From positions 1 through 59,475 of the forward strand of contig JAFGSB010000073.1 in NCBI GenBank assembly GCA_016934825.1: 59,475 bases of DNA. Direction: 5' to 3'. The translations under genes and the position numbers were made by a program. Each line of letters opens with the position of its first letter. Positions within the stretch are counted from its first letter, which is position 1. This DNA comes from Candidatus Zhuqueibacterota bacterium (GTDB taxonomy: Bacteria > Zhuqueibacterota > Zhuqueibacteria > Residuimicrobiales > Krinioviventaceae). Positions 1 through 59,475 of this stretch are shown here, one piece after another. Under the pieces are notes generated by a model. It did not search any database. It saw nothing but the letters and a program-made list of their open reading frames with translations, and was not told where the DNA came from.

Positions 1-197
1 AAATTTTTTATTTCAAAGAACTTTTTGGCTATAGCACAAAGCCAAAAAAATTATTTGACTTTAATCAGAATAACTCTGCGGTTGATTATTTACCAACCAG
101 TGAACAGCAAACACTTCCCGGGTTTCGTAATATTAATGTAATTTGATTTGATTTATATGAAACTAAAAACCCCTAATGAGTACAAACTTTTTTTAGC

Positions 198-749
198 TCA
201 AATATAATCCTTATACAACTGCGGGCTGGGGGCGGGAATAACGACCATATTGACAAGCAACCCTTTGCCGGAAACCACCGCCGCCCCGGCGTCGACCGCG
301 GCGCGAACGCTGCCCACGCTGCCGGTGAGGGTAACGAACGCCTTGCCGCCCAGCGCCATCGCCAGCCGGATTTCCAGCAACTGAACGTTCGCCGCTTTAA
401 CGGCCGCGTCGGCCGCTTCCACTAACGCGGCCACGGAAAAGGACTCGATGATACCCAGTGACTCCAGCTTGTCCACCTTGTTCGCCCCGGCAATGGCCGG
501 GAATACCTGCGGATCGACATTCGACAACAGCATCGAATCGATAACCGCACCCTCCCATTTCTTCAAACCGGCTTCCACGCTGGAGCGGACCGCGGCTATG
601 TCCCCGCCGACAATAACCATATATTTACCGGAACAGATGGTCCTGGACAGCACCAGTTCCACACTCGAAGTTTTGATCATGGTATCGGTAACGTCCATTC
701 CGGCGGCTATACTGTTGAGTTCGATCAGCCCGATTGCATTCTTAAACAT
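198..749 (-). CDS. pduT: PduT-like trimeric BMC shell protein (two tandem BMC domains)
   Basis: Shell protein of a bacterial microcompartment. The 183 residues hold two tandem BMC folds (about 1-90 and 95-183), each opening with the shell-protein signature (AIGLIEL and LGIIESFSVA). Cys39 in SRTICSGK sits where PduT carries the pore cysteine that binds a [4Fe-4S] cluster on the trimer axis. Length equals that of known PduT proteins. Its ATG directly follows the stop codon of the PduS-like gene, with AAGGAACA as ribosome site, so the two are co-transcribed and probably translationally coupled. Known PduT/PduS pairs pass electrons across the shell. That role here is inferred. The rest of the locus is not in the window, so the enclosed pathway is unknown. 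Confidence 0.9.
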   Translation of the reverse strand: MFKNAIGLIELNSIAAGMDVTDTMIKTSSVELVLSRTICSGKYMVIVGGDIAAVRSSVEAGLKKWEGAVIDSMLLSNVDPQVFPAIAGANKVDKLESLGIIESFSVAALVEAADAAVKAANVQLLEIRLAMALGGKAFVTLTGSVGSVRAAVDAGAAVVSGKGLLVNMVVIPAPSPQLYKDYI

Positions 750-2072
750 TTATTTGTTCCTTTCAATCATAATCATCGTGTCCGTTACATCCGCTATACG
801 CCCGTCAATGCTGGCATGTACATTGGCGCCTAACTTGTCCGCCGGGATCCGGCCGACAAGCTGTCCTTTTTTGACGACATCACCTTTATTGACCACTGCT
901 TCGGCGGGCGCGCCAACGTTCTGGTTCAGCGGGATAAATACTTTGTCCGGTTCGGGACGGGTTTCCGAGTACCCGGCATGAGCTTCGTATTTTGTTACAC
1001 CAAGCCGGTTCATCAACTGTTTCAGCGGCAGTCGCCTGTGGTCGTGCATGGGGTGGGTTTTTATCTCTTTGTTGCCTTCCCACTTGCCCCCGCCGGATTC
1101 ACGCATATTTTGTATGCCTTTTACACAGGTCTCGCGCGGATACAGCGCTTCGGGACAGGCATACAGCGTACAAATCCCGCACTGACAGCATAACAGAGCA
1201 TATTGATTCCAAATCTGGGGACCCGTAACGTTGAATCCAAGACTACGCATCACCAGGTGCGGCTGAATATCATAACCCAGCAAATAGCGTGGACACAATT
1301 CGGTGCAGTAACTGCACTGATCGCATGCGGAATGACCAATGCGGTCCATTTCTTTTTGCGTTTTACTGTACCGGGTGATCAGGTTGTGGTCGGCCGGCAG
1401 GACGATAATCCCGCCGGTGGTTTTGGTGACCGGCTGGTTGATATCGGTGACGAGTTTGCCCATCATCAGACCGCTTTCCATCATGCCGAATTCGGAGACA
1501 GCCGGTCCTCCTGCCAGCTCCAGCACGTCTTTGACCGTCATACCGACCGGCACCCGGGTGGATACCGGGTTTTTAACCAGACCGGTTATAGTTAAAAAGG
1601 TTTTCGTGACCGGTTCGTTATTTGCGGCTTTATATATATTATAAACAGTCTCGACATTATTGACTACGCAGCCCACGTCAAGCGGCAATCCCTGCGGCGG
1701 AATGTGCCTGCCGGTAATGCCGTATACTAATTCGTATTCGTCACCAACCGGATAAAAATCTCCGAATTCATGAATGGAAATAGCGGGATCGTTTATGGCC
1801 GCCCGTATTGCTTTTAGGGCATCCCGGTTTTTAGATTTGATGCCGATAACCGCTTTTTTCGCTCCAACCGCTTTATAAGCTAATTTAATGCCCTCGATAA
1901 TCTCCCCGGCAAAATGAGTCATCAATTCGCGGTCCTTGTGCATCAACGGTTCGCATTCTGCACCGTTGACCAAAAATTGTTCTACTTTAGCCGTCAGCTT
2001 GACGTGTGTGGGAAAACCTGCGCCGCCCGCGCCGATTACTCCTGCCTGTTTTACCTGTTTCGCAAGATTCAT
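750..2072 (-). CDS. pduS: PduS-like RnfC-family flavo-iron-sulfur protein of a microcompartment
   Basis: A 440-residue RnfC/NqrF-type electron-transfer protein. A glycine-rich nucleotide/flavin loop (GAGGAGFPTH, about 14-23) opens the Complex1_51K-like domain. An SLBB-like region follows, then two ferredoxin-type cysteine clusters (C250/C253/C256/C260 and C295 or C296/C298/C301/C306), then a C-terminal barrel-sandwich hybrid (about 380-440). Family members such as PduS are cobalamin reductases or NADH-linked electron carriers inside microcompartments. The neighbour PduT-like gene supports that reading over a membrane Rnf complex, since no other rnf genes are present. It is the most upstream gene of this short run, and DNA above it is non-coding, so it may start a transcript continuing past the window's left edge. 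Confidence 0.88.
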   Translation of the reverse strand: MNLAKQVKQAGVIGAGGAGFPTHVKLTAKVEQFLVNGAECEPLMHKDRELMTHFAGEIIEGIKLAYKAVGAKKAVIGIKSKNRDALKAIRAAINDPAISIHEFGDFYPVGDEYELVYGITGRHIPPQGLPLDVGCVVNNVETVYNIYKAANNEPVTKTFLTITGLVKNPVSTRVPVGMTVKDVLELAGGPAVSEFGMMESGLMMGKLVTDINQPVTKTTGGIIVLPADHNLITRYSKTQKEMDRIGHSACDQCSYCTELCPRYLLGYDIQPHLVMRSLGFNVTGPQIWNQYALLCCQCGICTLYACPEALYPRETCVKGIQNMRESGGGKWEGNKEIKTHPMHDHRRLPLKQLMNRLGVTKYEAHAGYSETRPEPDKVFIPLNQNVGAPAEAVVNKGDVVKKGQLVGRIPADKLGANVHASIDGRIADVTDTMIMIERNK

Positions 2073-2215
2073 TTCATCTTACCCAATAGAATAATGTATT
2101 GTACAAGACTTAATTGAGGATATCATCTACAGATTAAAGTAAAAAAATTTTTTCTAATTTAAAACTGTAAAATAATTTGGGATTGAAAACTCCGGTCAAG
2201 ATATGATTTAAAAAT

Positions 2216-2241
2216 AAACAAGGGGCAGAGCCCCCTTGTTT
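2216..2241 (-). terminator. Rho-independent terminator
   Basis: Ten-base perfect stem AAACAAGGGG/CCCCTTGTTT with a six-base loop. On the minus strand it is followed by a T-rich run. It lies about 30 bases after the stop of the secreted protein gene at 2273-3253. Confidence 0.8.
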
Positions 2242-2272
2242 AAATAAAGCAGATATCTGTTAATCTTTATCA

Positions 2273-3253
2273 TTATTGCAGGAATGTCATTTTCTTTATT
2301 TCAGAAAATGAACCGGCCTGTAATTTATAAAAGTAAACACCTGAAGGTACAATTGACCCTGCTGCATCACGACCATCCCACTGAAATCCGTATTCACCTG
2401 CTGTGACACTTTTGTTGATCAAAGTTTTTACAAGCCGTCCTGTGACATCAAAAATCGACAGATTTACCGTTTCTTTTTCAGGTATTGAAAACCGTATATA
2501 AGTTGTCGGGTTAAAAGGATTCGGATAGTTTTGGTGCAGAACAAAATGTTCAACTCCTGCCGAAGATTTTTCGTTAATTCCGGACCCTCCTTCCGGCACC
2601 AGGCTAAACTCGTCAACGGCGAAGTCGTATAACAGCGCCGCCCCGTCGGTCCACACGCCCGTCTTTACGCCAAAATAAATTTCCACCTGTTCCCCTTCCT
2701 GACCTTCGGGGGTATATAAGTTCGAGCCAGATCCGGTACAGCCGTCATCCTGAAAAGTTCCGTCTATCGCAGATCCGCATTCGGAAGCCCAGCCGTTCCA
2801 TTTGACCCCGACGAGCAAATCGGTACTTGTCGTTCCCGGCGGTGTCCAGTCCACAGTCGGTACAGGAGCTTCCGGACTCATATACACCTCACACCAGTAA
2901 TTAATGGTTTCGCCCATTGTAAGATCCTTGACCGCGCCGGTAAATTCATAGGTGGTTCCGGCGGTAAGGGTCAGTTTTTGCCAGACCAGAATATTGGTAT
3001 AAGTGGAATAACCGGTGAGATACAGGTATGGACCATCACCAAAAGCCGGACCGTAATCATCAACTACGCCGAAAAATGCTTCCGAAGGATCTGTACTGTC
3101 AAGATTGTAAACTGTCCATCCTGTCGTATCGGCAAAACCGCCGTTGGTTATCATTTCCTGACCGAAACCCTGAGAGGAGAAACAACAAACAAAGACAAAA
3201 AATAAAACGGTCAGCAAAGCTTTAGTTTGCAGGGAGTAACTTTTCTTTTCCAT
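2273..3253 (-). CDS. Secreted protein with carbohydrate-binding-like domain and C-terminal FlgD-like sorting domain
   Basis: The ATG at 3253 is chosen because AAAGGAGATAAG lies just before it. A longer reading frame adds six residues without a ribosome site. Residues 1-31 form a signal peptide ending near FSSQGFGQ. The middle (about 32-225) resembles a galactose-binding/CBM4_9-like beta-sandwich (opening with NGGFADTTGWTVYN and closing with FAVDEFSLVPE). The last 85 residues are a FlgD-like domain with YPNPFNPTT, WDGRDAAG and SGVYFYKL, the form used as type IX secretion sorting signal in FCB bacteria. It is monocistronic, with its own terminator. Substrate and partner are unknown. Confidence 0.8.
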   Translation of the reverse strand: MEKKSYSLQTKALLTVLFFVFVCCFSSQGFGQEMITNGGFADTTGWTVYNLDSTDPSEAFFGVVDDYGPAFGDGPYLYLTGYSTYTNILVWQKLTLTAGTTYEFTGAVKDLTMGETINYWCEVYMSPEAPVPTVDWTPPGTTSTDLLVGVKWNGWASECGSAIDGTFQDDGCTGSGSNLYTPEGQEGEQVEIYFGVKTGVWTDGAALLYDFAVDEFSLVPEGGSGINEKSSAGVEHFVLHQNYPNPFNPTTYIRFSIPEKETVNLSIFDVTGRLVKTLINKSVTAGEYGFQWDGRDAAGSIVPSGVYFYKLQAGSFSEIKKMTFLQ

Positions 3254-3567
3254 CTTATCTCCTTTCAACAAAATAATAAATAGTATTAGTCTCGTCCGGT
3301 AATCACATACCCGGGCTGATGTGAATTACATGATTAATTTATTTTAGAAATTATAAATTTTCAAAAATACAAGAATCAAATGAATACTAAACAACTTTTC
3401 AAAAATATAGTAAAAGATCCTTTCTGTTTTTTTTTGATACTCATGTTATTAAAATACTATTTAAAAATCAAATTATTTTGTAAAAAAATTTGTCTTACGG
3501 CATGTTAGGCAAAACGTACATCTTTTCAAATTAGTTCAAATTAATTTGGTAAATTTTGATTACACCC

Positions 3568-3590
3568 GTGTCCGGATAAAGCCGGAAACA
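3568..3590. repeat. Dispersed palindromic repeat, copy a
   Basis: Reads GTGTCCGGATAAAGCCGGAA followed by ACA. The left half fits the family core GTGTCCGG-TTAAA, and the right half is degenerate (CCGGAAACA for CCGGACAC). Other members are near 3.7, 13.9, 47.5-47.9 and 55.1 kb. Confidence 0.5.
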
Positions 3591-3714
3591 GCATTCAAAA
3601 CTTTTCATATTATTAAGGTTTCAATAAAAAAATCCTTATTTGATTTGTTTTGAGAAATGAAATTTTAATAATTTTTACTTGATCTTATAACACTTATAAG
3701 CCGGGTCAGATAGC

Positions 3715-3735
3715 GGTGTCATTTAACCGGACACC
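3715..3735. repeat. Dispersed palindromic repeat, copy b
   Basis: GGTGTC and GGACACC pair across an ATTTAACC spacer. The copy is flanked by two direct GGGTCA hexamers (3703-3708 and 3737-3742). The right flank CTGGGTCA-TTAAC recurs in inverted orientation in the copy near 47.8 kb, so the conserved unit is longer than the palindrome. Confidence 0.55.
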
Positions 3736-3819
3736 TGGGTCATTAACATGAGAATGAAATAAAAATGAACGGCGCTGTCTTTATTTTTATTAAAACCTGT
3801 CCTGCATAAAACAGAATAT

Positions 3820-4434
3820 TTATATACTGTGTCTGTAATTAAATAACCGCGCAGCTTGTAGAACCATTAACAGTATCAAAACAAATATCGCTAAAAAATA
3901 AAATTGAAAAACAATCGAATCGGATGTCCTGATTGGATTATAGGGATGCTGTATTACAATCGCACTTTTGACCAAAGACCAGGCGAGTACAGCCATAATT
4001 ATATTAACCACGGCAGTAAATATTTTGTGATGGAGCCATAAAGTTAAGATCAAAAAAACCACACAAAATAATAAAATTTTTGCGCTTGCCTGAACGCGGG
4101 GTTCTTCCCAGGCAATGGCAACACCCCACGCCAGATACGTAACCGCAATACTGGACAAACAATATAATATCCATAATATAACAGTTGCTTTTTGCACAGA
4201 CAGGCACCATAAAAAAAAGAGAGCTTTTTTTCGTAATAGATATAAAAGTCCCAGAATTCCCGAAACGGCAAAACCAAGCAAACCTGCCTGCACCAGCGCT
4301 CCGTGTAAAAAAACAAGTTTTATCAAACTGCCAAGGGTTTTTTCGGACGGCATCAGTGTCAATAAAACAATAATCAATACTACCAGGCCTGCAAGAGAGT
4401 GGGGTATGTATTTTAATTGAAGCAGCGTTTTCAT
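3820..4434 (-). CDS. Polytopic membrane protein of unknown function
   Basis: I do not recognise this 204-residue protein. It is dominated by about six hydrophobic helices (roughly 13-30, 40-65, 72-95, 100-120, 128-150 and 175-197) joined by short loops. The loop after the fourth helix contains WEEPRVQAS, faintly like the tryptophan-rich loop of CcmC/CcsA haem handlers, but no paired histidines are placed as those families need, so I do not assign it. No signal peptide cleavage site is evident. It stands alone, with non-coding DNA on both sides, so context gives no function. Confidence 0.6.
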   Translation of the reverse strand: MKTLLQLKYIPHSLAGLVVLIIVLLTLMPSEKTLGSLIKLVFLHGALVQAGLLGFAVSGILGLLYLLRKKALFFLWCLSVQKATVILWILYCLSSIAVTYLAWGVAIAWEEPRVQASAKILLFCVVFLILTLWLHHKIFTAVVNIIMAVLAWSLVKSAIVIQHPYNPIRTSDSIVFQFYFLAIFVLILLMVLQAARLFNYRHSI

Positions 4435-4705
4435 ATGACTCCGGAATTATCGGTTTTTTATTACATAGGTCTGCCGAAAAAGAATTTGTTTATATTCCTG
4501 CCTATCTTTTCCCCCGTCATGTTATAAATCGGACTTTTCCATTCCTGATGTATACAGATAAATTTTTCAAAATTAATCCGGTCAGTCGACCTAATAATAT
4601 AAAGTATGAAAACATCTTTCCTGAACATATATAATTGACATATTAATCATGAAGAATCAACCGGAAGGTGAGCTTTCAGGAATTTCAAAAGTCCTCTATT
4701 TAACT

Positions 4706-5419
4706 TTATGATTTCAGTTTTTGTTTTTGTATTTCATTCATAAGTTCCAGTTGTATCTGTTGAATCTGGACAAGGCGTTCCCATTGATGCGTTAACAAAT
4801 GATCTATCTTCTGGTGCAGGGTTCGTATTTCCAATTCGGCTTTTAAATTTATCTGGTAATCATGCTCGGACCTGGATCGATCCTTTGCTTCCTGCCTGTT
4901 CTGGCTCATCATAATGATGGGCGCCTGTAGCGCGGCCAGAGTAGATAATACAAGATTAAGCAGTATAAAAGGATAGGGATCAAAAGGTTTTTTTAGTAAA
5001 ACAATACTGTTCAAAAGAATCCAGGAAAACAGAATACCACCAAATATAATAATAAATTGCCAACTGCCGCCAAATGACGCAATTTTATCCGAGAGACGTT
5101 CACCAAAAGACAATTTAGTTTGAAATTCCGCATCTACGTTAATCGACAGCGTTTCCTGATCCTTTAAACTCTGTAATACTTTCTCCTCAATTTCGGTCAG
5201 TTCGCCGCGTTCCGTTTCGAGCAGGGAATAGATATAACGGTAACGATATTCATTTAAATCGTCAATACAAATGTATCCTTCGGATGACCAATTTGGGTGA
5301 TTTTTAAGCAGAATTGTGATAATATCCGATCTCACTGCAGATACAGGAATTAAATCCTTTTTAGGTTTTATTTTACCGCACACCTGGCAGATGTTTGATC
5401 GATTCACGACATTCTCCAT
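4706..5419 (-). CDS. DUF1003 family membrane protein
   Basis: The family is recognised from the C-terminal half: two membrane helices (about 120-138 and 145-168), the conserved segment FDPYPFILLNLVLS, then MMSQNRQEAKDR and a predicted coiled coil from about 185 to 237. The N-terminal part has CQVCGKIKPKK (Cys11, Cys14), a rubredoxin-knuckle-like CxxC commonly found in this family, and a Cys at about 51 within GYICIDDLN that could add a ligand. The biochemical role of DUF1003 proteins is unknown. It is a single-gene unit on the minus strand. Confidence 0.8.
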   Translation of the reverse strand: MENVVNRSNICQVCGKIKPKKDLIPVSAVRSDIITILLKNHPNWSSEGYICIDDLNEYRYRYIYSLLETERGELTEIEEKVLQSLKDQETLSINVDAEFQTKLSFGERLSDKIASFGGSWQFIIIFGGILFSWILLNSIVLLKKPFDPYPFILLNLVLSTLAALQAPIIMMSQNRQEAKDRSRSEHDYQINLKAELEIRTLHQKIDHLLTHQWERLVQIQQIQLELMNEIQKQKLKS

Positions 5420-5563
5420 ATTTTTTTAAATATAGATGACTGAATACATTAAATCAACTTTATTAATAGTATTTCCGTCCTGAAAATAGAATGCTGCAGT
5501 GAAAACGCCCGTAAAATCAGCAGGGTATTAAATTGTATGACCGCCACCAAAAACAGATGAAAT

Positions 5564-5736
5564 CACTTTTGCCTGTTAAATAAAGGTTCCGGAATTCCAA
5601 CACCGCTTAAACCAGGCATAACGTCCGGCAAAAGTTACTTTTGTAAAAACGTATGCTTTACCTCCCGCCCCAATTCTTTTCGGACAACATCAGGACCATA
5701 AATAAAACAAATAATATAATCTAACAGGCAAAAGTG
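5564..5736. repeat. MITE-like element with 15-bp terminal inverted repeats (fills the 5420-5841 gap)
   Basis: CACTTTTGCCTGTTA (5564-5578) is perfectly inverted as TAACAGGCAAAAGTG (5722-5736), bounding 173 bp. The pentamer TGAAA lies on both outer sides (5558-5562, one base off on the left, and 5737-5741), suggestive of a target duplication. Inside is a second palindrome, CAAAAGT-T-ACTTTTG (5629-5643), reusing the terminal core. No transposase frame is present, and no other copy was seen in this window. The rest of the 5420-5841 gap holds nothing I can identify. Confidence 0.55.
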
Positions 5737-5841
5737 TGAAACAAATATATGAATTCAAAATAAGATCGATAATAAATAACGTGAATGATTGTAAAAAAAT
5801 CATTTTCTCTCAAAACAAGTACTTTTTACCTGTACTTGTAT

Positions 5842-6897
5842 TTAGTCCACTGTGTATCCCAATTTTTCCAGATGTTCCCTAACTTTGGGATATAACCGCA
5901 TCGCGTTTTTATAATAAATTTTTTCCAAAACTTCCTTCGGCAGCGCCAGGCCTTTTGTTTTGGTTGATCCGAAAAAGCCCCCGTCGACCATCTTGTCGGT
6001 TTCCAATATCTGGAAACTTCGGTTATACGCTTCCATTCTGGAAGAAATGCCGTCTGCATCTCTTATTTGACCGATATCCGTACCATAAACGATCCTGTCG
6101 GCATAATCGATCAAAAATGAACGCAGATTATCATAGGTTACCAGATTAAAATACTGAAATGTCGCGGCGAGGTCGACATTCAGATTAGGAAAAGTTGCCA
6201 ATGCATTACGAAGATAATCGATCTGGGCGTCCTGACAAATAGCCCACATGGCGTGCGCGGTAACGACTTTCAGATTGGGGTGACTTTCAAGTACATGTCT
6301 AAAGGCCATTATTTGTCGCCAGTATTCGACCGGATCCGGCAACCATCTGGTCCTTCTATCAAATGGACCGTTCGGATCGGCAATATGAATTGATGTGGCC
6401 AGCATGCCGATCTCTTCCATCTTTGCAAATGTCGGCTCGTGAGCCGGATTATCAATATATGGAAAACCTATTTGCCCGGGTTTTAATCTGCGGGCTGGCG
6501 GCCCGGCCCATATTTTAAAACCGATATATCCCTCTTCCAGCTTTTTGGGCAGTTCCAGGGGTGGTAAATCAAAACCATCATGTGGCGAATAATCACTTAT
6601 ACTGCATAGTATCCTGTCTTGTCCCGCTTTCATAAAAGAATCCAAATCTATAATAGGCGAACCACTGCTTCCAAGATTAATCCACATGGCCACATCTATG
6701 TTATATTTTTCCTTTAATTGTTCCCGTAAATCGAGAAAATTGGACACAGTCTGCAAATCACTGCCAATATGCGTGTGAACATCAATTCTCGGGATATCCG
6801 GATAGGCGGTTTTTTCCTGAGCGTGTAAAAAAGAGGCTAAAAAAATAATGAATAAAAAAACCACAAAAAACTTTGTTACTTCAGACAATTTTAACAT
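5842..6897 (-). CDS. Exported amidohydrolase-family metal-dependent hydrolase
   Basis: A TIM-barrel hydrolase of the amidohydrolase-2 type (PF04909-like). The ATG at 6897 is preferred over one 15 bases upstream because GAGGGA precedes it at good distance. It gives a clean signal peptide (about 1-27, ending FLHAQ). Metal-site motifs appear in order: IDVHTHIG, TSIHIAD, TAHAMW and VYGTDIG, supplying the His, His, His and Asp ligands usual in this family. About 351 residues, normal length. Substrate is unknown. Cytosolic relatives are decarboxylases or lactonases, and export to the periplasm is less usual. No operon partners. Confidence 0.82.
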   Translation of the reverse strand: MLKLSEVTKFFVVFLFIIFLASFLHAQEKTAYPDIPRIDVHTHIGSDLQTVSNFLDLREQLKEKYNIDVAMWINLGSSGSPIIDLDSFMKAGQDRILCSISDYSPHDGFDLPPLELPKKLEEGYIGFKIWAGPPARRLKPGQIGFPYIDNPAHEPTFAKMEEIGMLATSIHIADPNGPFDRRTRWLPDPVEYWRQIMAFRHVLESHPNLKVVTAHAMWAICQDAQIDYLRNALATFPNLNVDLAATFQYFNLVTYDNLRSFLIDYADRIVYGTDIGQIRDADGISSRMEAYNRSFQILETDKMVDGGFFGSTKTKGLALPKEVLEKIYYKNAMRLYPKVREHLEKLGYTVD

Positions 6898-7350
6898 ATT
6901 TCGTTCCCTCATAAATAGAAGTGAATGATTTTATTGAATTAGAATTCCTGGAGGATAAATAAAATATAATTCATTTAGCTTTAGCAAGCAACATAATTTT
7001 CTATTTCCTTTGCCGCGTGCATTAAGACATAAAATAATATAGAAACATTTATTTTTAACAATAAAAATGAGTCCAAATTAATAAAACTTATTTCTTTTAT
7101 TCAACAGCCGGATTCATTTTTAATATCACTTGATTATTCTGAAATTTATTATTATAATTTTTAACTATTAGAAATAAACACCTGTTGATCGATTTCATGG
7201 GATGAAAATATTTATTATTTTAATAGTTCCTATTTATATTTTATCGATTAAAATATTTATACAACAATATCATAATGGCCATTGTTTAATCGCAGATGTT
7301 TTCGGATAGTAAATACTTGCTATGGTAATATAATTTTATTATTTTTCAGT
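6898..7350. other. AT-rich intergenic region between divergent genes
   Basis: No gene seen. It is extremely AT-rich and holds an 11-bp direct repeat AAAATATTTAT at 7205-7215 and 7250-7260, 45 bases apart and upstream of the restriction-modification operon. Promoters for both flanking genes must lie here, but I could not single out a convincing one. Confidence 0.5.
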
Positions 7351-8316
7351 ATGAATAAATTAAAATTGACATCTGATTTTGATTCTACGGCGGATTTTAT
7401 CCTCTATGAAGGGGATATTAAAGAACTATTAAAAAATGTTCCTGATAATTTTACCAAGCTTGTCGTCACGTCCCCTCCATATAATATCGGAAAAACCTAT
7501 GAAAAAAAGCTGCACATCAAGGATTATCTTGATGAACAAAAAAAGGTGATTCAGGAATGTGTCCGGGTATGTCACCCCGAAGGCAGTATCTGCTGGCAGG
7601 TAGGGAATTATGTGGATAATGGTGAAATAATACCTTTGGATGTATTGCTATATCCAATTTTTTCTTCTTTGAAACTGCACATGAGAAATAGAATTGTCTG
7701 GCATTTTGGACATGGTCTGCACGCCTCTAAAAGATTTTCTGGCAGGTATGAGGTAATTCTCTGGTTTACAAAGAGCAAAAATTATACATTCAACCTGGAT
7801 GAGGTTCGTGTTCCTCAAAAATACCCGAACAAAAAACATTTCAAAGGTCCGCAAAAAGGGCAATTTTCTGGTAATCCGTTAGGGAAAAATCCAAGCGATG
7901 TCTGGGAAATCCCAAACGTTAAATCAAATCATATCGAAAAAACTGTCCATCCGTGCCAATTCCCCATAGAATTGATCGAACGCCTGGTACTCTCTTTAAC
8001 AAATAAAGGGGACTGGGTGCTTGATCCGTTTATGGGGGTAGGTTCAACGGCTATTGCCGCATTACTGCATCGGAGACGTGTTATGGGCGCGGAAATCGTT
8101 CCAGAATATAACAAAATTACCAGGGAAAGACTTGAACTGGCTGAAAGCGGACATTTAAAAATACGTCCCATGGAACGATCTGTGTATGATCCCAATTCAC
8201 CGAACAAGAACATTCCCCCTAAAACCATTAAAATTTATTCATTCTCCGAACAACTTGATTTTTTGGAAAAATCGCAATTGAACTTTTTTGAGAATCCTAA
8301 CAAGGGTGGGATCTAA
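7351..8316 (+). CDS. Type II DNA methyltransferase, beta class (probably N4-cytosine)
   Basis: Modification half of a two-gene restriction system. The catalytic motif IV TSPPYN (residues 40-45) comes first. The AdoMet-binding motif DPFMGVGST (about 225-233) comes late, which is the beta-class order. TSPPY is typical of N4-cytosine enzymes such as M.BamHI-type proteins, and the adjacent nuclease is BglII-like, whose partner makes N4-methylcytosine, so I infer m4C. The ATG at 7351 is taken. An in-frame TTG at 7282 would add 23 residues with no similarity to the family. The TAA overlaps the nuclease ATG by one base, giving translational coupling. The surrounding DNA is AT-rich, consistent with a mobile acquisition. 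Confidence 0.85.
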   Translation: MNKLKLTSDFDSTADFILYEGDIKELLKNVPDNFTKLVVTSPPYNIGKTYEKKLHIKDYLDEQKKVIQECVRVCHPEGSICWQVGNYVDNGEIIPLDVLLYPIFSSLKLHMRNRIVWHFGHGLHASKRFSGRYEVILWFTKSKNYTFNLDEVRVPQKYPNKKHFKGPQKGQFSGNPLGKNPSDVWEIPNVKSNHIEKTVHPCQFPIELIERLVLSLTNKGDWVLDPFMGVGSTAIAALLHRRRVMGAEIVPEYNKITRERLELAESGHLKIRPMERSVYDPNSPNKNIPPKTIKIYSFSEQLDFLEKSQLNFFENPNKGGI

Positions 8317-8861
8317 TGAAAATTATTTACGAATATTCACATTTAGGCGGTACAGAAATATTAAAAGTTCGTTATCCAGAAATTGATAAAGAAATAACCG
8401 ATATTATATCAAAAATCAATGCACAACGTTTGAAAATTAGCAAAGAAAAAACAATGCCCGGGAAAGAGCTGTTTTCTCCCAAAGATATGAATTTACAATT
8501 TAAAAAATATTTTAATAAAGCCGGGTATAAAGAATTAAGAGATACCTATAAAATCACCATCCCAAATTATAAAAAAGAAATACCCGGTGTTTTTAAACAA
8601 ATTGATTTTGTAAAAGAAAATGTGCTGGTCGAAGTACAATTCGGCAAGTACGCGTTTATGTTTTACGACATGGCAAAGTTTCAATATTTTTTCAATGAAA
8701 ACAAAGCCGATCTGGGAGTGGAAATTGTTCCCTGTCACGCCCTGCACAAACAAATGTCTACCGGGGTATCGTATGGCGAACAACTGGTATACGATATAGA
8801 ACGATTAAAAAGACATTTCCCGGCCGTTCCCGTAAAAATTATTTTAATAGACATCGATTAA
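8316..8861 (+). CDS. BglII/BstYI-family type II restriction endonuclease
   Basis: The 181 residues match the Endonuc-BglII family. Asp97, Glu106 and Gln108 in DFVKENVLVEVQ have exactly the spacing of the BglII catalytic residues Asp84, Glu93 and Gln95. The conserved downstream blocks FGKYAFMFYDM and GVSYGEQLVYDIERL follow. It is a little shorter than BglII (223) and BstYI (about 200). Such enzymes cut AGATCT or RGATCY. Which applies here cannot be read from the sequence. Its start overlaps the methyltransferase stop, so modification is made first and expression is coupled. No controller (C) protein gene is present. Confidence 0.85.
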   Translation: MKIIYEYSHLGGTEILKVRYPEIDKEITDIISKINAQRLKISKEKTMPGKELFSPKDMNLQFKKYFNKAGYKELRDTYKITIPNYKKEIPGVFKQIDFVKENVLVEVQFGKYAFMFYDMAKFQYFFNENKADLGVEIVPCHALHKQMSTGVSYGEQLVYDIERLKRHFPAVPVKIILIDID

Positions 8862-8886
8862 TTATTTTCACGGGAATTTCCATTTT

Positions 8887-8914
8887 ATAAAGCCCGGCTT
8901 TTACCAGGCTTTAT
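8887..8914. terminator. Bidirectional intrinsic terminator
   Basis: ATAAAGCC pairs with GGCTTTAT around a short loop, followed on the plus strand by ATTTTTTT. It lies between the convergent restriction endonuclease and ornithine aminotransferase genes and can serve both. Confidence 0.65.
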
Positions 8915-8920
8915 ATTTTT

Positions 8921-10123
8921 TTATAATGTTTCCAGAACTTTTTTCACGCGCTCAAACGCCCAATCCAGTTCTTCTTTTTTGATCACCAGCGGCGGGGCAA
9001 ATCTTATCACATTTTCATGTGTTTCCTTGCACAGCAGACCCTCGTTTGCCAGCGCCTCGCAAAAACGACGCGCGCCGCCCGCCTCCGGTTCCAGTTCCAC
9101 ACCGATGAACAAACCCTTGCCGCGTATCTCTTTAATATATTTTTTGTCGATGGTGTCCAGTTTGTCCTTAAAATATTTGCCCAGCTCAAATGACTTTAGC
9201 GGCAGTTCCTCGTCAACCAGTATTTTCAAGGATTCCCTGGCAATCGCGCAGGCCAGCGGATTGCCGCCGAAGGTACTGCCGTGATCGCCGGGTTTGAATA
9301 CGTTCAGCACTTCATCTCTGGCCAGAACCGCCGAAACCGGGTAAAATCCCCCGCTTAATGCTTTACCGATAATCACCATATCCGGATTCACATTCTCGTA
9401 TTCATACGCGAAAAGTTTACCGCTTCGTCCAAGCCCGGACTGTATTTCATCGACAACGAGTAACGCATTATATCCGCGGCATAAAGTTTCAACCGCTTTT
9501 AAATATCCTTCCGGAGGTATTAAAATACCGCCTTCTCCCTGGATCGGTTCAATCATAACCGCCGCCGTATTTTTGTTAAATACTCTTTTCAGGGCTTTTA
9601 TGTCGCCATACGGAACAATGACAAATCCGGGGGTAAACGGTCCGAAGCCTTCTTTATATTGCTCCTCCGAGGAAAAACCGACTATTGTGGTTGTCCGGCC
9701 GTGAAAATTATTTGTAAACACAATAATCTCAGCTTTATTCTTTTTTACACCCTTGATATGATATGCCCACTTTCGGGCCGCTTTTACCGCGGTTTCCACC
9801 GCTTCCGCGCCGCTGTTCATCGGCAGAACGCGGTCAAAGCCGGACAGTTCACACAATTCCCTGCAAAATAGCGGAAGCTGGTCGTTCCGGAATGCACGTG
9901 AGGTCAACGTGAGCTTTTCGCATTGTTCTTTCATCCTGGCAACAAGGCGGGGATGACAATGCCCCTGGTTAAGCGCGGAATACGCGCTTAAAAAATCCAT
10001 ATATTTTTTCCCCTCAACATCATATACCCATACACCTTCGCCGCGATCTATTACAATATCAAGCGGATGATAATTGTGGGCTCCGTACCGGTCTTCGATT
10101 TGAATAAGTTCTTTCCCTGTCAT
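8921..10123 (-). CDS. rocD: Ornithine--oxo-acid aminotransferase
   Basis: PLP-dependent class III aminotransferase converting ornithine and 2-oxoglutarate to glutamate semialdehyde and glutamate, cytosolic. The ATG at 10123 is chosen because GGAGGAATTT precedes it, and it opens with MTGKELIQIEDRYGAHNY, the usual start of the family. Visible landmarks are YHPLD, FHGRTTTIVGFS, the cofactor Asp in VVDEIQSGLGR and the Schiff-base lysine in IIGKALSGGFYPVSA. About 400 residues, full length. YGAHNYHPL at the N-terminus favours ornithine over acetylornithine or GABA as substrate. It is a single gene between a terminator and the divergent trpS. Confidence 0.93.
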   Translation of the reverse strand: MTGKELIQIEDRYGAHNYHPLDIVIDRGEGVWVYDVEGKKYMDFLSAYSALNQGHCHPRLVARMKEQCEKLTLTSRAFRNDQLPLFCRELCELSGFDRVLPMNSGAEAVETAVKAARKWAYHIKGVKKNKAEIIVFTNNFHGRTTTIVGFSSEEQYKEGFGPFTPGFVIVPYGDIKALKRVFNKNTAAVMIEPIQGEGGILIPPEGYLKAVETLCRGYNALLVVDEIQSGLGRSGKLFAYEYENVNPDMVIIGKALSGGFYPVSAVLARDEVLNVFKPGDHGSTFGGNPLACAIARESLKILVDEELPLKSFELGKYFKDKLDTIDKKYIKEIRGKGLFIGVELEPEAGGARRFCEALANEGLLCKETHENVIRFAPPLVIKKEELDWAFERVKKVLETL

Positions 10124-10308
10124 AAATTCCTCCATAATAGAGTTCATTTTTTACACGGCGAAATTACGAATTTGGCCTTGAAAAAGCAAGCAATTCAGTT
10201 GATACTGTATTCTCTTTGTGCTTGATTTAACTGTACAGTTTTCGTAATTTTACAGGTCTTTATGACAGGGACTAGTTATATATTCATATTAAATTGAAAG
10301 GAACCACA

Positions 10309-11274
10309 ATGCGCATACTCTCCGGTATACAACCATCGGGAGCGTTACACCTCGGCAACTACTTTGCGATGATGAAAAGAATGATTGACTATCAGGAAAA
10401 TCATGAATTGTTTTGTTTTATTGTCAATTATCACGCGCTGACCTCTGTTTTTGAAGGGCCGCTGTTACGTAAACAGACATTTGAGGCGATTTGCGACTTT
10501 ATGGCGCTGGGCATTGACCCGGAAAAATCTTATTTTTATGCACAGTCGGACATTCCGGAAGTTACAGAATTGACCTGGATTTTGTCCAATGTTACACCGC
10601 TTGGACTGTTGGAAAGGGGCCACTCGTTTAAAGATAAAAAGGCCAAAGGCATCCCCGCCAATCACGGCCTGTTTGCGTATCCCGTACTCATGGCGGCGGA
10701 CATATTGCTTTACGGCGCTGAAAAAATACCGGTCGGTAAAGATCAGAAACAGCATGTGGAAATGACCCGTGATATTGCTATCCGGTTCAATCAAACCTAC
10801 GGCGACACCTTTGTCATCCCGGAACCGGAAATCCCTAAAGAAATTGCTAATATCCCCGGCATTGACGGACAAAAAATGTCCAAGTCCTACGGCAATACCA
10901 TTGATATTTTCTCGGAAAAACATGAATTAAAGAAAAAAGTGATGTCAATCGTCACAGATTCAACCCCTGTTGAAGAACCCAAAAATCCAAAAACCTGTAA
11001 CTTGTTTGCCATTTATTCTTTATTCCTGGATAAAGAGGGCAAAAAAGAACTGACGGAACGTTATATAAAACCGGGGCTCCGTTACGGAGACGTTAAAAAA
11101 GAACTGGTCGAAGTTATCTGGAATTATTTTGAACCTTTTCGCGACAAGCGGGAATATTATTTAAAACATAAAGATGATGTACACGATATTATGAAAATGG
11201 GCGCACAAAAAGCGCGCGGAGTGGCTGTGAAATATCTGACCAAAACACGTCATAAGGTTGGACTCGACTACTAA
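10309..11274 (+). CDS. trpS: Tryptophan--tRNA ligase
   Basis: Class I aminoacyl-tRNA synthetase charging tRNA-Trp. The HIGH-like motif is HLGN following IQPSGALHLG, and the KMSKS loop is intact in GQKMSKSYGN. About 321 residues, normal for the bacterial enzyme. The ATG at 10309 is selected for the AAAGGAACCACA ribosome site, rather than an upstream in-frame start adding five residues. It is followed after 21 bases by the S9 peptidase gene, so the two may share a transcript. Confidence 0.96.
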   Translation: MRILSGIQPSGALHLGNYFAMMKRMIDYQENHELFCFIVNYHALTSVFEGPLLRKQTFEAICDFMALGIDPEKSYFYAQSDIPEVTELTWILSNVTPLGLLERGHSFKDKKAKGIPANHGLFAYPVLMAADILLYGAEKIPVGKDQKQHVEMTRDIAIRFNQTYGDTFVIPEPEIPKEIANIPGIDGQKMSKSYGNTIDIFSEKHELKKKVMSIVTDSTPVEEPKNPKTCNLFAIYSLFLDKEGKKELTERYIKPGLRYGDVKKELVEVIWNYFEPFRDKREYYLKHKDDVHDIMKMGAQKARGVAVKYLTKTRHKVGLDY

Positions 11275-11295
11275 AATACAAATCAGAGGTGCTTC

Positions 11296-13332
11296 ATGAA
11301 AAAGATCCTGCCGATTATTCTGTTTATGAACCTGTTTGCCGTTTCCGTTGTCACCGCGAAAAGAGCGCAGACTGTCGATGACATGTGGGCAATGAAACGG
11401 ATCCAGGACATCGCGCTGTCGCCGGACGAACAAAATATCGCCTTTTCCGTAACCGAATATAATATGGAAAACAATACCGAGCAAACGGATATCTGGCTCT
11501 GTACTGCCGCCGGGGACAATATCAGAAGATTAACTAAAAGTCCTTTTAACGATATATCTCCGCAATGGCTCCCGGATGGATCGGCCATACTGTTCCTTTC
11601 CGACCGAAACGGCGCAATGCAGATTTACACGCTTTACCTGTCCGGCGGCGAAGCCGGGCAGATCACCCATTTACCGGTAGATATTGAAAGTTTTATAATT
11701 TCACCCAATGGCAATAAATTCGCTTTTACCGCGACCATCTTTGCGGAAACAAAAAGTCTGCAGGAAAGCGCCATGCTGGATCAGGAAAAAGAGACATCGA
11801 AAGTTAAGGCAAAAATCATCGATCATCTTTTTTTTCGCTACTGGGACCACTGGACCGACGGCAAAAGAACACATATTTTTATCTGTAATGCCGACGGTTC
11901 TAACGTCATCGATTTAACTCCCGGAGAATACGACGCGCCGCCCCTGGACCTCGGCAGCATCCAGGATTTTGTCTTCTCCCCGGACGGCCGGGAACTGGCC
12001 TTTGTAAGCAATCTTGATCCAATGCCGGCAGTTACTCCAAATAACGATGTGTTTGTCGTACCGGTTTCAGGCGGCAAGGCAAATAAAATCAGCGGTGAAA
12101 ACACGGCCGTCGACAATTGCCCGCGATACTCTCCGGACGGAAAATTGATTGTTTATAAAGCTATGAAAAGGCCGGGATTTGAAAGCGACCAGTATGAAAT
12201 ACTTCTTTACAACCGGGAAACAGGATCGCGAATTTCACTCACGGAATCCTTCGACCGAATCCCGGACGAAATAATCTGGTCCCCGGATTCCAAATTAATA
12301 TATTTCAACGCCGAAGACCTGGGCAGAAAAAAAATATATTCGCTGGACATCAAAACCGGCGGCATCAAAACAATTGTTACGGAACATTTTAACACCGGGA
12401 TCAATATCGGCACATCAGACAAAGTTTTGTATTTCAAACAGCAGGCCGTGAATATGCCGGACGAAATTTTTAAGGTCAATTCCAAAAACCAAATTGAACA
12501 GATAACTTTTCTCAACAAACCGCTGCTTGACCAATTGGTAATGAACCCGGTTGAAGACTATTGGTTCGACAGCTTTGACGGCAAAAAAGCTCATTGTTTG
12601 TTATTAAAACCGCCATTTTTTGATCCGGATAAAAAGTATCCGTTGATTTTTCTTATCCATGGCGGACCGCAGGGTATGTGGAGCGATGATTACCATTACC
12701 GCTGGAACGCGTCCATGTTCGCCGCGCCGGGGTATATCGTGGCAATGGTCAACTTTCGCGGATCGCACGGTTACGGGCAGGACTGGTGCGACCTGGTGAG
12801 CAAAGACTGGGGCGGCGGACCATATAAAGATTTGATGACCGGGCTCGACTTTATTTTGGAAAAATTTTCCTTTATAGATAAAAATAAAATCGCGGCCGCC
12901 GGCGCCAGTTACGGCGGTTATATGGTCAACTGGATCGCCACACATAATGACAGATTCAGGGCGTTAGTCAGCCATTCCGGGCCTTTCGATCTGAGAAGCA
13001 AATACGGCGCGACCGAAGAACTCTGGTTCCCTGAATGGGAATTGGGCGGCACGCCATACGAAAATCCGGAACTGTACGAAAAATGGTCCCCCTCGTTTTA
13101 TGTTGAAAACATGAAAAAATATAAAACGCCGACTCTTGTCATACACGGGCAATATGATTACAGGGTTGCGGTAACTCAATCTTTTCAAATGTTCACCGCT
13201 TTGCAGAGAATGGGTGTACCCTCCCGTTTGCTCTATTTCCCGGATGAAAGCCATTTTATTACCAAACCGCAAAACGCAAAATTATGGTGGAGCGAAATTT
13301 TTGCCTGGATAAACAAATGGATCAATTCCTGA
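11296..13332 (+). CDS. S9 family prolyl oligopeptidase / acylaminoacyl-peptidase-like, exported
   Basis: A two-domain serine peptidase of 678 residues. A signal peptide (about 1-21) is followed by a TolB/WD40-like beta-propeller (about 30-400, with repeats such as LSPDEQNIAF, FSPDGRELAF and YSPDGKLIVY) and a C-terminal alpha/beta-hydrolase. The catalytic triad is complete: Ser538 in GASYGGYM, Asp621 in HGQYDYRV and His653 in ESHFI. An oxyanion-type HGGPQG lies ahead of it. It probably trims peptides in the periplasm. The closest family is dipeptidyl/acylaminoacyl peptidase S9C. A small lipoprotein gene follows 35 bases later and probably shares the transcript. Confidence 0.92.
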   Translation: MKKILPIILFMNLFAVSVVTAKRAQTVDDMWAMKRIQDIALSPDEQNIAFSVTEYNMENNTEQTDIWLCTAAGDNIRRLTKSPFNDISPQWLPDGSAILFLSDRNGAMQIYTLYLSGGEAGQITHLPVDIESFIISPNGNKFAFTATIFAETKSLQESAMLDQEKETSKVKAKIIDHLFFRYWDHWTDGKRTHIFICNADGSNVIDLTPGEYDAPPLDLGSIQDFVFSPDGRELAFVSNLDPMPAVTPNNDVFVVPVSGGKANKISGENTAVDNCPRYSPDGKLIVYKAMKRPGFESDQYEILLYNRETGSRISLTESFDRIPDEIIWSPDSKLIYFNAEDLGRKKIYSLDIKTGGIKTIVTEHFNTGINIGTSDKVLYFKQQAVNMPDEIFKVNSKNQIEQITFLNKPLLDQLVMNPVEDYWFDSFDGKKAHCLLLKPPFFDPDKKYPLIFLIHGGPQGMWSDDYHYRWNASMFAAPGYIVAMVNFRGSHGYGQDWCDLVSKDWGGGPYKDLMTGLDFILEKFSFIDKNKIAAAGASYGGYMVNWIATHNDRFRALVSHSGPFDLRSKYGATEELWFPEWELGGTPYENPELYEKWSPSFYVENMKKYKTPTLVIHGQYDYRVAVTQSFQMFTALQRMGVPSRLLYFPDESHFITKPQNAKLWWSEIFAWINKWINS

Positions 13333-13367
13333 AGATCGGCATTTAAAATAAAAAAAGTTGAAAAAAT

Positions 13368-13805
13368 ATGAAATTTCTATTGACCTTAACCAAAATATTA
13401 TCTATCATTATTTTAGTGGCTTGTTCCGGGTTGATAAAATGTTCAAATCCGACTGAAGAAGAGAAGAAAAAGACCGTTATTCGAACACTGGTTGATGATT
13501 ATCTCGAAGATACGGGCCGGTATGTATTTTACTGGGATGGCAAGGACAAGAACGGTAAATATATCAAAGCCGGAAATTACATATACGCGTTACAGACAAA
13601 AACTTTTGAGGACTTTGACTATTTTTCCGCGGTGGACGGAGGTAAGGCCGGCGAAAACAACGAGGAACATTATGAGCCCGGTTTCTGGAATGATTTTGAA
13701 CTTGAAAAAGCTTACCCGGATCCGTTCAAGATAATCTCCGGCGTGAATATACCTTTTCTTATCAGCGAACCGGCCAGAGTGAAAATTATTATCTACCAGG
13801 ATTAA
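13368..13805 (+). CDS. Small lipoprotein with apparently circularly permuted FlgD-like Ig domain
   Basis: The N-terminus is a lipoprotein signal with lipobox LVAC (Cys19). The mature part carries two halves of a FlgD-like domain in reversed order. First comes the half normally C-terminal (TVIRTLVDD, YWDGKDKNGKYIKAGNYIYAL, about 36-75), then a linker, then the half normally N-terminal (AYPDPF, VNIPFLISEPARVKIIIYQD, about 115-145), where it stops. Joined end to start the halves make one ordinary domain, so this looks like a circular permutation. A relic of two tandem domains trimmed at both ends is the alternative. It follows the S9 peptidase gene closely. Its function is unknown. Confidence 0.7.
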   Translation: MKFLLTLTKILSIIILVACSGLIKCSNPTEEEKKKTVIRTLVDDYLEDTGRYVFYWDGKDKNGKYIKAGNYIYALQTKTFEDFDYFSAVDGGKAGENNEEHYEPGFWNDFELEKAYPDPFKIISGVNIPFLISEPARVKIIIYQD

Positions 13806-13869
13806 TACGGCAAACATATAAATATTAAATTGTTATAGCTAATAATTCTGACTTTAGAGCTAACCACCT

Positions 13870-13890
13870 GTGTCCGTCCAAAACCGGACA
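13870..13890. repeat. Dispersed palindromic repeat, copy c
   Basis: GTGTCCG and CGGACA flank TCCAAAAC. The repeat sits immediately upstream of the TlpA-like gene. A GTG inside it could open a longer reading frame of that gene, but this is probably coincidental. Confidence 0.5.
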
Positions 13891-13902
13891 ATGAAGGCGT
13901 TT

Positions 13903-14493
13903 ATGAAAAAATTAACAGCTTATTTATCCTTCTTTTTTCTGTCCTTTCCGCTTTTTTATATAGACGGCGAAAATCGTGTTCATCCCCAGCAGTTAATTTA
14001 TTCCCCCGAAGAGATCAAAAATGAATTGGCACAAATTCGTAATTTGGAAATTCAGGCTCCCGAATTTCCTGAAGGTGTGGACTGGCTCAATACAAATGAA
14101 AATTTATCCCTGTCAAACCTGCGCGGCAAAGTTGTCCTGTTAAATTTTTGGTCCTTTAATTGTGAAAGTTGTGTCTATCTCAATAAAAATTTACATAATC
14201 TGGAGAATAAATTCCAAGACAGGGAATTTATCATCATTGATGTCATTTCGGTAAAATTTTTAAATGAATTCAACAGGCAATATTTTCAACATGCCGCTGA
14301 GCAATATAATATCACCCATCCGGTCATCATTGATAAAAAAAATATGTTGTGTAAATTCTATAATGTTTACGCTTTTCCAACTCTTGTTCTGATCGATCCA
14401 ACGGGAAATTTTGCCGGATATATATCTGAAATCGGCAACCAGAAAATTTTAGAAAGTTATACCGGCATCCTGCTCGATGAATTTGATATCTGA
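13903..14493 (+). CDS. Exported TlpA-like thioredoxin-fold protein
   Basis: The ATG at 13903 with AAGG seven bases upstream is preferred. In-frame starts at 13870 (GTG) and 13891 lack ribosome sites. A signal peptide or anchor (about 1-20) leads to a thioredoxin fold with the redox motif WSFNCESC (CxxC) after NLRGKVVLLNF, and the cis-proline segment AFPTLVLIDPTG. The pattern matches the thiol-disulfide domain of TlpA/ResA and NHL-repeat proteins. Acting in the periplasm, it could be reduced by the DsbD encoded 3 kb away, which is inference. About 196 residues. Transcribed after the permuted-FlgD lipoprotein with a repeat between them. Confidence 0.85.
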   Translation: MKKLTAYLSFFFLSFPLFYIDGENRVHPQQLIYSPEEIKNELAQIRNLEIQAPEFPEGVDWLNTNENLSLSNLRGKVVLLNFWSFNCESCVYLNKNLHNLENKFQDREFIIIDVISVKFLNEFNRQYFQHAAEQYNITHPVIIDKKNMLCKFYNVYAFPTLVLIDPTGNFAGYISEIGNQKILESYTGILLDEFDI

Positions 14494-14574
14494 TCTCCAA
14501 TCATTTCACCCCATCAAAATTAATAATTTCTACCACTGCTACGGAAATAAAGTTTTCAGGCCTGTATTATTTCA

Positions 14575-14603
14575 TTGACAACTGTGAAAAAGTTTCTTAT
14601 ACT
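14575..14603 (+). promoter_or_regulatory. Near-consensus sigma-70 promoter
   Basis: TTGACA, a 17-base spacer, then TATACT. Transcription would start near 14610, giving a leader of about 115 bases before the ATG at 14727. This is the best promoter match noticed in the window. Confidence 0.65.
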
Positions 14604-14726
14604 TAATTAGAGCATTCTTTGAGGATTCCCCGGTATTCGTTTCCAAAACGGACCGCTTATGCACACTCCCGCGGTAGTCAGGTTAGGCAATTAATCTTAA
14701 AGTTTATTATTCATCAGGAGGTTGCC

Positions 14727-15476
14727 ATGACTATCAAACAAAATGATCAGCTCAATTGGGACAGGCTGGTAAAAAGCCAGGTTGCGATCTGGGAGGTAAA
14801 ACAAAAAATTCAAAAAAGACGGTTATCTTCCGGCCCCAAAAGCGTTTTGAGCAAATCGGTGATCACAATATCACGTACTCACGGCGCCGGGGGTGATAAT
14901 ATCGCTGCCGAAATTGCTTCTTTGCTCAAATGGCAAATTTATGACAGGGAGCTTGTGGAATATATTGCGCAGACATGTCAAATCAGGAACAGAATCGTAG
15001 AATGCTTTGATGAAAGAAAATTGAATCAAACCCATAACTGGGTCCACACGTTATTGGACAAACAGGTCCTGGGAATGGAAAAGTATTTCAGGTTATTACA
15101 TGATGTGATCGTCGCCATTGCCGAACAGGGACAGGCAATTATCATCGGCCGGGGCAGTAATTTTATTGTTGAGCCGCAAAATTCTCTAAGGGTTATGATA
15201 ACCGCCCCCATGAACTGGCGTGTTAATAATATTGCGGAAGCACAAAATATTACCGCGAAAGAAGCCAAAAAGGTAGTCGCCCTGGTCGACAGCAACCGTT
15301 ACGCGTTTGTGGACAGGTATTTTCATCGAAGCGCGAATGACATGACCGCCTATGATCTTGTGCTGAATGTTGAACATTTATCCTCTACGGTGGCCGCAAA
15401 GATGATTATCAACAATCTTGAAATTAAATTACAGGCATCAAAAGCACGGCAAATGAACGAAAGGCTTGTTGTCTAA
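14727..15476 (+). CDS. Cytidylate-kinase-like family protein
   Basis: A P-loop kinase fold of the Cytidylate_kin2 type. The nucleotide loop is SRTHGAGGDNIA, the switch-like region KWQIYDREL follows, and IIGRGSNFIV lies in the middle. About 249 residues. The ATG at 14727 has the strong site AGGAGGT just upstream. An upstream frame that would add 35 residues lies in the leader and is rejected. These proteins resemble CMP kinase, but their substrate is unsettled, and no genuine cmk neighbours are present. The gene has its own strong promoter and ends by overlapping the stop of the convergent amidase gene by four bases. Confidence 0.82.
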   Translation: MTIKQNDQLNWDRLVKSQVAIWEVKQKIQKRRLSSGPKSVLSKSVITISRTHGAGGDNIAAEIASLLKWQIYDRELVEYIAQTCQIRNRIVECFDERKLNQTHNWVHTLLDKQVLGMEKYFRLLHDVIVAIAEQGQAIIIGRGSNFIVEPQNSLRVMITAPMNWRVNNIAEAQNITAKEAKKVVALVDSNRYAFVDRYFHRSANDMTAYDLVLNVEHLSSTVAAKMIINNLEIKLQASKARQMNERLVV

Positions 15477-17257
15477 TTATTGTTATACTGAGAGAGCAAA
15501 AAATCTTCAATGCCGTGAAAGACTGCGCCTGTCATTTTCTGTAGAAATTCATTGTTCGTTAATAACAACTCCTCTTCGGGATGCGATAAAAATCCCCCTT
15601 CAATCAGGACAACCAGCATATCGGTTGTTCGTGTTATAAAATATGAATTATATATCCTTCCATAAGGCGCCAGACCGAGTTTCACCAAACGCGGGTAAAT
15701 AGCCCAGGCAAATTCCTGATTTTGGGGCAATGTAAAATAAGTACTTGTACCCCGGGCGGTAAGAGCATTACCGCCGGCAGTGGTCGAATTATTATGTAAT
15801 GAAATTAAAAAATGCGCGTTCGCAGACCGGGCTATATTGACCCTGTCCTCCAGGCTGATACTTACATCCTCTTGTCTTGTTAACAGTACTTCGGCGCCGG
15901 CAGCCTTTAATGAATCCGCCAGCATATTTGCCCATATTAGGTTCACGTGTTTCTCCAGAATTCCGGTCGGGCTGATTGCGCCTTCATTATCGCCCCCATG
16001 ACCGGGATCTATGGCAAAAATCAATCCTTTAACCGGACTATCCGGCCGCTCCACGATTTTTGGCGTCCGCCGTATTTGTAGATTGAATCCCCATTTGTCG
16101 TAATAGGCGCGGTAGCCCCATTGCTGTTTTTGATCGAGGTCGACTTTGAATTGCAGAACATGTTCCCCTGTATGATCAAAAGACAACTGTTTTAATTCAT
16201 TGAGGCCGTTGGGAAAGGTAATCCAGTGGGATGCCTGCCCGGCGCCGTAAAAAAACACTTTTAATGAAGCAGGATTTAAAGTCTGCTCAACCCTGAACGG
16301 TATACGTCCGCTGCATCTCATAAGCAGACTGATCCAGTTTTTATCCACCGAAATGACAGGCGCCGACACTTCTTCACAGGGCAAAGGCGAACCCCAATCC
16401 AGCAAGTCAATATTGGCATCCTCCACAAATGCCGTCAATGACGGTGATAATTTTACTTTAAAACGCGACCCGGTTTTCCCGGTAATATGTACAACAACAG
16501 AATCCTGTACTCTGGTCAGGGGAAAAGAACCGGATGACACTGAATATAACCATGTTTCCTTATTAGTCTGACCAATGACAGGGACATCATCAGACAAAAT
16601 ATATAATTTCCCCGGCGCCTCCACAGACTGTTTCTTATTATCTTTACCCCTGATCTCATATTTGATCTTCAGGCCCCGGTTTGTGGGACCTTCTTTAATC
16701 CGAATTACCCCATTATAAACACCGGACAAGCCATTTGCTTTTTCAGGAGGCAGTTCGATCATCGGCAGGTTTTTGTCGATCTTTTCAATAGAAAAATAAG
16801 CTGTGCCGCCCGGACTGGCTTTGAACCTGACATTTAAAAAATCTCCGGTCAACAGCATTATATTTTTTGCCGGTTCCACAAGGGCTTCATCAATTACCGT
16901 CGGTTCTTCAGGGCTGCTTTCCAAACGGGGTGGCCGGTAAATTAATAGGTCCTGGTTTACGATTTGGTTTCCCTTTTCCGCCCTTATGGAGATTACGTTA
17001 TCACCCGGTTCAAGTTCCACCCTGGAAACAAAAGCGCCATTGGGGAATACCTTAACGGCGCTGTTATTAATATATATTTTTGCAAGAGAATCCGTTACCC
17101 CCGAAATACGCACCCTGTCCAATGCAAAAGTATCCTGTAATGCCGGAAAAGTAATATTTAAAGCGAGCTGCTTTTCTTCTGTTTTCTGTATTTCAATCGG
17201 ATAACCATTCACTACAATACAAAACAACAACAGCAAAACAACAGAAAAACGATTCAC
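15473..17257 (-). CDS. N-acetylmuramoyl-L-alanine amidase (Amidase_3/AmiC type)
   Basis: Zinc-dependent peptidoglycan hydrolase of 594 residues. After a signal peptide (about 1-20) come beta-rich regions, including an Ig/AMIN-like N-terminal part (to about 120). The catalytic domain occupies about 410-590. Zinc and catalytic residues are visible in order: His in DPGHGG, Glu in ILEKHVNL, His in ISLHNN and Glu in VLIEGGFLSHPEEE. It cleaves the amide between muramic acid and the stem peptide, typically in daughter-cell separation. The long N-terminal half, more than double the catalytic domain, probably controls location. Start codon and signal peptide agree. Confidence 0.92.
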   Translation of the reverse strand: MNRFSVVLLLLFCIVVNGYPIEIQKTEEKQLALNITFPALQDTFALDRVRISGVTDSLAKIYINNSAVKVFPNGAFVSRVELEPGDNVISIRAEKGNQIVNQDLLIYRPPRLESSPEEPTVIDEALVEPAKNIMLLTGDFLNVRFKASPGGTAYFSIEKIDKNLPMIELPPEKANGLSGVYNGVIRIKEGPTNRGLKIKYEIRGKDNKKQSVEAPGKLYILSDDVPVIGQTNKETWLYSVSSGSFPLTRVQDSVVVHITGKTGSRFKVKLSPSLTAFVEDANIDLLDWGSPLPCEEVSAPVISVDKNWISLLMRCSGRIPFRVEQTLNPASLKVFFYGAGQASHWITFPNGLNELKQLSFDHTGEHVLQFKVDLDQKQQWGYRAYYDKWGFNLQIRRTPKIVERPDSPVKGLIFAIDPGHGGDNEGAISPTGILEKHVNLIWANMLADSLKAAGAEVLLTRQEDVSISLEDRVNIARSANAHFLISLHNNSTTAGGNALTARGTSTYFTLPQNQEFAWAIYPRLVKLGLAPYGRIYNSYFITRTTDMLVVLIEGGFLSHPEEELLLTNNEFLQKMTGAVFHGIEDFLLSQYNNN

Positions 17258-17300
17258 CGGGACACCTCATTCCATATTCATGACATCAATTCGTATATAT

Positions 17301-19115
17301 TTATTCAGCAGACAACGCTTCATCCATACTTGAAATAAATTGTTTCGCGTCCACAAAACCGATTTCAGTTAAATTTGTTAGAACACGTCCTGTTTTGGAT
17401 ATAAAAATCAGCGTCGGCATACCGCTTACATTATACTTGCTCATAATTTCCTGCGTCGCTTTATCCGGAACGGTACAATCAATCTTGATCATGGTAAACA
17501 ATTTAGCTTTTTCAACAACATCGGCATCGCTGAAGGTTTTATTGTCCAGTTGTTTACAAGGGGCGCACCAGTCGGCATAAAAATCGATAAACACCGGCTT
17601 TTCATTATTGATATATGATTCTATCGTTTCATTCCCGGGATGTATCCAGTTTATATCCGACGGCCTGGAATGAATGGCGCTGTTGGTCCACGTAATTCCC
17701 AGTACGATCAATACAATACCGATAACCGCTCTGATCCATTTAAAACTACGGGTATATCCCGGCGCGTGATCAAGGAAACCAAGCAGCAAACCGCCAAAAA
17801 TACCCAGTAAGCCGGCCAGAAACCCGAATTTATTATGAATACGTTCCAATTGCGGTAAAAGAAAATACAAGGCCACGCCGATTAATAGAATAGCAAAAAA
17901 TTTACGGACCCAAACCATCCACATACCGGACTGCGGCATTTTATCCAGCAAACCGGAAAAAGTTGCCAGTATCAGGTAGGGCAGCCCGAGTCCCAGACCC
18001 ATAACAAAAAATAATAAAGTACCCTTTACGACAAGACCGAGTTTGGCAACAAGTCCGACAAGACCGATGATAATCCCTGCAGCGCAGGGCGCGATGACAA
18101 CGCCAACGGTCAATCCCATAATCAATGCACCGATTACTCCTTCCCTGCTTTTTCCAACTCCGGACAACAACCAGTTCGGAACGGTTATTTCAAATGCGCC
18201 AAACAGGCTTGCTGCCATTGCTAAAATAATTGTGGCTATCACGATGATGAACCATGGGCTCTGGAATAAAAATCCCCACTGCTTTCCGGCGAGTCCGGAC
18301 AGTAATCCGAGGATAGCAAACGCAACCGCGATTCCCAACTGATAAAAAAGAGCGGATATAAAACTTGATCCCCTGCTCCGGCCGCTTTGTCCGCCAAAAT
18401 AACTGACAGTTAAAGGGATAACCGGATAAACACATGGGGTCAGATTTAAAGCCAGACCGACCAGGAAAAATGCGAAAATCGTATATAATATTCCCCGCTC
18501 GAATATCTCCTGCGCCCGTATTTCATCCTCCGTTAACAATTGCTCCTGCTCAGCGTCGGGTACTTTATCCGTGACGGATGAAAAATATTGCTGATTTATT
18601 TTTTCGACCTGTGTACCTGAAGGAACAACATCAAGATTGATTTCAAAAAATTCATCCCCCGGCGGAAAACATACATTGTCATCACATCCCTGGTATGATA
18701 CCTTACCAGATATTTTTATTGTGCCGGCTGCATACTCCGGTTTTGTCGTAACACGTGATACAATAACGACCTGTTTGTCATAGACCGATATCTTTTCTTC
18801 GGAAAAAGGAAAAGCTTTTAATAAAGCTTTGGGATAAACGGGAACACTGAACTCCACATCTTTTAGCGAATCAAAAGTGACGATTGTAGGGATAAAAAAA
18901 TCACTGCCGGGTGTATGCGAGTTTATATGCAAGCCGGGTTCAATATTCAAAATGACCGCGATCATAAACGGTTCCCCGGGTACGACCGCATTTTGGGAAC
19001 TCTTCACTTCCACATCCAGTACTTTTTTGGCGCCAAACTGGGAGAAAACGCCGGTTGAAATAATAAAAATAAATAACAATAGTAAACTTGTTTTACGATT
19101 CATCATTTTCTTCAC
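17301..19115 (-). CDS. dsbD: Thiol:disulfide interchange protein DsbD
   Basis: Full three-domain DsbD of 604 residues. A signal peptide precedes the periplasmic alpha domain (about 25-165) with its cysteine pair in CDDNVC. An eight-helix membrane beta domain follows (about 205-480) with LTPCVYP and IAPCAAG supplying the transmembrane pair, then a C-terminal thioredoxin gamma domain with WCAPCK. It moves electrons from cytosolic thioredoxin to periplasmic partners. The start is a GTG at 19115 with ATGs at the 4th and 5th codons. Which is used is unclear, since only GATAGAG precedes. Possible clients nearby include the TlpA-like protein. Confidence 0.95.
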   Translation of the reverse strand: MKKMMNRKTSLLLLFIFIISTGVFSQFGAKKVLDVEVKSSQNAVVPGEPFMIAVILNIEPGLHINSHTPGSDFFIPTIVTFDSLKDVEFSVPVYPKALLKAFPFSEEKISVYDKQVVIVSRVTTKPEYAAGTIKISGKVSYQGCDDNVCFPPGDEFFEINLDVVPSGTQVEKINQQYFSSVTDKVPDAEQEQLLTEDEIRAQEIFERGILYTIFAFFLVGLALNLTPCVYPVIPLTVSYFGGQSGRSRGSSFISALFYQLGIAVAFAILGLLSGLAGKQWGFLFQSPWFIIVIATIILAMAASLFGAFEITVPNWLLSGVGKSREGVIGALIMGLTVGVVIAPCAAGIIIGLVGLVAKLGLVVKGTLLFFVMGLGLGLPYLILATFSGLLDKMPQSGMWMVWVRKFFAILLIGVALYFLLPQLERIHNKFGFLAGLLGIFGGLLLGFLDHAPGYTRSFKWIRAVIGIVLIVLGITWTNSAIHSRPSDINWIHPGNETIESYINNEKPVFIDFYADWCAPCKQLDNKTFSDADVVEKAKLFTMIKIDCTVPDKATQEIMSKYNVSGMPTLIFISKTGRVLTNLTEIGFVDAKQFISSMDEALSAE

Positions 19116-19195
19116 ACTCTATCTTTTCATAATCGAGTTCATAATAAAAATTTATTTATAACTTTATTCTACTCTTAAACATTAGATGCATTTAT

Positions 19196-19723
19196 CTACA
19201 TGTGTGATTCATCTTTCCAGCGGGTGATACGCCATTTTTTATCATAAGGACTCAACGCAAAATTAAAAATCGCATTACCGCTTAAATTAAAATCCCCGGA
19301 TTTACCGAACAGATTTAACTGCAATGTTTTTGAATATTCCGCAGTAATTTCATTTTCAATTTGATAGATCGTGGTATTCCAGATGAGTGTTATGGTTTCA
19401 AAATTTTTGAACAATCTGCCGGTTGTCTTCAGGTCCACATCACGCCCCCAGGAAACAAAACGTCCTGAACTGCCCAGATTCGGATCAAAATATACAAAAA
19501 CAAAAGAACTGTCCAGTAAATCGGCATAAACCAAAGAGTCCTTAAATGTATACGCATATACAAAATTTTTCAGGACCTCCTCAGGTGATTGCTGTTTAGT
19601 CAGAACCAGGCCCTCATCGCCCGACTGATCAATCTTTGGGGCAAACGGGTTAAAGCAGTTCACGAAAAACAAAATAAAGACTAATAAAAATGATTTAAGA
19701 TATTTGGTTAAATTAATATACAT
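19196..19723 (-). CDS. Lipoprotein of unknown function (paralogue of 34575-35192)
   Basis: An ATG at 19723 is preferred to an in-frame TTG three codons upstream. The leader MYINLTKYLKSFLLVFIL ends in a lipobox near FVNC, giving a mature start CFNPFAP. The 150-residue mature part has SPEEVLKNFVYAYTFKDS near the front and a tryptophan pair WRITRWKDES at the end, a layout like NTF2/SnoaL-like folds. The lipoprotein at 34575-35192 has the same plan (CESPFA, SPNYVMANLRNA, WYIHRWRDN), so the two are paralogues. No function is known. The gene stands between dsbD and the TonB operon and has no clear ribosome site. Confidence 0.7.
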   Translation of the reverse strand: MYINLTKYLKSFLLVFILFFVNCFNPFAPKIDQSGDEGLVLTKQQSPEEVLKNFVYAYTFKDSLVYADLLDSSFVFVYFDPNLGSSGRFVSWGRDVDLKTTGRLFKNFETITLIWNTTIYQIENEITAEYSKTLQLNLFGKSGDFNLSGNAIFNFALSPYDKKWRITRWKDESHM

Positions 19724-19878
19724 AACGAACAATACCGGTATATCCCGGCTACTTAATCATAAATTATTGGTTGTTTCACATTGCATCGGCATCCAATAGT
19801 CACAGCAATTGTATCTGAATTACATTTTATTATCATTAAACGATTTAACCATTTTATGACAATAATAATTTCATAAAA

Positions 19879-19902
19879 AAAGCGGTGTCGAAGCACCGCT
19901 TT
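19879..19902 (-). terminator. Rho-independent terminator of the TonB operon
   Basis: Nine-base perfect stem AAAGCGGTG/CACCGCTTT with loop TCGAAG. On the minus strand it is followed by seven T. It lies just after the stop of the distal TonB gene. Confidence 0.85.
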
Positions 19903-19921
19903 AAAATAACAAAAATATCCT

Positions 19922-20575
19922 TTATTTCAACATGAATTTTACCGGTATACTGATCCACACCTTTACCGGTTTATCCCGTTGTAAGGCAGGCTGCCACTTT
20001 ACACTTTTTACTGCAGCGACGGCCGCTTCATCGCAACCGGTATTCCCCAAAGATTTCAACACCTTGACCTCAACAACCTGCCCGCTCTCGTCAATACAAA
20101 CCCATAAACGAACAGTTCCTTCGACCTGGGCCTTGCGGGCCGTTTTGGGATATTTTAATACTTTCTGAATAGCCAGGTAGCCTCCAACCGGGACAGGAGG
20201 TTGTTCATACGCGATAAATATATACTCTGTTTTTGTTTCGACAGTTTCTTTGAATTCCGGAGGTTGCGGAATATTCCCCAAATCAATTCTCGTATCATCA
20301 ATAGTTTCATTCGGAGGAAAATCAGGGTCTTCACTCTCTACCGGAATGGCCGGTCGGGAAGGCCTGGGTAAATCTTTTTGCTGTATAATCGGCTGGAGAT
20401 CATGCGTTTCAATAATAACTTTAACAGGTGGGGTTTTATTTACGGGAGTATCGTAACTTTTCCATCCCTGGAAAATAAAAATAACAATAACTAATGTAAA
20501 AATCAGCGCCCGGTCGGTGTTTTTTTTGTAATCCGTTTTAAAGCGAATCTTTGGTTTATTTGTTTGTGTCTTCAT
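19922..20575 (-). CDS. tonB: TonB-family energy transducer (second copy)
   Basis: A 217-residue TonB protein. A cytoplasmic basic start is followed by a single membrane anchor (about 23-38, ending FQGWKSY), a proline-rich periplasmic linker (about 60-115) and the C-terminal TonB domain (about 130-217) with YPKTARKAQVEGTVRLW and SVKWQPALQRDKPVK. It is a close paralogue of the upstream TonB at 20803-21453, especially in the last 80 residues. GAAAGGAGTGACGTC lies before the ATG. A strong terminator between the two copies implies that this one is made by readthrough or from its own promoter. It links the inner-membrane proton motor to outer-membrane receptors. Confidence 0.9.
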   Translation of the reverse strand: MKTQTNKPKIRFKTDYKKNTDRALIFTLVIVIFIFQGWKSYDTPVNKTPPVKVIIETHDLQPIIQQKDLPRPSRPAIPVESEDPDFPPNETIDDTRIDLGNIPQPPEFKETVETKTEYIFIAYEQPPVPVGGYLAIQKVLKYPKTARKAQVEGTVRLWVCIDESGQVVEVKVLKSLGNTGCDEAAVAAVKSVKWQPALQRDKPVKVWISIPVKFMLK

Positions 20576-20611
20576 GACGTCACTCCTTTCATTTAAGCAA
20601 TGAACAACAAA

Positions 20612-20644
20612 AAAGAGCCGGATGCTATAAACATCCGGCTCTTT
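20612..20644 (-). terminator. Intrinsic terminator between the two tonB genes
   Basis: Thirteen-base perfect stem AAAGAGCCGGATG/CATCCGGCTCTTT with a seven-base loop and TTTTTTGTTGTT after it on the minus strand. It closes the exbB-exbD-exbD-tonB transcript about 160 bases after the first tonB stop. Confidence 0.85.
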
Positions 20645-20802
20645 AATTATTTAGAGTGAACTATTTTCGTTCTTACAGACACACAATCCTCAGAGGTTAA
20701 GAGTTAATAATAATTTATTATAAAACTCTAAATATCGTTTAAATCGAAATCAATACGTCCTCTGCTGGTGCCAATAAACCGATTCAGCTTTATTTGAAAC
20801 GG

Positions 20803-21453
20803 TTATTTTAATTTGAATACAACAGGAATACCAATCCACACTTTGACCGGTTTATCGCGTTGTTTAGCGGGTTTCCATTTAACAGATTTAATAGCAGCGA
20901 CAGCAGCCTCATCACATCCGTTATTACCTAACGACTTGAGAATGTTGGTTCTGATGACGCTACCTTTTTCATCGATCAAACAGTTTACAACAACCCGGCC
21001 TTCAACACCCGCTTTACGAGCAATTTCAGGATAAACCAGATTTCGCTGAATCGCTGCAAAGCCTCCGATTGGTTGCGGAGCCTCATCGTAAGCAACAAAT
21101 ATAGTTGCGGATTCATCAATATCTTCCTCCGGCGGTGGCGGTGGCGGCGGCAATTCATCTAAATTAATTTCCGTCGATTCGATTGTTTCATCTTCATCAA
21201 TATCTTCATTTTCACTTTCAATTGGTATTGCCGGGCGTGAAGGTGCGGGTGGTCTTTTTGTCTGCTCGGTTTGCGGAATTTCCTCCACCTCTATCTTGAT
21301 ATTGACTTTTTCCTGTTTTTTTGCCTCTTGTTCAAATTTTTTCCAACCCTGGAATATCACTATTAACAGGGCCAGTGCTATTACCAGCCCAAGCTCTATA
21401 TTCTTTTTATATTTGAGCTTCAGGCTGTATTTTGGATTTTTCCTAAGAATCAT
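20803..21453 (-). CDS. tonB: TonB-family energy transducer (first copy)
   Basis: The 216 residues follow the standard plan: basic N-terminus, one membrane anchor (about 22-36, ending FQGWKKF), a Pro/Glu-rich spacer with a run of seven prolines near residue 105, and a TonB C-terminal domain with YPEIARKAGVEGRVVV and SVKWKPAKQRDKPVK. The ATG follows GAGGTGATTTCAT, and the gap from the second exbD is only 11 bases. No TonB-dependent receptor gene is present in the window, so the cargo is unknown. Confidence 0.92.
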   Translation of the reverse strand: MILRKNPKYSLKLKYKKNIELGLVIALALLIVIFQGWKKFEQEAKKQEKVNIKIEVEEIPQTEQTKRPPAPSRPAIPIESENEDIDEDETIESTEINLDELPPPPPPPEEDIDESATIFVAYDEAPQPIGGFAAIQRNLVYPEIARKAGVEGRVVVNCLIDEKGSVIRTNILKSLGNNGCDEAAVAAIKSVKWKPAKQRDKPVKVWIGIPVVFKLK

Positions 21454-21464
21454 ATGAAATCACC

Positions 21465-21890
21465 TCAATCTGCTGCAGTTCTTGCAGAATAATTGACATT
21501 TAAGGCGGCACTTTCTCCAAGTGCCCGTAATTCTTCATGAATTTCGGTTACACGTTCCATCGAAACCTGGTTGTCAATTCTTAATGAAACCACTTTTAAA
21601 GGGCTAATCGGATCAATGATTTTAGCATAAATAATATTACGAATATCACCAGGATTCAAGAATTTATCATCAATTGTAATATTGCCGGCCCTGTCTGCCC
21701 AAATTACGGCAACTCCGCGTTTACCGGGCAATTTTTCAATTTTTTTCGCATCCGGCAATATAACCTTCAATCCTTGCGATTCTTTAAAAGTAGTACATAC
21801 CATAAAGAATATGAGCAACATAAAAATAATATCCGGCATCGATGCCGTATTTATTCCGCTCGTAACCTTTGACTTTGTTGAAAATTTCAA
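21465..21890 (-). CDS. exbD: ExbD/TolR family biopolymer transporter (second of two)
   Basis: A 141-residue protein with one transmembrane helix (about 18-37, in MPDIIFMLLIFFMVCTTF) carrying the membrane Asp used in proton flow, then a periplasmic domain. It starts with TTG, supported by GGAGTAGGGACT immediately before it. It forms the motor with ExbB and the first ExbD. Two ExbD genes in a row are common in Bacteroidota-type TonB operons, where the two copies form mixed dimers. Confidence 0.92.
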   Translation of the reverse strand: MKFSTKSKVTSGINTASMPDIIFMLLIFFMVCTTFKESQGLKVILPDAKKIEKLPGKRGVAVIWADRAGNITIDDKFLNPGDIRNIIYAKIIDPISPLKVVSLRIDNQVSMERVTEIHEELRALGESAALNVNYSARTAAD

Positions 21891-21941
21891 AGTCCCTACT
21901 CCTAATTTAAGTTCTTTCTATTATATTAAACGTTTTAATAA

Positions 21942-22337
21942 TCAATCGGGTTCCGCAATAGATATCCTTGTTGCATTTGCCCGTTTTAATTGATCAAGTA
22001 CATCTATATAGACATCATATTTTGTTGCCCTGAGAGTTTTCACCGAAAAGGCCATTTTATCATTTTGTTCGAGCAATTGCCGGACTTTTGTTGATATTTC
22101 ACCAATCGCTATTTGTTCTTCATTGATCATGACCTCACCGGCTGCATTGATCAGAATATTGGTAATATTCCTCTTGGAAATTTCTTTCACTTCTCCTTTT
22201 GGCGGCAACGCTAATGATATACCTTTATCCGTATCAATTGTTGTGGTTACCAGAAAAAAGATAAGTAATAAAAAAACGATATCTGCCATAGAATCTGATC
22301 GGATTTCAGGTGTCTTTTTTGGTCGTTTTTTTAACAT
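21942..22337 (-). CDS. exbD: ExbD/TolR family biopolymer transporter (first of two)
   Basis: The 131 residues show a short basic start, a transmembrane helix with the functional Asp in MADIVFLLLIFFLVTTT, and a periplasmic TolR-like domain. Start supported by GGAGATGTGAAATAA. It lies 22 bases after exbB and ahead of the second exbD, to which it is only moderately similar, so the two are not a recent duplication. Confidence 0.92.
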   Translation of the reverse strand: MLKKRPKKTPEIRSDSMADIVFLLLIFFLVTTTIDTDKGISLALPPKGEVKEISKRNITNILINAAGEVMINEEQIAIGEISTKVRQLLEQNDKMAFSVKTLRATKYDVYIDVLDQLKRANATRISIAEPD

Positions 22338-22359
22338 TTATTTCACATCTCCAATCAAA

Positions 22360-22974
22360 TTATTTTTTTTCATCAATAGCAATCAAGGCATCAACAAGTT
22401 CATTAGAGCTTTCTTCCATATCAATAATCAGCTTGTCGATTCTTGATATAAAAAAGTTATAACATACGGAAATAATAACCGCGACAACAAGACCAAACAG
22501 GGTTGTTAATAATGCTACAGAAATACCTCCAGCTACAATAGAAGGTGAAATATCATTGGCGGCTTTAATACTGTTAAAAGCACCAATCATTCCTTGTACT
22601 GTACCTGTAAAACCCAACATCGGCGCAATACTAATAATTGTCGCCAGCCATACCAAACCTCTTTCCAGAAATGCCATTTCTATTGATCCGGCGTTTGATA
22701 TCGCTTTTTCGACATGTTCAATACCGCGATTTGCACGCATCAAGCCCGCATGAAAAATAGACGCAATGGGTCCGCGTGTGTTTTCACAAACTTCAATTGC
22801 TTTATCAACTCCGCCTTCAGTTAATGCTTCTTTGATTGAACTGATAAATTTTCTTGTATTTATGCCAGCTCGTGTTAATGTCCATAAGCGCTCTAAACTG
22901 ATTGCTAAACCCAAGATTAAGAGAATAAGGATTGGCCACATAAAAGCGCCACCATCGTTAAACATTTGAACCAT
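22360..22974 (-). CDS. exbB: MotA/TolQ/ExbB proton channel family protein
   Basis: A 204-residue ExbB with three membrane helices (about 12-30, 110-135 and 150-178) and a cytoplasmic loop between the first two. The family signature region LATIISIAPMLGFTGTVQGM precedes the second and third helices, with conserved Thr and Gly residues lining the channel. The start has a strong GGAGGAG site. It is the first gene of exbB-exbD-exbD-tonB, which uses the proton gradient to power outer-membrane transport. CtpA lies 109 bases upstream on the same strand. Confidence 0.93.
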   Translation of the reverse strand: MVQMFNDGGAFMWPILILLILGLAISLERLWTLTRAGINTRKFISSIKEALTEGGVDKAIEVCENTRGPIASIFHAGLMRANRGIEHVEKAISNAGSIEMAFLERGLVWLATIISIAPMLGFTGTVQGMIGAFNSIKAANDISPSIVAGGISVALLTTLFGLVVAVIISVCYNFFISRIDKLIIDMEESSNELVDALIAIDEKK

Positions 22975-23083
22975 TATTCAGACTCCTCCAAACAAATTAA
23001 ATTTAAAGTTAATTATTCCCACAATTCATTTTAAAACTTAGTACTTTTTGATTAAAAAGTCAATATCTTTTTTCCCCACTTCC

Positions 23084-24688
23084 CTAAAGACGCTTTTCCC
23101 ACTTATTCAGCATGGCAATTTCTTTCGCCTTGGGAAAATACTCAAAAGCTTTAAGGACTTCGGAATCCGCCATAATTCTGACCATATAAAAATGCTCGCT
23201 ATCCCATAAATGCCTGGCTATTTCCGCCTTCATCAATAATTTTATATAATCAAAATCTTTGTCAAAAGATTCCTGGTTGAATTTTATATCATGTTTTGCG
23301 ATAATTTCTTTCAAGTCATCGATCATTGCGGGTGTAATTTGAAATTCATTTTTAAATTTTATAAAATTGTTTTTCCAGTTTTTAAACTGGTTTGAATTTT
23401 TAGACCCATATTCAAAAAACACTCTTTTGGATCTTAGTTGAAATGTAAACCGGGTTATTTTTTCCGATTCCAGATCGATATCCGGAGTGATACCGCCGCC
23501 GCCAAATACTTTACGTCCGGAAAGCGTATAGTAAAGTTTTGTCGAATCAATTTTACTGGATTTGCTGGAATCGTCATATACTTCCGTGTAATAATCCACG
23601 ATTCCTTTATCATATGGCCGTTGGATTAACCGACCGCTTGGCGTATAATATCTGGCAATTGTCAATCTCAACGCCGAACCGTCCCGTAACGGAATCTGAT
23701 TTTGCACCAGTCCTTTTCCAAAACTTGTTTGACCAACAACAAGTGCCCTGTCCAAATCCTGGACGGCCCCGGCAACAATTTCCGAAGCGCTGGCGGATCC
23801 GTGGTCGATCATGACGATAAGCGGGTAAAGAGGATGCGTGCCTTTGTCTGTGGAATAGTAATCGGAACCCGAGTTTTTCAACCGGCCCCTGGTATATACA
23901 ATTTTTTGTCCGCCGGGGATAAATTTATCTGCCACGGCAAAAGCCTGGTCCAGATACCCGCCGGAATTTCCCCGTAAATCAAAAATAAGTTTTTTCATGC
24001 CCTGCTTTTCAAGTGAAACAAGCGCTTCTTCCAGTTCCTCGGAGGTATTTTTTGCGAAACGGCCCAGATAGACATAGCCTGTCTCGCCGTCATCCATCAT
24101 AAATGACGCCGTCACGCTGTAAATCGGTATTTTATCACGAACAATCGTAACTTCGAATTCGTCATTGTTCTGGTCGGGCCGGCGTATGGTCACATTGACT
24201 TTACTTCCTTTTGGTCCGCGTAATTGTTTCTGAACTTCATCTTCAGTGATGCCGTAAGCAGATTTGCCTTCAATTTTAATGATCTGGTCGCCCGGTAATA
24301 TTCCAACCGCTTCGGATGGACCCCCAACGATCGGCGCAACAACCGTCAGTACCTTTTGCAGTACAACAAATTCTATTCCAATGCCTTCAAAAGAACCTTC
24401 GAATTGTTCATTCATTCGTTCCACGGATTTCTGGGGAATATAAACCGAATGCGGATCCAGTTCGCTTAACATCCCTTCAATAGCGCCGGTTATAATCTCT
24501 TCATTATCAGGCTTTTCCACATAAAATTGATTTATGTATGCGAAAACCTCATTAAAACGTACCAATTGATCTCGTATATTATCGGACGGATACAGTTCGT
24601 TCTGGCTGAATTTGTTTATCCCGATTCCTGCGGTAACAATTGCCAGCATTATCCACATTGTTCGTTTTAACGTTTTACTTTTTGACAT
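23084..24688 (-). CDS. ctpA: S41 family C-terminal processing peptidase
   Basis: A 534-residue tail-specific protease. An N-terminal signal anchor (about 8-27), a PDZ domain (about 85-175, with GIGIEF and GILPGDQIIKIEG) and an S41 catalytic core follow. The Ser/Lys dyad lies in HGSASASEIVAG (Ser) and TSFGKGLVQ (Lys). After the core a C-terminal segment of about 150 residues, rich in Lys and Asp, extends the protein in the way seen in FCB-group members. It cleaves periplasmic proteins at their C-termini. It lies between the GH57 gene and exbB, on the same strand. Confidence 0.92.
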   Translation of the reverse strand: MSKSKTLKRTMWIMLAIVTAGIGINKFSQNELYPSDNIRDQLVRFNEVFAYINQFYVEKPDNEEIITGAIEGMLSELDPHSVYIPQKSVERMNEQFEGSFEGIGIEFVVLQKVLTVVAPIVGGPSEAVGILPGDQIIKIEGKSAYGITEDEVQKQLRGPKGSKVNVTIRRPDQNNDEFEVTIVRDKIPIYSVTASFMMDDGETGYVYLGRFAKNTSEELEEALVSLEKQGMKKLIFDLRGNSGGYLDQAFAVADKFIPGGQKIVYTRGRLKNSGSDYYSTDKGTHPLYPLIVMIDHGSASASEIVAGAVQDLDRALVVGQTSFGKGLVQNQIPLRDGSALRLTIARYYTPSGRLIQRPYDKGIVDYYTEVYDDSSKSSKIDSTKLYYTLSGRKVFGGGGITPDIDLESEKITRFTFQLRSKRVFFEYGSKNSNQFKNWKNNFIKFKNEFQITPAMIDDLKEIIAKHDIKFNQESFDKDFDYIKLLMKAEIARHLWDSEHFYMVRIMADSEVLKAFEYFPKAKEIAMLNKWEKRL

Positions 24689-24752
24689 ATATTTATCCTT
24701 AAAATATGAACTATTATTTTTAACTTTTCAAAAAAAGAATTTACAACATATT

Positions 24753-26906
24753 TTATAATTGTTCAATGCTTTCTTTTATCACTACCGTCCAACTGTTGCC
24801 GGGCTCAAGTACTATTTTCCAGTGCGGCATAATCACCGAACACTGGTAAACCCGTTCAAAGCCGGCCTCCGACATGGATATTGTTTCTATCGGAAATCGC
24901 CAAATGGCGGCCGTCCTGTTAACTTCAAAACCGACCTGAATTCCAAGCCAATCATCCCGTAAAAATATTTTTTTTACGTTTTTTACCGATCCAATGCTAG
25001 CCAGGTTGGTTTTTTCCAGCTCGACACCGGGAATAATGTAATTTCTGTCCGCAGCATTTCCGGCCAATAATGATGTTGCAAATTCTACTCCAAACCATAA
25101 TTCAATGGCGGAATTGTTGGTGTTTTTTAAAGTATATTTTGCCGTAAAAGAATCGGCTCCGGGGCCGACCAGTATCTTTTTGCCGACATATAACGGAACA
25201 AATTCACTGCCGATCCACACATGCCCGTTACGTTCAAGGTTAATTTCGGCAGATTCATCTTTATTTACAATTTTTACATTATAAGGCTGATTGACAAAAT
25301 CACCCTGTTCCCGGTATTGTGCCTGTGCAAATTGTTTTAAATCCACATCCGGATGTAAAAAATGATCAATCAGGGAAGTTCTGTTATACCAGTCATAATT
25401 TAAATACTTTTCCAGTCCTTCTTCTTTGGTCAATACAAGATCATGAATTGACGCAACCTTTTCACCTTTCCCGGAATTATGTTGATTCAAATTCATTTCG
25501 TATAACTTTTGATGATACGCTTCCTGTCTGCGGGTCATCGTATCGATCAGGTTGATCGCCTTTGGTTTAAAATCAAGTTCCGTCAAACTGCCGCCCTTAT
25601 TGGGTGAAAAAAACAGACCCATGCGGTCGGTTTCAACGATAACCTCACCAAAGCCATCGGCATTATAGTCGTATATTTCACTTTTGACCCAGCCGGTTTT
25701 TTCTTTCCCTTTAAATTCAACTTTATCCATTGCCGCGTCCGCCTGAATCAGGTTGGAATAAATCGCATTCCGTAAATGCGGTAAATAAAGACCGCCGAAC
25801 ACGCCGTGCCAGTAAGGACAGTTACATTGTCCGGCATAAATGAAATCCCGGGCTTTAACCAGTTCCGTATTTTTGCTGTTGAGTTTTTGAAACCGGTTAC
25901 TGCTTTTCAGCATACGTTTTTGCAGGTTATTTGCTTCCGGATATTTTGCCAGAAAATTACGCCAAAAACCGCCTTTAATAAAATTAAACTGATAATCCGC
26001 GATATTCTTTTCTTTTAACCAGTGATAAAAGCCTTCATATTCCTTGATCGCGTTGACAGGCAGTGCCCATTCCATCATCTCACGATATGAGGCGGTTGGC
26101 AGGTAAACGGTCCCGAGCGGCTTTAATTGACTTAACGCGTCGTCAAATGATATTAAATTAATCCAGTCCAGGTTTTGTTCAATCAGAGTAAAAAAATCAT
26201 TCAGCCAATTATTTTCAAAACATTGCTCAAAGGTTCCGGGCCAAACGCCGAACTTTTCCCCATCGTCGGCAAAAACGATGAGCCTGTCCCCTTCGTCGGT
26301 TGCCAGCGACCGCAGATATTTAATGGTTTTCTCCGGCGGCTGAAAAGGGATCAGGTAACGCAGTTTTTCGCTGATTGGAAATATGTTTAACGCGAAACCT
26401 TCGTGTTCGGTTACATAATAGCCCAGCAGATTCTGATCCTGCAGGCCGGAGGATTTAAAATGCGAATCATCTATAACCGTATACTTTACTCCGGCCCTGA
26501 CTATAGGACGGGGTAAATAGGGTTCCCATACTCTTTCCGTTAACCAGAGACCCGATGGTTTATAACCGGTCTTTTCGATCACATAATTCGTCAACTTGAC
26601 AATTTGACCGACTATATCCTGCTCCGGTATACTGGGTAATATGGGTTCATAATAACCTCCGGTCAGCATTTCAACCTGCTTTTTGCTTACCGATTGTTTC
26701 AATAGCTTAATAAATTCCGGGTGATTTTTTTCCAGCCACTCCAAAAGTATTCCACTGAAATGCTGGGCAAGCCTGATATCGGGATGGACCTTGTGCACCT
26801 TTAAAAAGGGCAGATATGCTTTTTGAAATGCTTCTTCAAAAACAAAATCAAAATTGCCGACAGGCTGATGGTTATGTATTCCCAAAACCAGATTTATTTT
26901 TTTCAA
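24753..26906 (-). CDS. GH57 4-alpha-glucanotransferase / alpha-amylase family protein
   Basis: Cytosolic glycoside hydrolase family 57 enzyme of about 717 residues. The TTG at 26906 is preferred over one four codons upstream because GGAGAAACAG is placed correctly for it. The nucleophile Glu124 lies in LTERVWEP and the acid Asp214 in VFADDGEKFG, matching the positions known in the Thermococcus litoralis glucanotransferase (Glu123, Asp214). GIHNHQPVGNFDF is the first family motif. The DUF1925 and DUF1926 beta-rich C-terminal domains (from about 300) are typical of that subfamily. It probably remodels maltodextrin or glycogen. No other glycogen genes are nearby. Confidence 0.9.
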   Translation of the reverse strand: MKKINLVLGIHNHQPVGNFDFVFEEAFQKAYLPFLKVHKVHPDIRLAQHFSGILLEWLEKNHPEFIKLLKQSVSKKQVEMLTGGYYEPILPSIPEQDIVGQIVKLTNYVIEKTGYKPSGLWLTERVWEPYLPRPIVRAGVKYTVIDDSHFKSSGLQDQNLLGYYVTEHEGFALNIFPISEKLRYLIPFQPPEKTIKYLRSLATDEGDRLIVFADDGEKFGVWPGTFEQCFENNWLNDFFTLIEQNLDWINLISFDDALSQLKPLGTVYLPTASYREMMEWALPVNAIKEYEGFYHWLKEKNIADYQFNFIKGGFWRNFLAKYPEANNLQKRMLKSSNRFQKLNSKNTELVKARDFIYAGQCNCPYWHGVFGGLYLPHLRNAIYSNLIQADAAMDKVEFKGKEKTGWVKSEIYDYNADGFGEVIVETDRMGLFFSPNKGGSLTELDFKPKAINLIDTMTRRQEAYHQKLYEMNLNQHNSGKGEKVASIHDLVLTKEEGLEKYLNYDWYNRTSLIDHFLHPDVDLKQFAQAQYREQGDFVNQPYNVKIVNKDESAEINLERNGHVWIGSEFVPLYVGKKILVGPGADSFTAKYTLKNTNNSAIELWFGVEFATSLLAGNAADRNYIIPGVELEKTNLASIGSVKNVKKIFLRDDWLGIQVGFEVNRTAAIWRFPIETISMSEAGFERVYQCSVIMPHWKIVLEPGNSWTVVIKESIEQL

Positions 26907-27222
26907 CTGTTTCTCCAAAATCCAAGATATAAATTAAAATAGTCATATTCATTTAAGATGCGTAAATTAAAACAACCTGCGGGTTGGTTTTATTTACTTT
27001 TTTATTTAAAGCGTTTAATTTTCGGTCATATATTCCTGATTAAAAACAAACATTAAAATCAGATTTTATACATTTCTGAACTACGAATCATTCTCATTTA
27101 AAACCACAAAATAACCTCTTTTACACAGGTCGGATCAAATTTACAATCCACAAAACAAAAAAATTCCCCGATAATCATAAAAATAATTTAACGGGGAATT
27201 TATGATAACGATTAAACAATTA
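26907..27222. other. Intergenic region
   Basis: No gene is visible. The left end should hold the promoter for the GH57-ctpA-exbB direction, and the right part holds the terminator at 27161-27201. Nothing else was recognised. Confidence 0.5.
27161..27201 (-). terminator. Terminator of the PorV-like operon
   Basis: AAATTCCCCG pairs perfectly with CGGGGAATTT across a 21-base AT-rich loop. On the minus strand it is followed by TTTTTTTGTTTT. It lies 22 bases beyond the stop of the distal PorV-like gene. Confidence 0.7.
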
Positions 27223-28122
27223 TTAAAAAAACGCCGTCATCGAAAACCTCTGTGAATTTCCCAGATCATTATCAAAAGGTATATAAGCATAGTCTATATT
27301 CAAAAATCCGAAATTCAATCCAAATCCTGCGGCAACTGATCTTTCGTCATAACCGGTTTGATACCCGGCGCGCACAGCTATTTTTTGATAGGGATAATAT
27401 TCGATCCCTAAATTGACATGATCGCTGTTTTCAAGAATTTTCACATAATCCGCCGCAAATAATAATTTATCCCCCATAAAAAAATCCGGGATGGTGTACG
27501 CGGTTCCGAACCTCATAATTTTGGGCAGTACGATGCTTTCCTGAACCATTTCCGACATTGAGCCGATATTTTGAATTGCCGCGGCGACAAACAGTCCTGA
27601 GCGTAACAGCCGATACCGGACGCCAAAATCAAACGCGTAACCGCTTGCCGATTCGACATAAATTTTTTCATTCAGGTATTTGACCTTTGCGCCGACGGAC
27701 AAATTTTCGCCAATTTTTCGGGCATAATTTAACGACATGGAAAAATCATGGGATGAAAATGTTCCCAACGGTTCTTCGGTTGCGGTAATTCGCCGTTCAA
27801 AATCATTGACATTGTTCAGCATTAATCCGATCCCGAGCGTTCCAATCGTTGTCGGGAAAACCACACCGGCGGCGTTATTTGAAATTCCCTGGATCCATTT
27901 GTTATGCGTAAAATGGGCCTGTCGCTGTTTAATCCATGCCGGTCCCGCCGGATTCCAGAATATTCCGGAAGCATCGTCAGCGGACGCTACAAATGCCTCT
28001 CCCATGGACGCCGCCCTTGCGCTCACGCCGATTTTTAAAATTGCCAGCCCGGTTTCTCCGCCGGCAAAAACCGAAACCGGCAATATCATTAACATCCATA
28101 TAAAAATAAATTTTTTGAACAT
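27223..28122 (-). CDS. PorV/PorQ-like outer-membrane beta-barrel protein (distal copy)
   Basis: A signal peptide (about 1-20) precedes a mature start AGGETGLAILKIGVSARAASMG, the family opening. The rest is a run of amphipathic strands ending in FSMTAFF, the aromatic terminus used for outer-membrane assembly. Members include PorV, which receives sorting-domain cargo from the type IX secretion channel. 299 residues. It is last in a four-gene run that contains a protein with a sorting domain (29147-30601) and lies 27 bases after the second PorV-like gene. Which protein it serves is inference. Confidence 0.85.
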   Translation of the reverse strand: MFKKFIFIWMLMILPVSVFAGGETGLAILKIGVSARAASMGEAFVASADDASGIFWNPAGPAWIKQRQAHFTHNKWIQGISNNAAGVVFPTTIGTLGIGLMLNNVNDFERRITATEEPLGTFSSHDFSMSLNYARKIGENLSVGAKVKYLNEKIYVESASGYAFDFGVRYRLLRSGLFVAAAIQNIGSMSEMVQESIVLPKIMRFGTAYTIPDFFMGDKLLFAADYVKILENSDHVNLGIEYYPYQKIAVRAGYQTGYDERSVAAGFGLNFGFLNIDYAYIPFDNDLGNSQRFSMTAFF

Positions 28123-28149
28123 ATCTGTATTCCATTCAGTAAAAATGAA

Positions 28150-29133
28150 TTAAATATTAAATGCCCAGGAAAAAATATGATCGGAGCCGGGCGCGTCCTG
28201 AGATAAAACAAAAGCATAATTGATCATATTTGATTTATTTAATAGATTGAATTTGATTCCCAATCCAAAGGTTGGCGAATTATCATCCAGACCAAAACGC
28301 AACGCCCCGATTTTCGCGTTCGACAATTCCATTCCATAATGATAACGCGGATTTTGCTTGTCGCTGTCTTCGATCTCGGCCGTGAGCAGCAGCCATTGCT
28401 GCGGTATACGGTATGCCATCGCCGCCCTGGTTACTTTGGGGAATTTATTAACGGTGCTGGTGCCTCTCTCATAAACAGTGTCCGTGTTCCAGGAATATTT
28501 TGACATATTGTCCCGCAGAACCAAACCCAGCGTAAGATTGTTTACGGGCATAAAATATGCGCCGACATCTATCCCGAACCCGGTGGAGGTTAAAGCCGAG
28601 TTGTCTTTTTGAATATCGGGCATCTGGTTATACAGTACCTTACCGGTAATACCAATTGAGAACCTTTCAAAAGGACTTAACGCGAATGAAAGATAAAAAG
28701 CATGCTCCGAATTTGAAAAATCCATGGTATGATTACCGCTTCCGTCGGTTCCGTAAATTTTATCCACACCGGCATGAACCCAGCCCAACGCCAGACCGGC
28801 TTTTAAAAGATTTCCTCCCGCTTCCGGGTCCGCCTTTGGATTCAGGGGCATGGCAAAACCGATAAAATCAAAATTCCGATCCAGGGTTAAAAACGAATAA
28901 GATGCGGCCAACTGCCTTTCCTTCAGGTGCGGCAGCAGCGCCGGATTATAAAAACCGGCAACGGCGCCTTCCGGGATAGCGCTGTAGGCGTCGCCCAAAG
29001 CTTTGGCCCGAGCCCCCAGCCCCATTCTTAAAAAAGCGCCCGCATAACCGCCGTCACCCGGCCGGGCAAACGCCGTTAAAACAAATATAAAACTCATAAA
29101 AAGGGTTAAAATATATTTTTTCATGCTGTTCAT
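28150..29133 (-). CDS. PorV/PorQ-like outer-membrane beta-barrel protein (proximal copy)
   Basis: 327 residues with a signal peptide, the family start GAFLRMGLGARAKALGDAY, FYNPALLPHL (the conserved NPA turn) and alternating strands to a C-terminal FSWAFNI. It is only distantly similar to the copy after it, so the two are old paralogues with possibly different clients. The start at 29133 is retained. An ATG three codons downstream has better spacing from the AGGA and may be the real one. The cargo-like gene stops 13 bases upstream. Confidence 0.85.
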   Translation of the reverse strand: MNSMKKYILTLFMSFIFVLTAFARPGDGGYAGAFLRMGLGARAKALGDAYSAIPEGAVAGFYNPALLPHLKERQLAASYSFLTLDRNFDFIGFAMPLNPKADPEAGGNLLKAGLALGWVHAGVDKIYGTDGSGNHTMDFSNSEHAFYLSFALSPFERFSIGITGKVLYNQMPDIQKDNSALTSTGFGIDVGAYFMPVNNLTLGLVLRDNMSKYSWNTDTVYERGTSTVNKFPKVTRAAMAYRIPQQWLLLTAEIEDSDKQNPRYHYGMELSNAKIGALRFGLDDNSPTFGLGIKFNLLNKSNMINYAFVLSQDAPGSDHIFSWAFNI

Positions 29134-29146
29134 ATCCTGTCGTTAA

Positions 29147-30601
29147 TCAATTAACAATCATTATCTTGCCCCAGTAGGTGCCGTCGTTATCGATTTCAAC
29201 ACTGTAAAAATAAACTCCGTTTGCCACCATATCGCCATAATCATTCCGGCCGTTCCAGACTTCATTAAAATCACCGTCGGTGTAACGTATTTTACCGTCT
29301 ACCAGGGTGGTAACCAGGTCCATCGCAAAATCATATATCCTGATCGTCACCCTTGTTGGCAGCGTTGTATTATACTGTATACGGACATAACCGTCATTAT
29401 CCAGAACATTATGCCGCGTCGGGGAAAAAGGATTGGGATAGGCATAAGTCCTGGGCCTTCCGCCCTCGCCGGTTGGCTGAAAAGCGCGCATAACGTCCCA
29501 GGTATAACCGTTATCACTTGTTTTGGCCAGTCCGTCCGAGGTGCCGGCCCAAACAACCCCGTTCTGCGCCATTACCGAATATAATTCCGTGCTGTATACT
29601 TTTTCGCCGGTGACCGTGTCCGTTATCCTGGGGAACCTGCACCACGTTTCTCCGAAATCGGCGGATTTATAGAGACCCTCGTATGTGGCCACATACACAA
29701 TTGATCCGTCGAAACAAAAATTTGCCGGTCTGATACCGTTCACCGAATCTCCAAGCGTAGTAGTCCAGGTTTTACCGCCGTTTTCCGATTTGGATACGGC
29801 GTAAAATTCCGTTTCGCCTTCCGCTTTCCAGGTACTGGCCCAGATGATCTTCCGGTTTTCGGCTTTTTGAAAGGCCAGCGCATTGACAAAGTTGCCGGAA
29901 ATGGGCTGTTCCTGGTTGGTACGACTAAAATTTTCCCAGGTTTTACCGCCGTCAACAGATTTATTTATCCCTTCCGCCGTTCCGACCCAGAGCTCATTAT
30001 CGGCGGTAATCACCGAAAAAGCCCTGTGATTCAATCGTTTTCCGGGATCGAACACAAAAGAGTCCGGCGGAACAACCTCCCAGTTTTCTCCGAAATTTTC
30101 CCCCTTTACCAGACCGCCGCCGAAATTCGCCAGCCAGATGGTGCCATTCAATACCGCAATATCATAAGTTAAATTCTGAACGGTTGGAAAATCAAAAGGG
30201 GGCTGCTTAATATGTTTCCAGGACTGTCCGTTGTCTAAAGAAATACTCAGACCGGTCCCGTTAGCCAGGTAATCGTCCGAAACCTGCGTCAGTGTGTCGT
30301 TCGCCGTCGCCACAATCACGGTGTCGCCGCTCACCCACATGGCGGAAATGCTGCCCCTGCCGATTCCGTGCGCCGTGCCAAGAGATTGTATGGTTTTGCC
30401 GTTATTCTTTGTAAAACTTAAACCGTGCCCGGTCCCTAACCAGACCGTACGGGTACCGGCGAAAATATCGGTAATGCCGTTTCCGGCAAGCCCTTCGCCC
30501 GGGCTGACATTTAGTTGATAAGATTGTACAACAGGATCAGCATTCAAGGAATAACTTATACACATCAAAACAGTTAAAATTAAAACATTTATATTTTGCA
30601 T
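29147..30601 (-). CDS. Secreted beta-propeller (BNR/sortilin-like) protein with C-terminal sorting domain
   Basis: The 484 residues begin with a signal peptide (about 1-21). About 30-390 forms a propeller of roughly seven repeats with SxDxGxxW-type Asp boxes (SLDNGQSWKH, SVDGGKTWEN, SENGGKTWTT, SADFGETW, SDNGYTW). The last 95 residues are a FlgD-like domain (YPNPFSP, VWNGRNDYGD, NGVYFYSVEI) ending in KIMIVN, the sorting signal of type IX-secreted proteins. It lies in a four-gene run with an Ig-like lipoprotein upstream and two PorV-like genes downstream, so it is a candidate cargo for them. Ligand unknown. Confidence 0.85.
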   Translation of the reverse strand: MQNINVLILTVLMCISYSLNADPVVQSYQLNVSPGEGLAGNGITDIFAGTRTVWLGTGHGLSFTKNNGKTIQSLGTAHGIGRGSISAMWVSGDTVIVATANDTLTQVSDDYLANGTGLSISLDNGQSWKHIKQPPFDFPTVQNLTYDIAVLNGTIWLANFGGGLVKGENFGENWEVVPPDSFVFDPGKRLNHRAFSVITADNELWVGTAEGINKSVDGGKTWENFSRTNQEQPISGNFVNALAFQKAENRKIIWASTWKAEGETEFYAVSKSENGGKTWTTTLGDSVNGIRPANFCFDGSIVYVATYEGLYKSADFGETWCRFPRITDTVTGEKVYSTELYSVMAQNGVVWAGTSDGLAKTSDNGYTWDVMRAFQPTGEGGRPRTYAYPNPFSPTRHNVLDNDGYVRIQYNTTLPTRVTIRIYDFAMDLVTTLVDGKIRYTDGDFNEVWNGRNDYGDMVANGVYFYSVEIDNDGTYWGKIMIVN

Positions 30602-30613
30602 TGATTTTTCCGT

Positions 30614-31756
30614 TTATTTTAATGTTATCTTGTACACCAGCGATTCGCTTCTGTTTCCGGCCAAATCTTCCGCCCAGAAAACCAATTCATAATCTCCAAG
30701 AGGTTGTTCACTGTCAAACGCGGCGGCAATCGAATAAATCCCGTCATTCGCGACCAGGTCGCCCCGGTAACCCTGGTCCCAGCCTGCGAGTTGGTCCTGT
30801 AACGGCAGGCCGTTATCGTAAAGATCAAACGGACTGTTTTCAGAAAACGTGCCGTCCGCCTTTTGCCAGGACATTTTTACATATTTTATGTCCTTTATTG
30901 TTTGTTCATCTTTTGCTTTTATGGTTACTAAAAAAAACTCGACAACATCGCCTTCCGGCCGCGTATATTCCGTCGGCGCCTGTATATCATATAATTCTGG
31001 CGCGGTATTTTCGATATATATCTCTTCCGGATAGGGAAGACTTTTTCTGTTTGACTGGTCAACGGCTTCAAAATCAAGGTCATATAAACCCTTTTTCCCG
31101 ATCGCAAAACTTTTATCGACCTTCCTGTTGAAAATTCCGGCTTCCGCTGTTGCACTCAGATATCCCTGAAAATAGACATCGTTGTTCATTTTACCTTTGA
31201 ACATAACGGTTTTTACATCCTGCAGTCCGTTTGAATCATATACGCTTGCGGTAAATTCAAGCTCTCCGTCAAAACCGCTTTTCAGCGTGTCGGGTATATC
31301 AACCGATAAAATTTCAGGCAGCAGGTTCTTTTGAGAGATAACGACCACCTGGAACTGATCCCCGATTTCTTTATAATCCTGAACTGCGGTAAATTCAAAT
31401 AAGATATTTTGCTGGGCATCGTCATCTGTCTCCCATTTAACGATCTGTGTAAATAATCCGTCGTGTGCGATCATATCACCATCGCTTACGTGGACCGCCC
31501 CGCCGTCGTCGTACAGTTTATGCTCCGACAAAACTGTCTCGCTTCCCTCTTTATAGATAGACAGGGTGACAAAATCAATGGTTTGCGACGATGTTACTTT
31601 TACCGAGATCGTATAAATTTTATCGGGATTGATGAATTCGGGGACGATATATTTTTCGATAACCGGCAGAGAAGTGTCTTCCGTAACCGTGGGCAGTTTG
31701 CGTTCCGAGCACGATATGATCATGATGAATAATAACAAAACAACACTTTTTCTCAT
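30614..31756 (-). CDS. Lipoprotein with repeated Ig-like domains
   Basis: Start at 31756, with GGGATAATATT before it. A longer frame of 12 codons runs back into the leader hairpin. The lipobox is IISC (Cys16) in a short signal sequence. The mature 365 residues hold three or four beta-sandwich units of about 100 residues with recurrent VHVSDGDMIAHDGLFT, DLVANDGIYS and DLAGNRSES, the Asp/Asn-rich turns of calcium-binding Ig-like folds. It is the first gene of the operon leading to the propeller protein and PorV-like pair. I infer a surface or periplasmic partner role, but no function is known. Confidence 0.75.
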   Translation of the reverse strand: MRKSVVLLLFIMIISCSERKLPTVTEDTSLPVIEKYIVPEFINPDKIYTISVKVTSSQTIDFVTLSIYKEGSETVLSEHKLYDDGGAVHVSDGDMIAHDGLFTQIVKWETDDDAQQNILFEFTAVQDYKEIGDQFQVVVISQKNLLPEILSVDIPDTLKSGFDGELEFTASVYDSNGLQDVKTVMFKGKMNNDVYFQGYLSATAEAGIFNRKVDKSFAIGKKGLYDLDFEAVDQSNRKSLPYPEEIYIENTAPELYDIQAPTEYTRPEGDVVEFFLVTIKAKDEQTIKDIKYVKMSWQKADGTFSENSPFDLYDNGLPLQDQLAGWDQGYRGDLVANDGIYSIAAAFDSEQPLGDYELVFWAEDLAGNRSESLVYKITLK

Positions 31757-31780
31757 AATATTATCCCGTTTAATAAAAAA

Positions 31781-31810
31781 AACCGAGCCCAATAGTTACA
31801 GTACTCGGTT
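31781..31810 (-). promoter_or_regulatory. Terminator-type hairpin in the leader of the lipoprotein/PorV operon
   Basis: AACCGAG pairs with CTCGGTT, followed on the minus strand by a run of T before the ribosome site at 31756. Upstream, TGCCAGG (31827-31833) is complementary to CCTGGCA (31946-31952), so the preceding leader can fold back. It is either the end of the HAD/pdxJ transcript or an attenuator for the lipoprotein operon. Confidence 0.5.
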
Positions 31811-32024
31811 CAGAATGAGTTAAACTTGCCAGGCTTTAAAATAATAATAAAAAATTTTTACCAAAAGAGAGTTACTTTTTCTACAAATGTTTTTCTTTAT
31901 CGAATACTTTATACAAGGTATCCACAAATAATTTCTAACAAATAACCTGGCACCCTCCAAAATTTATTTTTGGAATTTATTAAACATAGGTCGAATAATC
32001 AAGTTATTTTTACATGCCTTGATA

Positions 32025-32684
32025 TTATATTGAATCCTTTATTATCTTTTCCAGCATAAAAAACAATTCTTTATGATCTTTAAATATAACGTCGGCTTTA
32101 CTTAAATGTTCCCGCGGCAGGGTGGTTTCCAATGCGATACAATAAGTTCCCGCGGCTTTTGCCGAGCTGATACCTATAGGGGCGTTTTCAACCACGATAC
32201 ACCGGGCCGGAGCAATATTTAATTTCTGCAGGGCAGATAAATATGGATCGGGAAAAGGTTTGCCTTTGGATGTATCTCCCTCTTTAACAATGACGGAAAA
32301 TTTTTCGATCAATTCCCCCGGCAGTACGGCCTGAATATTTTCAAGCGTTGTCCCGGTGACAAGGCCGGTTTTCATTGAATTTTTTAAAATCAAATCTACA
32401 ATTTTAAAAATTTCCGGGTAAATTCCGGCCTTTTGTATCTGCTGGAATATTTTGTTCTTTTCCTCTTTTAACCTTTTAGCTTTTTGTTCCGGGGCGGTTA
32501 TCCCGGCAGCATTATATATTGCCATTGCTATTTGCCAGGCCGGTCTGCCCTCGTTTAGCCTGATGGTTAATTCCTGCGGTTCGATCCGTTCCGGCTGTAA
32601 AACGATTTGCCACGCTTTATAATGATACGGGAATGTGTTTGCCAGTACGCCGTCAAAATCGAACAATACTGCTTTATAAAACAA
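32025..32684 (-). CDS. HAD-family phosphatase, beta-phosphoglucomutase-like
   Basis: A 219-residue HAD hydrolase. The nucleophile motif is LFDFDGVLANTF (Asp pair DFD). A four-helix cap follows, then the motif II Thr in GLVTGTTLEN, the Lys in SKGKPFPDPY, and the acidic motif IV-like VVENAPIGISSAKAAG. The VENAPIGxxAA form and length favour the beta-phosphoglucomutase or sugar-phosphate subfamily. TTG is the start, with AAAGGAAAGTC just before it. It lies 26 bases after pdxJ. The substrate is unknown. A vitamin B6 role is possible but only by neighbourhood. Confidence 0.85.
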   Translation of the reverse strand: MFYKAVLFDFDGVLANTFPYHYKAWQIVLQPERIEPQELTIRLNEGRPAWQIAMAIYNAAGITAPEQKAKRLKEEKNKIFQQIQKAGIYPEIFKIVDLILKNSMKTGLVTGTTLENIQAVLPGELIEKFSVIVKEGDTSKGKPFPDPYLSALQKLNIAPARCIVVENAPIGISSAKAAGTYCIALETTLPREHLSKADVIFKDHKELFFMLEKIIKDSI

Positions 32685-32710
32685 AGACTTTCCTTTCCCA
32701 TTTCCATTGG

Positions 32711-33421
32711 TTATACCAGTAAAATTTTAAAATGCTTAACCGCGCGTTCCATGCCGATCAATAAGGATTTGGCTATAACAGCTCTCCCGATATTATATTC
32801 CTCAATAAATGAGATGTCATTTAGTTCGTGTAAATTTTGTTCATTAATTCCCCGGCCTGCGGAAACTCCCAGACCCATTTTATTGGCGGCCATGGCCACC
32901 GAGCGCATTTGTTCGATCATATCGCCCATAGTACCCAGGTCCTCCACACTCGACAATGCTGCGGTATTTAATTGTACATAATCCAATCGCGCGCGGGCCG
33001 CGGCACGTACCTGGTGGGTGTCGGGTTTGATTAATGCGTTAACCACTATATTATTGGCGCGAAGGGCCGTTGTCACATCCTCAATATATTCCAGGTTCGC
33101 GTCGATATCCAGTGAATTATCCAGGGTCTGTTCACTGACTGCGGGCAAAAGAGTGACCATATCCGGCAGCCAGTTCAACACTTTTTTTACCATTTCATCA
33201 TTCAGGGTAACCGCAACATTGAGATGAGTCTGAACAACCTCTTTTAAAACGGAAACATCCCGATCGCTTATATCGAAACGATCATCCCGCAATTGTACCA
33301 TAATTCCGTCAATTCCCGCTATTTCAGCGGCAACCGCCACCGCAACCGGATCGGGAACTTTAGACTTGTTCAGATTCCGTATGTGAGCGACCTGATTTAC
33401 ACATAAACACACTCTTGCCAT
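32711..33421 (-). CDS. pdxJ: Pyridoxine 5'-phosphate synthase
   Basis: TIM-barrel enzyme of 236 residues that joins 1-deoxyxylulose 5-phosphate with 3-amino-1-hydroxyacetone phosphate in the DXP-dependent B6 pathway. Recognised by CVNQVAHIRN, HLRDDR-equivalent MVQLRDDRFDISD, the acidic LNTAA segment and the phosphate-binding SAGRGINEQN near the C-terminus. ATG preceded by AAAGGGACGTGT. It sits in a minus-strand run with a polysaccharide deacetylase upstream and a HAD phosphatase downstream. No pdxA is in the window. Confidence 0.9.
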   Translation of the reverse strand: MARVCLCVNQVAHIRNLNKSKVPDPVAVAVAAEIAGIDGIMVQLRDDRFDISDRDVSVLKEVVQTHLNVAVTLNDEMVKKVLNWLPDMVTLLPAVSEQTLDNSLDIDANLEYIEDVTTALRANNIVVNALIKPDTHQVRAAARARLDYVQLNTAALSSVEDLGTMGDMIEQMRSVAMAANKMGLGVSAGRGINEQNLHELNDISFIEEYNIGRAVIAKSLLIGMERAVKHFKILLV

Positions 33422-33457
33422 ACACGTCCCTTTCTCTTTTATGACATAAACAAAAAC

Positions 33458-34561
33458 TTAATTGACAAGCTGTGAAACATAAACAAACTCGATGCCTTTT
33501 TCTTCAAGTTTCGGCATATTTTCCATCAATATTTGATAGGTATCCCTGCGGACATGAGCTATCGCGACAACATTTTCTCCTTTGACCGCCAGATCAATGA
33601 TCCGCTGTAATTGTCCCAGCATAAAATCTTTTTCATCACGGGCATCGATAAAAAGCGTGTTGACGGCAGCGTGAACAGACATGGTACGGGCAAGCTCGTA
33701 TCCCAGGCTATGATTATTTGTTTTACTATCGACAAAAAACTTGTCCAAATGATTTAACTCGTTTAATACAACCTGCATTAACTGTTTGTCGGCAGTCGCT
33801 TTTGAACCCTGGTGGTTATTCATCCCCACGGCGTTTGGCAATAATGAAAACGCTCGTCGAATTCTCATCCTTATTTCACTATTGTTTTGATTCGTCAACA
33901 GCATAAATCCGTTATCATGGTAAGCGGCATGCAGTGGCTCCATAGGCATGTGCACCAGCACCTCTTTTGATAATAACGACGCTTCACGGGCAATGGTCCG
34001 TGATTCTTGCAGACCGGGAATTATTGAAACGGTCAATGGGTACCGGCATCTTAAATAATCTTTGACCAGATCATTAAACACATAGCCGAAATCATCTATT
34101 ATTATGGCGACATAACCGAGGATCGCCTGTGGTTTAAAAATATATTTACAGACAGTTATATTTTTTAGTCCGACACGGACAACATAAATATTATTTTTTG
34201 TTTCCTCACAACTGACAAAACTATCTTTAATATTATTCAAATTTTGAGTTATGGAAGAATACAGATGTAAAAAATTAAGTTTACGGGGAATCTGAACTTC
34301 GATATAATCACCCCGATCTGTTTGTCGTTTTTTAGTTAATAAAAATTCGTTAAATGTAATCTGTACGGCTTGTTTGATAAACTCTTTTTCGCTTTGCTTT
34401 AAAACCACCGGTTTATCCGGTTTTAAAAAAACAGGCAGCAGGATAAACCTGATAACCGAAAGCAAAACAGCCGATAAAAGCAAACCGTAAATAATTTTTT
34501 TTCGGTTTTCCGGGAAAAGCGGCTCCGCAGGGATTTTTGCTTTATATGTTTTACGTTTCAT
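33458..34561 (-). CDS. Divergent polysaccharide deacetylase family protein
   Basis: 367 residues: a basic N-terminus, one transmembrane anchor (about 27-45) and a periplasmic deacetylase-like domain of the divergent type (PF04748). Markers are AIIIDDFGYVF, the LTVSIIPGL strand, EVLVHMPMEPL, GMNNHQGSKAT, FVDSKTNNHS, the DARD segment and VAIAHVR. Such proteins lie near peptidoglycan hydrolases in many Gram-negatives, but the exact activity is uncertain. It lies 13 bases after the lipoprotein at 34575 and upstream of pdxJ. Confidence 0.87.
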   Translation of the reverse strand: MKRKTYKAKIPAEPLFPENRKKIIYGLLLSAVLLSVIRFILLPVFLKPDKPVVLKQSEKEFIKQAVQITFNEFLLTKKRQTDRGDYIEVQIPRKLNFLHLYSSITQNLNNIKDSFVSCEETKNNIYVVRVGLKNITVCKYIFKPQAILGYVAIIIDDFGYVFNDLVKDYLRCRYPLTVSIIPGLQESRTIAREASLLSKEVLVHMPMEPLHAAYHDNGFMLLTNQNNSEIRMRIRRAFSLLPNAVGMNNHQGSKATADKQLMQVVLNELNHLDKFFVDSKTNNHSLGYELARTMSVHAAVNTLFIDARDEKDFMLGQLQRIIDLAVKGENVVAIAHVRRDTYQILMENMPKLEEKGIEFVYVSQLVN

Positions 34562-34574
34562 AATATTTTTAATT

Positions 34575-35192
34575 TTACTTTCCGAATTTGGCTTTAAGGC
34601 TGCTCCAGGTCGGAGCGTCTCCCGTAGCGTTGTCCCGCCACCTGTGAATATACCATAAATCTTCGGGGGTCCGGACCAGTCTAAATTCCGCCTGGCCCTG
34701 CATATCCCGGGGGCAATTCTGGTCTTCGCATTTGAAATGCACTTTCAGACTATATTCCTGTATTAATATTACCGAATCCTGGTATGTGTCTTCACGGGAG
34801 GATATAATTGTAAATACGCTCGCAGAGTCTTTCGGCAAATACAGCATAAGCTGATTGAGGTAAATCAACTCGTTTTCTTTACCCCAATTATTAAAAAGAC
34901 CGGGATTTTGGTTCACAACTGCCGGGTCGGCAATATAAAGATAACTTTTACTCGAATTACTGGTGTCGGCCAAACATCTCATATAATTGGAAATATTTTT
35001 TTCCAGAATCGCATTTCGTAAATTGGCCATAACATAATTCGGTGATGTGGGTTGTATCCATGATGACTGCTTTGATACAGGTTTCTCCGGTTGTCGGGTT
35101 GCAAAAGGTGATTCACAAAAGCAAAAAATAAACAATATAAATAAACATAATACTTGAAACACTATGAACTTTAGTTTATATTTATACATCAT
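34575..35192 (-). CDS. Lipoprotein of unknown function (paralogue of 19196-19723)
   Basis: 205 residues. A lipoprotein leader ends in the IFCFC region, with mature start CESPFATRQ. It shares with the lipoprotein at 19196-19723 the C-x-x-PFA mature start, a TSPNYVMANLRNAI helix and the terminal WYIHRWRDN, so the pair form one family of unknown function. Residues Cys (HFKCEDQNC) may form a disulfide. The start lies only 14 bases from that of divergent fxsA, and no good ribosome site is seen before it, so translation may be weak or start elsewhere. Confidence 0.72.
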   Translation of the reverse strand: MMYKYKLKFIVFQVLCLFILFIFCFCESPFATRQPEKPVSKQSSWIQPTSPNYVMANLRNAILEKNISNYMRCLADTSNSSKSYLYIADPAVVNQNPGLFNNWGKENELIYLNQLMLYLPKDSASVFTIISSREDTYQDSVILIQEYSLKVHFKCEDQNCPRDMQGQAEFRLVRTPEDLWYIHRWRDNATGDAPTWSSLKAKFGK

Positions 35193-35206
35193 AAAAAGGA
35201 GCTGTT

Positions 35207-35605
35207 TTGTTTTTTAAATTATTATTATTATTTACAACCATACCGCTTGTCGAGATCTGGCTGCTGCTGGAAATCGGTAAAAGGCTAGGCGTATTCGATA
35301 CAATTGCACTGGTTGTTATTACCGGATTTGCCGGCGCCTGGCTCGCACGTTCTCAGAGTTTGCAAGTGTTCCGGAGAATACAGTCAGAACTCCACCGGGG
35401 TGTTATGCCGTCCGATTCCCTGATAGAGGGATTATTACTGCTCATCGCCGGTATCGTTCTCATCACACCCGGTCTGTTAACCGATTGCGCGGGTATTGTA
35501 CTGCTTATTCCGCCTACACGTAAGCTTGTTTTGAATTATATCAAAACCCGGTTCCGGCGTCATCTCAATATTCAAAATATTTACTATACAAATGATACGA
35601 ATTAA
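35207..35605 (+). CDS. fxsA: FxsA family membrane protein
   Basis: 132 residues with the FxsA pattern: a first helix (FFKLLLLFTTIPLVEIWLLL) carrying the conserved Glu, then GKRLGVFDTIALVVITGFAGAWLAR, and a later pair of helices (GLLLLIAGIVLITPGLLTD). Start is TTG with an AAAAGGAG site placed six bases upstream. FxsA is an inner-membrane protein that blocks phage T7 exclusion in E. coli, but its general role is unclear. It is divergent from the lipoprotein gene with 14 bases between starts. A 20-bp AT-only perfect palindrome overlaps its stop (35599-35618). Confidence 0.88.
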   Translation: MFFKLLLLFTTIPLVEIWLLLEIGKRLGVFDTIALVVITGFAGAWLARSQSLQVFRRIQSELHRGVMPSDSLIEGLLLLIAGIVLITPGLLTDCAGIVLLIPPTRKLVLNYIKTRFRRHLNIQNIYYTNDTN

Positions 35606-35715
35606 ATTAATTTAATTCAACATTTGAAAATAAATATATCGTAAAACAATTGTACATTCAAGAAATATTTTATATCTAAATAAAGTAATGTTCCACTGAA
35701 AATAAGAGAAAAAAC

Positions 35716-36492
35716 ATGCGCACCCTCAAACTCGTCTCCTGGAATGTCAACGGAATTCGCGCTGCTTTAAAAAAAGGTTTCCTCGACTGGCTGAAACAAG
35801 AATCCCCCGATATTGCCGCACTACAGGAGACCAAAGCCCAATTTGAACAGGTTAGAAATGATTTTATATTACCGGACGGTTATTCTGTTCACTGGAATGC
35901 GGGGGAACGAAAAGGTTATTCCGGCGTTGTCTGTTTGACAAAATTAAAGCCCCTTTCGGTTCGGAACGGTTTTGGTATTGAACGCTTTGATAAAGAGGGA
36001 CGAATCATTGTAATGGAATTCCCGGAATTCACATTTCTCAATATTTATTTCCCCAACGGCAAACAAAGCCAGGAACGCCTTGACTATAAAATGGATTTCT
36101 ATGACGCTACACTCGATTATTGCCAGGCTCTGCGTAAACAGGGCAAAAAGCTGATTGTCTGCGGAGATTATAACACAGCACATAAGGAAATTGACCTGAA
36201 ACACCCCAAAGCCAATGCGGACCAGTCCGGTTTTCTGCCCATTGAAAGGGCGTGGATCGATAAATTTATCGCTCATGGTTATGTAGATATATTTCGGACA
36301 TTCTACCCGGATGAGCCCGATCAATATACCTGGTGGACATACCGTATGAATGCACGGGCCAAAAACGTGGGCTGGCGGATCGATTATTTTTTTGTCTCGG
36401 AAGATTTAAAAGACACGGTTACCGGGGCCCATATTACAACGGAGGTTTTGGGTTCCGACCACTGCCCTATCATTCTGGAATTAAAGATATAA
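35716..36492 (+). CDS. xth: Exodeoxyribonuclease III
   Basis: AP endonuclease / 3' exonuclease of the ExoIII family, 258 residues. Catalytic motifs are all visible: SWNVNGIRA, IAALQETKAQ (metal Glu), GYSGVVCLTK, the Asp/Asn pair in CGDYNTAH, YTWWTYR and the final Asp-His in LGSDHCPI. It repairs abasic sites in base excision repair. It has a weak AAGAGA ribosome site and is followed after 32 bases by the GH42 gene. Confidence 0.95.
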   Translation: MRTLKLVSWNVNGIRAALKKGFLDWLKQESPDIAALQETKAQFEQVRNDFILPDGYSVHWNAGERKGYSGVVCLTKLKPLSVRNGFGIERFDKEGRIIVMEFPEFTFLNIYFPNGKQSQERLDYKMDFYDATLDYCQALRKQGKKLIVCGDYNTAHKEIDLKHPKANADQSGFLPIERAWIDKFIAHGYVDIFRTFYPDEPDQYTWWTYRMNARAKNVGWRIDYFFVSEDLKDTVTGAHITTEVLGSDHCPIILELKI

Positions 36493-36524
36493 TTCTGTTC
36501 ATTCTAAAATAACAGGAGCGTAAA

Positions 36525-38618
36525 ATGAAAAAATTACCGGTTGCCGTTTTGTTTTTGTTATTAATCCTGGTTTTATCCGTTAATGTATTCGGCAGTGACC
36601 GACCGCTGATCGGGGCGCAAATCTGGATCGAACCCGGTCAGACGGAAGCGGAAATCGATTCATGGTTCAGGTCCCTGGCGGAACAAAATATGCCGGTCAC
36701 CCGGCTGTTTATCATGTGGAATTATATCGAAACCCAACCGGACGTTTGGGATTTTAGCCTTTATGATAATGCCTTCAGGGCCGCGGAAAAGTACGGCGTG
36801 AAAATCGTGGCGACGCTGACGGCGCACCACGGTCCGACCCACCGTGACAGGGAATTCTGGTATCGGTCGCAGGGCAGCGGTATCGTCCGGACCGGCAAAC
36901 AGCTTCAGGAGGCCGAAACATATATCGCTCAGGTCGTGGCCCGCTACAAAACCAGTTCCGCGCTCGATACCTGGATGCTCATGAACGAACCGGGACAGGA
37001 GCCGTCGCCCGATCCGCTTGCTGTGGAACGGTTCAGGGGCTATTTGCGGGAAAAATACGGAGATATCGGGGCGCTGAACAAAGCCTGGTTGACCTGGTAC
37101 AAAGATTTCGAATCCATCGAGCACGATCCAAGCTGGAACCGCGGCGCTTTTGCCTGGTCGGTGCCGTTTGTGGACTGGTATACCTTCTGGCGTGAGCACC
37201 TGACATGGCACCTGAACTGGGTCGCGGAACGGATCAGGCAGGAGGACCCGAATCACCCGATACACGTCAATCCGCATGCTCTGGTCAATAACCTGGCAAC
37301 TACCGCTTTCGATCTGCCGCGCTGGAGAACATTTCTCAATTCCCTCGGCGCTTCCATACACCCCGCCTGGCATTTCGGCATACTGACACGCGACAGGTTT
37401 GCCCTGGGCGTATCTTATGTTTGTGATCTGATCAGGGGCAGCAGCGAGCCCAATCCCTTCTGGGTGACGGAACTGCAGGGCGGCAACAACACTTACAGCT
37501 CCATGCGACCCATGTGCCCGACGGAGCAGGACATCGCCCAGTGGGTATGGACGAGTATCGGCTCCGGCGCCGACCGGATTATTTTCTGGCTGTTAAATGC
37601 GCGCCGTAAAAGCGGAGAGGCCGGCGAATGGTCTATGCTTGATTTTCAGGACAGACCGTCGGAACGCTTGCTCACGGCCGCTCATATTGCCCGTATCATT
37701 AACGACAATCAAAACTTCTTTGATAATGCCGTACCGGTTCAATCACCGGTTTCGATCATTCTCAGCCTGGAGACCATGACTTTGCAGGAACGCAGTAAAA
37801 GTTCCGATTATCCGGGCAGGGACAGCAACGCGCATCTGCAGGCAGCACTGGGATTTTATGAAACGTTAAGTGAACTGGGCCGGGAAGCCAATATCAAACA
37901 CATTCATGATTTTAACTGGAACATCAAATCCGGCAGCCCGCACACTGCGATTCTGCCGCATGTTACGTCTGTCACCTCCGGGCAGGTCCGGAATATTGAA
38001 AAATTTGTGCAAAACGGCAACACGCTGATCGTCACCGGCCTGACCGGTATGTTCGACGAATACGCAACCTGCCTGCCGCTCGACGCCTATCCGTTCAAAA
38101 CACTGTTCGGGTCCGGGCTCAAGGAGGTACGATTTATAGATAATATTTGTCCGGTACAATTGCAGCAACCGCAAATCACTTTGCCGGCGCACCTCTGGAT
38201 CGGCGAGATCGAAAACCGGGATGCCGAAATTATCGGCAGACAAAACGAAAGGATAACCGCAATACGGCGCCGGTTCGGTAAAGGGCAGGTCATCTGGATT
38301 CCTTCGCCGGTGGGATTGGGCGCCTGGCTGGACAATAACCGGCCGCTTTCGGAATTTTTGGATCATTTCATAATTCAAAATCAGGACAACCCGTTCCGTT
38401 TTGCCTGTCACAATCCGGGATGCCTGATGCGGGCGCTGGTAAACCAAAACAGGTACATGACCGTTATTACCAACGGTACCGGCCAAAAGTTGACCTGCAA
38501 ACTGGCAACAAATAAAAAAATGACCTCCCTGTTGTGGGGAGACAGGTTGTCCTTATCGGAAGACGGCAAAACTATTCAACTTGCCGCGCGTGAGACTGTG
38601 GTTCAACTATGGCAATAA
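36525..38618 (+). CDS. Secreted glycoside hydrolase, GH42-type beta-galactosidase
   Basis: 697 residues with a signal peptide (about 1-23). The N-terminal TIM barrel shows the acid/base Glu155 in LMNEPG and the nucleophile Glu316 in WVTELQGG, with the GH42 layout. A trimerisation-like domain (about 400-600) and a C-terminal beta domain follow. ATG start after AACAGGAGCG. Relatives act on galactosides or related sugars. The substrate here is unknown, and it lies next to DNA repair genes with no sugar transport genes. Codon use and GC look slightly higher than in the flanking repair genes. Confidence 0.88.
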   Translation: MKKLPVAVLFLLLILVLSVNVFGSDRPLIGAQIWIEPGQTEAEIDSWFRSLAEQNMPVTRLFIMWNYIETQPDVWDFSLYDNAFRAAEKYGVKIVATLTAHHGPTHRDREFWYRSQGSGIVRTGKQLQEAETYIAQVVARYKTSSALDTWMLMNEPGQEPSPDPLAVERFRGYLREKYGDIGALNKAWLTWYKDFESIEHDPSWNRGAFAWSVPFVDWYTFWREHLTWHLNWVAERIRQEDPNHPIHVNPHALVNNLATTAFDLPRWRTFLNSLGASIHPAWHFGILTRDRFALGVSYVCDLIRGSSEPNPFWVTELQGGNNTYSSMRPMCPTEQDIAQWVWTSIGSGADRIIFWLLNARRKSGEAGEWSMLDFQDRPSERLLTAAHIARIINDNQNFFDNAVPVQSPVSIILSLETMTLQERSKSSDYPGRDSNAHLQAALGFYETLSELGREANIKHIHDFNWNIKSGSPHTAILPHVTSVTSGQVRNIEKFVQNGNTLIVTGLTGMFDEYATCLPLDAYPFKTLFGSGLKEVRFIDNICPVQLQQPQITLPAHLWIGEIENRDAEIIGRQNERITAIRRRFGKGQVIWIPSPVGLGAWLDNNRPLSEFLDHFIIQNQDNPFRFACHNPGCLMRALVNQNRYMTVITNGTGQKLTCKLATNKKMTSLLWGDRLSLSEDGKTIQLAARETVVQLWQ

Positions 38619-38693
38619 TTATTTCAACCGATATCCATTTGAATTTTAAAAATTAAATACTATATTTAATTTCATGTTTTAATACATTAATTT

Positions 38694-41600
38694 ATGTTTT
38701 ATATTGCCGATTTACATATTCATTCATATTATTCCAGGGCAACCAGCAGGGACCTGAACCTGGAACACCTTAACAAATGGGCCCAGATCAAGGGGTTAAA
38801 AGTTATCGCCACAGGGGACATAACCCATCCCGGCTGGCTTGAAGAAATGAAAGAAAAACTGCTGCCGGGGGAGAACGGTTTTTTTCGATTAAAAGAACAA
38901 TACGCCGCATCCACACTGAACCAGGTGCCGGCCGCCTGTAAAAGCGCCGTCCATTTTATATTGTCCGGCGAGATCAGCAATATTTATAAAAAAGACGGCA
39001 GGGTCCGCAAGGTTCACAATGTCGTTCTGTTTCCGTCGCTCGAATCGGTCGCCCTGTTTCAGCAGAAACTGGAAAAGATCGGCAATATTCGTTCCGACGG
39101 CCGTCCGATTCTGGGTCTGGATTCCCGCGACCTGCTGGAGATCGTTCTGGAGACCGATGCAAGAGCGGTGCTGATCCCCGCACATATCTGGACGCCCTGG
39201 TTTTCCCTGCTGGGTTCCAAATCCGGGTTTGACAATGTGGAAGAATGTTACGGCGATTTAAGCTCACATATATTCGCGCTGGAAACGGGTCTCTCTTCCG
39301 ATCCGCCGATGAACTGGCGGTTGTCGAACCTCGACAAATATAACCTGGTGTCGAATTCCGACGCCCATTCGCCCGCCAGGCTGGCTCGTGAGGCCAATCT
39401 TTTTGACACGGACCTGAATTATAACGCCATGATCTCGGCTTTGAAAAACAAAAACAGCGGTTCTTTTGCGGGTACAATCGAGTTTTTCCCTGAAGAGGGA
39501 AAATACCACATGGACGGTCACCGGAAATGCGGTCTGATGATGAGGCCAAAGGAAACCATTCAAAATAAAGGTTTATGTCCGGTATGCGGTAAACCCGTCA
39601 CCCTTGGCGTCAGTTATCGGATTGAAGAATTAGCGGACCGGGATGAAGGTGAAAAACCGGCGGCGGCAAAAATTTTTAAAAGTCTTGTCCCTTTACCGGA
39701 AATTATTGGCGAAGTCAAATCCGTGGGATCAAATTCAAAAAGCGTTCAGACTCTATACCATTCATTGCTGAAAGAGCTGGGACCGGAGCTGGAAATTCTG
39801 ATGAACATTCCCATCCCGGATCTGGAAACCGCGGGCGGGACCTTGCTGGCCGAAGGTGTCCGGCGAATGCGCCAGGGGAAGGTGTTCCCGCAGCCCGGAT
39901 ATGACGGCGAATACGGGATCATCCGCATATTTAAAGATGACGACCGCAGCCGGATCATTCAGCAGGGCGCTTTGTTCGCTTTCGAAGATGTCCCTGCCGT
40001 AGAAAAACCGGAACAGGACACGGTACACAGCGCCGGAGATATTCAGAAAAAACCTGAACCCAGGGCGGCTGTCGTACAGGAAGAAATTTCCGAATACGGT
40101 TTAAATGAGGAACAACAAAAGGCGGTTGAGCACCGGGGATCGCCGCTGATTATCAAAGCGGGACCGGGGACCGGCAAAACCCGTACGTTGACGCTTCGGC
40201 TTGCTTCGCTGATACAATCCGGCGAAGCGAAACCGGAAGAGGTTCTGGCGGTGACGTTTACCAACAAAGCGGCCCGGGAAATGCGCGAACGGCTGGACCT
40301 GCTGCTCGGGAAAAGCGAGGCCGGTAAAATGAACATCAAAACATTTCACGCGTTCGGCGCGGACTTTTTAAGACAAAACGAAACATTTTTCGGCCGCACA
40401 AACCGGTTTACCATTCTCAATACCATCGAAGACGCCTCTTTTCAAAAAAAGTTTGAAGAAAAATACGGCTTGAAACTGAGTAAAGCCGCGTTGGAACAAA
40501 TCTCAAAACTGAAAAGCAAAAACTATTACCCGTCAAGTATTCCAAAAGAAGTATATAAAGACCTGCAGGGAAAATTTCAGGCTCTTTTTGAATTCTATGA
40601 AGAATTCCTGAAAGAATTAAATGCCGTGGATTATGAAGACCTGATCTGCCTGTCACTGCAGTTATTAAGGAAAAATCCGGACAGCCGCCGCCGGATACTG
40701 CGGCAGTTAAAATTCATCGCCGTGGATGAATTTCAGGACATTAACGGCGCGCAGTACGAGATATTCCAGATACTGGCGGTTTCCGCTACCGACGTGTGCG
40801 TGATCGGCGATCCGGACCAGGCGATTTACGGGTTCCGCGGCGCAAGCAGGGAATTCTTCATGCGGTTCGGCAAAGATTTCCCGAACGCCGCGTCAATCGT
40901 ATTACATAGAAATTACCGTTCCGTTCAGAACATATTGACCGCCTCCGGCCAGATACTGGACGGCGGCGAATCTCCTTCCGGAGATAAAATCTGGTCCAAT
41001 ATCGCCCCGGATGTCAAGGTGAAAACCCATCAATCCGTCACCGACAGGGCCGAGGCGGAATTTATTGTGCATCAAATCGAACAGCTTATCGGCGGCACCA
41101 GTTTTTTCTCGATTGACAGCAGCCGTGTGGATGACAGGGGATTGCCCGAAGACTATAGCTTCGCGGACATTGCCGTTCTGCTCCGCACCAAAAGTCTGGC
41201 GCCGCCGCTTATCGAGGCCCTGACCCGTTCCGGCATCCCGTATGACACTTTTGATGATACCTTGCTTGTATCCCGGGATATATTTAATTTTTTCGCCGCT
41301 TCCCTGCGCGAGATACAGAATCCGGCCCTGAACTCCGTCAATCGGGACATTATTTTATTTCATTTTGAAAAAAAAGATTCGTCCGACACTACCCGTTACC
41401 GGGAGTATATCAATAACCTGAAAAACATTTGTAGCGGTAAACATGTCAAAGACTGTATCGAATGGATATGGAATTTTATACAATCGGAAAAAATAATTGA
41501 CCCCGGCGGCGACGCGGCGCAGAAAAGCAAACTTTTACAACTTGCAGAACCTTTTGCGGAAAATATCGGTCAATTTCTAGACGCCTTTATGCTGCAAAAT

Positions 41601-41951
41601 ACCATAGATGAATTTGAAAACCGCGCGGACAAGGTCCATATTTTAACACTGCACGCTTCAAAAGGTCTGGAGTTTCCGGTCGTTTTTATAGCCGGGTGCG
41701 AGGAAAATATAATTCCGCACCGGTTTCCGGGACAAAAGACAGATATCGATGAAGAACGGCGACTGCTCTATGTGGGCATGACCAGAGCCCGGCGGCATTT
41801 ATACCTGACCCACTGTAAAAAGCGGTTGATATCGGGACATATAACGAATCAAACGCCTTCGCGGTTTTTATCGGCCATCTCCGAAAGCCTGATCCGGAGA
41901 GATCAAAAAGAATACCGCAAAAAGAAAGATCAGCAAATGAACCTGTTTTAA
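38694..41951 (+). CDS. PHP phosphoesterase-Zn ribbon-UvrD helicase fusion protein
   Basis: 1085 residues joining three parts. The N-terminal PHP domain (about 1-275) begins ADLHIHS (His8, His10) and includes LISH-like metal sites such as GDITHPG and SDAHSPA. A zinc ribbon follows (Cys279, Cys295, Cys298). The C-terminal superfamily 1 UvrD/Rep helicase (about 460-1060) has the Q motif LNEEQQKAV, Walker A GPGTGKT (490-496), Walker B VDEFQD (677-682), HRNYRS and [10 protein letters not shown]. The last five residues, QMNLF, fit the beta-clamp-binding consensus. PHP plus zinc ribbon is the COG1379 type, a predicted nuclease/phosphoesterase. It follows GH42 and precedes the threonine aldolase by 12 bases. 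Confidence 0.9.
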
Positions 41952-41963
41952 TAAAAGGAAAAT

Positions 41964-43007
41964 ATGAAAACAATTGATTTACGCAGCGATACCATAACAA
42001 AACCCACACCGGGTATGCGAAAAGCCATCGCGGAAGCACAGGTGGGCGATGACGTATTCGGAGAAGATCCGACAATCAACGAACTGCAAAAGAGGGTTGC
42101 GGGATTACTGGGAAAAGATGCGGCCCTGTTTGTGGCCAGCGGTACGATGGCTAATCAAATTTCAATAAAATGTCATACTCAACCCGGCGATGAAGTGATT
42201 TGCGAAGCGGACAGCCATATATTCAATTACGAAGGAGGCTCGCCGGCTTTTCTCTCGGGCGTGCAGCTATGCCCCCTGCAGGGGACAAACGGGGTTATTT
42301 CCCCGGAGCAGATAAAAACCGCTTTGCGGCCGAAAGACAGCCATTACCCGCAATCCGGGCTCATCGCCCTGGAAAACACCCACAACCGCGCGGGCGGAAC
42401 GATTTTCCCTCTTGACGCCATTAAAGCGATCAGGGAAACGGCGGACTTTTACGACCTGCCCATGCATCTGGACGGCGCGCGTTTGTGGAACGCACATGTC
42501 GAAACCGGTATTCCGTTGGAAGAATACGGAAAATACTTTGATTCGGTATCAGTCTGTTTTTCCAAAGGACTCGGCGCGCCCGTCGGCTCTATGATTACAG
42601 GATCGATAGAATTCATAAACAAGGCCCACCGTTACAGAAAAATGCTGGGCGGCGGAATGCGGCAGGCCGGTATTCTGGCAGCCGCCGGGCTTTACGCCCT
42701 GGATTATCATCTTGAACGTCTGGCGGATGACCACAAAAGGGCCCGAATTATCGCCGAATTTCTGAACGGTATAAAAGGTGTATATGTAAACCTGAATGAA
42801 ACCAGAACCAACATCGTTATTGCCGATTTTAAAGATTACGGACAGGATGCGTCGGTAATTGCAGAGAAACTAAAAGAGCAAGGTTTACTTTGTATACCCT
42901 TTTCTGCAACCAAAATCAGATTTGTCACTCACCTGGAAATTGATGATCAGGATATTGAATTCGCATTGAAATTATTTAAAATCGTCCTGGACAAAAAGGA
43001 TTTATAA
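41964..43007 (+). CDS. ltaE: Low-specificity L-threonine aldolase
   Basis: PLP enzyme of fold type I that cleaves threonine or allo-threonine to glycine and acetaldehyde. 347 residues. Visible are the N-terminal [16 protein letters not shown], the region [11 protein letters not shown] with the Asp contacting the cofactor, and the Schiff-base lysine in [16 protein letters not shown]. The ATG follows AAAAGGAAAAT and is 12 bases past the helicase stop. The potassium-uptake gene trkA begins two bases after its stop, so these genes form one plus-strand operon. Confidence 0.93.
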
Positions 43008-43009
43008 AT

Positions 43010-44356
43010 ATGAAAATCATCCTTGTTGGCGCAGGCAGAGTCGGGTTATATTTGGCAAAAAAATTGACTTCTGAAGAGCATGATGTCATCATAATTGAAA
43101 ACAATCCCGAAACATGTCGTCGGGCAAATGAAATGGTGGATGCGCTTGTTATTGAAGGAAACGGGTCCAGCCAGGAAGCCCTTATGCGGGCCGGTCTTTC
43201 ATCCTGCGAAATGCTTGTGGCCGTAACCGCTGTGGATGAAGTGAATATTGTTGCCTGCCTTATCGCGTCAAAGGCCGGGGTAACCAGTAAGATTGCGCGT
43301 TTGCAGAACACCGAATTCACTGATAAAAATTCCATTTTAAAACAAAAAGATATGGGAATTGACTTTGTCATTCACCCTGAGGAAGAAACAGCCCGGGAAC
43401 TGGTCTGGCTCATCCGGCGAACGGCCGCGACGGATGTACTTGAATTCGCCGAAGGCCGGGTACAATTAGTAGGTGTAAGAATTGACCGGGATGCGCCGAT
43501 TGTAAACAAGACACTGGCCGAAATCTCTGAAAAAAATCCGAATGTTTTGTTCAGAATTGCGGCCATTTTCAGGGGGAATAATACCATCGTGCCCTCCGGT
43601 AAAGACTATGTGAATAGAGGAGACCAGCTCTTTTTTATAACAAAAACCGAAAGCGTACCCAAAATCTTGAATCTGGCGGGCAAAAGTGAAGAAAAACTGG
43701 AAAATATAATGATACTTGGCGGCGGCAAAGTCGGGCGGCTTGTGACTGCAGAACTGGAAAAGGATCGCAGTATCAATATCAAACTCATCGAGTCGAGTCG
43801 TGAAAAAACCGTTAAAATCGCCAATGTGGTAAAAAGAGCGCTAATTATTCTGGGCGACGGTACGGATATCGACCTGCTGGCGGCCGAAGGTATTATGGAC
43901 ATGGACGGGTATATAGCCGTAACAGATGACGAAGAAACCAATATCATATCATGCCTGCTCGCCAAACATTTGGGAGTTTCCAGAACGCTGGCGCTGGTCA
44001 ATCGGTCCGATTATATGCCCGTCATGTCATCCATCGGACTGGATGCAGCCGTTGACCAGCAAATGATTACCGCTAACGCGATTTTACGATTCATACGCCG
44101 CGGGAATATCGTTACCTTTGCCACTTTACGCGGAATCGATGCCGAGGTATTGGAGATTATTGTCAGCAATGATGCGAAAATTGCCAATAAAACATTGAAA
44201 AAATTCAAACTGCCGCAAAATGTCCTCATCGGCCTGATAACCAGAAAAGACCAGGTACTGGTGCCGACAGGGGATTCCATTATTCTGCCGGACGATAAAC
44301 TGATCATTTTCGCCCTCCCTTCGGCCATAAAAAATGTGGAAACTCTTTTTATATAA
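43010..44356 (+). CDS. trkA: Trk system potassium uptake regulatory protein TrkA
   Basis: 448 residues, with two tandem RCK units. Each starts with a Rossmann nucleotide motif: IILVGAGRVGLYLAKKL at 3-19 and MILGGGKVGRLV near 233. Both are followed by regulatory RCK_C parts. It binds NAD(H)/ATP and gates TrkH on the cytosolic face. Only two bases separate it from ltaE, and 18 from trkH. It is a standard full-length Gram-negative-type TrkA. Confidence 0.95.
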   Translation: MKIILVGAGRVGLYLAKKLTSEEHDVIIIENNPETCRRANEMVDALVIEGNGSSQEALMRAGLSSCEMLVAVTAVDEVNIVACLIASKAGVTSKIARLQNTEFTDKNSILKQKDMGIDFVIHPEEETARELVWLIRRTAATDVLEFAEGRVQLVGVRIDRDAPIVNKTLAEISEKNPNVLFRIAAIFRGNNTIVPSGKDYVNRGDQLFFITKTESVPKILNLAGKSEEKLENIMILGGGKVGRLVTAELEKDRSINIKLIESSREKTVKIANVVKRALIILGDGTDIDLLAAEGIMDMDGYIAVTDDEETNIISCLLAKHLGVSRTLALVNRSDYMPVMSSIGLDAAVDQQMITANAILRFIRRGNIVTFATLRGIDAEVLEIIVSNDAKIANKTLKKFKLPQNVLIGLITRKDQVLVPTGDSIILPDDKLIIFALPSAIKNVETLFI

Positions 44357-44374
44357 TAACTCGGGAAATATTAT

Positions 44375-45817
44375 ATGAATTTTCGGGTCGTATTGAATGT
44401 TCTGGGCGCTTTATTAATATTTGAGGCCCTGTCATTTATCCTGCCGCTAAGCTTTTCGCTTTACTATCGGGATGGCGATACCTTATCAATTGTCTATACC
44501 CAGATTATCTGCCTCGTAACGGGAACGTTTGTTTTCTTCCTGACCCGTTCCCATGCGGAATTACGCATCAGGGAGGGATTCGCCATCGTGGGTCTCGGCT
44601 GGACCACCCTGGCGGCATTCGGAGCGATTCCCTTTGTACTTCACGGTTCCATTCCGTTATATACGGATGCATTTTTCGAAACCATGTCCGGTTTTACCAC
44701 CACCGGCGCCAGTATTCTTACAGATATCGAATCTTTACCGCACGGTCTTTTATTTTGGCGAAGTTTAACACATTGGCTGGGGGGAATGGGAATTATCGTT
44801 CTCTCATTAGCTATACTTCCTATACTGGGCGTCGGCGGTATGCAGCTCTTCAAGGCGGAGGTGCCGGGGCCTTCGCCGGACAAATTAAGCCCCAGAATCA
44901 AGGAAACGGCAAAAATTCTCTGGGTCGTATATCTCCTGTTATCCGTTATAGAGACCATATTATTGATGTTCGGCGGTATGTCATTATTTGACGCTTTGTG
45001 TCATACATTCGGAACCATGGCCACCGGCGGCTTTTCCACAAAAAACGGCAGTATCGGCCACTTTAACAGCCTGTATATTGAAATTGTTATCATTGTATTT
45101 ATGGTTATTGCCGGTACAAACTTTAGTCTGCATTATTCCATGCTCAGGGGTAATTTAAAATCATACTGGAAAGACAGGGAATTTTTGTTTTATTTTAAAT
45201 TTCTTTTGATCATGATCGTTGCTGTGACAGGTATGTTACATTTATCCCATTTTCTTGAACTGGGTAAATCACTGCGTCACGCCGCTTTTCAAGTTGTGTC
45301 GATTACCACAACAACCGGATATTGTACGGCCGATTTTGAAAACTGGACAAACGGCGGACAATTGATCATGCTGCTGCTGATGTTTGTCGGCGGATGCGCC
45401 GGTTCCACCGGCGGATCCATAAAAATTATCCGTATTATGATCGTTTTGAAACAGGGTGTGAATGAGATCAGAAAACTCCTGCATCCGAACGCATATATCC
45501 CCATACGCCTGGGCGGACGCGTCATTCATCCGGATACAGTGACCAATGTTTTGGGATTTTTTCTGATCTATATGCTCATTTTTGCCGCCGGAACGGTTTG
45601 TATGGCCCTCTTTGGCCTGGACCTGATTTCCGCCGGCGCCAGTGTGGCGGCCACGCTGGGCAACATAGGTCCGGGACTGGGCCAGGTTGGTCCGACTGAT
45701 AACTATTCGGCAATCGCCCATGGCGGTAAATGGCTGCTATCCTTTTTTATGCTGTTGGGAAGACTGGAGCTTTACACAATTTTAATTTTATTCATTCCGG
45801 AATTCTGGAAAAAATAA
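44375..45817 (+). CDS. trkH: Trk potassium uptake membrane subunit TrkH
   Basis: 480 residues. Repeated pore-loop selectivity segments are visible: ETMSGFTTTGAS, HTFGTMATGGFST, VVSITTTTGYCT and ATLGNIGPGL, typical of TrkH/KtrB. The helices alternate with these loops. It imports K+ driven by the membrane potential and is regulated by the TrkA made from the same operon. It ends convergent with the radical SAM gene, 24 bases apart, with no clear terminator in between. Confidence 0.95.
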   Translation: MNFRVVLNVLGALLIFEALSFILPLSFSLYYRDGDTLSIVYTQIICLVTGTFVFFLTRSHAELRIREGFAIVGLGWTTLAAFGAIPFVLHGSIPLYTDAFFETMSGFTTTGASILTDIESLPHGLLFWRSLTHWLGGMGIIVLSLAILPILGVGGMQLFKAEVPGPSPDKLSPRIKETAKILWVVYLLLSVIETILLMFGGMSLFDALCHTFGTMATGGFSTKNGSIGHFNSLYIEIVIIVFMVIAGTNFSLHYSMLRGNLKSYWKDREFLFYFKFLLIMIVAVTGMLHLSHFLELGKSLRHAAFQVVSITTTTGYCTADFENWTNGGQLIMLLLMFVGGCAGSTGGSIKIIRIMIVLKQGVNEIRKLLHPNAYIPIRLGGRVIHPDTVTNVLGFFLIYMLIFAAGTVCMALFGLDLISAGASVAATLGNIGPGLGQVGPTDNYSAIAHGGKWLLSFFMLLGRLELYTILILFIPEFWKK

Positions 45818-45841
45818 TCGACAAGTTTTAACGCCCTGTTG

Positions 45842-47326
45842 TTAATTACTGCAACCGTAATCTGTCTGCTGGACGATTTCCTGTTCCGGTGCCTCATACT
45901 TGCGCATTTTATAATATATTGGCAGTAAATATTTGCTGACGAATTTGTTTTTCTTTAACAGCCATGCCGTCACAGTCCAGGAGCCGATAAAAGCCAGCGG
46001 ATAAGCAAACGGCCCGAACCGGGACAAGCGCCGCTTTATATATTGACGGCGTACCTTCTCGCTCACGCGTTTGGCCTGACGAAGCAATTTAATCCGCTGC
46101 TCAATGGACAATTCAGGCGTTTCAAAAACGGGACGCGGAATGCCTTCACGAAGTGTACCCAGGTATTCTGCCGGTTCTTCGCGCAACAAATTATTCTCCT
46201 GGAGATAATCGAACAGTTTTGTACCAGGATATGGCACAATATTGAAAAAGAACGCCAACTGTAAAGGATACTCTTTAACAAATTCAAAAGACCTCTGCAC
46301 ATCGTCCCACGTCTCTCCAGGGGAACCGATAAGAAAGTTGGTGCCGACATCATAATCCAGCCTGCATGAAATATCAATCGCTTTGCGGATCGTTTCCAGC
46401 GTTTCTCCTTTTCGCAGTATACCCAGCACGCGGTCGCTTGCGGCCTCTACGGCGATCTGGATCTCCCAGGCGCCAAGCTGTTTCAACCGGCGAAGCATGG
46501 GTTCGTCTACCTTGTCGGCCCGTACGCCGTTCGCCAGACTGATCCGTATATCCGTCAACTTTCTGGATTCCAGTTCATCGCAAATATCGAAAACCCGTTG
46601 TCTGTCAAATGTAAAGTTGTCATCCATGATCAGGAATGTTTTATAGTTTTTTTTATGCCAGTATTCCATCTCATCGACCACGCTTTGTACGCTCCGCAGA
46701 CGGATCCGGGCCCCCATGATGGTATGAACGGAACAAAAGATACATCCATAGGGACAACCACGGGATGTGAGAATCCCCATTTCATTACTCAAATACCTGT
46801 CCATCTCAAAACCGTCATAGGACGGCCAGGACAGGGAATCAATATCACGGTTCGAAGGTCTCCTGCCGGTGAATTTTACCGTACCTTTGTTCCGGTAATA
46901 AAGACCGGCAATCTTTTCAACAGGTTCTCCCTGACAGAGTTCCACAAGAATATTTTCCCCTTCGCCATGACTGGCGTAATCTATACTATTACATTCCTCA
47001 AGAATTTTATCGCCAAAAGCGGAAACATGGGGTCCGCCAACGATTATGTCAATGCCGAAATCTCTTTTTATTTGATTAATAAGTTCATATGTCGTTAAAT
47101 ATCCGAGAGTCACCATACTGATACCAACCAGGTCGGGCTTAAACTCTTTAATTTTTCTGGATATTTCCTCATAAGTATATCCGAGTTCACGGTCTATGAT
47201 CGTGTATTGAATATGATTTCTTTTTAATGCTTCCGCCAAATAACCGATTCCAACGGGAGGCCGGCGCGGGGCATAAAAAATACCGCTTGTAATCTGACGT
47301 AACAACAGGACGCGTTCGTAACTCAT
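45842..47326 (-). CDS. B12-binding domain radical SAM protein
   Basis: About 494 residues. An N-terminal B12-binding fold (about 25-130, with IKEFKPDLVGISMVTLG and DIIVGGPHVSAFG) precedes the radical SAM core with the cluster motif CPYGCIFC (CxxxCxxC). DDNFTFDR, NGVRADKV and EIQIAVEAAS follow, and a C-terminal basic helix with a hydrophobic stretch (about 440-460) ends it. The ATG at 47326 is preferred (GGATTTTATT), as the upstream TTG lacks a site. This is the large BchE/hopanoid-type group. The substrate is unknown. It is monocistronic. Confidence 0.88.
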   Translation of the reverse strand: MSYERVLLLRQITSGIFYAPRRPPVGIGYLAEALKRNHIQYTIIDRELGYTYEEISRKIKEFKPDLVGISMVTLGYLTTYELINQIKRDFGIDIIVGGPHVSAFGDKILEECNSIDYASHGEGENILVELCQGEPVEKIAGLYYRNKGTVKFTGRRPSNRDIDSLSWPSYDGFEMDRYLSNEMGILTSRGCPYGCIFCSVHTIMGARIRLRSVQSVVDEMEYWHKKNYKTFLIMDDNFTFDRQRVFDICDELESRKLTDIRISLANGVRADKVDEPMLRRLKQLGAWEIQIAVEAASDRVLGILRKGETLETIRKAIDISCRLDYDVGTNFLIGSPGETWDDVQRSFEFVKEYPLQLAFFFNIVPYPGTKLFDYLQENNLLREEPAEYLGTLREGIPRPVFETPELSIEQRIKLLRQAKRVSEKVRRQYIKRRLSRFGPFAYPLAFIGSWTVTAWLLKKNKFVSKYLLPIYYKMRKYEAPEQEIVQQTDYGCSN

Positions 47327-47502
47327 AATAAAATCCAATTACAATTAATAAATTAACATTCACCAGGCACAATTCAGACCTGAAAACATTTTAATAGAAT
47401 TTATATTATATAAAAAATATCAATAACATAATACTAATTTTTTTCATTGTTACGTAAAATAATTATTTACTTTTTATTAAATTTGAAATCCGGATCGTGT
47501 GG

Positions 47503-47526
47503 TTGTATCCGATAAGCGGACACCAA
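47503..47526. repeat. Dispersed palindromic repeat, copy d
   Basis: TTGTATCCGATAAGCGGACA, continuing CCAA. Inverted halves TTGTATCCG and CGGACACCAA match with two differences. The family core is recognised in the CGGACACC half. Confidence 0.5.
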
Positions 47527-47706
47527 TAAAAACAGTACAGTAACCCTTATCTGCTTTTACACGGTCCCTTTTTTCCCATATACCCGTCTTCTATTGAAAA
47601 GAATAAATTAATAAATCTATTTAAATGAAATAGTGATATATTTTTTCGTGTTATAATAAATAAATTTGCTGCAAAAAATTGTGTAAGGTTTTTTTCAGTA
47701 TTATTA

Positions 47707-47739
47707 AATCGCCGCTGATGTCCGGTCAAAGCGGCGATT
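47707..47739. repeat. Hairpin repeat with family core in its loop, copy e
   Basis: AATCGCCGCT pairs perfectly with AGCGGCGATT over a 13-base loop that contains the family core TGTCCGGTCAA. A ten-base stem makes it a stable hairpin. No T-run follows on either strand, so I do not call it a terminator. Confidence 0.6.
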
Positions 47740-47790
47740 ATAACTAAAAAACAATAAAAGTCACTGGTATATGGTTAACTTGACCCATAC

Positions 47791-47804
47791 CTGATCCGGT
47801 TAAA
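47791..47804. repeat. Dispersed palindromic repeat, copy f (half copy)
   Basis: CTGATCCGGTTAAA is the family half-site. The stretch before it (CTTGACCCATAC), read in reverse complement, repeats the right flank of copy b (TGGGTCA followed by TTAAC). Confidence 0.45.
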
Positions 47805-47915
47805 AAGTTCAATAAGATTATTTAATGTAATCATAACAATTCAATTTTTACAAAAGTCAATTAATAATTTTAAATTTGAAAATGTTAATGATATAATAAA
47901 ATGAGTGTTATTTCC

Positions 47916-47935
47916 TTGTTTAACCGGACAATGGT
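47916..47935. repeat. Dispersed palindromic repeat, copy g
   Basis: TTGTTTAACCGGACAATGGT. It resembles the copy at 55.1 kb (GTTTAACAGGACACTGGT) over 18 bases with few differences. Confidence 0.5.
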
Positions 47936-48038
47936 GATTAAAAACTATAAAGAAAAGGATTTACGATTTTTCGTAAATAAAATTCGGAACTTTTCATTAA
48001 ATAGAGCATCAAATATATAATTATGGATACTTATTAAC

Positions 48039-48067
48039 TTGACATTTATATTTAATTTGAGTAAATT
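48039..48067 (+). promoter_or_regulatory. Probable rpoD promoter
   Basis: TTGACA, a 17-base spacer, then TAAATT, about 190 bases upstream of the rpoD start. The -35 is perfect and the -10 matches four of six. It is the best candidate between the repeat cluster and the gene. Confidence 0.5.
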
Positions 48068-48259
48068 ATGTAATATATCTTTTAATGAAATAACTCGGTT
48101 AAATCCTCGTATAAAGGTTCGAATTCTTCTTTAAATGATTTTTTTGTTTTGTTAAAAAAGTTAGTCAAATCTCATGAAAGAATTTTTATCCAGATTTTTA
48201 ATATATAAACCTGTTTAATGTAATTAATGCTGTAATTAATTGCGAAGGGAATTAAATCA

Positions 48260-49138
48260 TTGCAAGAAATAGTAAAGAAAAAAATCAAAGTCAAACAACA
48301 AAAGGAAGTCAGACCCAAAGAATCTATTGAAAAATATTTGGAAGAGATCGGTGGTTTTACTCCTTTGCCTCCGGAACAAGAAGTGGCGTTGGCTGGACGG
48401 ATCCGCAAAGGTGACGAAGCGGCGCTGGAAGATCTTGTAAAAGCAAATCTTCGGTTTGTCATTAGTGTTGCGAAAGAATATCAGGGCCAGGGATTACCGC
48501 TCCAGGATTTAATCAGCGAGGGTAACCTGGGTTTAATTAAAGCTGCGCAGCGATTTGATGAAACCAGAGGATTTAAATTTATCTCTTACGCGGTTTGGTG
48601 GATTCGGCAGTCTATACTTCAGGCTTTGGCTGAACAATCCAGGGTTGTCAGGCTGCCTTTAAACAGGGTTGGCGCCATAAATAAAGTGGGACGTGCCCTT
48701 GAACACCTGGAAAAAAAATATGGCCGGGAGCCCAGTATGGGTGAAATAGCCGATACAATGGAAATGTCATCCTTTGAGGTAGCTGATGTACTGAAAACTT
48801 CAGCGCGGCATTTATCTCTTGATGAACCCTTTAAAGAAGATGAAGGCAACAGTTTGCTCGATGTTTTGGAGAGCGACAGGTATAAACCGCCGGACGGCAA
48901 ACTCATGCGGGATTCCCTGCGTGAAGAGATTGAAAAGGTTTTATCCACATTAAAAACAAGAGAAGCTGAAATTGTAAAATTATATTTCGGCTTAGATGGT
49001 GACCGACCGCTCACGCTGGAAGAAATTGGCGAATATTTTGAATTAACACGTGAACGCGTTCGACAAATAAAAGAAAAGGCCTTAAGGCGATTAAGGCATC
49101 GATCCCGATTGGATCCTTTAAGAAAATATTTAGGCTAA
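48260..49138 (+). CDS. rpoD: Primary RNA polymerase sigma factor (RpoD/SigA)
   Basis: 292 residues. The short N-terminus is basic (KKKIKVKQQKEV) with no acidic region 1.1, as in many FCB-group primary sigmas. Region 1.2 (ESIEKYLEEIGGFTPLPP), region 2.1-2.4 (NLRFVISVAKEYQGQG, LISEGNLGLIKAAQRFD, YAVWWIRQSILQALAEQ), region 3 (YGREPSMGEIA) and region 4.2 (LTLEEIGEYFELTRERVRQI) follow. TTG is the start, with GAAGGGA ten bases before. It directs housekeeping transcription. Its own promoter is at 48039-48067 and a strong terminator follows. Confidence 0.95.
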   Translation: MQEIVKKKIKVKQQKEVRPKESIEKYLEEIGGFTPLPPEQEVALAGRIRKGDEAALEDLVKANLRFVISVAKEYQGQGLPLQDLISEGNLGLIKAAQRFDETRGFKFISYAVWWIRQSILQALAEQSRVVRLPLNRVGAINKVGRALEHLEKKYGREPSMGEIADTMEMSSFEVADVLKTSARHLSLDEPFKEDEGNSLLDVLESDRYKPPDGKLMRDSLREEIEKVLSTLKTREAEIVKLYFGLDGDRPLTLEEIGEYFELTRERVRQIKEKALRRLRHRSRLDPLRKYLG

Positions 49139-49144
49139 TTGATT

Positions 49145-49172
49145 AACCCCCTTTTTAAAAGGGGGTTTTTTT
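49145..49172 (+). terminator. Rho-independent terminator of rpoD
   Basis: AACCCCCTTTT pairs with AAAAGGGGGTT, followed by a T-run on the plus strand. It lies seven bases past the rpoD stop and overlaps the stop of the convergent antiporter gene. Confidence 0.88.
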
Positions 49173-50121
49173 ATGGTTTAAATACCAGCCAGATAAAAAC
49201 AGCATATAATAATAAAAGAATTACACCTTCCATTCTCGTGATCTTGAATTGAAAAATCATCATCGGTAAAAAAATAACCGATAATCCAAGCATAAAAAGA
49301 TAGTCAAACTTTAATAACCCGCTTTCCACCGGGATCGGATAAATCATTGCAACAATCGCGATAACAAATAAAATATTAAACAAATTACTTCCGACCGCGT
49401 TACCCACGGCAAGATCGACCTCTCCTTTTAATGCGCCCACGGTTGAAATCGCCAGTTCCGGCAATGATGTTCCAACAGCCACCAATGTTATACCGATAAC
49501 GATCTCACTGATGCCAAAATTCAGGGCGATCACTCTGGCGGAATTGACCATTAATGTTGAACCGCCCACAAGTCCCGCCAGGCCCAATAAAATCAAAAAT
49601 AATTCAATTAATATTGGCCGTCCCTTCTTTTTTGAGCCTATTCCATCAAAAAATTCTTTGTCTTTTTTTCTGTCCTTTTGCGCCAGTCGAATCATATACA
49701 TAATAAATACAATAAATCCGCAAAACAGAAAAAGACCGTCAAAAAAACCGATAACCCCGTCCAGGCTTAACAAATAAAAGATAACTGTTGCGGCGATTAA
49801 ATATGGCATTTCCCGTCGAATGGTATTGATCCGTATCGTTAACGGCCGGACTATAGCGGCCACTCCAATAACCAGACCAATATTGGCGATATTGCTGCCT
49901 ATTATATTTCCAAGCGCAATATCTTTTGTGCCTTGTATGGCCGATAATAAACTCACCGCCAATTCCGGGGAGGATGTTCCCATGGCAATGATCGTAAACC
50001 CTATAATTAAAGGCCTGATACCAATTCGCAGCGCCAGACCCGATGCGCTGCCGACAAGAACTTCAGCCCCGGCGTATAATAAACCGATTCCTATAACTAA
50101 TAAAATTATCGTAACCGTCAT
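49171..50121 (-). CDS. Calcium/sodium antiporter (YrbG type)
   Basis: 316 residues of the CaCA superfamily with two internally repeated halves of five helices. The alpha-repeat signatures are GTSSPELAVSLLSA with LGNIIGSNIANIG in the first half and GTSLPELAISTVGA with VGNAVGSNLFNIL in the second. It exchanges Na+ or H+ for Ca2+ at the inner membrane. The central linker is basic (DRKKDKE). Its ATG directly follows the pyrE stop, so it is the last gene of the serS operon. Confidence 0.93.
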   Translation of the reverse strand: MTVTIILLVIGIGLLYAGAEVLVGSASGLALRIGIRPLIIGFTIIAMGTSSPELAVSLLSAIQGTKDIALGNIIGSNIANIGLVIGVAAIVRPLTIRINTIRREMPYLIAATVIFYLLSLDGVIGFFDGLFLFCGFIVFIMYMIRLAQKDRKKDKEFFDGIGSKKKGRPILIELFLILLGLAGLVGGSTLMVNSARVIALNFGISEIVIGITLVAVGTSLPELAISTVGALKGEVDLAVGNAVGSNLFNILFVIAIVAMIYPIPVESGLLKFDYLFMLGLSVIFLPMMIFQFKITRMEGVILLLLYAVFIWLVFKP

Positions 50122-50742
50122 TTATAATATTAAACAAAATAAATTGTGATTTGTTTTGAGCGAATTATATGAACTTTTCCGGCTGCCCGGTTTAACAAGA
50201 GGAATATTTGTCTTACACAAGGGGCACAGATCTTTTGTGTATGTTATCACTTCCATCGGTAAAACGGAAAATGTGGGAACATCAAAAGTAACTTTACCCG
50301 CGCTTCTATCGACAATAAAAGCCGCACCGACGACTATTCCTCCCCATTGCCTGACCAGATTTATAACTTCCTTAATTGATCCGCCGGTTGTTACAACATC
50401 TTCAACAGTTAACACCCGTTCCCCTTTTTTTATTTCGAACCCCCGGCGCAAAGTCATTTCTCCGTCCTGCCTTTCCGCAAAAATAGTTTTTTTCTTCAAT
50501 AAACGACCTGTCTCCTGACCGACAACAATACCGCCAATGGCCGGAGAAATCACGCAATCGACCTGTTGATCCTTGAAATGTTGCGCAATTTCGCGGCAGA
50601 ATTTTTCTGCGTAATCAGGGTATTGCAATACTTTGGCGCACTGAAAATAATTGGGACTATGCAGTCCGGATGTCAACAAAAAATGTCCCTCGAGTAACGC
50701 TTCAGTTTTTTTAAAAATATCAATTGCTTCTTTTTGTGTCAT
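50122..50742 (-). CDS. pyrE: Orotate phosphoribosyltransferase
   Basis: 206 residues converting orotate and PRPP to OMP. Visible are GHFLLTSGLHSPNYFQCA, SPAIGGIVVGQ, FAERQDGEM and the PRPP motif VLTVEDVVTTGGS. A C-terminal CPLCKTNIPLVKPGSR follows, typical of the thermophile-type PyrE, with an extra tail of about 18 residues beyond it. It comes after pyrF with 26 bases between, forming a UMP-producing pair. Confidence 0.93.
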   Translation of the reverse strand: MTQKEAIDIFKKTEALLEGHFLLTSGLHSPNYFQCAKVLQYPDYAEKFCREIAQHFKDQQVDCVISPAIGGIVVGQETGRLLKKKTIFAERQDGEMTLRRGFEIKKGERVLTVEDVVTTGGSIKEVINLVRQWGGIVVGAAFIVDRSAGKVTFDVPTFSVLPMEVITYTKDLCPLCKTNIPLVKPGSRKSSYNSLKTNHNLFCLIL

Positions 50743-50768
50743 CTTTATATCCCTGCAATGATTTAAAA

Positions 50769-51581
50769 TTAAATTCTTTTTGTTTTATTCAAAGCATCCC
50801 GGGTGTCTTTTGCGGCTATAGATGCTGCCCGGGCAAAACTTTTGTCCCCGGATGCGTAAATAATCGCGCGGCTGGAATTAAACAACGCGCCCGTACCGTT
50901 TTCATCCAGACCGTACTGAACCGACTTTTCAAGGTCGCCGCCCTGGGCCCCGATCCCGGGTATTAAAAACGGCAGGCCGGGAACAAGTGAGCGGATGCCC
51001 CGTAATTCTTCGGGGTGAGTGGCGCCCACAACCAGTCCGCAATTGGAATTGCCGTTCCATTCATTCACCGTTAAAGCGATCCTTTCATATAACTTATGTT
51101 TACCATCATTAAAATATTGAAAATCCTGTGATCCCGGGTTGGATGTCAGACATAAAAAAAACACTCCCTTTTCAGGATCCTGTAAAAAGGGTGCGGCGGA
51201 ATCCTTACCCATATAGGCATTCAAAGTGACCGCGTCGGCTTTCAATTTTTCAAAAACGGCTTTTGCATACATTTTTGCCGTATTGCCGATATCACCCCGT
51301 TTGGCATCGGCTATTTTTAAAGTACCGGCGGGGATACAGGCAAAGGTTTTTTCGAGAGCGCTCCAGCCCGCCGCTCCGTATGCTTCATAAAACGCCGTAT
51401 TCACTTTAAAAGCGGCGGCATATTCGGCTGTGGCGTCGATGATTGCTTTATTAAAAGCAAACAAGGGTTCAGGATCACTTTTTAAAAAATCAGGGATTTT
51501 TTCTATATCCGTATCCAGTCCGACGCACAACAATGATTGTTTTTTTTTAATAATATTGGTTAGTTTTTCCCGAAATGTCAT
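50769..51581 (-). CDS. pyrF: Orotidine-5'-phosphate decarboxylase (group 2)
   Basis: 270 residues, a TIM-barrel decarboxylase making UMP from OMP. The catalytic block is DAKRGDIGNTA (Asp-Lys-x2-Asp), after LCVGLDTDIEKIP and AAFKVNTAFYEAYG. The C-terminal LIPGIGAQGGD is the phosphate-gripping loop. Length (over 260) and these motifs fit the group 2 form. It lies 11 bases after the phosphoesterase and 26 before pyrE. Confidence 0.94.
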   Translation of the reverse strand: MTFREKLTNIIKKKQSLLCVGLDTDIEKIPDFLKSDPEPLFAFNKAIIDATAEYAAAFKVNTAFYEAYGAAGWSALEKTFACIPAGTLKIADAKRGDIGNTAKMYAKAVFEKLKADAVTLNAYMGKDSAAPFLQDPEKGVFFLCLTSNPGSQDFQYFNDGKHKLYERIALTVNEWNGNSNCGLVVGATHPEELRGIRSLVPGLPFLIPGIGAQGGDLEKSVQYGLDENGTGALFNSSRAIIYASGDKSFARAASIAAKDTRDALNKTKRI

Positions 51582-51591
51582 AATTCTTACC

Positions 51592-52065
51592 TTATTTAAA
51601 ATATATAATTTCGGCTTTGGGCGCTTTATTTCTCGCCAGTTGTAAAATGGCTACACTGTATTTCCCTTTTTGACGCGGTCTGCCTGCCGATCCGGGATTA
51701 ATGATCAGACAGTCCTGCTCCATTTTTATCTCCGCAAAATGTGTATGTCCGAAAATTTTGATCACTCCGCCGGTCGTTTTTACCTGTTCCAATTTTACGG
51801 GCATATGTGTCACGATAAATGTAAAACCCAACACTTCAAACTGAAGCAAGAATTTAAGGTCTTTCCTCAACTCGAATCCGTCGGTATTTCCGTAAACCGC
51901 TTGAATCGGCGCCAGACTCTGCAAAGCGACGAGGACATCCGGATTACCGATATCCCCGGCGTGAATGATCATGTCAACTTCCGAAAAAATTTCAAAGACC
52001 TTGTTGTTCAGATACCCATGGGTATCCGAAATCACCCCGATTTTTTTTATATCCTCAGATTCCAC
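51592..52065 (-). CDS. YfcE/MJ0936-type metallophosphoesterase
   Basis: 157 residues. The metal motifs are complete: GVISDTHGYL (Asp, His), HAGDIGNPD (Asp), VYGNTDGFE (Asn-Asp), THMPV and FGHTHFAE (His pair). These small phosphodiesterases hydrolyse model phosphodiesters. The natural substrate is not known. It lies 23 bases after serS and 10 before pyrF. Confidence 0.9.
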   Translation of the reverse strand: MESEDIKKIGVISDTHGYLNNKVFEIFSEVDMIIHAGDIGNPDVLVALQSLAPIQAVYGNTDGFELRKDLKFLLQFEVLGFTFIVTHMPVKLEQVKTTGGVIKIFGHTHFAEIKMEQDCLIINPGSAGRPRQKGKYSVAILQLARNKAPKAEIIYFK

Positions 52066-52088
52066 TGTTCCTTATCAATATATCCGAG

Positions 52089-53354
52089 CTAACCGATTCG
52101 ATCCACACCCATATATTTTCTTAACACTTCCGGTATAATTATACTGCCGTCTTTTTGCTGATAATTTTCCAAAATAGCAATAACAGTTCGGGGTAATGCC
52201 AAACCGGAACCGTTCAAAGTATGCGGGTATTCCAGTTTGTCGCCTTTTTTTCTGCGCAAACGGATGTTCGCCCTCCGCGCCTGAAAATCTTCAAAATTAC
52301 TGCATGAAGACACTTCCAGCCATTTTTCGATCCCCTGCGCCCAGACTTCGATATCATAACATTTCGCCGCCGCAAAACTCAGATCGCCCGTTGCCAGCGT
52401 CAGCACACGGTAGGGTAGTCCCAGCAGCTGCAGCACATCTTCGGCGTTTTGCAGCAGGCTTTCCAGTTCTTCATAGGATACTTCCGGTATGACGAATTTT
52501 ACCATTTCCACTTTATCGAACTGGTGTATCCGCATCAGTCCGCGTGTGTCCTTGCCGTACGCCCCGGCTTCACGCCGAAAACAGGGCGTATAGGCCGTAT
52601 ATTTAATGGGCAGATCGTCGCCGTTCAATGTTTCTTCACGGTGCAAATTGGTCACCGGCACTTCTGCGGTCGGAATAAGAAAGAGATCATCGGGTTCGGT
52701 CCGGTACATATCTTCTTCCAGTTTCGGAAGCTGGCCGGTGCCGAACATGGTGTCCCGCTTGACAACAAAGGGCGGAAATACTTCCGTATATCCATGCTTC
52801 TCGACATGAAGATCGAGCATAAAATTAATCAGCGCCCTTTCCAGTTTTGCGCCCAAACCCCGGTAACCGACAAAGAACGAGCCCGACATCCGGGACGCCC
52901 GGTTAAAATCAATGATATTGTGCCGTTCCGCGATCTCATAATGCGGCAGGGGTTTAAAATCCCTCTCTGGTATTTCCCCCCATGTTTTTATTTGCAGATT
53001 GTCCTTTTCCGTTCCAACCGGAACCGTTACATGAGGAATATTCGGGATGCGGATCTGAATTTCATAGATTTGGTTCTCTATATCGCGCAAAGAATCACTC
53101 TGGTTTTTAATTTTTTCCGCCAGCTCGCGCATTTCACTAATCACATCGGATGCATCCTGACCGGTTTTTTTCAATTCCGCGATACGCGCCGTCACTTTGT
53201 TTTGCCTTGCTCGATCGGCTTCCGTTTCGGCGATCAATTCACGTCTTTTTACATCCAGTTCAAGCAGTGTGTCAACATTCGCGGATTCTCGTTTATTTTT
53301 AATGGCCTGACGAACCGTTTCAGCATTCTCCCGAATGTACTTTAAATCTAACAT
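52089..53354 (-). CDS. serS: Serine--tRNA ligase
   Basis: Class II synthetase of 421 residues. The N-terminal coiled-coil arm (about 30-100) that contacts tRNA-Ser is followed by the catalytic domain with motif 2 [26 protein letters not shown] and motif 3 [20 protein letters not shown]. The ATG follows AACAGAGGAAGACTT. It is first in a packed minus-strand run, serS, phosphoesterase, pyrF, pyrE, antiporter. Confidence 0.96.
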
Positions 53355-53386
53355 AAGTCTTCCTCTGTTATAAATCCGTTAATAAT

Positions 53387-54787
53387 TTATTGTCCCTTAC
53401 CTCTGATTACGACCAAAACAGTAAAAAACAAAATCCTTAAATCCAGACTGAGCGATATATTATCTATATAATATAGATCATACGCCAGTTTTTCCTTCGC
53501 CTGTTCAATTGTGGTATCATATTCACCCTTTACCTGGGCCCATCCGGTAATTCCCGGTTTAACCCGCAGCCGCCGGGTATAAAACGGATAGTCCCGTTTC
53601 AGGCGGTCTACAAAATATGGACGTTCCGGCCGCGGTCCGACGATACTCATCTGCCCGTACAGCACGTTTAAAAGCTGAGGGAACTCATCTATGCGCAGCT
53701 TTCGCATAATTCTTCCGAATCTCGTTATCCGGGGGTCCTTTTCCCCGGCCCAGACCGGCCCGGTCATCTTTTCGGCGTCCCTCACCATGGACCGGAATTT
53801 ATAAACCGTAAAAATACGTCCGCCTTTTCCGACCCTTTTTTGTTTGAAAAAAACCGGGCCGGACGATTCAAGCTTGATAATCAATGCAACCAGGATAAAT
53901 AAAGGGGACAACAGTAATAAAGTTATAAATGAAATGGACAAATCCATTATCCGTTTTACCTGTCTTTCCCATGGCTGCATCAATTCAGGATAAATTTCAA
54001 TTAACGGGAAACCGTAAATTTGTTGCGTCCGGGCCTGCCCCAAAATGATATTGTACAAATCGGGTTCTATTTTAATATGCACCGGCAGGTGTTCACAATT
54101 CGCGATCACGGTCAAAACACTCTTCTGCGAAGATTTACCTAAGGATATAATGACTTCTTCCACATGGTACTGTGTTACAATTTCTTCAAGTTTGGAAAGA
54201 TGACCCAGAACCGAAAGGTGTTTATAAGTATCGTTAACTTCTTTTCTGGACAAGCTGATAAATCCAACGACCTTATAGCCAAGCGCCGGGTATTTTTCAA
54301 TCCGGTCCGCCAGGTCCTTTGCTTTATCGTTCCAGCCTATGATAAGCGTATTTTTTTGCCAGATACCCCTCTCCAGCAATTTACGCTGTAAAGTGTGCAA
54401 CAATAAACGTCCCCCGCCGACGAAAATAAGCATAATAAACCAGTAGCTGAATATCAGAAGGCGACCCAGGGTCGGCGGATTTTTCAGATCGCTTTCCGGC
54501 TCAAAAGTCAGTAAAAAAATTAACAGCAACCCGAAACTGACCGCTTTAAAAACCGACAGGACTTCATCAAACCGGGATTTGGTGTACCAGGACCTATACA
54601 AACCGAAAAACAGGAACAACAAAAACCAGAACACAAATATGATCATGGAAATTTGCAGACGAATAGAAAAACCCTGCTCTACAAATAAATCCGCGCTGCT
54701 TCTTAACCTTAACAGACAGAAAAACGCAATGTTGACGGTGATTAAATCAATAAAAATTAGTAAGACTTTTTCCAGTGGTTTGGGCAT
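53387..54787 (-). CDS. Undecaprenyl-phosphate sugar phosphotransferase (exopolysaccharide initiation)
   Basis: 466 residues. Four or five N-terminal helices precede a cytosolic Rossmann-like region (about 130-250, with TLIIGWNDKAKDLADRI). A reentrant helix then leads into the bacterial sugar transferase domain (about 270-466) with KRIMDLSISF, the FRSMVRDAE and LRIDEFPQLLNVL motifs (Asp-Glu pair), and GITGWAQV. It moves a sugar-1-phosphate, often glucose or galactose, to the lipid carrier and starts repeat-unit assembly of the polysaccharide. It precedes an AT-rich cluster of glycosyltransferases further upstream. Confidence 0.92.
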   Translation of the reverse strand: MPKPLEKVLLIFIDLITVNIAFFCLLRLRSSADLFVEQGFSIRLQISMIIFVFWFLLFLFFGLYRSWYTKSRFDEVLSVFKAVSFGLLLIFLLTFEPESDLKNPPTLGRLLIFSYWFIMLIFVGGGRLLLHTLQRKLLERGIWQKNTLIIGWNDKAKDLADRIEKYPALGYKVVGFISLSRKEVNDTYKHLSVLGHLSKLEEIVTQYHVEEVIISLGKSSQKSVLTVIANCEHLPVHIKIEPDLYNIILGQARTQQIYGFPLIEIYPELMQPWERQVKRIMDLSISFITLLLLSPLFILVALIIKLESSGPVFFKQKRVGKGGRIFTVYKFRSMVRDAEKMTGPVWAGEKDPRITRFGRIMRKLRIDEFPQLLNVLYGQMSIVGPRPERPYFVDRLKRDYPFYTRRLRVKPGITGWAQVKGEYDTTIEQAKEKLAYDLYYIDNISLSLDLRILFFTVLVVIRGKGQ

Positions 54788-54907
54788 ATAGGGATTAGAT
54801 TTTTAATATTTCATCTTATTGTCTAATCGTAAATATAAAAATGTTCTATTTTATTTCCTAATTTTTTATGGAATATTAAAAGTCACTCCTCTGGCGTCTG
54901 ATTTGCG

Positions 54908-55015
54908 TACACCACTATCTGAGCAGGCTTGTAAATAAAATGAACTGCCTCGCAGCAAGCTACGAGGTGTATAGTGGTCTTTTTATTAGTATTCCGAAGC
55001 AAGCTTCAGGGAATT
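54908..55015. repeat. Pair of REP-like imperfect palindromes
   Basis: The first is a stem CCTCGCAGC-AA-GCTACGAGG (54948-54967, one mismatch), enclosed by outer arms ACCACTAT (54911-54918) and ATAGTGGT (54971-54978). The second is ATTCCGAAGC-AA-GCTTC (54991-55007) followed by GGGAAT. Both share an AGCAAGCT-type core. They lie in the same orientation side by side. Confidence 0.55.
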
Positions 55016-55093
55016 AAACCAAAAAAGATTAAAATCAGGTTATAACTATTATAAAAATTTCAATTTCGAAAACTTTAATGAGCTGTTACGTTC

Positions 55094-55136
55094 CAAGTGC
55101 CTTGTCGGGTTTAACAGGACACTGGTAAAACACTTG
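55094..55136. repeat. Dispersed palindromic repeat, copy h, with outer inverted arms
   Basis: TTGTCGGGTTTAACAGGACA (55102-55121) is the family core with substitutions. It is enclosed by CAAGTG (55094-55099) and CACTTG (55131-55136). Confidence 0.5.
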
Positions 55137-55226
55137 AAAGATTATAAAAAATGGAAATAAAATTAATAAAAAAGGACAGATTTATTTATGCTTTTTATAC
55201 AACGACCAAAGAAAAATAATAGAAAA

Positions 55227-56444
55227 TCAATTCTTTAATGATCGAAGTTTTTTATCAAAAGTATTGAATATATTATTTCTGGAATATTTATGTTTCACAA
55301 AAGCGTACCCATTGGCCCCTAATTCCTCGATCAATTTTATATCATTATATAATTTTAGAACAGAGCTTGCAATAACATCTTCATTCTCAGGCTGAACAGT
55401 AATCCCGGATTTTGCTTCCCTGATCAATTTATCTCCTTCACCAATTAGAGTGGAAATAATAGGTTTTCTACAAGCCATATACTCAAACATTTTTGATGGT
55501 ATAGCATTTGTGAATAACGGCAGGTTCCGCAATGGTACAATACAAACGTCAGCCATTGAAATAATTTCGGGCATTTCTTTATGTGGACTTTCAGGTAAAA
55601 AGATTACATTATTTAAACCTATTTTATCTCTCTGTTTTATGAGATTATCTTTTTCTACACCTGAGCCAACAAAAACAAAGAGAATCTCCCTGTTTTTCAA
55701 TAATAATTCAGCAGATTTTAAAATCGTGTTCAACCCCTGAGCCAGTCCATGATTACCAGAAAACAGCACAATAAATTTATCACCAAAGCCATATTTCATT
55801 TTGGCTTTTCGACTATCGTGCGGCGAAAAAAGAGAAAAATCCACCCCATTCGGGAAATCGACTATTTTATCATCTTTAACATTTTTTTTCAATAATCTAC
55901 TTCTAAATCCGGGAACTGCTATACTGACTTTATCCGCTTTCGAGTAAAGAAAATGTTCCAGCTTTTCCGCCAAATTAATTAACCTTTCGGATTTTAATTC
56001 CCCCAGAGAAACAGCCGATTCCGGCCATAAATCACGAATATCCAATACAAGCCTGCACCCCATCAACCGGCTTAACACGTAACCGGATATGCCAACGAAT
56101 AATGGCGGTGAAGTGGCCAATACAATTTCAAACTTTTCTAAAAACATTCCAGAGATAATTGATGAAATCATAAATGATATATAAAACCGCATTCTCTGTA
56201 AATTGGTTTTTCGAGAGTTCGCACATACAAAAGTTCTTATGACATTTATGCCTTCATATTTTTCCTTAACAATAAATTTATATTTGTATTTGGAAGAAAC
56301 AGTGCCGCTCGGATAATTGGGAATTTCAGCAATAACCGTGACATCGTGTCCTTTCCGTTTTAACTGCATTGCCAGACTACTCATCCTCGTCGCCAGGGCC
56401 CCCACTTCCGGGGGATAATATTGTGAAATAAGTAAAATTTTCAA
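55227..56444 (-). CDS. Glycosyltransferase family 4 (GT-B)
   Basis: 405 residues of a two-Rossmann GT-B fold. The N-terminal LISQYYPPEVGALATRM is the GT4 acceptor-side start. LVLDIRDLWPESAVSLG follows, and the C-terminal nucleotide-sugar half has VLFSGNHGLAQGLNT, FVGSGVEKDNL, LPESPHKEMPEI and PSKMFEYMACRKPII with the EX7E-like glutamates. It is the WbuB-type subfamily, transferring a sugar to a lipid-linked precursor. It lies one base after the next glycosyltransferase stop. AT-rich, with weak ribosome sites. Confidence 0.9.
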   Translation of the reverse strand: MKILLISQYYPPEVGALATRMSSLAMQLKRKGHDVTVIAEIPNYPSGTVSSKYKYKFIVKEKYEGINVIRTFVCANSRKTNLQRMRFYISFMISSIISGMFLEKFEIVLATSPPLFVGISGYVLSRLMGCRLVLDIRDLWPESAVSLGELKSERLINLAEKLEHFLYSKADKVSIAVPGFRSRLLKKNVKDDKIVDFPNGVDFSLFSPHDSRKAKMKYGFGDKFIVLFSGNHGLAQGLNTILKSAELLLKNREILFVFVGSGVEKDNLIKQRDKIGLNNVIFLPESPHKEMPEIISMADVCIVPLRNLPLFTNAIPSKMFEYMACRKPIISTLIGEGDKLIREAKSGITVQPENEDVIASSVLKLYNDIKLIEELGANGYAFVKHKYSRNNIFNTFDKKLRSLKN

Positions 56445-56445
56445 A

Positions 56446-57624
56446 TTATAAAATTCTCTTATAAAGGTCCAATAAACTATTCTGTGTTCGAGACCAATTA
56501 TATTTATCTAAAACAGCCTGTTTACCGTTATCCCCCATTTTTTCTCTTTCCATATCATTATACAATTTTATGATTGCCTTAACTAAACTTTCTTCATCAT
56601 TTGAATTAAATACCAAACCTGATTTTGTTTCCCTTACAATTCGTGCCAAAGGTTTAGCATCAGATACAATAACCGGTTTCCCCATGGACATATATTGAAA
56701 CAGTTTGTGCGGGATCGTAGTATTTGAATGACCATTTACAGGTTGAGGTATTAAACACACATCGCTTGCCATTACATAATCTGGTACCATGTCAAACGGT
56801 ATCCAATCGGTAAATTGTACATTTAAAATAATTTTTAATTTTTTCGTTAAATTTATCAAATTCTCTTTTTTTCTACCAGAACCAACTATCAATAATTTTG
56901 CATTATGGTGATAAAAAAGAAATAAATAAAAGGCCTTAATTAATGTTTCTAATCCCCTGTTTTCATCAAGACCGCCAACATATGTTAGAATAAAGTCACT
57001 TTGTAACTCTTCTCGAATTGATTGACTCTTCCCTTTTGGAACAAACTTTTCCGTATCAACTGTATTACTGAGGACTATTATCTTATCAGAATGAATGCCT
57101 GATTTTTCAAGTCTTTGTTTTTGCTCTTCGATAACAACTATTAATTTATCAGCTTTCCTTACAACTCTTTTTTCAACAATTTTTGCAATAAACGGACTTT
57201 TAATTATTTTTTCGAAACCTTTTTTATTCCAGGCCTTTAACGCTTCCGGATAATTCTCATGCATATCATATATGACTGGAATACAAAATTTTCTTCCCAT
57301 AGAAACAGCAAGAGGGGCTAATGGTAAATCATGTACATGTAATACATTTATAGAATAATTTATGATTACTTTTCGAACTAAATTACTCCATGCCGGATTG
57401 AAAGGAGCGGGGAACATCTTGATTTTATTGAATTTTTTTAGTACTCCCTTAAAAGGAATTAACCGATGAATATAAAAATTTTCCACCCTGCTTAAAGACT
57501 CTTTTCTCTTCACATTTTTACATACAAGATGAACATGATGTCCACACTTTATTAAAGATTTTACCTCTTTTTCAACTCGAATATCAGGCGGAAAATCCGT
57601 TTGCAATATCATACAAATATTCAT
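56446..57624 (-). CDS. Glycosyltransferase family 4 (GT-B)
   Basis: 392 residues. The ATG at 57624 is chosen for the AAGG six bases upstream (a TTG one codon before is less likely). LQTDFPPDIRVEKEVKSL is the GT4 opening. The C-terminal half shows LTYVGGLDENRGLETLI, IVGSGRKKENL, TDWIPFDMVPDYVM and PHKLFQYMSMGKPVIV. It differs from the neighbouring enzyme throughout, so the two add different sugars. The donor cannot be read from sequence. It is part of the polysaccharide cluster. Confidence 0.9.
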   Translation of the reverse strand: MNICMILQTDFPPDIRVEKEVKSLIKCGHHVHLVCKNVKRKESLSRVENFYIHRLIPFKGVLKKFNKIKMFPAPFNPAWSNLVRKVIINYSINVLHVHDLPLAPLAVSMGRKFCIPVIYDMHENYPEALKAWNKKGFEKIIKSPFIAKIVEKRVVRKADKLIVVIEEQKQRLEKSGIHSDKIIVLSNTVDTEKFVPKGKSQSIREELQSDFILTYVGGLDENRGLETLIKAFYLFLFYHHNAKLLIVGSGRKKENLINLTKKLKIILNVQFTDWIPFDMVPDYVMASDVCLIPQPVNGHSNTTIPHKLFQYMSMGKPVIVSDAKPLARIVRETKSGLVFNSNDEESLVKAIIKLYNDMEREKMGDNGKQAVLDKYNWSRTQNSLLDLYKRIL

Positions 57625-57651
57625 CAAAAACCTTATGAAAATAAAAAATAA

Positions 57652-58851
57652 TTAAATTCTCCCAACATAATTTTTTTTTTGATTCAATAAAAAAGAGGAT
57701 AGCGCAAATACCATCCATGATTGACTCCATCTAATAAATGGAAATTTTGATTTCCAATATTTGTGTATTCTGTAATAAAAATATCCGTCCTTCTTATCCT
57801 GAAACAAATCAATACTCATTTCAACAATCTCATATGCTTTTACATTATACCTTGTATTTTTATTAGATAATACTGTTAGATTCAATATTGCCTCAGAAAA
57901 TGTATGGATATTTAGGGGATACAATCGGTTATGCCTATCTTTTGGTATATTGGATGTAGTGAATAGATTATTCAAATAAAATTCTATTCCTTTTTCTAAT
58001 TTATTTTTCATAATAGTATCATCAAAGTACTTTGTTATTTCATACAACGATCGTAAAATAAAACCAGTATGATAGCCATCAATAATACCGGGGATTTGAT
58101 CAGGAGGTCCCCAGTAATACCAGGAGCCATTCGAATTCTGGTTTGATAATGTATAAGCGACAGCCATACGTGCTCTTTTTACAAAATCAGCATTATATTT
58201 AATTTGAGAAAATTTAATTAAAGCCGATGCCGCAAGCATATTCGCATTATGCACGTGGAATTTATCTAAAGGTGTATAACTAAAACATCCCATAGTTTCA
58301 TCGAATTGATGCCAATTCAATTCATTATAAATAAAATTACATGCCGATTCTGCGGCTAATAAATATTTCTCCTCATTGATAATCTTATATCCAAGGAGTA
58401 ACGCATCAATCACTATTGCGGTAACAACAGCGGAAGGAGTGCCTTTGGGGATAAAAATTCTTGTTTGCCAATCAAAAGGATATCCCCAACATAAGTTATT
58501 ATATATTTTTGAAGGATTGGATAGTAACCACTCTAAACAATCCCTGCTTTTGCTAATCCATTCCTCATTGGACTCAATTTCATATAAATTAATATATGAT
58601 TGAGCAAGTAACCCTACTCCTTTTGCATTTATAGAAGGTTTTACTTGAAAAATTCTTCGAGTGGTAGATGGGAAATATTCACTTAAAAAATTTAAAAATT
58701 TCCTTAATAAAAAATTATTCTGAATCCAGGATTTATTATATAAAGCTCTAATATCATAGGGATCATAACCTTCTATACCGTTTTTATCTATCCAGTCCGT
58801 TGCTTTATTTAAACATAAAAAAAAATGGTTTATTTTTTTTTTATTGCACAT
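57652..58851 (-). CDS. Alpha/alpha-toroid protein in polysaccharide cluster (function unknown)
   Basis: I do not recognise a certain family for these 399 residues. The pattern is a series of paired helices with small, aromatic-rich turns (GYPFDWQTRIFIPKGTPSAV, NGSWYYWGP, GIIDGYHTGFILRSLYEI, IRWSQSWMVFALS), typical of six-hairpin or alpha/alpha-toroid proteins such as polysaccharide-processing glycosidases. The acidic residues usually needed for catalysis cannot be placed. No signal peptide is present. It lies between the flippase and a glycosyltransferase, so a role in polysaccharide assembly or modification is inferred. No strong ribosome site. Confidence 0.65.
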   Translation of the reverse strand: MCNKKKINHFFLCLNKATDWIDKNGIEGYDPYDIRALYNKSWIQNNFLLRKFLNFLSEYFPSTTRRIFQVKPSINAKGVGLLAQSYINLYEIESNEEWISKSRDCLEWLLSNPSKIYNNLCWGYPFDWQTRIFIPKGTPSAVVTAIVIDALLLGYKIINEEKYLLAAESACNFIYNELNWHQFDETMGCFSYTPLDKFHVHNANMLAASALIKFSQIKYNADFVKRARMAVAYTLSNQNSNGSWYYWGPPDQIPGIIDGYHTGFILRSLYEITKYFDDTIMKNKLEKGIEFYLNNLFTTSNIPKDRHNRLYPLNIHTFSEAILNLTVLSNKNTRYNVKAYEIVEMSIDLFQDKKDGYFYYRIHKYWKSKFPFIRWSQSWMVFALSSFLLNQKKNYVGRI

Positions 58852-58934
58852 TAATTGTATACTCTACTAAATTATATATCACACGTTATAAAGGGGGAAA
58901 TATATGACTATTTAATATAAAAAAATATATCAAA

Positions 58935-59475
58935 TTAATAAATGCTTAATTTTGATTTAATGGTTTGTATTAATAGTTGTAGCTCTCTTTTTTCAAAAAA
59001 ACCGAGTATAATCAGTAACATTAAAAAGGAAAACAATAAGAATATTTTTAAAAACACTGATAAAAATATAAACTGAAAATTCAAATTAATACCTATAATA
59101 AAAATTGAAAGTGACAAAACAGTTATAATCAAAATTTTCTTTAAATTATAATCAATTTTATAATAATGTATGGATATAAAATTTATAACAAGCCCTAAAA
59201 TAATATAAGATATTAATTTCGCAATTCCTGCTCCCATATAACCATAATGGGGTATCAAATTAAAACATAAAATAAAATTTATTATTGCTACAATTAGTAT
59301 TACAACCGGGAAATAAAATGTCTTTTTCTTAATTTGTATTCCTATGGAAGTATAAAAATAGATACCATAAAAAATAGAAGCAAGGATAAGTAAAGGTAAT
59401 ACATTGGCGCTTATTACAAATTCATTAGTCGATAATACCCTGATAACTTCTTTTGAGAAGATTGAAATAGAAAGT
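58935..59475 (-). CDS. Wzx-like oligosaccharide flippase, C-terminal part (5' end beyond window)
   Basis: The reading frame stays open to the window's right edge, so the start lies beyond it. The visible 179 codons contain several hydrophobic helices. Reading from the edge there is LASIFYGIYFYTS, then IGIQIKKKTFYFPVVIL and the segment CFNLIPHYGYMGAGIAKLIS, the usual sequence features of the polysaccharide transporter family (Wzx/RfbX). It moves lipid-linked repeat units across the inner membrane. It is upstream of the toroid protein by 83 bases. The gene is not truncated as far as visible, only cut by the window. Confidence 0.8.
   Translation of the reverse strand, partial: LSISIFSKEVIRVLSTNEFVISANVLPLLILASIFYGIYFYTSIGIQIKKKTFYFPVVILIVAIINFILCFNLIPHYGYMGAGIAKLISYIILGLVINFISIHYYKIDYNLKKILIITVLSLSIFIIGINLNFQFIFLSVFLKIFLLFSFLMLLIILGFFEKRELQLLIQTIKSKLSIY

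Follow-up and report, generated by a model that had tools for sequence, protein, structure and literature searches.

A circularly permuted FlgD-like sorting domain forms a conserved putative lipoprotein, usually encoded beside an S9 peptidase, in candidate division KSB1

The window analysed here is the whole stretch of 59,475 nucleotides of contig JAFGSB010000073.1 from a Candidatus Zhuqueibacterota bacterium. The open reading frame at 13368-13805 on the forward strand is closed by stops on both sides (147 codons from stop to stop) and encodes the protein MKFLLTLTKILSIIILVACSGLIKCSNPTEEEKKKTVIRTLVDDYLEDTGRYVFYWDGKDKNGKYIKAGNYIYALQTKTFEDFDYFSAVDGGKAGENNEEHYEPGFWNDFELEKAYPDPFKIISGVNIPFLISEPARVKIIIYQD. 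The parts of this gene, its upstream neighbour and a second domain used for comparison are listed below (CTD, C-terminal sorting domain; AF2, AlphaFold2).

11296..13332, forward strand: S9 (DPP5-like) peptidase gene, ending 35 bp upstream of the lipoprotein gene and encoding a type I signal peptide; NF053518, matched at 551 bits against an equivalog cut-off of 900 bits
13368..13805, forward strand: permuted lipoprotein gene, 145 aa plus a TAA stop, with 28 orthologues in other genomes
13368..13442, forward strand: signal peptide through the invariant lipobox Cys25 (LIKC), from the alignment of orthologues
13422-13424, forward strand: Cys19 (LVAC), a second, unconserved Cys, from the same alignment
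13443..13472, forward strand: short charged tether SNPTEEEKKK, from the alignment and the low N-terminal pLDDT
13473..13634, forward strand: second half of the CTD/FlgD-like fold, with beta4 (36-46), beta5 (50-56), beta6 (69-76) and beta7 (81-89), from profiles and the AF2 model
13635..13700, forward strand: linker DGGKAGENNEEHYEPGFWNDFE from the old C-terminus to the old N-terminus, from the alignment and the model; the optimum of the rotation scan lies here
13701..13802, forward strand: first half of the fold, with the P-x-P-F motif, beta2 (126-132) and beta3 (136-144), from profiles and the AF2 model
2276..2545, reverse strand: normal-order T9SS type A sorting/FlgD-like domain (comparison), from profiles, AF2 and PDB matches

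Other genes in the window were named by eye only: microcompartment shell protein-like and RnfC/PduS-type protein-like genes at 198-2072 (-), a DNA methyltransferase-like gene followed by a possible restriction enzyme partner at 7282-8861 (+), and two adjoining TonB-like proteins of 217 and 216 aa, likely a duplication, at 19922-21453 (-). A T9SS-like cluster at 27223-30601 (-) encodes two PorV/PorQ-family outer-membrane proteins and a 484-aa propeller protein that has a FlgD-like C-terminal domain and weak similarity to PorZ.

The first-pass annotation had described an intact lipobox at LVAC. A lipid anchor at an invariant Cys is indeed likely, but the conserved residue is C25 and not C19. Cys25 follows a hydrophobic stretch and is invariant in all 29 family members, with a variable residue at -1; in the window's protein it lies in ..LIKC-SNP. 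C19 of LVAC is peculiar to the window's sequence. Judged from the alignment, the likely lipidation site is C25 (LIKC) rather than C19.

A whole-genome search across the phylum (candidate division KSB1) covered 82 genomes and found full-length single-copy orthologues with the same half order in 29 of them, the window's own included. They are about 140-165 residues long, and the matches outside the window's own genome range from E 5e-13 to 7e-57. A 30th match (G053) was left out of the family; it is a normal-order domain. In the window's order, the lipoprotein was found in 21 of 22 genomes. The one genome without it (G012) has its S9 gene 67 bases away from the end of a contig, so that the lipoprotein gene may just be missing from the assembly. 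Alignment of the 29 sequences showed that C25, G50, W56, G58, G69, Y71, P117, P119 and G125 are invariant, and conservation of the linker is confined to the window's order. Non-exhaustive searches of four other phyla (132, 17, 4 and 1 genomes) gave no full-length match and just half matches to normal domains. As far as tested, the permuted lipoprotein is limited to KSB1. A viral or plasmid origin was also considered and rejected; relatives were searched for there and none were found.

T9SS CTDs and FlgD-like domains normally have one fixed strand order. In native order, the N-terminal half of the window's protein matches positions 46-75 of the 79 of Pfam FlgD_ig at 21.8 bits, under the 27-bit cut-off; with the C-terminal half placed first, the match extends over positions 18-75 and rises above the cut-off to 28.2 bits. 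Residues 38-80 and 103-144 match the normal-order domains of the same genome in reversed order. A profile HMM of length 90 was trained on 20 normal domains taken from protein C-termini in this lineage, with members of the permuted family left out. Against this lineage HMM, the native protein scored 35.6 bits and covered positions 38-82 only, whereas the rotated protein scored 58.6 bits and covered positions 3-82. The whole family behaved in the same way: the 29 members scored 15-36 bits in native order, with only the second half covered, and 26-59 bits after rotation, with coverage from 3-8 to 78-89 of 90. The mean gain on rotation was 18.6 bits, compared with 0.9 bits when the moved half was shuffled, and in 29/29 members the gain exceeded all 40 of the member's own shuffles. 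When all rotation points were scanned, the optimum fell inside the linker for every member. The strand order read from the sequence is beta4-7 followed by beta1-3 in all 29 and is the same in the AF2 model, and the core motifs P-x-P-F, W-D-G and G-x-Y of a normal CTD are present after rotation.

These data indicate that the folded part of the lipoprotein is almost certainly a circularly permuted T9SS type A CTD/FlgD-like Ig domain. Neither fragmentation nor chance similarity accounts for it. The first-pass annotation had proposed that the two FlgD-like halves occur in reversed order and that placing the second before the first recreates a normal domain, and both proposals hold. Strand beta7 (EDFDYFSAV), which it left in the linker, belongs to the permuted domain as well. 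The protein that it chose for comparison, at 2273-3253, in fact starts at 3271, with its domain at 2276-2545 on the reverse strand. Apparent native-order matches to other proteins of the window's genome (C60, C62 and C42) proved to be normal-order domains. A stand-alone ORF of 149 residues in this genome (L142, G000:C143:13700-14700), with a likely signal peptide and one normal-order FlgD-like domain, offers a natural comparison.

The mature permuted protein was modelled with AlphaFold2 from 10 close sequences. The best model had a pLDDT of 90.8 and a pTM of 0.81, and the lower-ranked models had a pLDDT of 69-77; the model of the window's normal domain reached 86.6 and 0.77. The normal domain has beta1 at 2-4, beta2 at 15-21, beta3 at 25-33, beta4 at 38-47, beta5 at 50-56, beta6 at 69-77 and beta7 at 80-88. 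All seven strands recur in rotated order in the permuted model, at 12-22, 26-32, 45-52, 57-65, 77-80, 102-108 and 112-120 in mature numbering. The strand at 77-80, a short one inside the linker (101-104 of the precursor), is placed like beta1 and was called so from position alone. As the first-pass annotation had anticipated, the single chain is predicted to close as one domain with both termini in the former beta3-beta4 loop. The sheets of the permuted and normal domains are probably equivalent, judging from sequence and strand order. In such an arrangement, both new termini would lie at the former loop, a linker of about 22 residues would join the old termini, and the lipid would be carried on the new N-terminus through the charged tether of about 10 residues.

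The normal-domain model matched PorU (Z 10.1), FlgD (Z 9.0) and PorZ (Z 8.6) in the PDB. Searching the PDB with the permuted model yielded no match at E <= 0.001, and the best Z among the chains compared was 4.9, with none >= 5. Such an outcome would be expected of aligners that depend on sequential order, and it is not taken as evidence for a new fold. The permuted lipoprotein is a new form of a known fold. After rotation it has seven strands in common with the T9SS type A CTD (TIGR04183/PF18962; the CTDs of P. gingivalis RgpB, PorU and PorZ), which the window's normal domain also resembles in its likeness to PorU and PorZ. It differs from this CTD in strand order, in the loss of the beta3-beta4 loop and the C-terminal signal motifs, and in being a stand-alone lipoprotein instead of the C-terminus of a cargo protein. 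The second half of the fold also matches the Ig-like domain of the flagellar hook cap FlgD (PF13860) by sequence (PDB 3osv, E 2.8e-4, and Pfam FlgD_ig). Unlike FlgD, the lipoprotein is permuted and consists of one domain only; the rest of FlgD is absent and no flagellar genes were seen in the neighbourhood. A search of the literature, mostly without subscription journals, found no paper describing circular permutation of an FlgD or T9SS domain, which is weak evidence of novelty.

The DPP5-like S9 peptidase (NF053518) is a neighbour and not the lipoprotein itself. In 21 of the 29 genomes its gene immediately precedes that of the lipoprotein on the same strand; these genomes include members of families f16, f19 and f22, which lie outside the window's class, and in one of the 21 (G019) the two genes are about 500 bp apart. 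A tree of 54 S9 proteins placed every one of the 21 adjacent copies in one supported group of 29, and put other S9 paralogues of four of the same genomes (G065, G077, G002 and G018) outside it. The adjacency label required 5 changes on this tree, against 17.0 by shuffling. The same group contains copies from three genomes that have no lipoprotein (G067, G068 and G074), with an Smr-like gene, named by eye, downstream of the S9 gene instead. In the distant families that have the lipoprotein, a short cluster 20 gene follows it. S9 proteins with and without a lipoprotein neighbour have ordinary signal peptides alike, and no sorting domain was found in them. An anchor swap, in which S9 gains a lipobox of its own in genomes lacking the lipoprotein, was not seen in the S9 signal peptides. 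The link between S9 and the lipoprotein is old and persistent, yet it is not obligate, because the lipoprotein occurs without an adjoining S9 gene (G010, G014 and G021) and the S9 orthologue occurs without the lipoprotein in other lineages.

On the evidence of this conserved gene order, the permuted lipoprotein could well be a membrane-tethered partner of the S9 peptidase, although we propose this tentatively. Lipidation would place it on a membrane in the periplasm, where it may bind or tether the soluble DPP5-like peptidase, holding or regulating it at the envelope. It is possible, and somewhat short of an even chance in our view, that natural permutation converted a T9SS sorting domain in this way into a partner, anchored by lipid, of a periplasmic peptidase, with the sorting motifs destroyed and the fold kept. 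Alternatively, the protein may be a general structural or adhesion module of the envelope with no special tie to S9, and the conserved gene order may be inherited rather than functional. The genomes in which either gene occurs without the other are consistent with such a module, as is a cell-wall amidase gene that also stays nearby at 13 loci. Against it, adjacency of S9 and the lipoprotein survives in the distant families f16, f19 and f22 despite changed neighbours (the short cluster 20 gene in place of the amidase), and adjacency picks the orthologous S9 copy even beside other S9 paralogues. We regard the general envelope module as a serious but somewhat doubtful alternative.

A third explanation concerns T9SS itself, in which the lipid-anchored domain would be a component or a decoy that binds or mimics sorting signals, as the first-pass annotation had suggested. 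A T9SS context is supported: the window's genome has an SprA-type translocon gene (SprA N-terminal family) and many normal CTDs, the window's normal domain passes TIGR04183 (42.7 against 23 bits), and the folds are alike. In P. gingivalis CTDs, export needs two motifs, one being the beta3-beta4 loop with its Gly (G699 of RgpB), the other the residues at the C-terminus, and a Lys in beta7 is conserved (PMC11285876). The permuted chain is opened at the beta3-beta4 loop, and its old C-terminus is internal, in the linker. The loop Gly is present in 2/29 permuted domains compared with 20/20 normal ones, and a Lys or Arg in beta7 in 2/29 compared with 19/20. A C-terminal tag extension is tolerated in Porphyromonas (PMC11285876), so burying the old C-terminus alone need not abolish the signal. 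Mimicry of the sorting signal is unlikely because both motifs are broken or buried and the conserved Gly and Lys are lost, all together. Moreover, the lipoprotein gene is linked not to T9SS genes but to that of an S9 peptidase without a sorting domain, and most KSB1 genomes, among them many that are just as rich in FlgD-like domains, lack the lipoprotein. Nothing observed speaks for binding of sorting signals. A role as a T9SS component or decoy is thus improbable. With both T9SS-read motifs removed, the permuted domain would be neither exported nor cleaved as T9SS cargo.

Two further explanations concern the chain itself. The halves might pair between two chains as a domain-swapped dimer rather than within one chain; since the single chain closes at high confidence in the model and the linker appears long enough to join the old termini, we consider this quite improbable, and none of the results points to it. 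In all 29 orthologues beta3 is followed within a few residues by the C-terminal end (one more residue in the window's protein), stop codons vary (TAA, TAG and TGA), and the sequence past the stop is without conservation; truncation, a pseudogene and a frameshift were rejected on these grounds. That the gene is what remains, after decay or truncation, of a longer protein containing two normal domains, as the half order alone and a 'YGK' past the stop in the window would fit, is refuted by the signal peptide, the Cys and the stop, whose positions agree across the 29 orthologues, and has practically no chance of being right.

Annotation by sequence misses the permuted domain or half-labels it, with one half matched below the cut-off, and structure search in sequential order likewise overlooks it. 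The permutant would allow a direct test of what makes the fold a signal, because the cut hits one mapped recognition motif and buries the other. A conserved permutant means that rotation of this fold is tolerated by nature and that the fold is reusable outside secretion. If the proposed conversion into a peptidase partner is true, the fold of a secretion tag would have been separated naturally from its signal.
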